DNA of 33,734 bases from an uncultured Bacteroidota bacterium (GTDB taxonomy: Bacteria > Bacteroidota > Bacteroidia > Chitinophagales > UBA8649). Positions 1 to 33,734 of the stretch are shown here, piece after piece; positions within the stretch are counted from its first letter, which is position 1, and every line of letters begins with the position of its first letter. A program made the position numbers and the translations under genes. The stretch covers positions 1 through 33,734 of the forward strand of contig CAKZQD010000240.1 in NCBI GenBank assembly GCA_937139485.1, in the 5' to 3' direction. The notes beneath the pieces are model-generated. The model did no database searches and was not told the DNA's origin. It worked only from the letters and a program-made list of their open reading frames with translations.

Positions 1-225
1 GGCTTTGATAGAAATGGAAATAGAGAGTTTATTCAGTTTTTATCAATTGCAAAAGCATCAAATGGAGAAACAAGATCTCAACTATATAGAGTTTTTGATA
101 GAAACTATATAAACCAAGATTTATTTGAAAAAATGCGTGACAAGAATATTGTTTTAGGAAAGAAAATAACAAGTTTAATTACTTACTTAAAAAATAGTGA
201 TTATAAAGGAAGTAAATACAAGTAA
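1..225 (+). CDS. Four-helix-bundle protein (23S rRNA intervening-sequence protein family), C-terminal part
   Basis: The frame is open from the first base and ends with TAA, giving the last 74 residues of a protein whose start lies outside the window. The residues GFDRNGNREFIQFLSIAKAS, followed by GETRSQLYR and then an LYR-to-Y helix, match the conserved C-terminal half of the four-helix-bundle family first found inside 23S rRNA intervening sequences. Members are about 115 to 130 residues, so roughly the first 45 are missing. The family forms oligomeric bundles; its cellular role is not established, and a related protein (Avd) assists diversity-generating retroelements. No retroelement or rRNA is visible here, so this looks like a stand-alone copy. 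Family assignment is fairly secure; function is unknown. Confidence 0.75.
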   Translation, partial: GFDRNGNREFIQFLSIAKASNGETRSQLYRVFDRNYINQDLFEKMRDKNIVLGKKITSLITYLKNSDYKGSKYK

Positions 226-233
226 TAGCAAGA

Positions 234-362
234 GAACAAAGTACAAAGAACAAAAAATATCTTTTAGATAAATGCTTTAATTTTGCTTCAGTATAATTTA
301 CTGTTTCACAGAACAATGAACTAAAAGAACAAAGAACTAAAGAGAACAAAAAGGAACTAAAA
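234..362 (+). repeat. Degenerate heptad repeats (GAACAAA/GAACTAA) in the parA leader
   Basis: Positions 234-254 are three consecutive heptamers (GAACAAA, GTACAAA, GAACAAA). From 311 the unit GAAC(A/T)A(A/T) recurs at 311, 318, 327, 334, 344 and 354, with 0 to 3 extra bases between units, up to the parA ATG at 363. The AGGAAC at 352-357 could also serve as a weak ribosome binding site. The remainder, 255-310, shows no recognisable feature. Confidence 0.6.
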
Positions 363-1181
363 ATGAGCGCAAAAATTATAAGTTTAGCAAATCAAAAAGG
401 TGGCGTAGGAAAAACCTCATCTGCAATTAATTTGGCAGCAAGTTTAGCAATATTAGAATACAAAACACTACTTGTAGATGCAGACCCACAAGCAAATGCT
501 ACTTCGGGAACTGGTTTTGACCCTAATGCTATAACTACAAGTATTTATGAATGTTTGGTAGGTGAAAAAGAAGCAAAAGACATTGTTTTAAAAACCGAAA
601 CACCAAATTTATTTTTAATTCCAGCACATTTAGATTTAGTTGGAGCAGAAATAGAATTGATAAACCACCCAAACCGTGAAAAGGTAATGAAAGGTGTATT
701 AAACAAATTGAAAGATGATTATGATTTTATAATTATAGATTGTTCGCCTTCTTTAGGTTTAATTACAGTAAACGCTTTGGCGGCTTCAGACTCGGTACTT
801 ATACCAGTTCAGTGCGAATATTTTGCATTAGAAGGTTTAGGTAAATTATTAAATACTATAAAAATAGTTCAAAATAGAATCAATCCAGAATTAGAAATTG
901 AAGGTATTTTACTAACAATGTTTGACATGCGTCTGCGCCTTTCTAACCAAGTAAAAGAAGAAGTAGAAAAACATTTTCAAGAATTGGTTTTTGAAACCAT
1001 AATACACAGAAACACAAGAATAAGTGAAGCACCAAGTGCAGGCAAACCAGTAATAATGTACGAAGCACAAAGTAAAGGTGCGCTTCACTACATGCAGTTG
1101 GCAAGAGAAATTTTACAATTGAATGGAAAAACAGAAATTTCTCAAGAAGATAAAATTATAAATTTAGAAGATAATGAGTAA
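363..1181 (+). CDS. parA: Chromosome-partitioning ATPase ParA (Soj)
   Basis: ParA is a nucleotide-dependent DNA-binding ATPase that, with ParB, segregates the replication-origin region. The 272 residues are the normal length for chromosomal Soj/ParA without an N-terminal helix-turn-helix. The deviant Walker A motif KGGVGKTS is at residues 12-19, including signature Lys12 and Lys17. The A' motif VDADPQANAT is near residue 38, and the Walker B strand FIIIDCSPS is near residue 122. The stop overlaps the parB start by 8 bp, so the pair is almost certainly co-transcribed and translationally coupled. The downstream DUF5683 gene and dapB mark it as the chromosomal, not plasmid, copy. Family assignment is very secure. 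Confidence 0.97.
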   Translation: MSAKIISLANQKGGVGKTSSAINLAASLAILEYKTLLVDADPQANATSGTGFDPNAITTSIYECLVGEKEAKDIVLKTETPNLFLIPAHLDLVGAEIELINHPNREKVMKGVLNKLKDDYDFIIIDCSPSLGLITVNALAASDSVLIPVQCEYFALEGLGKLLNTIKIVQNRINPELEIEGILLTMFDMRLRLSNQVKEEVEKHFQELVFETIIHRNTRISEAPSAGKPVIMYEAQSKGALHYMQLAREILQLNGKTEISQEDKIINLEDNE

Positions 1182-2082
1182 GTCGAAATTAGAGTTAGGA
1201 AAAGGCATAAGAGCATTGCTAAACAATATAGATGAAGAAGCAGCAGCAGCTAGTAAAAAAACTAAAAAAGCAGGAGCAAATACTTCAAAATTAAGAGGTT
1301 CAGTTTTTGAAATTCCTTTAAACGATATTGAAGTAAACCCATTTCAACCAAGAGTAGAATTTAATGAAGATGCTTTAAGAGAACTTTCAGAATCTATTGC
1401 TATTCACGGAGTTGTACAGCCTGTTACGGTTAGAGCACTTTCAGAAAATAAATTTCAACTTATAGCAGGAGAAAGAAGATTGCGTGCTTCAAAACTTGCA
1501 GGAAAAGAATCTATACCTGCCTATGTAAGAACAGCAAACGACCAAGAAGCACTTGAAATTGCTTTGATAGAAAATATTCAAAGAGAAGATTTAAATGCTA
1601 TTGAAGTAGGAATTACTTACCAAAGATTGCTAGACGAATGTAGCCTTACACACGATGAAATGGCAAAGCGACTAGGAAAAAGTAGATCGGTAATTACAAA
1701 TTATTTACGTCTTTTAAAGTTGCCTCCAACTATTCAAACAGCCTTGAAACAACATAAACTTTCTATGGGACACGCTAGGTGTTTGGCTGGTGTAGATGAT
1801 GCTTTTGCACAACTAGATGTTTTTAATAAAATAGTAACACAAAAACTAAGTGTACGCCAAACAGAAGAATTAATAAAAACTTACAAGCCTACAAAAGGCA
1901 TAAAATCTGCGGTAAAAGAAAATAAAAAATTAAACTACGACCAGCAAAAAATGCAAGATCATTTAGAATCTACATTAAGTTCTAGGGTAAAATTAAAACC
2001 TGGGAAAAAGGGTAGTGGAGAAATTGTAATTTATTTTCATTCAAACGAAGATTTAGAAAGAATTACAGATTTATTGTCATAA
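1174..2082 (+). CDS. parB: Chromosome-partitioning protein ParB (Spo0J)
   Basis: ParB binds centromere-like parS sites and loads as a CTP-dependent clamp; it works with ParA. The 302-residue protein starts with a basic segment, followed by the ParB/Srx domain. The conserved box I (NPFQPR, near residue 55) and box II (GERRLRASKLAG, near residue 99), which form the CTP-binding pocket, are intact. A helix-turn-helix around residues 155-185 (LTHDEMAKRLGKSRSVITNY) is the parS-binding part. The C-terminal 60 residues are the expected dimerisation domain. No parS sequence was confidently recognised in the window, though I could not search for it exhaustively. Confidence 0.96.
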   Translation: MSKSKLELGKGIRALLNNIDEEAAAASKKTKKAGANTSKLRGSVFEIPLNDIEVNPFQPRVEFNEDALRELSESIAIHGVVQPVTVRALSENKFQLIAGERRLRASKLAGKESIPAYVRTANDQEALEIALIENIQREDLNAIEVGITYQRLLDECSLTHDEMAKRLGKSRSVITNYLRLLKLPPTIQTALKQHKLSMGHARCLAGVDDAFAQLDVFNKIVTQKLSVRQTEELIKTYKPTKGIKSAVKENKKLNYDQQKMQDHLESTLSSRVKLKPGKKGSGEIVIYFHSNEDLERITDLLS

Positions 2083-2094
2083 TTAGTTATTAAG

Positions 2095-2694
2095 ATGAAG
2101 ACTTTTTTCTATATCGTATTGTTTTCTTGTTTTGCATTTGTGGTACAAGCACAAGAAGAAAGTTCTGATATAGAATATAAAGAAGATACAGCCTCTGTAA
2201 TAAAGAAAAAGAAGTTTTTTAAAGCAGGTCACGATCCTGCAAAAGCTGCATTGTTTTCTGCTGTTTTACCAGGAGCAGGACAAATATATAATAAAAAATA
2301 TTGGAAATTGCCAATAGTATATGTTGGGCTTGGAGGCTTGGCAGGCTTGGTAGGTTACAGCGCAGTAGAATGGAAAGGATATACCGAAGCATATAGAAAA
2401 ACGGTAAATAGTGATTCTACTATTTATGTATACAGAGGTTTTTCTGGCGCAGGCCAATTACTTATAAAAAGAAGGCAATTTAAACGTACATTAGATATTT
2501 CTGCAATAGCACTTACGGCTTATTACCTACTGCAAATAGTAGATGCCACAGTAGATGCACACCTTATGGATTTTAATGTCAATGACGATATTTCAATTTC
2601 ATTATTACCAGATTTTAAATATCAAGCAAAAAATAATTTTAGTTTCGATAGAAGTTTTTACGCAGGCTTGCGGTTAAAAATAATAGTGAAATAA
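2095..2694 (+). CDS. DUF5683 family membrane protein
   Basis: This 199-residue protein begins with a signal peptide (MKTFFYIVLFSCFAFVVQAQ, cleavage after about residue 19). The signature DPAKAALFSAVLPGAGQIYN followed by KKYWKLPIVYVGLGG is the hallmark of the DUF5683 family. A hydrophobic stretch near residues 72-90 and another near 135-150 suggest membrane segments. The gene lies 12 bp after parB and 56 bp before dapB. This parAB-DUF5683-dapB order recurs in many Bacteroidota, which suggests a link to cell envelope or division work, but no activity is known to me. Family call is secure; function is unknown. Confidence 0.88.
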   Translation: MKTFFYIVLFSCFAFVVQAQEESSDIEYKEDTASVIKKKKFFKAGHDPAKAALFSAVLPGAGQIYNKKYWKLPIVYVGLGGLAGLVGYSAVEWKGYTEAYRKTVNSDSTIYVYRGFSGAGQLLIKRRQFKRTLDISAIALTAYYLLQIVDATVDAHLMDFNVNDDISISLLPDFKYQAKNNFSFDRSFYAGLRLKIIVK

Positions 2695-2718
2695 TTTTTT
2701 AATATTAAGGAGTCAAAG

Positions 2719-2746
2719 CGTAAATCGTAAATCAAAAATCGTAAAT
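2719..2746 (+). repeat. Four-unit heptad repeat (CGTAAAT) in the dapB leader
   Basis: Four consecutive heptamers read CGTAAAT, CGTAAAT, CAAAAAT, CGTAAAT, and end 4 bp before the dapB ATG. The same 4 x 7 block occurs upstream of two minus-strand genes (13339-13366 and 22376-22403), in the same orientation relative to each gene. Confidence 0.75.
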
Positions 2747-2750
2747 AATA

Positions 2751-3467
2751 ATGAATGTTGCATTAATAGGATATGGAAAAATGGGTAAAACCATAGAAAA
2801 AATACTTTTAGAAAGAGGACACGAAATTGTTTTAAAAATAGGAAGTTCAAATCTAGCAGATTTAACTATTAAAAATCTTCAAAAAGCAGATGTAGCGATA
2901 GAATTTACTAAGCCAGATTCAGCTGTTGCGAATTATTACAAATGTTTTGAAGCAGGAATACCTGTTGTGTCTGGAACTACAGCTTGGTTAAATAAACTAG
3001 ACGAAGTAAAACAAAAACTAAAAGAAAAAAACGCAACACTTTTTTATGCTCCAAATTTTAGTATTGGAGTCAATATTTTTTTCAAAGTAAATGAAGTATT
3101 GGCAAAATTGATGAATAATCATACAAACTACAATGTAGAAATGGAAGAAATTCATCACTTACAAAAACTAGACTCACCAAGCGGAACCGCCATAAAAACT
3201 GCCGAAGGCATACTTAAAAATTTAGAAAGAAAAACGACCTGGAAAGAAGCAGAAGAAGTATCTGAAAACGAAATTCAAATTCACGCAAAAAGAGAAAAAG
3301 GTGTAGCAGGAACACATGCAGTACATTATTTTTCTGAAGAAGATAGCATAGAACTAAAGCACACCGCACATTCTAGAAAAGGTTTTGCTCTTGGAGCTGT
3401 TTTAGCAGCAGAATGGGTTTTAGGTAAAAAAGGAATCTTTGGAATGGAAAATATGTTGGCTTTTTAA
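2751..3467 (+). CDS. dapB: 4-hydroxy-tetrahydrodipicolinate reductase
   Basis: DapB is the cytoplasmic NAD(P)H-dependent reductase that converts 4-hydroxy-tetrahydrodipicolinate to tetrahydrodipicolinate in the diaminopimelate/lysine pathway. The 238 residues match the shorter Bacteroidota form. The Rossmann motif GYGKMGK is at residues 7-13, and SGTTAW near 74-79 lies in the cofactor-binding region. The catalytic block HHLQKLDSPSGTA is at 135-147, with His135/His136, Lys139 and the substrate-binding SGT loop intact. It is the last gene of the parAB run. Many relatives have a signal peptidase gene (lepB) next, but here convergent minus-strand genes follow. Confidence 0.96.
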   Translation: MNVALIGYGKMGKTIEKILLERGHEIVLKIGSSNLADLTIKNLQKADVAIEFTKPDSAVANYYKCFEAGIPVVSGTTAWLNKLDEVKQKLKEKNATLFYAPNFSIGVNIFFKVNEVLAKLMNNHTNYNVEMEEIHHLQKLDSPSGTAIKTAEGILKNLERKTTWKEAEEVSENEIQIHAKREKGVAGTHAVHYFSEEDSIELKHTAHSRKGFALGAVLAAEWVLGKKGIFGMENMLAF

Positions 3468-3507
3468 ACCATATAAGACATATAAGAAAAGGTAAACTGA
3501 AGATTTA

Positions 3508-3819
3508 TTATTCTTCAATATTAGTAATAAATATTTGTTTGTATTTAATTCCAAAATCTGGACAAAGAAAATACTCATCATTTTGAGGTTCTCTATACTT
3601 TATTCTAATTTTTAAACCTGTAATCTGCATTATTTCTGGTAATTCATTGCACATATAAATATTAGAAATACTTTCAGTTACATTACTTAGGTTTTCTTCA
3701 AATTGTAACAAGCGTTGACCGCAACTACCTTTTTCTAAAACTGTAGCCTCAAAATATTTGTCTTTCTTACAACTTGTAAAACTTAAAACAATAATAAATA
3801 AAGGGATAAAAATTTTCAT
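3508..3819 (-). CDS. Small predicted lipoprotein, unknown function
   Basis: The 103-residue product opens with MKIFIPLFIIVLSFTSC, a typical signal peptide and lipobox with the lipidated cysteine at residue 17, followed by KKDK. The mature part holds three further cysteines (in GSCGQ, YMCNE and FLCPD). It has no repeats or membrane segment, and I recognise no domain. The two lysines after the lipid cysteine do not settle whether it reaches the outer membrane. It is transcribed toward dapB (convergent, 40 bp apart) and has no clear partner gene. Confidence 0.7.
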   Translation of the reverse strand: MKIFIPLFIIVLSFTSCKKDKYFEATVLEKGSCGQRLLQFEENLSNVTESISNIYMCNELPEIMQITGLKIRIKYREPQNDEYFLCPDFGIKYKQIFITNIEE

Positions 3820-3905
3820 AATGAATTATTTTTCTTTAAATATAAGCAAAATATTTTTTAAAACAATCAAAATGTCTTATATATATCAAATTGAGTAACT
3901 TCCAA

Positions 3906-3930
3906 CCACAAAGACACGAAGAACGCAAAG
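3906..3930. repeat. Short phased repeat (CCACAAAG / ACACGAAG / AACGCAAAG)
   Basis: Three roughly 8-bp units lie between two small minus-strand genes, just before the stop codon of the 3933-4157 gene. Similar CACAAAGACACGAAG words occur between genes in many unrelated bacteria. No coding or hairpin potential is visible. Confidence 0.5.
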
Positions 3931-3932
3931 GG

Positions 3933-4157
3933 TTATTTTTTTAAATCTCTATAAGTCATATATGTAAGTATAAGTAGAGTTATACCTATAATTATTATTG
4001 TAATTCCAGATAAATTTACATCAACTTGTTCTCTGTTGAATTTGCTTGCCGAAACACTTCCTCCAATTATTGAAGAGTTACTTAGTTCGACAAACAAGCC
4101 AATAATCATTATTATTACTGATGTTATAACTCCTATTTTTATTGTAATCCTTTTCAT
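3933..4157 (-). CDS. Small membrane protein with two predicted transmembrane helices
   Basis: The 74-residue product has a basic N-terminus (MKRITIKIG), a hydrophobic helix at about residues 9-25, a polar loop of about 25 residues rich in Ser, Gly and Asn, and a second helix at about 50-67. It ends in the basic tail YRDLKK. The positive charge at both ends suggests that both termini face the cytoplasm. I recognise no family. It lies between two small secreted-protein genes on the same strand, with gaps of 50 bp or more, so co-transcription is possible but unproven. A chance ORF is less likely, because it is hydrophobic in a clean two-helix pattern. Confidence 0.5.
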   Translation of the reverse strand: MKRITIKIGVITSVIIMIIGLFVELSNSSIIGGSVSASKFNREQVDVNLSGITIIIIGITLLILTYMTYRDLKK

Positions 4158-4207
4158 TTTCGATCTTTGAAAAAAAACTTAAATGCCTTATATGTTTCTA
4201 AGAAAAC

Positions 4208-4645
4208 CTAATATCGCATCTTCACATCTATAGCTTTATCTTCATCTAAAGTAAAACCGCATTTTGAAAATGGTGGCGCAGATAAAAAAACCTTGAAATT
4301 TTTTGAAAAACAGTATCCTTCTAGCGGAAAACCTATAAAATTGGTTTCGCATTCGCCACTTTGGTTTTCATCGTGAAACATGGTAACGGCATAGTCGCCA
4401 GCAGGCAAGTTTTCCATAACATATACAGTAGAACCTTTTATTGCTTTTGTGTTGTATTCTCTAAATGCGCCGCCTTCGTAGGGAAAATTATCATCTGGGC
4501 GGTATATTGCCAAATGAATTAAGCCAACATTGTCTTTTATGTTAGAAATATTTACCGTTAATGAATGATTTTCTTGTGCTTTAGATTCTGAAAAAATAGT
4601 AAATAGAAAAAATGCTAATGTGAAGTATGTTAATTTTGTATGCAT
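4208..4645 (-). CDS. DUF2141 family secreted protein
   Basis: This 145-residue protein has an N-terminal signal peptide (cleavage after about residue 23, SKAQ). The mature part carries the DUF2141 pattern: NISNIKDNVGLIHLAIY, a central LPAGDYAVTMFHDENQSGE and the hallmark TNFIGFPLEGYCFSKN. Members are small periplasmic or surface beta-sandwich proteins of unknown function, common in Bacteroidota and Proteobacteria. Four cysteines are present near the C-terminal half, one of them where the family usually has Gly (EGYGFS becomes EGYCFS). This may allow disulfides or be a local variation. An in-frame ATG lies just upstream of a TATTTTTAC promoter-like word on the coding strand. Confidence 0.82.
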   Translation of the reverse strand: MHTKLTYFTLAFFLFTIFSESKAQENHSLTVNISNIKDNVGLIHLAIYRPDDNFPYEGGAFREYNTKAIKGSTVYVMENLPAGDYAVTMFHDENQSGECETNFIGFPLEGYCFSKNFKVFLSAPPFSKCGFTLDEDKAIDVKMRY

Positions 4646-4741
4646 GCATCGTAAAAATAGGAATAAACTTTTAATATCAAAAAAAGTTATGAAAAAACTA
4701 TTTAAATAATTGTTAAAAGAAGTTTGTTGGATTAATTATAA

Positions 4742-5491
4742 TTAAAAAAAACAGAAGGCTTTTCTTTCTTTTGGGTAGTTTTCAAATTTTTCTAAATACC
4801 ATTTGTGGTGCGAAACTATTCTTGGTGCCAAGTTGGCAATAGTCCAAAGCGCAAAAGTAAATGTAGCCAAATGCCAAGTCATTATAAAAAATCCAATCCA
4901 CTCAATTATTTCTCCTATCAAGTTTGGACTCGAAATATATTTAAACAATTTTCCTTGTGGTATTTTGTAGTCTGTTTCTCCAGGTTTTCTCAAGTTTAGT
5001 AAGGTATTGTCTGCGCTTTGATTCATAAAAAAACCAGTTAAAAAAACAAACAGACCAATTATAAATTGTGGCGTTGTAAACCATTCGTTACTATAGTTTA
5101 AAGCATTTTCATTTATAAAAGTACCAATTAACCAAGTGTTTATACTATTAAATCCTATGGCAGACAAAGCAATAATTAATGGCATTTTTTTACCTTTTGT
5201 CTTTGTTCTAAATGGAAATATAAAAGTTCTATTGAAATAATGAATACACCATAAAGCAATAAACACAATAACGGGATTTGAAAACGCAGGAAAACCTTGT
5301 AAAGCAAAAAATAAAAACAAAATCAAAGCAGGACTTTCCATTAAAATCCAGCCCAATTTATTGTCTATCATTGGTCCCCAGTTTTTTGAAGTATGCCTTC
5401 CGTATGGAGCTGTTTTAAACTTTAGTAAATAAAAAAAAGTGATAATTCCTAATGCTATCCAAATGTATGTGAAGTTGGTTTTGATGTCCAT
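4742..5491 (-). CDS. Steroid 5-alpha-reductase-like (SRD5A/ICMT-fold) membrane protein
   Basis: The 249-residue polytopic protein has about six hydrophobic segments. Its C-terminal third carries the 3-oxo-5-alpha-steroid 4-dehydrogenase signature: GKLFKYISSPNLIGEIIEWIG, then WHLATFTFALWTIANLAPR, and finally HKWYLEKFENYPKERKAF near the terminus. In this fold these segments bind NADPH. Eukaryotic members reduce C=C bonds of steroids or polyprenols; bacterial substrates are mostly unknown, so no substrate is assigned. The gene is monocistronic by spacing, with 96 bp downstream and 85 bp upstream. The family call is firm and the biochemical role is inferred only at the level of a reductase-like membrane enzyme. 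Confidence 0.83.
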   Translation of the reverse strand: MDIKTNFTYIWIALGIITFFYLLKFKTAPYGRHTSKNWGPMIDNKLGWILMESPALILFLFFALQGFPAFSNPVIVFIALWCIHYFNRTFIFPFRTKTKGKKMPLIIALSAIGFNSINTWLIGTFINENALNYSNEWFTTPQFIIGLFVFLTGFFMNQSADNTLLNLRKPGETDYKIPQGKLFKYISSPNLIGEIIEWIGFFIMTWHLATFTFALWTIANLAPRIVSHHKWYLEKFENYPKERKAFCFF

Positions 5492-5576
5492 TTTTTAGTT
5501 TAGTTACTTTGTTTAATTATAGAAATCGAAAAGATATTCTGAGCTTAAATTAAATGCTAGTTTTAAAAAATAGTAA

Positions 5577-7547
5577 CTAGTTAGATTCAAGCACCCCATC
5601 GCTAGAAACAACTCTAAAACTCGTTCTTCTATTTTTTTGGTGTTCTTCTTCTGTACATTCTATATCATTTACACAACCATTTAATATTTTGGTTTCACCA
5701 TATCCTTTTGGTATCAATTGCGTTTTTGGAATGCCTTTTTCTAAAAAATAATTTACAACAGATTGTGCTCTTCGTTGCGATAAATCTTGGTTGTAATCAT
5801 CAGAACCTCTACTATCTGTGTGTGAACCTATTTCTATAGTTAAATCATTGTTTTCATTAAAGAAAGAAACCAATTTATCTAAAACAGGTAAAGATTCTGG
5901 ACGTAAATTTGCTTTGTCTAAATCGTAATAAATATTATCAATAACTATTTCTTTCTGCGGAAAAATATTCTCTAATTCGACCGTGTCTTTTAATATTATT
6001 TCAACTTTTGTTAAGTCTTTATAATTTTTTGTACTTACTACTATAGACTTATTGAAATAATCTTTTTTAGCAATCAAAAGACTGTAATCTGTTTCTACTT
6101 CCAAAGGAAAAAAAGCATTTCCGTTTTTGTCGGTCATTTCTACAACTTTTTCTTTTGTCAAGTTTTTAATAAAAATAATTTCAGCAGAATCTAAAGAAAT
6201 CATTCCTAAAAATTTACTTGTATCGTCTTCTGGATCTTCAAAAGATTTTGCCATTACGTGTAGTTCTAGCTTAAAAGTGTTAAATAATTCTTTTTTGTAA
6301 GTGTAAATATCATCGCCTCCTTTACCACCTTTTCTTGTAGATACAAAAAAACCTTCTTCAATCAATCCATTGGTTTCTTTACCATCAAATTCTTTAGTGT
6401 AAACTAAAGCAAAATCATCTGCTCCAGAATTAATAGGATAAGGCATTTGTTTAGAAACATCAAAGCCTCTTTTTATTGGCTCGGCTTTAAAAATATCAAG
6501 TCCACCAAAACCAGTTCTTCCATTTGACGAAAAATATAAATTTCCTTTAGAATCTGTAGTGGGAAACAGTTCATCATCTTTTGTATTTATAGTATAGCCA
6601 GCATTTATAGCAAAACCAATTTCATTATTATCAATATTGGCAAAATAAATATCTCTACCACCATATCCTACAGGCGCATCAGAAGAAAAATATAGCCGCT
6701 TTCCGTCTTGTGTTAAAAAAGGCTGCCCAACATTTATCGTATCATCAAACAATCTTACTTTTTCTGGTTCATACCAGCCATCGCCATCTTTTTCTGTCTT
6801 ATATATATGACAATATCCATTTTGGTTTACATCTTTGCTAAAGCCACAGCGTGTAAAATATGCAATGCTAAAGTTTTTATTGAAAGTAATATTTGCTTCT
6901 GGAAGTTCAGAATTTAACAAGCTATCTAAGCTACTTAGCTTATTTGTTTTTCTATCTACAAGAAACAAATCACTATTTTTTTCGCCATTCCAAGGGTGAA
7001 TATTTTCTCCTTTGGCTTTGCTTCTGCTACTAGAAATAACCAAGTTGTTGTTTTTAAAAGCTATTACCGAAAAGTCAGAACTAGAAGTATTTATTTTTTC
7101 ATAGTTTTCAACTGTCATATTGTTTGGCTTTGTTAAAGCTTCTTTTGCTTTTTTACAAATAGATATTTCTGGAATAGTTCTCAGCTCATCATAACTTGTT
7201 GCTTTGTATCTTTCAAGTGTTTTTATTGCTGCATCATAATCTTCGGTTTGCTTTTGCATCATAGCTATATCAAACAAAATATTTGTAGTAGCACCATTTT
7301 CTAAAGCATTATTATACCATTTTAAAGCATTTTTTGGGTCGTTAGAAAATCTATAACTTTCTGCCAGTTCAATAATTTTTAAAAGTTTTTCGGTGCTTTT
7401 TGCAGTAGGAATTTCTTTGTTTAATAAACTTTTAGCTAGTTCATACTTTTTTAATTTATAAGCCAAAGAACCATCATTAATTTCTTTATTCGTTTTACAA
7501 GAATAAATAGATAGCATTATTAAGAATAAGACAAAAACTTTTTTCAT
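5577..7547 (-). CDS. PorE-like OmpA lipoprotein (TPR, beta-propeller, carboxypeptidase-regulatory-like and OmpA domains)
   Basis: The 656-residue product begins with a lipoprotein signal (LSIYSC, lipid Cys17). Residues 24-135 look like TPR repeats and about 165-410 like PD40/WD40 blades (repeated LYFSSDAPVGYGGRDIYFA and LYFSSNGRTGFGGLDIFKA). Residues 440-515 resemble a carboxypeptidase-regulatory-like domain, and 530-650 form an OmpA peptidoglycan-binding domain (NIYYDLDKANLRPESLPVL, SHTDSRG, LSQRRAQSV with the conserved Asp and Arg). This order is that of PorE, which anchors the type IX secretion machinery to peptidoglycan. Bacteroidota also encode several paralogs next to PorP/SprF-like genes. 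None is adjacent here, so a true T9SS role is unproven. Confidence 0.85.
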   Translation of the reverse strand: MKKVFVLFLIMLSIYSCKTNKEINDGSLAYKLKKYELAKSLLNKEIPTAKSTEKLLKIIELAESYRFSNDPKNALKWYNNALENGATTNILFDIAMMQKQTEDYDAAIKTLERYKATSYDELRTIPEISICKKAKEALTKPNNMTVENYEKINTSSSDFSVIAFKNNNLVISSSRSKAKGENIHPWNGEKNSDLFLVDRKTNKLSSLDSLLNSELPEANITFNKNFSIAYFTRCGFSKDVNQNGYCHIYKTEKDGDGWYEPEKVRLFDDTINVGQPFLTQDGKRLYFSSDAPVGYGGRDIYFANIDNNEIGFAINAGYTINTKDDELFPTTDSKGNLYFSSNGRTGFGGLDIFKAEPIKRGFDVSKQMPYPINSGADDFALVYTKEFDGKETNGLIEEGFFVSTRKGGKGGDDIYTYKKELFNTFKLELHVMAKSFEDPEDDTSKFLGMISLDSAEIIFIKNLTKEKVVEMTDKNGNAFFPLEVETDYSLLIAKKDYFNKSIVVSTKNYKDLTKVEIILKDTVELENIFPQKEIVIDNIYYDLDKANLRPESLPVLDKLVSFFNENNDLTIEIGSHTDSRGSDDYNQDLSQRRAQSVVNYFLEKGIPKTQLIPKGYGETKILNGCVNDIECTEEEHQKNRRTSFRVVSSDGVLESN

Positions 7548-7666
7548 ATCGCTGCAATTGGCTATAAAAATAATACTTTAGTTGTAATATCGACTATTAA
7601 AAAAACTTATAAATCTTAAAATATAAACCACAGATTTGTTGTATTTTTACAAAAACCTTAACTAAT

Positions 7667-8872
7667 ATGTCATCTGAATACACTAAAAAATTAGGACTTA
7701 CGCCAAAAGAAGAAGCTTTAATGGTGGCTTCAAAACAAGCAAAATTATTTATTGGTTTGCCAAAAGAACGCTCGTTTCAAGACCAGCGAATAGCACTTAC
7801 ACCAGATGCGGTAAATGCTTTGGTACTTCAAGGACATAAAATTCTTATAGAGCACGATGCAGGAAAAGAATGTGGTTTTTCAGATTATTTATACTCAGAA
7901 GCTGGTGCAGAAATCACTAAAAATACCGAAGAAGTTTTTAAAGCAGATGTTATTATTAAAGTAGCACCACCAACTTTGTTTGAATTAGAATTGTTGCAAC
8001 TAAACCAAACCATAATTTCGCCAATACATTTACCTACCATTACAAAAGAGTATTTGTATTATTTAATGAAAAAAAGATGTACCGCCATTGCCTACGAATT
8101 TATAAAAGACGATATAGGTAACTATCCAGTAGTAAGAGCCATGAGCGAAATTGCTGGAGCTTCAGTAACATTAATAGCTGCAGAATTAATGAGTAATGCC
8201 AATAATGGAAACGGCATTTTACTAGGTGGAATTTCTGGCGTGCCACCTGCAAAAGTTGTTATTCTTGGTGCAGGCGTAGTAGGTACTTATGCAGCCAAAG
8301 CTGCGCTAGGTTTAGGGGCGCAAATAGCTGTTTTCGACAACGATGTTTACAAGCTTTTAAACCTTCAAAATAAGATAGGTCAGCGTGTTTTTACTTCTAC
8401 TTTCAACAAGCAAATACTAGAAAAAGAACTTGCCGATGCAGAAGTAGCCATTGGTGCAGTACATAGTACAAAAGGTATTACGCCACTTTTGGTAACCGAA
8501 GAAATGGTTATGCAAATGAAAAAAGGATCAGTAATTATAGATGTAAGTATAGACCAAGGCGGATGTTTTGATACCAGTAGATTGACAACACACGAACACC
8601 CAACTTTTATAAAACATGATGTAATACATTATTGTGTACCAAATATTCCTTCAAGAACTGCCAAGACTTCTTCTGTGGCGTTAAGTCATATTTTGTCGCC
8701 AATACTTACCGAAGCATTTGAAATGGGTGGTTTTAAAAACTTGTTGCATAGCAATAGTGGTGTTTGTTCTGGTGTTTATACTTTTAACGGTCACTTAACT
8801 CAGTCGCATTTAGCAAAGAAGTTTAGCATAAAATATACAGATTTAGATTTGGTTTTTTCTGCTGGAATTTAG
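7667..8872 (+). CDS. ald: Alanine dehydrogenase
   Basis: Ald catalyses the reversible NAD-dependent deamination of L-alanine to pyruvate and ammonia in the cytoplasm. The 401 residues include an N-terminal extension of about 28 residues over the classical 370-residue enzymes; Bacteroidota members of about 400 are usual. Recognisable motifs are GLPKE with RIALTPDAV (pyruvate-binding Arg), IIKVAPP (catalytic Lys), SPIHLPT (catalytic His), the Rossmann block VVILGAGVVGTYAA and the closing signature DVSIDQGGCFDTSR with THEHPTF. Saccharopine-type relatives share the fold, but the DQGGC signature favours Ald. A weak -7-like word (TATTTTTAC, 7642-7650) lies 16 bp before the ATG. The gene converges on the 8884-9102 gene with an 11-bp gap. 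Confidence 0.93.
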   Translation: MSSEYTKKLGLTPKEEALMVASKQAKLFIGLPKERSFQDQRIALTPDAVNALVLQGHKILIEHDAGKECGFSDYLYSEAGAEITKNTEEVFKADVIIKVAPPTLFELELLQLNQTIISPIHLPTITKEYLYYLMKKRCTAIAYEFIKDDIGNYPVVRAMSEIAGASVTLIAAELMSNANNGNGILLGGISGVPPAKVVILGAGVVGTYAAKAALGLGAQIAVFDNDVYKLLNLQNKIGQRVFTSTFNKQILEKELADAEVAIGAVHSTKGITPLLVTEEMVMQMKKGSVIIDVSIDQGGCFDTSRLTTHEHPTFIKHDVIHYCVPNIPSRTAKTSSVALSHILSPILTEAFEMGGFKNLLHSNSGVCSGVYTFNGHLTQSHLAKKFSIKYTDLDLVFSAGI

Positions 8873-8883
8873 ATTCTATTGAC

Positions 8884-9102
8884 CTAATTATTGCTTTTTA
8901 CCATATCTCTAATTTTTATTGCTTTTTCAAAATGGTCTAGTTTATGTTCCATAATCCACCATTGTGCTACTTCCATTAAAAGTTTAGGATTGTCGTTTTT
9001 GTTTTTGAAAAAAGCATAAAATGAAAGTCCTACGTTTACTCCTTTTTGTTCAATTTTATGATTGCAAACTTGTATAATTTTTTGTTTGATTTCTTTATTC
9101 AT
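8884..9102 (-). CDS. Small conserved protein (probably DUF6500)
   Basis: The 72-residue protein lacks a signal peptide or membrane segment. The pattern IIQVCNHKIEQKGVNVGLSF, then KNKNDNPKLLMEVAQWWI, and LDHFEKAIKIRDMV looks like a compact helical protein. I recall closely similar small proteins grouped as DUF6500; the name is from memory. Function is unknown. It is convergent with ald, 11 bp apart, so the two transcripts probably overlap at their 3' ends. Confidence 0.7.
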   Translation of the reverse strand: MNKEIKQKIIQVCNHKIEQKGVNVGLSFYAFFKNKNDNPKLLMEVAQWWIMEHKLDHFEKAIKIRDMVKSNN

Positions 9103-9233
9103 TTATTTTCCTTAAATTTAGTACATACACAAAAGTATTAAATGTTTATTTATTTCATTGAATAAAATATTAGGATTACCCATTAAAGCCACAAACTATT
9201 GATTTGAATAGAATTTTCACATTAACAGGCTGC

Positions 9234-9360
9234 CGTCATTCCAAAAAATTGAGGAGGCACGGAGCAATTTATTTGGAATCTTTCACAATTTTTTAAGCTT
9301 TTAGCATTTCTACTAGATTCTGAATATTTTTTCGTGCCTCAAAAATTTCAGAATGACGTC
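9234..9360. repeat. REP/MITE-like palindromic element
   Basis: The left arm begins CGTCATTCCAAAAAATTGAG at 9235 and continues with GAGGCACG. The right arm, read as its reverse complement from 9359, begins CGTCATTCTGAAATTTTTGA and also continues to GAGGCACG. The arms are imperfect, 43 to 47 bp, separated by about 36 bp, and each has a smaller internal inversion (GATTC/GAATC type). CGTCATTC-type palindromes are dispersed in many Bacteroidota genomes. The rest of the 314-bp gap, 9103-9233 and 9361-9416, shows nothing recognisable. Confidence 0.7.
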
Positions 9361-9416
9361 CCAAATATAACAATGTTAACACTTTGTGGTTAATATGGGT
9401 AATCCTATAAAATATT

Positions 9417-9947
9417 ATGGAAAGAAAAACAATTGTAAAATTTGGAGCTACAGCAGATACATCAATAGATTATATATTGGCAATGTTTAATGATGCAAGA
9501 GCAACAACTTTGCAAAGGGTAGAGGGTTTAACCAAAGATGAGTTGCATTGGCAATATGCTCAAGATTGGAATAGTATTAGTGTATTATTAGAGCATATTG
9601 TTGCTTGTTCGCATTATTTTAGAATTTGGCTATTTGAACAAAGAAATTTTACATTAGAAGAAGAAAAATATATTTTTCCTAGTTTAGAAATGGGAAAATT
9701 TATTCCAGAGTTGATTGCTAAAAACAAAGATTTAAACTATTATATAGCAGAACTTTCTGCCTCTAAAATATTAATGGATAAAGCTATTGCTAAGTTAACA
9801 AAAGAAGATTTTCATAAAAAAATACATGGTTATAATGAACTTACTGGTACAAATTTAGCTTGGGTTTTATACCATGCTGTTGAAGATGAGGTGCATCATA
9901 GAGGGCAAATAAGTATGATTAGAAAATTGTATAAAGCTAGAAGCTAA
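9417..9947 (+). CDS. DinB-like (DfsB/YfiT superfamily) protein
   Basis: The 176-residue protein fits the four-helix DinB/YfiT metal-binding superfamily. Candidate metal ligands are His60 (in LLEHIVACSHYF), His153 (LYHAVEDE) and His160 or His161 (EVHHRGQISMIRK); the closing H-x-G-Q-I pattern is typical. Family members include bacillithiol- or mycothiol-dependent transferases and damage-induced proteins of unknown activity, so no reaction is assigned. The gene stands alone on the plus strand and ends 3 bp before the stop of the convergent thioredoxin-like gene. No terminator fits between them. Confidence 0.82.
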   Translation: MERKTIVKFGATADTSIDYILAMFNDARATTLQRVEGLTKDELHWQYAQDWNSISVLLEHIVACSHYFRIWLFEQRNFTLEEEKYIFPSLEMGKFIPELIAKNKDLNYYIAELSASKILMDKAIAKLTKEDFHKKIHGYNELTGTNLAWVLYHAVEDEVHHRGQISMIRKLYKARS

Positions 9948-9950
9948 AAT

Positions 9951-11297
9951 TTACTTTTCTTCAATATTAAACAAAAGCTCCAAATCTTTTAGTTTATTAG
10001 GTTTGTTGCTAATAATTTTATTTTCATCTAAAACAAAATATACTGGAGTAGATTTTATGTTGTAGGCTTTTGCATATTCATTGTCCCATTTTCCGTTGGC
10101 TCTTAAATGTTGCCAGTTTGGAAATTTTGGAATTACTTGTTCCCAGTCAGAATAACTTTCTTCCAAACCAACTAAAACTACTTTAAGATCTGTTCTATCT
10201 TTAAGCATTTCGTAAACTTTTGGAATTTCTTTTAGACAATGAGAGCATGTTGTACTCCAAAATATTACTATTGTTTGCTTGGCTTTAATTTTGTACAAAC
10301 TACTTTCGCCTATAATAATATTGGGAGCTTTTTTACCTACAATAACGTTCAGCTTACTAATAAGCATTTCAGTAAATTCTTTGTTTTTTTCAGTTTCGGG
10401 CAAAGAAATGTAATACTTGTCATATAAATGATTTAGCAATTTATCATATTGAGAAGAATATGGGTCGAAAGCACTACTTGTTAAAGAATAAATAATTTCA
10501 TTTTTAAATTTTGAAGTCTCCAATTTATCCAGTGCATAATCAATCATAGAAACATCTAAATCGGCATTATTTTTTTTGGCTATGGCTTCATTCAAATCAA
10601 AACAATATTCTATTAATCTATCTATAATAAAGGCAGAATTAATGAGGTTTTTATCTTTAAAATCAATGTTTTCTAAATAAGTTTTTTGTAAATGTGTGTA
10701 GTATTCGCTTTTAGTTTTTAGAGGAAATTCTGGGTTTTGTTTTGCAAAAGATTTAATAAACGATAATGCAATAGTTGCCTCAGCTTTTGTTTCAAAATAA
10801 GTTTGAAATGCTTCAATTTCATTAATTTTGTTAGAATAAGCTTTTAAAATTTTATTATTTTTATTGTCGTCATAGTATAATTTTTGAATAGAATCTAATT
10901 GCGTATATTGTACATTTATTTGTTTTATATAGTCAAAAAACAATGTATTTTCTTTGGAATCGAAAAAGTAAATTGAGTTTACAACATCGTTTGGGTCTAC
11001 AAGTAAAGAAATATCTTCGTTGTTGTAAATAATGTTGATGTATAAATTTTCTTGCGTATTGTAAACTAATCTGTAAGAACCAGTTTCAAAACCTTCTGGC
11101 AAGGCAAAGCCAAAAAGTCCTTCTTCGTCTATATTTGTACTGGCTTTATAATATTGAAATGCGCCTTCAGTTTTGTATAAAAGCATCGTTGTATTGTCGC
11201 CTTTTGGCTTTAGCTGACCAGTAATGCTGTGCTGCGCAAAAACAGTTGAAAATGAAAAAATAAATGCTAATAAACTAATGTAAACTGTGTTTTTCAT
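9951..11297 (-). CDS. Thioredoxin-like (TlpA/ResA-type) periplasmic redox protein
   Basis: The 448-residue product has a signal peptide (cleavage after VFAQ, residue 22). The first 120 residues are a beta-rich region like the DUF4369 domain found before many Bacteroidota thioredoxins. A helical middle of about 180 residues with no known domain follows. The C-terminal 130 residues are a thioredoxin fold with the active site FWSTTCSHCLKEIP (CxxC) and a cis-Pro region KSTPVYFVLDEN. The likely role is thiol reduction or disulfide exchange in the periplasm. It lies 13 bp downstream of the rluA-type gene on the same strand, so the two are probably co-transcribed. Confidence 0.88.
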   Translation of the reverse strand: MKNTVYISLLAFIFSFSTVFAQHSITGQLKPKGDNTTMLLYKTEGAFQYYKASTNIDEEGLFGFALPEGFETGSYRLVYNTQENLYINIIYNNEDISLLVDPNDVVNSIYFFDSKENTLFFDYIKQINVQYTQLDSIQKLYYDDNKNNKILKAYSNKINEIEAFQTYFETKAEATIALSFIKSFAKQNPEFPLKTKSEYYTHLQKTYLENIDFKDKNLINSAFIIDRLIEYCFDLNEAIAKKNNADLDVSMIDYALDKLETSKFKNEIIYSLTSSAFDPYSSQYDKLLNHLYDKYYISLPETEKNKEFTEMLISKLNVIVGKKAPNIIIGESSLYKIKAKQTIVIFWSTTCSHCLKEIPKVYEMLKDRTDLKVVLVGLEESYSDWEQVIPKFPNWQHLRANGKWDNEYAKAYNIKSTPVYFVLDENKIISNKPNKLKDLELLFNIEEK

Positions 11298-11310
11298 AAT
11301 GCTTTAGTTA

Positions 11311-11943
11311 TCAAAAATTGTACCTAAATTCTTCATCAATACTTATTGAAACTCTTTTTTCTGAAACTGGATCTAAAAAAAACAAGCTACTAGCACGAAG
11401 CGCAATGTGTTTTAAGTGTGTCGTACTTTTAGAAGCATTATATTTTGTGTCATCAATAATTGGACAGCCAATGTAAGCCAATTGTGCTCTAATTTGATGA
11501 AATTTTCCAGTTTTAGGAGACAATTTCAATAGAAATCTATCTTCTTCACTTTTCAAAACTTCATAATCTAATTTTACCAAAGAATTGTTTCTTCTTGCAG
11601 TTTCTGAAATGATAGCGCATTTATTTAACTGATCTTTTTGTAAATAATGTTCTAAAGAATCTTTGTTTTTTGATGGTTTGCTAGAAACCCAAGCTTGGTA
11701 AGTTTTTTCAACAATTTTATCGCTAAATTGTTTGTTTAAAATTTTAAGTGCAGATTTTTTTTTAGCCAAAATCAAAATACCAGAAGTTACTCTATCCAAT
11801 CTATGAACAATTCCAATGTATTTATGCTGTTCTTTCAAAATAGCTTCAACAGAAATTTCGTAAGGATTTTCTTCTACCAATAAACCACTTGGCTTATTTA
11901 AAGCAATCCATTCTTTGGTTTCGTTTAAAATTTCTAGTTGCAT
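11311..11943 (-). CDS. RluA-family pseudouridine synthase
   Basis: The 210-residue protein isomerises uridine to pseudouridine in an RNA, most likely rRNA or tRNA. The catalytic block GIVHRLDRVTSGILILAKK contains the essential Asp of HRLD, and the C-terminal part has LSPKTGKFHQIRAQLAYIGCPIIDD, a typical RluA motif. It lacks the N-terminal S4 domain, so it resembles the short RluA/TruC-type enzymes; the target position cannot be assigned. The start follows a leader of degenerate heptamers (11958-11999). The thioredoxin-like gene is 13 bp downstream. Confidence 0.9.
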   Translation of the reverse strand: MQLEILNETKEWIALNKPSGLLVEENPYEISVEAILKEQHKYIGIVHRLDRVTSGILILAKKKSALKILNKQFSDKIVEKTYQAWVSSKPSKNKDSLEHYLQKDQLNKCAIISETARRNNSLVKLDYEVLKSEEDRFLLKLSPKTGKFHQIRAQLAYIGCPIIDDTKYNASKSTTHLKHIALRASSLFFLDPVSEKRVSISIDEEFRYNF

Positions 11944-11957
11944 TTGGTTTAGTCTTA

Positions 11958-11999
11958 AAGTAGGAAGTATTTAAGTAGTAAGTATTAAAGTATCAAGTA
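11958..11999. repeat. Degenerate heptad repeats (AAGTAGG/TAAGTAT) before the rluA-type gene
   Basis: Six successive 7-bp units read AAGTAGG, AAGTATT, TAAGTAG, TAAGTAT, TAAAGTA, TCAAGTA, starting 14 bp upstream of the minus-strand rluA-type start codon. Looser copies (TTAGTAT, GTAGTTG, AAGTAGT) continue to about 12040. There is no hairpin or coding potential. Confidence 0.6.
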
Positions 12000-12076
12000 G
12001 TTTAGTATTAAAGTTTGTAGTTGTAAGTTTATAAGTAGTTTTACTCATTACTTAAATACTTGAAACTAAAGTACCT

Positions 12077-12868
12077 TTACAAAGAAGGTGTTCTTCCACC
12101 ATCTACTGCTATACTTTGCCCAGAAACATAAGCTGCTGCTGGCGAGCATAAAAATGCTGCTACGTTGGCTATTTCATTTGGTTCGCCAAATCTTGCCATA
12201 GGTATTACGCCTTGCATTGCTTTAGAAACTTCGGCTTGTTCTTTATTTGTTTTGGCTGCTTTATTTTCTATTATAGATTTTAAACGGTCTGTATTTGTTG
12301 CGCCTGGCAAAACATTGTTTACCGTTATTCCAAACTGACCGAGTTCGTTTGCTAGCGTTTTTGACCAACTCGCCACAGCTCCTCTTATGGTATTTGAAAC
12401 GCCTAAGCCATTCAAAGGAACTTTTACCGAAGTAGAAATAATATTTACAATTCTTCCATAACCCGTTTCTTTAAAAGCAGGAATTAAAGTAGTTGCTAAA
12501 ATATGGTTGCAAATTAAGTGATTATTGAAAGCACTTAAAAATTCTGATGTTTCAGCGTTTACTATTGGGCCACCAGCTGGGCCACCTGTATTGTTAATTA
12601 AAATATTGAACGCTTTACCAGTTTTAGCCAAATAATTATTCAAAGCATTTTTTAATAAATCTGGTTTAGAAAAATCTGCCGTAAAATAATCGTGCGTGTT
12701 TCCATTAGAAGTATCTAGTTCTAAAGCTGCAGATTGCAAAATATCTTCACTTCTTGAACATAAAGTTACATTTGCACCCAAAATTGCCAATTCTAAGGCA
12801 ATTGCTTTTCCTATTCCTTTACTTCCGCCACAAACTAATGCGTTTTTTCCTTGTAAATCTAAATTCAT
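12077..12868 (-). CDS. SDR-family oxidoreductase lacking the canonical Tyr-Lys pair
   Basis: The 263-residue Rossmann protein has the cofactor motif GGSKGIG (14-20), NNTGGP (92-97), the Ser of IISTS near residue 145 and the C-terminal AAYVSGQSIAVDGG. The classical YxxxK is replaced: the aligned segment is SNTIRGAV, with Asn159 where Tyr is expected and Gly163 where Lys is expected. A subgroup of 3-oxoacyl-ACP-reductase-like SDRs has SN-xx-RA here, so this is probably subgroup-specific and not decay. The reaction is unknown. Relatives are, to my recollection, often near 3-hydroxyanthranilate dioxygenase genes in flavobacteria, as here (divergent, with one small gene between). Confidence 0.85.
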   Translation of the reverse strand: MNLDLQGKNALVCGGSKGIGKAIALELAILGANVTLCSRSEDILQSAALELDTSNGNTHDYFTADFSKPDLLKNALNNYLAKTGKAFNILINNTGGPAGGPIVNAETSEFLSAFNNHLICNHILATTLIPAFKETGYGRIVNIISTSVKVPLNGLGVSNTIRGAVASWSKTLANELGQFGITVNNVLPGATNTDRLKSIIENKAAKTNKEQAEVSKAMQGVIPMARFGEPNEIANVAAFLCSPAAAYVSGQSIAVDGGRTPSL

Positions 12869-12914
12869 AATTTGGTTATTTTGATCTCTTTGTTTATCTT
12901 TTTTACTAAGTCTA

Positions 12915-12941
12915 AATACTGTTTACTGCAACTGAATACTG
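12915..12941. repeat. Heptad repeats (AATACTG) upstream of the SDR gene
   Basis: The units AATACTG, TTTACTG, CAACTG (one base short) and AATACTG follow each other, about 47 bp before the minus-strand SDR start. They lie in the gap between the SDR gene and the end of the 12956-13321 gene. Confidence 0.5.
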
Positions 12942-12955
12942 AAATACTACATTAT

Positions 12956-13321
12956 TTAATTACTCAATCTTTGAAGATTAGTTTCTTCTACACCAGTTAT
13001 AAAATATTTTGTTTCTCCAAGCCATGGAAAAGTTCCGTAGCGTTCTTTATAGTTCAATTTCACTTGTTTTCCTTGAAGTTCTTGTAGGTCGTTTATAACC
13101 TCTAGTTGCTTAGGTTCTACAGAAAAATGAAAACGTTGAGCCTCTGCAACTCCTTGGCTAATTTCGCCTTCCCATGTTTTAAATATCATTCCTTTGTGTG
13201 TTATTTTTACTAATTCGCCTGCTCTGTAGCCATCACTATAAGTAAAGCTGTAGATCACAGCTGCATAAATTCCAAAACCAAGACCAGCAAGTAATATAAT
13301 TCCTAAAAATATTTTTTTCAT
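12956..13321 (-). CDS. Membrane-anchored conserved protein of unknown function
   Basis: The 121-residue product has one N-terminal transmembrane helix (about residues 4-27), followed by the conserved-looking region YSDGYRAGELVKITHKGMIF, then KTWEGEISQG, and later LNYKERYGTFPWLGETKYFITGVE. I recall the same motifs in small flavobacterial proteins that databases often label 6-phosphogluconate dehydrogenase; nothing here supports that label, since there is no Rossmann motif and it is far too short. The role is unknown. It lies upstream of the SDR gene on the same strand with an 87-bp gap, and its start is preceded by the heptad block at 13339-13366. Confidence 0.75.
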   Translation of the reverse strand: MKKIFLGIILLAGLGFGIYAAVIYSFTYSDGYRAGELVKITHKGMIFKTWEGEISQGVAEAQRFHFSVEPKQLEVINDLQELQGKQVKLNYKERYGTFPWLGETKYFITGVEETNLQRLSN

Positions 13322-13338
13322 AGTTCAAAGATAACATC

Positions 13339-13366
13339 ATTTACGATTTAGGATTTACTATTTACG
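13339..13366 (-). repeat. Four-unit heptad repeat (CGTAAAT on the coding strand)
   Basis: On the plus strand the four heptamers read ATTTACG, ATTTAGG, ATTTACT, ATTTACG. On the strand of the 12956-13321 gene this is CGTAAAT-type, ending 17 bp before its start codon. It has the same unit, length and gene-relative orientation as 2719-2746 and 22376-22403. Confidence 0.75.
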
Positions 13367-13426
13367 ATTTTATTTAAGAATGATAAAATACCTCAAAGAC
13401 CTAATGTTTGATCAATTATTTCAAAT

Positions 13427-13634
13427 CATTAAATCATTCTCTCATTAAATCATTCACACATTAAATCATTCTCTCATTCTCTCATTCTCTCATTATCTCA
13501 TTAAATCATTTTCTCATTCTCTCATTATCTCATTAAATCATTCTCTCATTAAATCATTCTCTCATTCACTCATTAAATCATTCACACATTCTCTCATTAA
13601 ATCATTCACAAATTCTCTCATTAAATCATTTTAG
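13427..13634. repeat. 26-copy octamer array (CATTAAAT / CATTCTCT)
   Basis: The stretch is exactly 208 bp and parses into 26 octamers with no insertion or deletion. Nine units are CATTAAAT and eight are CATTCTCT; the rest are variants such as CATTCACA (three), CATTATCT, CATTTTCT and CATTCACT. Almost all begin with CATT (one AATT). It fills most of the 367-bp gap between the divergent 12956-13321 and nbaC genes and ends 22 bp before a -7-like box for nbaC. The array has no spacers, hairpin or ORF. Confidence 0.92.
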
Positions 13635-13656
13635 TACCATTCTTTACGAAAAAACT

Positions 13657-13665
13657 TATATTTAC
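13657..13665 (+). promoter_or_regulatory. Putative nbaC promoter -7 box (TATATTTAC)
   Basis: This matches the Bacteroidota -7 element TAnnTTTG except for A in place of the G. It sits 23 bp before the nbaC ATG. The position expected for the -33 element falls at the very end of the octamer array. Confidence 0.4.
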
Positions 13666-13688
13666 ATTTAGAAGTAAAAACAAAAGCA

Positions 13689-14216
13689 ATGGAAATAAGA
13701 AGACCTTTTAACATAAAAAAGTGGATAGACGATAATAGAGATATTCTAAAACCACCTGTAGGAAATAAATCTTTGTATGTAGATGCAGGAGATTTTATAG
13801 TAATGGTAGTTGGTGGTCCAAATGCTAGAAAAGATTATCATTTCAACGATAGTGAAGAGTTTTTTTACCAGCTAGAAGGCGATATTGAAGTTACGATTCA
13901 AGAAAATGGAAAAGCTACAAAAGTACCCATAAAAGAAGGTGAAATTTTCTTATTACCAGCTAGAATTCCGCACAATCCAGTTCGCCCAGCAAATACTGTT
14001 GGCTTAGTGATAGAACTAAAAAGAAAAAAAGAAATGCGTGATGGCTTAATGTGGTTTTGCGATAACTGCAACAATAAACTGCACGCTACCTATTTTCCTT
14101 TAAAAGATATAGAAAATGATTTTCAACCAAGATTTAAAGAATTTTATACCTCAGAAGAGCTAAGAACTTGCAATAAGTGTAACCATGTAATGGAAATTGA
14201 TGAACGCTTTGTTTAA
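13689..14216 (+). CDS. nbaC: 3-hydroxyanthranilate 3,4-dioxygenase
   Basis: This cupin enzyme (also called HaaO) opens the ring of 3-hydroxyanthranilate to give 2-amino-3-carboxymuconate semialdehyde, the precursor of quinolinate and NAD or of further catabolism. The 175 residues are the usual bacterial length. Iron ligands His51, Glu57 and His95 are present (DYHFNDSEEF, IPHNP), as are the substrate-binding Arg47, Arg99 and Glu109. The C-terminal rubredoxin-like site has Cys124/Cys127 (FCDNC) and Cys161/Cys164 (TCNKC). Its end overlaps the next gene by 17 bp, and kynU, which makes its substrate, is the gene after that, so an operon is likely. Confidence 0.95.
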   Translation: MEIRRPFNIKKWIDDNRDILKPPVGNKSLYVDAGDFIVMVVGGPNARKDYHFNDSEEFFYQLEGDIEVTIQENGKATKVPIKEGEIFLLPARIPHNPVRPANTVGLVIELKRKKEMRDGLMWFCDNCNNKLHATYFPLKDIENDFQPRFKEFYTSEELRTCNKCNHVMEIDERFV

Positions 14217-14997
14217 ATATCTTTTTGCACTTTGTGTTGTGTTTTTTCAGTTGAGTTTGTCTGCTCAAAATGAATACGAAGACGATTTAGAATTTCAATC
14301 TTTTGGAAAAAAAGAAAAAATAACAAAACGCTTTGAAGGCAAACGAAAAATTAATGTTCACTTTCAAATAGCTTATAATCTGAGTACAGTTGTAGGCAAT
14401 GGAGTCAAAGAAAGAAGAGATACATTAGATGCCAGAGCAAAATTTTCTGGATTTGATTCTTACCGTATTTCGCCATCTTATTGGCCACAAGCAGAAATAG
14501 ATTTGTCACTAAATTTTACTAAAAAAATATCTTTGGCATTTGGTCTGAAATATAGTTTACTAGGGTGGAAAGAAATTGCCAGAGTAAGAAGTGGAAACCT
14601 ATCTTTTAGAGGAATGTCGTATTTTAAGTTACATAAACTTTCAATTCCTATTGTACTTCAATTTCATCCTACGCCAGCATTAAGTGTTTTTGTAGGCACA
14701 TCTTTAGCGGTTTCTGTAAAAAATGAAATAGTAGAAAAAGTACTTTACACCATTGGAAAAGATACAATTACAAATTATAAAGACATTTTAGATTTTGAAA
14801 AAACAACACAAGTAAAACCCAAAATAGTAGCGCCACAAATATTCTTGGGAAGTCATTTTGGTTTTGATAGGTTTAGATTTAATATAAATTTTATTTTTAC
14901 ACCAAATTTTATAAGAAACGATATAGCATACCACAACATAGCTGCAGAAGCAGGATTGATAATTAAGTTATTTAAAGATTATGACAACAAATTTTAA
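14200..14997 (+). CDS. Outer-membrane beta-barrel protein between nbaC and kynU
   Basis: The ATG at 14200 is preferred over the in-frame TTG at 14197 and gives 265 residues. A signal peptide (NALFKYLFALCVVFFQLSL, then SAQ) precedes an acidic stretch and a series of amphipathic beta strands (QAEIDLSLNFTKKISLAFGL, SIPIVLQFHPTPALSVFVGT, FRFNINFIFTPNFIRND). It ends with IAAEAGLIIKLF, typical of Bacteroidota porin/PorT-like barrels. No closer family is recognised. It overlaps nbaC by 17 bp and kynU by 17 bp, so its translation is probably coupled to both. A role in letting tryptophan-derived compounds through the outer membrane is speculation from position only. Confidence 0.8.
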   Translation: MNALFKYLFALCVVFFQLSLSAQNEYEDDLEFQSFGKKEKITKRFEGKRKINVHFQIAYNLSTVVGNGVKERRDTLDARAKFSGFDSYRISPSYWPQAEIDLSLNFTKKISLAFGLKYSLLGWKEIARVRSGNLSFRGMSYFKLHKLSIPIVLQFHPTPALSVFVGTSLAVSVKNEIVEKVLYTIGKDTITNYKDILDFEKTTQVKPKIVAPQIFLGSHFGFDRFRFNINFIFTPNFIRNDIAYHNIAAEAGLIIKLFKDYDNKF

Positions 14998-16243
14998 AAA
15001 CACCTTGGCTTTTGCTCAAGAAATGGATAAAAACGATAGCCTAAAACACTTTCGTGATAAATATTATATGCCACAAGTAAATGGAAAAGATGCTATTTAT
15101 TTTACTGGAAATTCTTTGGGTTTACAACCAAAAACCACAAAAGATTATATCAATCAAGAGCTTGAAGATTGGAAAAATTTTGGTGTAGAAGGTCATTTTG
15201 AAGGCAAAAATCCTTGGGTTGGTTATCATCATTTTGTAGAAAAACAAACGGCAGAATTGGTTGGTGCATCTTCGGTAGATGAAGTGGTTGTAATGAATAC
15301 ACTTACAGTAAATTTAAATTTATTGATGGTTTCGTTTTACCGACCAACAAAAAAACGATACAAAATTATAATGGAAGCAGACGCTTTTCCGTCAGATCAT
15401 TATGCTATGCAACAGCAGGCACGTTTTCACGGTTTTGAACCAGAAGACGCTATTGTACAATTATACCCAAGAGCAGGCGAACACACTTTGAGAACAGAAG
15501 ACATTATTGCCAAAATAGAATTTTGTGGCGATGAATTGGCACTGGTTATGTTAGGTGGTGTAAACTACTATACTGGTCAGTTTTTTGACTTAGAAAACAT
15601 CACAGACGCAGGGCATTCTGTAGGTGCTACTGTAGGTTTTGACCTAGCGCACGCAGCAGGAAATGTTGAGCTAAAACTGCACGACTGGGGCGTAGATTTC
15701 GCTACTTGGTGTTCTTACAAATATTTAAACTCAAGTCCTGGAGGAATTTCAGGTGTATTTATTCACGAAAAATATGCAAATAGTCCAGAAATGCCAAGAT
15801 TTGCAGGTTGGTGGGGAAGCGATGAAAAAGAACGTTTCTTGATGGACAAAAATTTTGTACCACAAAAAGGCGCTGCAGGTTGGCAAATGAGTAATGCACC
15901 AATACTTGCTATGTCTGCTCATTGGGCAGCACTTGAAATATTTATGGAAGCAGGAATGAAAAACCTAAGAGCAAAAAGTGTTCAATTGACCAATTATTTA
16001 GAATGGTTGATAAACGAAAGTGGCGATTTAGGTATAGAAATTATTACTCCAAAAACAGAAAAGGATAGAGGCTGCCAGTTATCGCTTTTGACGAAAGAAA
16101 ACGGAAAGGAATTATTTAAAAAACTACAAGATGCTGGAGTTATAGCAGATTGGCGCGAACCGAATGTAATTAGAATTGCACCAGTTCCTATGTATAATAC
16201 TTTTGAAGATTGTTACCGATTTGTGGAGGTATTGAATAGGTAG
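14981..16243 (+). CDS. kynU: Kynureninase
   Basis: Kynureninase is a PLP-dependent hydrolase that splits 3-hydroxykynurenine (or kynurenine) into 3-hydroxyanthranilate (or anthranilate) and alanine. The 420 residues match the family. The cofactor lysine is Lys247 in WCSYKYLNSSPGG, with DLAHAAGN (Asp221, His224) binding the PLP ring and FTGNSLGLQP near the N-terminus. The tail VIADWREPNVIRIAPVPMYN is also characteristic. The product is the substrate of NbaC two genes upstream. Kynurenine monooxygenase and tryptophan dioxygenase genes are not in the window. The alanine released could feed Ald (7667-8872), although that gene is not linked by operon. Confidence 0.96.
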   Translation: MTTNFKNTLAFAQEMDKNDSLKHFRDKYYMPQVNGKDAIYFTGNSLGLQPKTTKDYINQELEDWKNFGVEGHFEGKNPWVGYHHFVEKQTAELVGASSVDEVVVMNTLTVNLNLLMVSFYRPTKKRYKIIMEADAFPSDHYAMQQQARFHGFEPEDAIVQLYPRAGEHTLRTEDIIAKIEFCGDELALVMLGGVNYYTGQFFDLENITDAGHSVGATVGFDLAHAAGNVELKLHDWGVDFATWCSYKYLNSSPGGISGVFIHEKYANSPEMPRFAGWWGSDEKERFLMDKNFVPQKGAAGWQMSNAPILAMSAHWAALEIFMEAGMKNLRAKSVQLTNYLEWLINESGDLGIEIITPKTEKDRGCQLSLLTKENGKELFKKLQDAGVIADWREPNVIRIAPVPMYNTFEDCYRFVEVLNR

Positions 16244-16544
16244 GTTTTAACTATAAAAGGCAATTAAGTTTCATCTGTAACAGTTACTTGCACTGCTTTT
16301 ATTGGAGACGGATTACAAATCCTGAAGAAAGATGTCACGCTTTGAAAAAGCGCGCCATAAAAATAACTAGATTTTAGTGATATTTTGAAATCACAATTTG
16401 TGATGTCAAAATAAGTAATGAAATTTATTTATCTGGAGGTGCTAGCTCTGGTCAAGACTTCTTTGTAAATGTAAGACAAGATATTTCAAAACTTATAAAA
16501 GATATTTAAGAGTTAAAAATAGCATTTGAATTTTAAAAATAACA
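16244..16544. other. Gap of about 300 bp with a possible gene remnant
   Basis: Most of this gap shows nothing. From 16381 to 16509 (+) an open frame without a start codon reads like protein (EIYLSGGASSGQDFFVN, then VRQDISKLIKDI) and ends in TAA. It is preceded directly by TAG and TGA in the same frame. It may be the tail of a decayed gene, but 42 codons are too few to be sure and no family is recognised. No hairpin terminator for kynU was found. Confidence 0.3.
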
Positions 16545-17009
16545 CTACCACTCCAAAAATGGCTTCTCTACCAAACAAGCGTTTTGGTATCTAAAATCAT
16601 AAGAAACTTCTTCGCCAAGCCAATTTGGGTTTTCAAAAACTTCATCTTCCGAACTAAGTTCTATTTCTGCCACTATTAAACCTTTATTGTCTCCTTCAAA
16701 AACATCTATTTCCCAAACGTGACTTGCTATTTTTACTTCAAAACGTGTTTTTTCTATAATAGAATTTTTACAAAGTTTCAATAAAGAAATAGCATCTTCA
16801 AAAGGAATTTCATATTCAAATTCTGCTCTTGAAATACCTTCCAGTTTCCCTTTTACGGTTATGAAAGCTTTGTCGTTTTTTGTTCTTATTCTTGTGGTAA
16901 GGTCTTTGCTGCTATGCAAATAGCCTTGTTTTATAGCATATTCTTTATAAATATTGCTTTGCCAATCTGCACTTGAAACCAAAAACTTTCTTTCTATTTC
17001 TTTACTCAT
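16545..17009 (-). CDS. CYTH-domain (triphosphate tunnel) protein
   Basis: The 154-residue protein starts MSKEIERKFLV, carrying the ExExK signature (Glu4, Glu6, Lys8) that binds the triphosphate and metal ion in CYTH proteins. Further tunnel residues are visible in TTRIRTKNDKAFITVKGK and EVKIASHVWEIDVFEGDNKG, followed by LIVAEIELSSEDE. Small bacterial CYTH proteins of this length have been shown to be inorganic triphosphatases; adenylate cyclase and thiamin-triphosphatase activities occur elsewhere in the superfamily. Tripolyphosphatase is therefore only the likeliest activity. Its start overlaps the end of the thioesterase gene by 8 bp, so the two are one operon. Confidence 0.88.
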   Translation of the reverse strand: MSKEIERKFLVSSADWQSNIYKEYAIKQGYLHSSKDLTTRIRTKNDKAFITVKGKLEGISRAEFEYEIPFEDAISLLKLCKNSIIEKTRFEVKIASHVWEIDVFEGDNKGLIVAEIELSSEDEVFENPNWLGEEVSYDFRYQNACLVEKPFLEW

Positions 17010-17559
17010 TGTCTAAGAAATCAATTTTAGTGTTTTGCGTTTGCAATACTTCCAAGTGTTCTTCAATTACAAAATGTTTTGAATGAAAATTTTTGTCTCT
17101 CGTTTTAGCTTGTTCTTTTCTTCGTACACTTCTAGCAAAAAGGCGTACATCGTTTTCAGATTCTAAAATAATGCCTGGAACTACAGCTTTGTTTCCGTCT
17201 TTATCTTTAGCTACCATGGTAAAATAAGACGAATTGCTATGTTTTACGGTTTTGGTTTGTATATTTTCAGATTCAACTCTTACACCTACTACCATAGAAG
17301 AATTTCCGGTATAATTTATAGATGCTTTTAAGGTAACTAATTCTCCAACTTCAATAGGATTTAGAAAGTTGACTTTATTTACAGATGCAGTTACACAGTA
17401 ATATTCCGAGTGCTTAGAAGCACAAGCAAATGCTATTTGATCCATTAAATTTAGGATATAACCACCATGTATTTTTCCACTAAAATTAGAATGAGATGGC
17501 AACATTAATTGCGTCATTTCAAGCTGAGAATCTCTTTTTCGCTTAAACTTTATTTCCAT
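17002..17559 (-). CDS. Acyl-CoA thioesterase (hotdog fold)
   Basis: The 185-residue protein resembles the YciA/BACH family that hydrolyses acyl-CoA thioesters in the cytoplasm. The signature MLPSHSNFSGKIHGGYILNL, then MDQIAFACASKHS, contains the HGG turn and the catalytic Asp on the central hotdog helix. The segment VTASVNKVNFLNPIEVGE is the second conserved block. The last 60 residues are basic and extended. It is the first gene of a two-gene operon with the CYTH protein (8-bp overlap). Chain-length preference cannot be read from the sequence. Confidence 0.9.
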   Translation of the reverse strand: MEIKFKRKRDSQLEMTQLMLPSHSNFSGKIHGGYILNLMDQIAFACASKHSEYYCVTASVNKVNFLNPIEVGELVTLKASINYTGNSSMVVGVRVESENIQTKTVKHSNSSYFTMVAKDKDGNKAVVPGIILESENDVRLFARSVRRKEQAKTRDKNFHSKHFVIEEHLEVLQTQNTKIDFLDNE

Positions 17560-17580
17560 CTACTTTAAATATATTTTATA

Positions 17581-17716
17581 ATTATTCATATTTTGTTCTT
17601 ATTTTTTTTACAAAAATTCGCCATTGCAATAAACGTATTGAAGGAGTAATATCTCCATTCAACTTTTGTAAAAAAGAGTTTTTTGCAATGACGAAATAGA
17701 TGTTTTTATGAATAAT
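17581..17716. repeat. Palindromic REP-like element with CATTGC arms
   Basis: A perfect 10-bp terminal inversion (ATTATTCATA at 17581-17590, TATGAATAAT at 17707-17716) surrounds an 18-bp pair: TTCGCCATTGCAATAAAC at 17617-17634 and, as reverse complement of 17678-17695, TTCGTCATTGCAAAAAAC. The centre (17638-17661) is another small hairpin with GGAG and CTCC arms. The sequence resembles the widespread TCGTCATTGCGA-type dispersed palindromes. It fills most of the 278-bp gap between the thioesterase gene and the 17838-18266 gene. It is different in sequence from the element at 9234-9360. Confidence 0.65.
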
Positions 17717-17837
17717 TTAATATTTTTTTTGCTTGGCTATATTTTTAAAATACAACTGGTTTTTAGTTGTTTTGTTTCTTATAAATCAATAACAAATTGA
17801 AAATTACAAAACGCAAACCTGAAAAGAATAATTTTAA

Positions 17838-18266
17838 TTATTCATCATCATCGCCACTAAATTGTCCCCAAATAAGAAAACCTGCAATAATTAGTAACAA
17901 AACTTTTCCGCCTACTTTTTTCCAAATTGAAAGTGGATTTCCTGAAGAAATTTCAACATTGTGAACTGTTTTTAATTCTTCTATATCTGCTTCTTCTAGG
18001 TCGTAGTAAGTATCTTCTGCTTCATTTGTTAAAACATAAACGCCTTCAGTATTCCAAATAGGTATCCAAACTACACCATATTCTTTATACATATAACCAA
18101 GGTTAAGTTTTTTACCATCTTCTCCTATTAAGTTTTCAGATTCAGGTAATTCTTCAACAGTATGTATTTCATCGCAAGGAAAACATACAGGAATTGGAAT
18201 GCCTCTTTTAGCCATTGCATTTGAAAAAAGACCTACTGTAAGTAATAATGTAAAAAGTGTTTTCAT
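17838..18266 (-). CDS. Hypothetical envelope protein with C-terminal membrane helix
   Basis: The 142-residue product has a signal peptide (MKTLFTLLLTVGLFSNAMA), a mature N-terminus with a CFPC pair (IPIPVCFPCDEIHT), an acidic middle region (about residues 30-110) and a hydrophobic helix at about 118-136 (VLLLIIAGFLIWG). It ends with an acidic tail, GDDDE. This layout suggests an inner-membrane protein with a periplasmic domain. The CxxC could bind metal or form a disulfide. I recognise no family. It stands alone between the palindromic element and the TonB receptor gene on the same strand. Confidence 0.65.
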   Translation of the reverse strand: MKTLFTLLLTVGLFSNAMAKRGIPIPVCFPCDEIHTVEELPESENLIGEDGKKLNLGYMYKEYGVVWIPIWNTEGVYVLTNEAEDTYYDLEEADIEELKTVHNVEISSGNPLSIWKKVGGKVLLLIIAGFLIWGQFSGDDDE

Positions 18267-18359
18267 AAACTAATAATTTTTTATTGTGAAATTAAATTTT
18301 TCCAAATGTACACTTTAATTAATAAAAAATAAATGTAAGCATTCAAAATAAGGATTAGC

Positions 18360-21149
18360 TTAAAACTTTAGATTAATTGTTCCTTCAAAAGTTGTTCCTG
18401 CTTGAGGGTAAAAATAAGGTGTGTCGTAAAATACATAACCGTTTGCGCTATATTTTACATTTAAAATGTTATTCGCTTTTATAATTAGCTGAATTTCTCT
18501 CATAAATTTAGGATAAATAGAGTAACTAAGCCTTGCATCGTTTAAAAAATATGGTGTTAAAATTTTGTCTTTACTGTTTGTATTGTCTAAAAATTGTTCA
18601 CTTACATATTTGTTTATTAAAGCAATTTCGAAACCTTTAAATGGCTTTGAATATAATGTAAAATTACCTACAATAGTTGGTGCATAAGCTATTTTAGTTT
18701 TATCATGTGTTTCTTCAAGTCCTAGGTAGTTTGTAAAAGTAAAAGATTCTATCTCATTTAAACTAAAAGCTCCTGCACCTGCAAAGCCTAAATATTTGAA
18801 AGGCTCATAAGCTACTTCTACTTCAAGACCTGTTCGGAAACTATTTTCAACATTTGCTCTTACAGCAGAACCAACATCATTAAGCTCTCCAGTAAGCACT
18901 AGTTGGTTTTTGTATTTCATATAAAATGCATTTACTGCATAGCTAAGTTTTTTACTTTTATGTCTAAATCCTAGTTCAAAGTCCATCATGTTTTCTGCTA
19001 ATGGTTCTTTGTCATTGTCTATAAAATCATTTCTTGTAGGTTCTCTATTTGCCATGGCAAAAGATGCATATAACTGACTATTTAGTTTTTTACCTAACAA
19101 TAATGTAAGACCTGCTTTAGGATTTACAAAATTAAAGTCTGCATCTTCAAAAAGTCTTTGTTGGTCGTTGTCTACTCCGTCTGCAGAATATGCAACATTT
19201 CTATACTGTATGTCAGCAAATGCTACCAATCGTTTAATAATTTTATATTCTGCTTTTAAAAAAGTATTAAAATCTGTTTTTAAAGCATCATTAAAATAGT
19301 ACAGCTCATCTTTTTTTATGTTTTGAGCATCTTTTGCCCAAATTATTTCACCAAAATGGTCTCCATCATATTGATTCCAGCCTCCGCCTAAAGTTGTATT
19401 TAATTTACCTCTTTTATAATTTACAGAAAAAATAGTTCCAAAAAAATCATTGTCTAGCCATCTTCTTCTTATTAAATCTGTATTGTTTGAAGCACTTATA
19501 AGTCCATAGTCTATTAAATCTTGACCTACTTTATATTGTTCAAAATAGCCTTTTCCTTTAGTGTAGTGAAAACCTAAATTTGCATCTATATATTTACCAA
19601 ATTCGTGAGAAAGCGAAAGCTGATAGTTGTCTTGATTGTAGTTATCTATTTCGTTGTCGTAAGGCGTAATTGTACTTACGTAGTCTGTTCCTGCGCTGTT
19701 AAAAGTTCTATTTGTTTGTAGTGTTTGATAATCTATTCCATTCCAAGCTTGATAAGTTTTTTCGTTTCCAGAAAAGAAATTAAATCTTATCATAGAGTTT
19801 TTATTGTAGTAAGTTCCTGTAAGTGCATAGCCAAACATTTTAGCAGAAGCTCTGTCTATATAACCATCTGTAGCTAAATGCGAAAATCTTCCATCGAAAG
19901 AAAAATGATTAAATAATTCTCCTGTTCCTACTTTAATAGTGTTTTTAAAAGTATTAAATGTTCCAAAGCCATTATTAAATTCGGCATAAGCTTTTTTACG
20001 AATTTTATTGGTATTTATATTTACCGAAGCACCAAAAGCACCAGCACCATTGGTAGATGTTCCTATTCCTCTTTGTATTTGAATGTCTTCTATAGAAGAT
20101 GCTAAATCTGGTGTGTTTACTAAAAATACACCTTGAGATTCTGCATCATTTACAGGAAAACCATTGAGTGTAAAGTTGATTCTAGTCATATCAGAACCTC
20201 TTATTCTCATAGCGGTATAACCTACGCCGTTTCCTCCATCAGAACTTGCTACTACAGATGGTGTTAATTCTAATAAATATGGTAAATCTTTGCCAATATT
20301 ATTAATTTCTAGATCTTCTTTGTCTACTTTTTTGAAAGTTGTTGGTGTAGTTTCGCCAGCTCTTGTTCTACTTATTACAACAGTTTCTGCTGTTAATTCT
20401 GTAATGTCAGTTTCTTCTTTTTGCTTTTTACTCATAAAAACATCTAATACCAAATCTTCAAATACCGGTATTATATCAGATTCTGTTTGGTATCCGTTTG
20501 CTTTTATTTGAACAGTATAACTATCTTTTTTATAAACTTCTAAATAAAATGTACCATCAACTCCTGTTGTAAATTTTCTTTTCAATTCTTTGATAAATAC
20601 ACTTACATCTGCCAAAGGCGTTTTAGTAATTTTATCTCTCACGGTACCAGATAAACTTATGGCAAGTTTTTCTTCTACTTTTTTAACTTTTGGAGTAGTA
20701 GCAGTAGTGTTTGTTTTAGAATTATTTCTTGAGCTTTTATCTTTAATAGTTTTTGCAGAAATGTAAGGTGCTTCTTTTGCTTTGTTACGATCTATATATT
20801 TTTCTTCTGTTTTTTTTGCTTTTGCAGTAAAACCAGGGTCTTCTGTTCCTGCATTGGAAGTAAGCATTACCTGAAGTGCTATGCTTTCATTTAGCATAAG
20901 GGTTTCAAGTAAAGATTTATAGCCGTTTTTAGAAACTTCAATATCATAAACGCCGCTTTCTTTTAAAACTACGGTAAAAAAGCCATCTTCATCTGTAATC
21001 ATAGTATTGTCAGATCCATTTACGGTAACAATAGCTTTAGATAAAGGTACTTTGTTAAAAACATCAATTACAGTACCACTTAGCCTTATTTGGCTAAAAA
21101 GTAAAATGCTACTGAAAATTAAAATGCTTGATAATAGAAATTTCTTCAT
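18360..21149 (-). CDS. TonB-dependent outer-membrane receptor, probably for thiamin
   Basis: The 929-residue receptor has a signal peptide (cleavage after about residue 20, LFSQ) and then two carboxypeptidase-regulatory-like domains (about 21-95 and 166-242), joined by a Lys/Thr/Ser-rich linker. A TonB-box-like ETVVISRTR follows near 258, then the plug (about 265-385, with YTAMRIRGSDMTRINFTLNG and IEDIQIQRGIGTSTNGAGAF) and a C-terminal barrel ending in FEGTINLKF. Receptors of this class take up scarce large nutrients using TonB energy. The TPP riboswitch in its leader is the reason for proposing thiamin or a thiamin precursor as ligand; the protein alone would not tell. A duplicated regulatory-like domain is unusual. 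Confidence 0.92.
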   Translation of the reverse strand: MKKFLLSSILIFSSILLFSQIRLSGTVIDVFNKVPLSKAIVTVNGSDNTMITDEDGFFTVVLKESGVYDIEVSKNGYKSLLETLMLNESIALQVMLTSNAGTEDPGFTAKAKKTEEKYIDRNKAKEAPYISAKTIKDKSSRNNSKTNTTATTPKVKKVEEKLAISLSGTVRDKITKTPLADVSVFIKELKRKFTTGVDGTFYLEVYKKDSYTVQIKANGYQTESDIIPVFEDLVLDVFMSKKQKEETDITELTAETVVISRTRAGETTPTTFKKVDKEDLEINNIGKDLPYLLELTPSVVASSDGGNGVGYTAMRIRGSDMTRINFTLNGFPVNDAESQGVFLVNTPDLASSIEDIQIQRGIGTSTNGAGAFGASVNINTNKIRKKAYAEFNNGFGTFNTFKNTIKVGTGELFNHFSFDGRFSHLATDGYIDRASAKMFGYALTGTYYNKNSMIRFNFFSGNEKTYQAWNGIDYQTLQTNRTFNSAGTDYVSTITPYDNEIDNYNQDNYQLSLSHEFGKYIDANLGFHYTKGKGYFEQYKVGQDLIDYGLISASNNTDLIRRRWLDNDFFGTIFSVNYKRGKLNTTLGGGWNQYDGDHFGEIIWAKDAQNIKKDELYYFNDALKTDFNTFLKAEYKIIKRLVAFADIQYRNVAYSADGVDNDQQRLFEDADFNFVNPKAGLTLLLGKKLNSQLYASFAMANREPTRNDFIDNDKEPLAENMMDFELGFRHKSKKLSYAVNAFYMKYKNQLVLTGELNDVGSAVRANVENSFRTGLEVEVAYEPFKYLGFAGAGAFSLNEIESFTFTNYLGLEETHDKTKIAYAPTIVGNFTLYSKPFKGFEIALINKYVSEQFLDNTNSKDKILTPYFLNDARLSYSIYPKFMREIQLIIKANNILNVKYSANGYVFYDTPYFYPQAGTTFEGTINLKF

Positions 21150-21200
21150 TATAATATTTTTTTTATTTTTAAGTAAAAATGAAGGCTGTGACAGTATAAC

Positions 21201-21281
21201 TTTCTTCCCTACGTAGGTTTTAACCTAATCAGGTAAAAAGGGTATAATCTCATTCCATTTAAGGAAACCCCCAGAAACGGT
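21201..21281 (-). promoter_or_regulatory. TPP (THI-box) riboswitch in the TonB receptor leader
   Basis: On the minus strand the conserved THI-box blocks appear in the right order: TTTCTGGGGG (P1 and start), ATGAGA (21248-21253, consensus CTGAGA), ACCC, ACCTGATTAGGTT (21222-21234, consensus ACCTGATCTGG) and ACGTAGGGA (21206-21214, consensus GCGTAGGGA), closing with AGAAA, which pairs with the initial TTTCT. A promoter box sits just upstream and the receptor ATG about 52 bp downstream. When TPP is bound, such elements lower expression. The expression platform is not resolved; no clear terminator with a U-run was seen, so control of translation is possible. Confidence 0.9.
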
Positions 21282-21290
21282 GCAAATATA
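21282..21290 (-). promoter_or_regulatory. Promoter -7 box (TATATTTGC) for the riboswitch/TonB receptor transcript
   Basis: It matches TAnnTTTGC exactly on the minus strand and lies directly before the first riboswitch helix, so transcription would start at or just inside the THI box. A TTTG about 22 bp further upstream could be the -33 element. Confidence 0.6.
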
Positions 21291-21321
21291 AATATAAAAT
21301 TATAAGCCCTAGCAAATTATT

Positions 21322-22368
21322 TCAAATAACTTCTAGGCTTTTAATGTATATATCTTCCAAGTTGTTATTTAGCATCATTTTTATAAGCTCGCCCATAGAT
21401 TTTGCCATTAAATAGTTTGAATTATTTTCTTTTTCTGCTATTTCTGCTTTCAAAGCTTTAAAATGTTTCATTGTAGAAACTTTATTTTTTTCTAAAATAG
21501 ATAGCAGTCTTGTAAGTTGCTTTTTTTCATTTTTTACTCTTCGGGCTATAAATGCACGTTCTTCACGTTTATATTGTTCTACAGATTCTGCTGTAAGGCA
21601 TTCCATTCCCATTTTTACAAAGTCTAGATTTTCTTTGAAATAATGTGGAAAGTAAAAACTTCGTCTACCTTCATAACTTTGTTGATCAAAATCTATAGAA
21701 CGTATTCTATATTGATATTGATCAAAATCTGGTGTTACAGTTACTACATAGTTGTAAGAACGCATATCGCCAAGTAGTCTTAAATAGCAGCGTTCATTAA
21801 ATTTCACAAACTCTTTTGCAAGTCTTACTTTATTTATAGTGTCATTTTTTAAATTATTTTCTATGTATTGGTCACCCGGTATGCCTACTATATGTTCTTC
21901 TACCAAAGTGTCTTTGTGAATAATATAGTTTATTTTGTTTGGAGATAAAATGTGTTCTAATTCTAAACCATAAACTCTAGAAGCATCTGCTTGTTTTATA
22001 TAAAAATAGTCGTAATTATCGTTTATGGTGTTCAATATTTTTATTCTAAAAGGTTTAGAATTTCCAAATGTGCAATAATCAATTTTATCTATTTTAAGGT
22101 GTTGTATTGCTTTTGTGCCTCCGTCAGATTGCAATTTTGCATAAATATGTTTAAGCGATTTGTTAAGAAACTCCATGTGAGATTGTGAGTAAATTACAGT
22201 TTCCCAAAGTGTATCTTTACCTGCCGAATCATACACGGCAAAGCTTTGTTCAAAATGAAGTAAATCTTGATATTGTACATCTATGGCAACTTCTCTAGAA
22301 TAATCTATTAAGTATTTATAAAGTTTTTTGCTTACTTTGTATGCAGGTTTTTTTAATTGGTAAGACAC
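21322..22368 (-). CDS. Conserved hypothetical with kinase-like catalytic motifs
   Basis: The 348-residue cytoplasmic protein has no signal peptide. Read against the aminoglycoside-phosphotransferase/choline-kinase pattern it has FYIKQ (Lys125, like the ATP-binding lysine), LELEH (Glu136/138, like the helix C acid), TLVEEHIVGIPG (hinge-like, 154-165), LLGDMRSYNYVV (Asp201 and Asn206, spacing as in HGDxxxxN) and IRSIDFDQ (Asp226/228, like the metal-binding DFG/IDFD). The C-terminal 100 residues are basic, helical and coiled-coil-like. To my recollection this family is well conserved in Bacteroidota but unnamed. The kinase fold is inferred from motif order alone; the substrate is unknown. It sits upstream of the riboswitch on the same strand. 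Confidence 0.75.
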   Translation of the reverse strand: MSYQLKKPAYKVSKKLYKYLIDYSREVAIDVQYQDLLHFEQSFAVYDSAGKDTLWETVIYSQSHMEFLNKSLKHIYAKLQSDGGTKAIQHLKIDKIDYCTFGNSKPFRIKILNTINDNYDYFYIKQADASRVYGLELEHILSPNKINYIIHKDTLVEEHIVGIPGDQYIENNLKNDTINKVRLAKEFVKFNERCYLRLLGDMRSYNYVVTVTPDFDQYQYRIRSIDFDQQSYEGRRSFYFPHYFKENLDFVKMGMECLTAESVEQYKREERAFIARRVKNEKKQLTRLLSILEKNKVSTMKHFKALKAEIAEKENNSNYLMAKSMGELIKMMLNNNLEDIYIKSLEVI

Positions 22369-22375
22369 TTATTTT

Positions 22376-22403
22376 ATTTACGATATTTGAGTTACGATTT
22401 ACG
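22376..22403 (-). repeat. Four-unit heptad repeat (CGTAAAT on the coding strand) before the kinase-like gene
   Basis: The plus strand reads ATTTACG, ATATTTG, AGTTACG, ATTTACG. The block ends 7 bp before the start codon of the 21322-22368 gene, and matches the layout of the blocks at 2719-2746 and 13339-13366. Confidence 0.7.
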
Positions 22404-22508
22404 ACTTTTTTTTCTTTACATTTTTATCATAAAATTCAATTCAATAGCCAGTTCAAATTTTATTAATAAATTGTTAGTTTAAAAAGATTTAAAGTTACAG
22501 TAAAAAAT

Positions 22509-22517
22509 TAGCTTTGC
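22509..22517 (+). promoter_or_regulatory. Promoter -7 box (TAGCTTTGC) for the transketolase gene
   Basis: It matches TAnnTTTGC exactly, 14 bp before the ATG at 22532, implying a very short leader. No convincing -33 TTTG at the usual spacing was seen. Confidence 0.5.
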
Positions 22518-22531
22518 AAAAAACATAAAAC

Positions 22532-23374
22532 ATGTCTACACAAGAATTAGAAAAAATAGCTTCGCAGGTAAGAAGAGATATTGTAAGAATGGTACATGCA
22601 CAGTCTAGCGGTCATCCAGGTGGTTCATTGGGTTGTACAGAGTATTTTGTATCGCTATATTTCAAAATTTTAGAAAGAGCAGAAGATTTTGATATGAAAG
22701 GTAAAAATGAAGATTTATTTTTCTTATCAAACGGGCATATTTCACCTGTTTTTTATAGTGTTTTGGCACGTTCGGGTTTTTTTCCTGTTGAAGAATTAAA
22801 TACTTTTAGAATGCTAAATTCTCGTCTGCAAGGTCACCCTACAACACACGAAGGTTTGCCAGGAGTAAGAATAGCAAGTGGATCGCTAGGGCAAGGAATG
22901 TCTGTAGCAATAGGAACAGCAATGGCAAAAAAAATGAATGGAGATGATAAAATAATATATTCACTTCATGGAGATGGCGAGTTACAAGAAGGGCAAATAT
23001 GGGAAGCCGTAATGTTTGCAGCGCATAATAAAGTAGATAATTTAATTTCTACAATAGATTACAACCAAAAACAAATAGACGGCCCATTAGAAGAGGTTTT
23101 AGATTTAGGAAATTTAGAAGCAAAGTTTAAAGCTTTTAATTGGGACGTAATGCACATAGAGCAAGGAAACAATATGCAGGCAGTTTTAGATGGTTTAGCA
23201 AAAGCAAAAACTAAAACCGGCAAAGGAAAACCTGTATGTGTAATTATGCATACCGAAATGGGAAAAGGTGTAGATTATATGGAAGGAACACACAAATGGC
23301 ACGGAAACGCTCCCAATGATGAGCAATTGGCTAGTGCTTTAAATCAACTAGAAGAAACTATTGGCGACTACTAA
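22532..23374 (+). CDS. Transketolase N-terminal subunit
   Basis: This 280-residue protein is the thiamin-diphosphate-binding half of a split transketolase, the pentose-phosphate enzyme that transfers two-carbon units. Motifs are HAQSSGHPGGSLG near the start, GHPTTHEGLPGVRIASGSLG, then QGMSVAIGTAMA, and the cofactor motif HGDGELQEGQIWEAVM with DYNQKQIDG. The pyrimidine-binding and C-terminal domains are absent and must be on another gene. Split transketolases usually lie side by side, but here a DUF3820 gene follows in a TAATG overlap, so the partner is elsewhere. Dependence on thiamin diphosphate makes the nearby TPP-controlled receptor thematically fitting, though that link is only positional. 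Confidence 0.93.
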   Translation: MSTQELEKIASQVRRDIVRMVHAQSSGHPGGSLGCTEYFVSLYFKILERAEDFDMKGKNEDLFFLSNGHISPVFYSVLARSGFFPVEELNTFRMLNSRLQGHPTTHEGLPGVRIASGSLGQGMSVAIGTAMAKKMNGDDKIIYSLHGDGELQEGQIWEAVMFAAHNKVDNLISTIDYNQKQIDGPLEEVLDLGNLEAKFKAFNWDVMHIEQGNNMQAVLDGLAKAKTKTGKGKPVCVIMHTEMGKGVDYMEGTHKWHGNAPNDEQLASALNQLEETIGDY

Positions 23375-23610
23375 TGCAGCTAGAACCAGATTACAAATTT
23401 CTTATAAAACTAGCGCATACCAAAATGCCTTATGGTAAATATAAAGGACGCTATTTGATAGATATTCCAGAATATTACATAGTTTGGTATAAAAATCATG
23501 GCTTTCCAAAAGGCAAACTTGGCGATATGTTGCTAGAGGTTTACCAGCTTAAATTAAATGGACTGGAAGGAATGATTAGAAAAATTCAGAAAGAATATCC
23601 TTTAAGCTAG
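23374..23610 (+). CDS. DUF3820 family protein
   Basis: The 78-residue protein contains MPYGKYKGRYLIDIPEYYIV and WYKNHGFPKGKLGDMLLEVY, the core of DUF3820. Related small proteins have been described as putative quorum-sensing-linked virulence factors in proteobacteria, and the GKYKG-x-L pattern is shared with nuclease-like relatives, but no activity is certain. Its ATG overlaps the stop of the transketolase gene (TAATG), so translation is probably coupled. A strong bidirectional terminator follows. Confidence 0.85.
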   Translation: MQLEPDYKFLIKLAHTKMPYGKYKGRYLIDIPEYYIVWYKNHGFPKGKLGDMLLEVYQLKLNGLEGMIRKIQKEYPLS

Positions 23611-23627
23611 ATTATAAGAAAGGAAAT

Positions 23628-23674
23628 AAAACAATAAAGGCTAATTCAATCATTGAATTAGCCTTTATTGTTTT
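23628..23674. terminator. Bidirectional rho-independent terminator
   Basis: A perfect 23-bp inverted repeat around one base (arms 23628-23650 and 23652-23674, core AATAAAGGCTAATTCAAT) has an A-run on the left and a T-run on the right. It lies between the convergent DUF3820 and porin genes and serves both. Confidence 0.9.
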
Positions 23675-23690
23675 TAGTAGAATTAATGTT

Positions 23691-24977
23691 TTAGAAATGA
23701 ATATCTGTTTGAACTCTCCAGAATAATTTATCATTTGCATCTGTAATAGAACGATAGCCTAAGTCTGTTTGAATTTTTAGTTTATGACCTAAAAAATATT
23801 TAGATGCTCCAATGGTATATTCAAATTGTTTGTTGTCTACATCTGTATTTTGTGGTAAAACCATTGTAAACCTTCCTGCTAGTTCGTAATTCTTTTTAAA
23901 TAAATAAGCTGCTTGAAAATTGAAAGCTTGCCCTGTATAAAAAGTTCCGATAATACTTGTTGGGTCATCTGGAGCAAATACATTTGGGTTTCCATCTTTG
24001 GTAGTTCTAAAAGCATATTCGCTCATAATAGAAAAACCTTTGTATTTAAACATCAAATCTGCAAAAATGTGGTGTAAATTTTTACCTACGTAGTTGCCGT
24101 TGTCATCTGTAATAAAACTACCTAGTTGAGAACGCTCTTTTACAGAATTTTGATTGAAATCATAAGCAACTGCAATGGCTAGTTTTGGCTTTTGTTCACG
24201 CTTTATATCAGAACCTACATAAGCACCTTTTGAAGCAAATTTGCCAAATGGAAATGCTTCAACTTTGAATGTGTAATTTAAACCATCAAAACTTCCTGCT
24301 GTTATATTTCTTCCTTCTCCTTGCGAAAATGCAAAAGTTTCTTGTACTATAAATTGCTTCCCAAATTTAAAATGATGCTTTAGCTGAATTCCCATATCAC
24401 GATCTATATTAAATTTAGAATTTAAAAGAGATCTGTCTACAAACTGCATATTTGCACTTGAGACTATACGTTCTCTGTTGCCAGGTAATTTTGTTTGACC
24501 TGCTAAAATAGAAAAGTTGTTCCAAAAATTCCATTCTACATAAGCATCTAAAATTATGCGTGAACCATTTTTGTATTCTTTCGAGTCGCCTCCGCTTATA
24601 TCTCTATTTGACAAACCAAGTTCTAGTTTGTATTTCAATTTTTGAGTAAAAGCCCAGCCGTTAAATTTCAATCTAGCTCTTCTTATTAAAAAGTTTGGTT
24701 TATGGTTTTCAATAAAACCTATTTGGTCGTTTCTTACACTCCAATCGTTTGCATACAGGCTTTGTATACGAAAAGCGGCTTTCATATAAAACGAAGAATC
24801 GTTGGCAACTATTTGTATTCCTTTACCAAATTTGGCATAAAAATTTTTAGATTGTCTATCAACTCTTTCTAGTTTTTTTTCTAGCTTTTGAATACGCTTT
24901 TCTAAATCTGCATGACTTTGTGCTAAAAGAAAATTTCCTATAAACAAAGTAAAAACAAAAAGTAAAATTCTTTTCAT
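23691..24977 (-). CDS. Phosphate-selective porin (OprO/OprP family)
   Basis: The 428-residue outer-membrane protein has a signal peptide (cleavage after LLAQ, residue 20) and a short coiled coil (about residues 22-42, LEKRIQKLEKKLERVD), typical of OprO/P porins. The barrel starts with KFGKGIQIVANDSSFYMKAA and contains AYVEWNFWNNFSILAGQTK and RERIVSSANMQFVDRSLLN. It ends in the aromatic strand WRVQTDIHF. The family forms anion- or polyphosphate-selective trimers. The upstream gene on the same strand is a Na+/phosphate cotransporter, which supports phosphate as substrate. A terminator lies between them, so expression may be separate. Confidence 0.88.
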   Translation of the reverse strand: MKRILLFVFTLFIGNFLLAQSHADLEKRIQKLEKKLERVDRQSKNFYAKFGKGIQIVANDSSFYMKAAFRIQSLYANDWSVRNDQIGFIENHKPNFLIRRARLKFNGWAFTQKLKYKLELGLSNRDISGGDSKEYKNGSRIILDAYVEWNFWNNFSILAGQTKLPGNRERIVSSANMQFVDRSLLNSKFNIDRDMGIQLKHHFKFGKQFIVQETFAFSQGEGRNITAGSFDGLNYTFKVEAFPFGKFASKGAYVGSDIKREQKPKLAIAVAYDFNQNSVKERSQLGSFITDDNGNYVGKNLHHIFADLMFKYKGFSIMSEYAFRTTKDGNPNVFAPDDPTSIIGTFYTGQAFNFQAAYLFKKNYELAGRFTMVLPQNTDVDNKQFEYTIGASKYFLGHKLKIQTDLGYRSITDANDKLFWRVQTDIHF

Positions 24978-25030
24978 GATAAATAATTAATTGTTTGTGT
25001 TTTTTGTAATATTAAATTAGAAAAAAGCAA

Positions 25031-25067
25031 AAAAAATATGGTCATCTAAAAGAGAACCATATTTTTA
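25031..25067 (-). terminator. Rho-independent terminator after the Na/Pi cotransporter gene
   Basis: An 11-bp perfect stem (AAAAATATGGT at 25032-25042, ACCATATTTTT at 25056-25066) with a 13-nt loop is followed, in the minus-strand direction, by a U-run (A-run at 25021-25036 on the plus strand). It lies 13 bp after the cotransporter stop. Confidence 0.8.
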
Positions 25068-25079
25068 ATCTAAGCTTTA

Positions 25080-26798
25080 TTAATTTTTTTCTACTTCGGC
25101 ATATAAATCCGAAACACCAAGTATTGCTTCATGAACATTCATAATATGATCGCCTATTCTTTCGCATCTGTTTACAAAGTCTATAAATAAAACACCTTGT
25201 TTTGGTGTATAAATTCCTTTTTCTAACCTTAAAAAATGGTTTGTAAATACTTCTTTACGCTTTGCATTTATTTCTTTTTCAATGCTAATGATTTCTTTTA
25301 TTTGAATGTCTTGTTTTTCTTCGTTGAGGTTGGTTCTCATAAACGATATTGCCTTAATTACAAGAAGCATTATTTCTTTTATTTCTTCTTTTGCGTTTGC
25401 AGGTAGTTCTACTTCCTCTCTTTTCAAACGCTCAAAGTTTTTCGTTATCTCAAAATATATATCTGCTATACGTTCCATATCGCCAGACATGCTCAAAAGT
25501 TGTTTTATTTCATTTGAAGTGTTTTTACTAATATCAGATTCAGAAACTTTTGCTAAAAAGTCGTTTAATTCTAAATCCATTCTATCGGTAATGTCTTCTC
25601 TATCTTTTATTTTATCTATTAATTTACCAACTTTCTTTTGTTTTTCAAAAAACAAATCATAAACATTGCTACTCATTTTTTCTACAAGTTTAGCAAATTG
25701 TCTTATTTCTTTTCTAGCTTCCATTAAAGACAATTCTGGTGTAGACATTAAACCTGTACTAATATGTTGTAGTTTAAATTCTTCATCATCGTCTGTTACA
25801 GATGGAACTATTTTAATAACCCAGCTAGCTATTTGGCTAGAAAACCACATCAACATAAGTACATTTATTATATTGAAAGAGGTGTGGAATATGGCTAAAC
25901 CAATTCTTTCATTGTTTTTGCCTAAGAAGTCTGCCATAGAAGAAAACAAAGCACTATCTAACATGCCGTGTATAATACTGGTGTATGGAATAAATAATAT
26001 TAAAATCCAAACAACACCTAAAACATTAAATATAAAATGAAATCTGGCAGCACGTTTTGCATGAACATTACCTATGGCTGCGGCTATATTGGCTGTTACT
26101 GTAGTTCCTATATTTTCTCCAAGAATCATAGCACATGCTAGTTCAAAAGGAATCCAGCCTTGTATTAGCAGTGTTAATGTTATAGCCGTAGCGGCACTAG
26201 ATGATTGAACAACTAGTGTAAGTATAGAACCAAAAATTACAAACAATATTATTGAAGCATAAGGAATACTTAAATCTGTAAAGTTTTGTACAAAAGAAAG
26301 CATTTCGGGATTGCTTCTAATATCTGGAACAGAACCTTTTAAGAAATCTAAACCAATAAACAATATACCAAAACCTAAAATAAATTCAGCTATATATTTT
26401 ACCTTATCTTTTTTAGAAAAAATAAATGGAAACGAAAGTCCAATTAAAGCTATAGCAAATTTTGTCATTGGAAATTTTCCAAGTACGGCAATTATCCATA
26501 AGGTAACTGTTGTACCAATATTGGCACCCATTATTACACCTAAAGATTCTGTAAGGGTTAGCAAACCAGCGTTTACAAAACTTACCACCATTACAGTTGT
26601 AGCAGAAGAAGATTGTACTAATGTTGTAATAAAAAACCCAGTAAGAATTCCAAGATATTTGTTTTTTGTCATTCCACTCAAAATGCTTCTTAGCTTGTCG
26701 CCTGCTGCATTTTGAATTCCTTCACTCATTAGTTTCATTCCATAAATGAAAATTCCTAGTGATCCTAAAATTTGTAAAATTGCAAATATTACATCCAT
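25080..26798 (-). CDS. Na+/phosphate cotransporter (NptA/YjbB type) with PhoU-like C-terminus
   Basis: The 572-residue inner-membrane protein has the two inverted Na/Pi cotransporter repeats. The signature QSSSATT occurs in TLVQSSSATTVMVVSFVNAG (about residues 61-80), and its twin VQSSSAATAITLTLLIQG is in the second half of the membrane domain. About eight hydrophobic segments fill residues 1-330. Residues 350-565 are helical and PhoU-like (two bundles, LLSMSGDMERIADIYFEITK and FVNRCERIGDHIMNVHEAIL). It imports or exports phosphate with sodium. An exact -7 box lies 25 bp upstream of the ATG, and the porin gene follows after a terminator. Confidence 0.92.
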   Translation of the reverse strand: MDVIFAILQILGSLGIFIYGMKLMSEGIQNAAGDKLRSILSGMTKNKYLGILTGFFITTLVQSSSATTVMVVSFVNAGLLTLTESLGVIMGANIGTTVTLWIIAVLGKFPMTKFAIALIGLSFPFIFSKKDKVKYIAEFILGFGILFIGLDFLKGSVPDIRSNPEMLSFVQNFTDLSIPYASIILFVIFGSILTLVVQSSSAATAITLTLLIQGWIPFELACAMILGENIGTTVTANIAAAIGNVHAKRAARFHFIFNVLGVVWILILFIPYTSIIHGMLDSALFSSMADFLGKNNERIGLAIFHTSFNIINVLMLMWFSSQIASWVIKIVPSVTDDDEEFKLQHISTGLMSTPELSLMEARKEIRQFAKLVEKMSSNVYDLFFEKQKKVGKLIDKIKDREDITDRMDLELNDFLAKVSESDISKNTSNEIKQLLSMSGDMERIADIYFEITKNFERLKREEVELPANAKEEIKEIMLLVIKAISFMRTNLNEEKQDIQIKEIISIEKEINAKRKEVFTNHFLRLEKGIYTPKQGVLFIDFVNRCERIGDHIMNVHEAILGVSDLYAEVEKN

Positions 26799-26822
26799 TG
26801 TTAGTTGGTTTTTTTATTTAGT

Positions 26823-26831
26823 GCAAATATA
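26823..26831 (-). promoter_or_regulatory. Promoter -7 box (TATATTTGC) of the Na/Pi cotransporter gene
   Basis: This is an exact TAnnTTTGC match on the minus strand, 24 bp before the start codon. It places the cotransporter in its own transcription unit, separate from the purM pair upstream. Confidence 0.55.
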
Positions 26832-26895
26832 TTTTGAATGTTTTAAAATTTGGTAAAAAATTAAAACTTAACATGAACTTAATATTTGGTGTTTA

Positions 26896-27432
26896 TTAAT
26901 TTCTTTTAATAAAAGCACTTATCTCTTCAGCTTCTTCAAGGCTATTCCAGGTAGGTACATTTCCAGGGTGTTTTTGTGAAAGTTTGTAAGCCGGAATTAA
27001 ATATTCTAAACTTTTTTCTTTTTCACCTTTAAAATAATATGCTTTACCAACTACGTATAAGAAACGAATTTGCTCATTTTCTTCGGCATTTTTACTTATT
27101 GCTATTCCGTATTTGTATAGCTCAAAACTTAGGTTTTCATCTTTTATTTCGTTGTAATAATCATCGTTTGAATATGTGGCAAGCCAGTAAATTTTATCTA
27201 AATCAAAGCCAGCAAAATTTATCAATTGCTTTTTGAATTGTTTTTTGCTGCCATGTGTATTGTATATTTCTACAAAAGCATTACTTATATCAAAATTTCC
27301 AGTAAGCCATTCGTTTGCTTCAAATGTGTTTAAGGCGTTAAAATCTTTTAGCTTGGCTTTTTTTTGAGCTACAGTATTTTGTGATGTTCCAATAAATACA
27401 ATTGTCAATATTAAAAAAAAGTACTTTTTCAT
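26896..27432 (-). CDS. Secreted protein of unknown function with TPR-like tail
   Basis: The 178-residue product has a signal peptide (cleavage near residue 22, NTVAQ). Residues 95-160 look like one or two TPR helices (YKYGIAISKNAEENEQIRF, AYYFKGEKEKSLEYLIPAYK). No enzyme motif is visible and no family is recognised. It starts 8 bp after the purM stop on the same strand, so it is probably co-transcribed with purM, although a secreted TPR protein has no evident link to purine synthesis. Confidence 0.65.
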   Translation of the reverse strand: MKKYFFLILTIVFIGTSQNTVAQKKAKLKDFNALNTFEANEWLTGNFDISNAFVEIYNTHGSKKQFKKQLINFAGFDLDKIYWLATYSNDDYYNEIKDENLSFELYKYGIAISKNAEENEQIRFLYVVGKAYYFKGEKEKSLEYLIPAYKLSQKHPGNVPTWNSLEEAEEISAFIKRN

Positions 27433-27440
27433 TTCAAAAA

Positions 27441-28613
27441 TTAATTATAAGTAAATACACCGTTTTTGCAATCTACAATAACTTCTGCTTTGTCGCAGGC
27501 TTCTACATAACCAATAATTTGAGCATCTATATCAAAAGTTTTGCAAATGTCTATAACTTGTTGTGCGTCTTTTTTGTTCAGATATACTTCCATGCGTTGT
27601 CCCATATTAAAAACGGTATACATTTCTTCCCAAGAAGTTCCAGATTCTTTTTGAATTAAGTCAAAAATTGGTGGCGTTTCAAAAATATTGTCTTTTACTA
27701 CTCTTACATCATCTATAAAATGAAGCACTTTACTCAAAGCGCCACCAGTATTATGAACTAGGCTGTCTATTTTGCCTGGCATTTCTTCAAGAATTTTGTG
27801 CATCAGAGGTGCATAAGATCGTGTAGGAGAAAGTAGTGCTTTTCCAACATTTAAAGGTGTTCCTTCTAGTTCGTCAGTCAATTTTTTACTTCCTATATAT
27901 AAATATTGTTTGTCGGTATTTGGGTCAAATGTTTCTGGATATTTTTCTAGGTATTCTTTGTTCAATACATCGTGCCTTGCAGATGTTAAGCCATTAGAAC
28001 CTATTCCAGAGTTGTATTCTTTTTCGTAAGTAGCTTTTCCATAAGAAGCTATTCCTACTATTACATTTCCAGCTTTTATATTACTGGTTATTACCAAATC
28101 AGATTTTGGCATTCTTGTAGTCATAGAACCATCTACGGTAAGTGTTCTTACGGTGTCGCCAAGGTCGGCAGTTTCGCCACCAAGGTATTTTATATCTACA
28201 CCAAATTTGAGCATAGTGTCCATAAACTCTTGTGCGCCTGCTATAAGTTCTTTTATTATTTCTCCAGAAATTAAATGCTTGTTTCTATTCAAAATAGAAG
28301 AATATAAAAAAGGCCCTTTTGCGCCTACGCAAAGCAAATCGTCTAGGTTCATTACCAATACATCGGTAGAAATATTTCTAAAAACAGAAGCATCGCCAGT
28401 TTCTTTATAATATAAATATGCAATTATAGATTTTGTTCCTGTTCCGTCAGAACTCATTAAGTTACAGTAGTTTTCATCGCCAGCTAAATAGTCTGGATAT
28501 ATTTTACTGAAAGCTTTTGGATATAAACCCATATCTAGGTCTTTTATAGCATTGTGTACATCTGGTTTTGCAGCCGATACACCTCTATTGTCGTAATTTG
28601 AATCTTGTGACAT
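27441..28613 (-). CDS. purM: Phosphoribosylformylglycinamidine cyclo-ligase (AIR synthase)
   Basis: PurM closes the imidazole ring in purine synthesis (FGAM + ATP to AIR). The 390 residues exceed the usual 340-350, but match the divergent form common in Bacteroidota. Conserved blocks are NLMSSDGTGTKSIIAYLYYK (ATP site), the NISTDVLVMNLDDLLCVGAK segment, YLGGETADLGD, the YNSGIGSNGLTSARHD glycine loop, SPTRSYAPL, LVHNTGGALSK and VFNMGQRMEVY. The function call rests on the AIRS family and these motifs. An exact -7 box (28667-28675) precedes it, and a secreted-protein gene follows 8 bp downstream. Confidence 0.92.
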   Translation of the reverse strand: MSQDSNYDNRGVSAAKPDVHNAIKDLDMGLYPKAFSKIYPDYLAGDENYCNLMSSDGTGTKSIIAYLYYKETGDASVFRNISTDVLVMNLDDLLCVGAKGPFLYSSILNRNKHLISGEIIKELIAGAQEFMDTMLKFGVDIKYLGGETADLGDTVRTLTVDGSMTTRMPKSDLVITSNIKAGNVIVGIASYGKATYEKEYNSGIGSNGLTSARHDVLNKEYLEKYPETFDPNTDKQYLYIGSKKLTDELEGTPLNVGKALLSPTRSYAPLMHKILEEMPGKIDSLVHNTGGALSKVLHFIDDVRVVKDNIFETPPIFDLIQKESGTSWEEMYTVFNMGQRMEVYLNKKDAQQVIDICKTFDIDAQIIGYVEACDKAEVIVDCKNGVFTYN

Positions 28614-28666
28614 ATTTTTTTGTTAAAAATTGAATGTTTTAAACAAACATTTCAACTTATATTTCT

Positions 28667-28675
28667 GCAAAAATA
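28667..28675 (-). promoter_or_regulatory. Promoter -7 box (TATTTTTGC) of purM
   Basis: This is an exact TAnnTTTGC match on the minus strand, 53 bp before the purM start codon. It leaves a leader of roughly 45 nt with no PRPP- or purine-riboswitch signature that I can recognise. Confidence 0.5.
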
Positions 28676-28787
28676 AGATTTTTTAAAAGCGAAAAAAGAT
28701 AGAATATTAACTTTTGTGGAAAAGGCTTATTTGTATTAAAGTATTTTAGGCGAAAGTATTTAGGAATTTGAATTCTTAGTTACTTTT

Positions 28788-30455
28788 TTAGAATTTAGAT
28801 TCTTTTTTATTAAAATAAAATCTTTCTTCGTCAAAACTAATTTGGTCTTTCTTTTTTCTTGTAAATTTAAAAGATTGCAACTCAGTGTTTCCAAACAAAC
28901 GATACTCTTGTTTTCCTACTTTTAAAACTATGGGCATAAAAAAATCTTGAACATCTGTAAGCCATTTATATTTCAGTTTGTAGTTTTTTTTGTCAATCAT
29001 TTCTATAGAATAGTATAATTTTGGTATGTCTGGATATGCTAAATATTGATTGAAAACTGGTGTTAAATTCATTGCGGCTTTTTTGTTGAAATATGCAATA
29101 ATAGACTCTGTATCGGTTGTTTTATATGCAAATTCTTTGCTAGTCATTTCTTTAAGCATGCCAAACCATAGTTCGTCATTGTTTATAATGTGCCTCATTG
29201 TGTTTAAGAAAAGCATTCCTTTATTATACATATCGCCATCGCCTTCATGGTTTACGCTTTTTATTCCTAGCATTGGCATTTGGTTTCCAATTGTTGGTTT
29301 TTTGGCATTTACATAGTCAAGTGCTTTTTGGTAATCGTACATACATTCTACATAAAGTGCTTCAGAATAGGTACAAAAACCTTCGTGAATCCATAAATCT
29401 GCAATATCTGCGGCACTAATTAAATTTCCCCAATATTCATGACCGCTTTCGTGAATAATTATGTAATCAAAATCAAGACCAATTCTAGAAAAATCGTAAC
29501 CATTGTAGCCTGTTTTGTAATTGTTTCCATAAGCAATAGCAGTTTGGTGTTCCATACCTAAATAAGGTGTTTCTACAAGCTTGTAGTTGTCTTTCCAAAA
29601 AGGAAATTTACCAAAATATTGTTCAAAACAAGCCGTCATAGGTTTTACTTGCTCAAATTGTTTTTTAGCTTTTTCTAGGTTGTAAGGCATTACCCAATAG
29701 TCCAAAACCAACTTTTCTCCATCTTCTGGCGAAGTGTATTCGTCTTGAAAATTTACATAATCGCCTATGTTTAGCGTTACATTATAGTTGTTTATAGGGT
29801 AAGAAGTTTTCCAAGTCATGGTTCTTCTGTCTTTGTCAACTTCATTTTTAATCAATTTCCCATTCCCAACAAATTGCAATTCTTTTGGAAAAGTACAAGT
29901 TACAGTCATTTCATCTGGCTCGTCAGAAAGGTGGTCTTTATTTGGCCACCACAGGCTGGCTCCAATACCTTCGCAGCTTACACCTAGCCAGTCTTTTCCA
30001 TTTTTATCTTTATTCCAAGAAAAACCACCGTCCCAAGGCGCATTTTTGGCTATTATAGGTTTTCCACTATAAATTACCTTAATTATATGTTTGCTTCCTT
30101 TTGGTATTTCTGAAGGAAAATCTACAAATACGGCATTAAATTCTCTTCTAAATTTAAGTGCTTCTCCATTAAAATTAACTTCATTTAAAGTCATATTTTC
30201 AAATAAATCTAACTGTAGTGTAGTAAAATTCTCAACTGCTGTAAAGTAAATATCGTTAAAACCAAGAATTGTTCTTTTATCAAAATCTAAATCTAGGTGT
30301 AAATCATAGGCAGTAACATCAAAGCAAGTTCTTTCAGCTCTGAGCATTCCTCTTAGCGTGTCTGCTTTGCTAAAGTTGCCATTGTTTTCGCCAAGTAATT
30401 GTGCTTGAGCTTGAAAACTGAATAAGGTAATGAATAAAAAAATGTAGTTTTTCAT
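28788..30455 (-). CDS. M1-family zinc aminopeptidase-like protein, exported
   Basis: The 555-residue product has a signal peptide (cleavage after QAQAQ, about residue 19). The zinc site is HESGH at 335-339 with Glu358 in WIHEGF, and the preceding GMEHQTAIAYG (300-310) takes the place of the GAMEN exopeptidase motif, as in many bacterial M1 enzymes. The N-terminal 240 residues are the beta-rich M1 saddle domain. It lacks the large C-terminal helical domain of aminopeptidase N, so it resembles the short M1 metallopeptidases of Bacteroidota. Its role is probably periplasmic peptide digestion. A second M1-like gene starts at 32839. Confidence 0.93.
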   Translation of the reverse strand: MKNYIFLFITLFSFQAQAQLLGENNGNFSKADTLRGMLRAERTCFDVTAYDLHLDLDFDKRTILGFNDIYFTAVENFTTLQLDLFENMTLNEVNFNGEALKFRREFNAVFVDFPSEIPKGSKHIIKVIYSGKPIIAKNAPWDGGFSWNKDKNGKDWLGVSCEGIGASLWWPNKDHLSDEPDEMTVTCTFPKELQFVGNGKLIKNEVDKDRRTMTWKTSYPINNYNVTLNIGDYVNFQDEYTSPEDGEKLVLDYWVMPYNLEKAKKQFEQVKPMTACFEQYFGKFPFWKDNYKLVETPYLGMEHQTAIAYGNNYKTGYNGYDFSRIGLDFDYIIIHESGHEYWGNLISAADIADLWIHEGFCTYSEALYVECMYDYQKALDYVNAKKPTIGNQMPMLGIKSVNHEGDGDMYNKGMLFLNTMRHIINNDELWFGMLKEMTSKEFAYKTTDTESIIAYFNKKAAMNLTPVFNQYLAYPDIPKLYYSIEMIDKKNYKLKYKWLTDVQDFFMPIVLKVGKQEYRLFGNTELQSFKFTRKKKDQISFDEERFYFNKKESKF

Positions 30456-30563
30456 AATTATTATTTGACTATTGAACTCTGAAAATAAGTTTTTGTTTTG
30501 AAAATCTGGCTATGTTTTGGTTAATGATTTTTAATTTACCTGGTTTGGGAAGGATAATCGAAT

Positions 30564-31628
30564 TTATTTTTTCAAATATATTGTTCCTTTACCTTTTCCG
30601 ATAGTAGAAACCATTTTTTCATTTCTAAGATATTCTAGATCTTTTTTTAGGGTATAAGTTGTTATATCTTGAAATGCTTTTGCGATATCTTGAAATTTTA
30701 CAGTTTGGTTTTCTTCTATAAATTTTTGAATTTTTTTCTGTCTTTCACTTAAATAACCACCTTTTGATTTAAAGACGTCATATTTCGCATCTAATTTTTG
30801 TGTTAAAAGATTTAGTTGGTTTAAAAAATACAATGTCCATTCAGATATTATTTCATCATCTTTATATCTGTTTTTTTGACCGTGCATTAAAGCACTATAA
30901 TATTCCTTTTTAGTTTTTTCTATTAAATTTTCAAAAGAAACATATTGTATGAAATGATATTCGGCTTTTAAAAGCAAATAGCTTGTTAATAATCTTGAAA
31001 GTCGCCCATTTTCGTCTTGGAATGGATGAATAGATAAAAATTCATAAACAAAATGAGCAATAATGAGTAATGGATGTATTTCTTTGTTTAAAAGCGATTC
31101 ATTGGTAATATTTAAGAGTTGATTCATTTCGTTTGCTACCAAAAAAACTTCTGTGGTGTTAAATATTACTTTTTGTAAACCGTCAGGATAATTGGCAACT
31201 ACTTTGTTCGATAATGATTTATAAGAACCTCTATGTCGTTCGTCTTTTGGACTATATTTTAGTAGGTTTTGATGGAATTGTTTTACGGTGTTTTCGGTTA
31301 AATCAATATTTGAAAAGTTTTCAAATACTAATTCTAAGGTGTCATAGTAACCAAAAACTTCTTGCTCGTCTCTCGTTTTAAGTTTTGTTATTTTAATTTT
31401 ATTTAATAGTTCTTTAATCTCTTCATTTGAAATTGTTGCACCTTCTATTCTCGTAGAAGATCCAATACTTTCTAATGTTGCAATCTCTTTTAACTCTTTT
31501 AAATAAATATTTTCCTTCTTTTCAATAGCATCCCATTTTCCTTTATATAAATCTATTTTACTAATGAGGTTTAAACTTTTCTGGTTGGTTTGAAAGTCAA
31601 AATTTATTTTTCTAATAAAATTATCCAT
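30564..31628 (-). CDS. Fic-domain protein (putative AMP-transferase) with C-terminal winged helix
   Basis: The 354-residue protein has an N-terminal inhibitory helix with SSTRIEG (58-63, matching (S/T)xxxE(G/N), the intramolecular antitoxin motif), the Fic core HPFQDENGRLSR at 201-212, and a C-terminal winged-helix region (about 292-354, VKFQDIAKAFQDITTYTLKK). Fic proteins transfer AMP from ATP to a target protein hydroxyl. The catalytic His201 and Arg209 are present, but the residue before NGR is Glu where Gly is usual. The wing domain suggests DNA binding, and an 11-bp-phased repeat overlaps the start codon, so self-control is plausible. Targets are unknown. Confidence 0.9.
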   Translation of the reverse strand: MDNFIRKINFDFQTNQKSLNLISKIDLYKGKWDAIEKKENIYLKELKEIATLESIGSSTRIEGATISNEEIKELLNKIKITKLKTRDEQEVFGYYDTLELVFENFSNIDLTENTVKQFHQNLLKYSPKDERHRGSYKSLSNKVVANYPDGLQKVIFNTTEVFLVANEMNQLLNITNESLLNKEIHPLLIIAHFVYEFLSIHPFQDENGRLSRLLTSYLLLKAEYHFIQYVSFENLIEKTKKEYYSALMHGQKNRYKDDEIISEWTLYFLNQLNLLTQKLDAKYDVFKSKGGYLSERQKKIQKFIEENQTVKFQDIAKAFQDITTYTLKKDLEYLRNEKMVSTIGKGKGTIYLKK

Positions 31629-31708
31629 AAGTTATTCATATTTTATCCATAACAAAGTTATTAATTTAGATCAAATTATCCATAAGTCAACCATATTTTA
31701 TTTATAAA
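31621..31708 (-). promoter_or_regulatory. 11-bp-phased array (TTATCCATAA) overlapping the fic start: putative operator
   Basis: The 88 bp divide into eight 11-bp units: TTATCCATAAG, TTATTCATATT, TTATCCATAAC, AAAGTTATTAA, TTTAGATCAAA, TTATCCATAAG, TCAACCATATT, TTATTTATAAA. Units 1-3 resemble 6-8, and units 4-5 are diverged. TTATCCATAA has symmetric TTAT/ATAA half-sites. Unit 1 contains the fic start codon, and the array reaches the stop codon of the upstream gene. An 11-bp period puts each site on the same DNA face. Binding protein and function are inferred, not shown. Confidence 0.65.
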
Positions 31709-32703
31709 CAAGAGTAAAAACGCCCTATTTTATAGAATTTTTCTAGTATATGTTTGGGTAAACGAATACGATTACTTTCAACTGCTGCATCCATTTTCTT
31801 ATTATTTAAAGCAGCAGAATAATCTAAAAACAAATCATTTACAAATCCTTCACCTTTGCTTTTCAAATCGTAAAGTTGGCTAGTTTCATCGCAATCAAAA
31901 TTAAACTCATCAACTTTTATTTTTCTAACCCTTTGGTAAGAAGCCGTTTTGAAATGAATTTCCATATTTTTAATATCATATACAATAGACCAAGAACCGT
32001 CTAGTTTTACTTTGTCTAAAATATGAAACGAATAGTCTATTGCAGATGTGTTTTCATTTGTATAATAGTTTTCTACTAAGCTAGAAGCCATTGCAAACCT
32101 ACAGCTATGATTGGCTTCTTTTCTTTTTATAGATTGTAAATAAGGTTCGTTTTCTAAAACGACATACGGCAATTCGTCTTTTTTGTACATATTCATTCCG
32201 TTTTTGTCAAATTCTATAACGGCAGCGTTTCCAAAACGATCACAAACTAAAAAATGAATACTTTGGTCTATTTTACTAATTCTTATTTTTTCGTCACTTG
32301 CTATTACTTCTTCAATGGTTTCGGCATTGTCTAGTTGGTACTGAACCCACTGCAATTCATTTACAGCTTTTCTTTCATCAAAAGAAGGATAATTTCCTTG
32401 AACTACCATAATTTCAACCACCAAACCTTTTTCATTTATTCCGCCAAAAGGCAATTCTTTGCCAAACTGATTAAAAGTTACCGAACCATATTTAGAAACC
32501 CATTGCGCAGGTTTTTCTGGTGGAAAAACTAAAGCAGTTTTTTGAACATTTCTTTTGTTTACCACAACTACACCATTATCAGAAACCCAATCTAAATTTC
32601 TACCAAAAACAAGTTCTTTACTGTTTTTGATTACAAATGTGGTACAGCTAAATGCAGTTATTGTATTTAAAAGTATCAGAATGGTTAATGATAATGTTTT
32701 CAT
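31702..32703 (-). CDS. Choloylglycine hydrolase/penicillin acylase-family (linear amide C-N hydrolase) protein
   Basis: The 333-residue Ntn-hydrolase has an export signal that ends directly before Cys20 (TAFSCTTFVIKN), which would become the N-terminal nucleophile after cleavage. The motif LVFGRNLDW follows, with the family Arg and Asp, and NGM-type and ENEPYL regions lie downstream. The family hydrolyses amide bonds of small linear substrates: bile-salt conjugates, penicillin V, N-acyl-homoserine lactones and others. Nothing in the sequence selects one, so substrate is left open. It ends at the fic operator array, 73 bp from fic on the same strand. Confidence 0.82.
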   Translation of the reverse strand: MKTLSLTILILLNTITAFSCTTFVIKNSKELVFGRNLDWVSDNGVVVVNKRNVQKTALVFPPEKPAQWVSKYGSVTFNQFGKELPFGGINEKGLVVEIMVVQGNYPSFDERKAVNELQWVQYQLDNAETIEEVIASDEKIRISKIDQSIHFLVCDRFGNAAVIEFDKNGMNMYKKDELPYVVLENEPYLQSIKRKEANHSCRFAMASSLVENYYTNENTSAIDYSFHILDKVKLDGSWSIVYDIKNMEIHFKTASYQRVRKIKVDEFNFDCDETSQLYDLKSKGEGFVNDLFLDYSAALNNKKMDAAVESNRIRLPKHILEKFYKIGRFYSCL

Positions 32704-32812
32704 TTAGTTTAATTGAAAATGTTGAATTTCTTTTCAACGAAGTTAATGAATTTATTATAAATAGAAATTCTCGCCAAAATAATCTAAAATATCCAACGTT
32801 CTAAGTTTTAAT

Positions 32813-32820
32813 TATCTTTG
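32813..32820 (+). promoter_or_regulatory. Promoter -7 box (TATCTTTG) of the second M1 peptidase gene
   Basis: This is an exact TAnnTTTG match, 18 bp upstream of the ATG at 32839, in the 135-bp gap between two divergent genes. Confidence 0.5.
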
Positions 32821-32838
32821 TACAAATAACAATTGTTT

Positions 32839-33734
32839 ATGAAAGCATATTTCACTTTATTTTTTATGGCTGTTGTAGCTATTTCTACTTTTGCTCAAAA
32901 GCCAAGCGAGCCATTTTCTTGTTATCACAAAAAAAAGCAGTTTGGGTTTAAAGGCACTTCTTCGCAAGATAATAGAGGCGATTTTATAGACATAACAAAT
33001 TATGCCATAAATTTAGATATATCAGATTTTGCAACAAAAGAACTCAATGGTTTTACGCAAGTAACTTTTATGCCCAAAAATGAAAGTGTAAACAGTATAG
33101 ATTTAGATTTATTGGTTTTGGACGTTAGCTCTGTAACTTTGTTTGATACTACAGTTTTAAGTTTTACGCACAACGATACATTACTAAAAATAGATTTTCC
33201 AACTACACTTCAAAAAAACTTTAGTTATAAAATTCAAGTTTTTTACAACGGAAAACCTATTCAAACACCTGGAGATTGGGGTGGTTTTTTTTGGAACAAT
33301 ACTTATGCATTTAATATTGGTGTAAGTTTTACAGAAGATATTCATAACTTTGGAAAAGCTTGGTTTCCTTGTTTCGATAATTTTACAGAACGTTCTACCT
33401 ACGATTTTGAAATAAAAACACAAGGAACACATAAGGCCTTTTGCAATGGTTTATTGCTTAACGAAATTGCTAATATAGATGGTACAAAAACTTGGGTTTG
33501 GCATTTAAATCAGCAAATACCAACATATTTAGCAAATGTTGCAGTAGCAAATTATGCAACTGTAAATCAAAAATATACCAAAACAAATGGAACACAAATT
33601 CCAATTCAACTTGGAGCAAGAGCAGTAGATACAACGGCTTTGAAAGGTTCTTTTGTAAATTTAAATAATGCATTACTTTCTTACGAAACACGTTTTGGAC
33701 CATATTTGTTTGATAGAGTAGGTTATGCTGTTAC
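32839..33734 (+). CDS. M1-family metallopeptidase, N-terminal part (runs off the window)
   Basis: The frame opens with a signal peptide (MKAYFTLFFMAVVAISTFAQ) and stays open to the end, giving 298 codons plus two bases. The segments ITNYAINLDISDF, GFTQVTFMPKNESVNSIDLD, NFGKAWFPCFDNFTERSTYD and WHLNQQIPTYLANVAVANY fit the N-terminal beta domain of M1 aminopeptidases. The zinc site is not yet reached. It has the same general plan as the 28788-30455 protein, with little identity by eye. Whether it is catalytic cannot be told from this part. Confidence 0.82.
   Translation, partial: MKAYFTLFFMAVVAISTFAQKPSEPFSCYHKKKQFGFKGTSSQDNRGDFIDITNYAINLDISDFATKELNGFTQVTFMPKNESVNSIDLDLLVLDVSSVTLFDTTVLSFTHNDTLLKIDFPTTLQKNFSYKIQVFYNGKPIQTPGDWGGFFWNNTYAFNIGVSFTEDIHNFGKAWFPCFDNFTERSTYDFEIKTQGTHKAFCNGLLLNEIANIDGTKTWVWHLNQQIPTYLANVAVANYATVNQKYTKTNGTQIPIQLGARAVDTTALKGSFVNLNNALLSYETRFGPYLFDRVGYAV

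Follow-up and report, generated by a model that had tools for sequence, protein, structure and literature searches.

In the window analysed here, the whole 33,734-nucleotide stretch of a Bacteroidota contig, short repeats in 11-bp register precede a fic gene and run over its start codon, raising the question of whether they form an operator and, if so, which protein reads it.

The fic gene and the repeats around its promoter

The features on which the argument rests are the following:

30564..31628, (-) strand: fic gene, 354 aa; AMP-transferase-like Fic domain of class II, followed by a C-terminal winged helix (Pfam Fic, 7.6e-14)
30564..30746, (-) strand: C-terminal winged helix, approximately residues 295-354 (DSSP on the predicted model), the part whose divergence follows the operator word
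31616..31626, (-) strand: candidate operator unit 6 (cluster 2), at +2 relative to the ATG, over the start codon; matrix score 5.7
31627..31637, (-) strand: candidate operator unit 5 (cluster 2), at -9; matrix score 7.9
31638..31648, (-) strand: candidate operator unit 4 (cluster 2), at -20, the predicted transcription start; matrix score 13.5
31653..31660, (-) strand: promoter -7 element TAACTTTG (consensus TAnnTTTG), at -32; same element at -33 or -32 in close orthologues
31671..31681, (-) strand: candidate operator unit 3 (cluster 1), at -53; matrix score 4.3
31681..31684, (-) strand: degenerate -33 element, TATG against TTTG in orthologues, inside cluster 1 and 20 bp from the -7 element; assigned from sequence
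31682..31692, (-) strand: candidate operator unit 2 (cluster 1), at -64, degenerate; in register, matrix score below the cut-off of 4
31693..31703, (-) strand: candidate operator unit 1 (cluster 1), at -75, over the stop codon of the upstream gene; matrix score 9.6

The encoded protein matches Pfam PF02661 and carries the Fic core motif HPFQDENGRLSR at residues 201-212, reading HPFQDENGR where an HPFx[D/E]GNGR-like sequence is expected, i.e., with D-E-N replacing D-G-N. The class II inhibitory motif (S/T)xxxE(G/N) is present N-terminally as SSTRIEG (residues 57-63), in which S58, R60, I61, E62 and G63 are invariant (alignment A2). An AlphaFold2 model (pLDDT 87, 32 sequences) consists of a Fic core followed by a winged helix, with helices at 295-307, 312-318 and 324-336 and wing strands at 340-343 and 350-353, the helix at 324-336 (TLKKDLEYL) being the predicted recognition helix. 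Its structural neighbours in Foldseek are 4RGL, 8UQU, CbFic2 (8CIL), CccR (7XUX) and SoFic (3EQX, 3ZCN); together with the winged helix modelled at residues 295-353, the match to 7XUX suggests the C-terminal helix-turn-helix (HTH) DNA-binding domain that characterizes CccR-type autorepressors. The protein does not reach the NCBIfam SoFic equivalog cut-off (40 bits versus 550), and its match to the PADLOC SoFic model (7.7e-34) is of a kind common to other Fic proteins. The start codon of fic is kept in orthologues of 70% identity, which align from residue 1, and the co-oriented choloylglycine-hydrolase-like gene in front of it ends 73 bp upstream.

The word TTATCCATAA occurs exactly at 31621, 31643 and 31676, and variant copies at 31632 (TTATTCATAT), 31687 (TCAACCATAT) and 31698 (TTATTTATAA) fall in the same 11-bp register. 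The initial annotation had located these exact copies and the variants at 31632 and 31698 correctly, while counting eight units; neither the 11-mer at 31654 nor that at 31665 matches the array word, which leaves six units, arranged three and three and of GGATAAAATAC type when read on the coding (-) strand. The two 33-bp blocks that hold them (31621-31653 and 31676-31708) lie 55 bp apart and are identical at 27 of 33 positions. A matrix 11 bp wide, trained on orthologues with the window left out, has the consensus GGATAAAATAC with a near-invariant ATA core. This matrix is asymmetric on the coding strand, so the symmetric core TTAT-CC-ATAA that had been read into the word is a local coincidence, and a palindromic operator was rejected. 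The view that all sites face one side of the helix holds as phasing inside each cluster, and strict phasing is confined there because the inter-cluster spacing, 55 bp in the window, is 56, 50, 48 or 61 bp in orthologues; moreover, 11 bp correspond to about 1.05 turns of B-DNA, so that sites drift by about 17 degrees per unit and share no exact face.

A promoter of Bacteroidota type lies between the clusters. The arrangement TTTG-N20/21-TAnnTTTG is found there in 13 of 14 close orthologues, with the -7 element at -33 or -32 when counted from the ATG. Transcription in F. johnsoniae begins 4-5 nt past the TAnnTTTG element (PMC6847099), which places the predicted fic start at about -20, the very position at which cluster 2 sets in. 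Cluster 1 overlaps the -33 region, and cluster 2 extends from that predicted start across the fic ATG.

Elsewhere in the window, positions 13426-13630 hold a long degenerate tandem array of TCATTCTC/TCATTAAA (TRF score 235; periods of 8 and 24 bp) that has nothing to do with the candidate fic operator.

Arrays upstream of fic homologues

Taken alone, the array in the window gives a moderate signal. The lag-11 score of the fic upstream region is equalled by 59 of 20,000 dinucleotide shuffles, and 107 of 4,000 shuffles reach it once all lags between 7 and 15 are admitted. The two best three-unit matrix runs on both strands of the 33.7 kb are the two triplets of the array (27.1 and 11.8, against a maximum of 17.8 in 200 whole-window shuffles), the weaker not being significant by itself (29 of 200 shuffles). 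The array word is not rare on its own, with 9 matches versus 6.3 expected when one mismatch is allowed, and a pattern search of the 3.0-Mb genome recovers the array at the fic locus only.

The question is decided by the orthologues. A scan of GTDB genomes yielded 49 relatives, many of them 68-71% identical from residue 1, and 11-bp tandem units stand at the equivalent position upstream of fic in these relatives. Across the 49 upstream regions the mean lag-11 z is 2.25, with the remaining tested lags from 8 to 14 between -0.6 and 0.4, while 118 non-fic genes from the same loci give a mean lag-11 z of 0.07 (sd 1.08, none above 3). Tandem arrays keep their position in many Bacteroidota and in other phyla, with a period of 11 in the clade of the window and of 10 in sister clades, and the local array score is at least 9 in 69 of 82 homologues. 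In homologues from a wider search of 396 Bacteroidota genomes, and of plasmids, the array words are CGTATCAAAT, TTGGCTCA, ATTGGATGGA, AATGGGTGTA and AATCGGGTAT, mostly at period 10. The arrays that the initial annotation proposed to look for before orthologous fic genes, naming their absence as a refutation, are therefore present.

These observations bear directly on the reading of the repeats as chance, or as a decaying and functionless minisatellite in an AT-rich intergenic gap. The window does contain several other simple tandem arrays, such as that at 13426-13630; nevertheless, dozens of homologues keep place, period and promoter layout in spite of differing unit words, and the 118 control genes carry no lag-11 signal, so that this reading is refuted and we give it next to no credence. 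The array is real and, read together with its orthologues, very probably functional.

The array is not a property of Fic genes at large. Two other fic-like genes of the same genome (L122 and L123) and 20 SoFic-like Bacteroidota loci all stay below a tandem score of 9 at period 10 or 11, on which grounds an array common to all Fic genes was rejected; no clear array was seen in the farther homologues L109-L112 or in L011 and L012. Searches of viral contigs found no relative, and phage records gave three relatives only, all distant.

Two further observations concern the genomic setting of the homologues. On rhizobial plasmids (L117, L118 and L119) the fic homologue, labelled a DUF977 family protein in several records, adjoins DUF736 genes and has ATTGGATGGA-type repeats upstream. 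In L035, L040, L041 and L044, the outer limits of several fic units are GTTGTGGTG, about 105 bp ahead of the ATG, and CACCACAAC, which lies a few bases past the stop codon; the sequence outside is hairpin-like and attC-like. As a lead, fic and its operator in some orthologues resemble a mobile integron cassette; integrase matches in the genomes of the attC-like fic units all fall below the family cut-off, and only some of the attC-like folds are better than those of shuffles.

The unit word follows the winged helix

The identity of the reader is indicated by the way in which the unit word changes among homologues. Particular words go with particular recognition helices: GATAAAATAC with KKD helices, CGTATCAAAT with PSPTVKR, TTGGCTCA with PKHTVKR, and AATGGGTGTA with RNTLKVHFRN, while the helix NTLKVRLREL and the word AATCGGGTAT are common to an acidobacterial homologue (L079) and two alphaproteobacterial ones (L114 and L120). 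The pair L007 and L008 illustrates this within a narrow range, the Fic domains being 70% identical, the helices PKHTVKR versus PSPTVKR, and the words TTGGCTCA versus CGTATCA. Over 48 non-redundant proteins, a partial Mantel test relates operator distance to winged-helix distance given the Fic domain (r 0.31, p 0.0005, a p-value that shared descent makes optimistic and from which the Fic-domain control takes out much of that effect), as opposed to 0.04 for operator and Fic-domain distance given the winged helix. The contrast is stable at word lengths of 4, 5 and 6, and sliding 50-residue windows give values of at most 0.13 for starts before residue 250, climbing to 0.29 across the winged helix.

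Since the word follows the winged helix and not the catalytic domain, the reader should be Fic itself and not a partner. No partner gene recurs beside fic in the neighbourhoods viewed, a non-systematic look, and a partner regulator as the reader was rejected on the lack of a recurrent neighbour in these loci. Another protein, such as DnaA or a host regulator, is suggested by the resemblance of the window's words to DnaA boxes, the unit TTATCCATA being one base off the DnaA box TTATCCACA. The orthologue words GTATTTTATCC, TTGGCTCA, AATGGGTGTA and CGTATCAAAT are not DnaA boxes, yet they keep the place and the 10- or 11-bp period, and the word tracks the Fic winged helix inside one gene family across phyla. 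DnaA boxes were accordingly rejected as unrelated to the orthologue words, and we hold a reader other than Fic to be very unlikely.

Proposed Fic autorepression and comparison with known systems

We propose, at a probability of roughly 0.8, that Fic itself binds the array and mainly represses its own gene. The C-terminal winged helix would occupy the 11-bp units in head-to-tail order, with each helical turn taking one protein, presumably in a cooperative manner. Two clusters of three would be filled, cluster 1 on the -33 side of the promoter and cluster 2 over the stretch between transcription start and start codon, and the two might touch or be joined by a loop. Filled clusters would exclude RNA polymerase and hold a potentially toxic AMP-transferase low. 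The suggestion of the initial annotation that Fic or a partner binds here to limit its own expression thus finds support in the orthologue arrays, in the tracking of word and winged helix and in the CccR precedent.

Several points weigh against Fic autorepression: unit 2 of the window's six is degenerate, and the promoter there has a poor -33 element; CccR, the one specifically binding Fic-HTH protein studied, uses inverted sites and a two-fold dimer; and EcSofic is toxic only with its C-terminal domain, to which no role on DNA has been assigned (PMC12249575). Alternatively, the winged helix could bind the array to activate transcription or to switch AMPylation between on and off, repression then not being its main effect. 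Cluster 1, upstream of the promoter, is also an activator position, and (de)AMPylation induced by DNA binding has been reported for CbFic2 of Coxiella (PMC10628234). However, cluster 2 over the predicted start and the start codon is a repressor position, and CccR is a repressor (PMC9755527); we therefore regard activation or switching as improbable, though less so than a foreign reader.

A broader reading, to which we give about even odds, extends autorepression to a stand-alone Fic family found in at least Bacteroidota, Pseudomonadota and Acidobacteriota. Its members may control themselves through head-to-tail winged-helix assembly on phased direct repeats that bracket the promoter, at 10 or 11 bp depending on the clade, with word and recognition helix co-evolving so that each member is a self-contained, portable and self-insulated expression unit; DNA occupancy may gate the AMP-transferase too.

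The closest precedent is CccR of Yersinia pseudotuberculosis (PDB 7XUX), a Fic-HTH autorepressor, as proven by DNase I footprinting and lacZ derepression, which binds the inverted pair AGATAATCAT-N26-ATGATAATCT as a two-fold dimer (PMC9755527). Both proteins combine a class II Fic domain with a C-terminal HTH and match in fold. CccR sits close to the -35 and -10 boxes of its own promoter, and the array, which flanks the fic promoters of orthologues and varies together with the winged helix, offers candidate sites of the same sort; the AGATAA core of the CccR site recurs in AGATAA units of the window's orthologues. By analogy, the window family would work like CccR in principle. The layouts differ: CccR has one inverted pair with a 26-bp spacer, whereas the window's direct repeats, at most six in number, follow one another every 11 bp within two clusters flanking the promoter. 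Because the CccR geometry is inverted, head-to-tail binding would need a different winged-helix arrangement. CccR is, in addition, a secreted T6SS effector. Arrays of this kind before fic genes are not described in the literature searched, the scope of which left out most subscription papers and all bioRxiv preprints, and the tandem, multi-unit, promoter-flanking layout is provisionally new relative to the inverted pair of CccR.

For the binding mode, a likeness is found in winged helices of PhoB/OmpR type, whose half-sites on pho boxes are spaced at 11 bp. The likeness, which lies in head-to-tail binding on direct repeats (PMC3348028), is one of binding mode only, as these are response regulators with an unrelated output domain and are usually activators. 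CbFic2 of Coxiella burnetii (PDB 8CIL) is a Fic protein with an HTH that binds DNA, studied on random DNA with no defined site (PMC10628234).

SoFic and EcSofic (PDB 3EQX, 3ZCN, 9VJC) are stand-alone anti-phage Fic proteins that join a class II Fic domain to a C-terminal winged-helix-like domain, like the window Fic, which is however not a SoFic equivalog. No tandem array precedes the SoFic-like genes of Bacteroidota; a frequent feature ahead of their start codons (L127, L128, L130 and L134-L137) is an inverted TGTCGA...TCGACA element, which may be an inverted operator of their own comparable to that of CccR. DNA binding by SoFic has not been demonstrated to date (PMC10628234), and work on EcSofic, which has a downstream antitoxin, AS1, treats the C-terminal domain as an activity switch (PMC12249575). 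So far, no general role had been assigned to the winged helix at the C-terminus of stand-alone Fic proteins; the arrays provide a specific candidate DNA target for a large Fic family, together with a natural helix-to-word code across phyla, and suggest a way in which cells may restrain a toxic Fic enzyme without an evident antitoxin gene.
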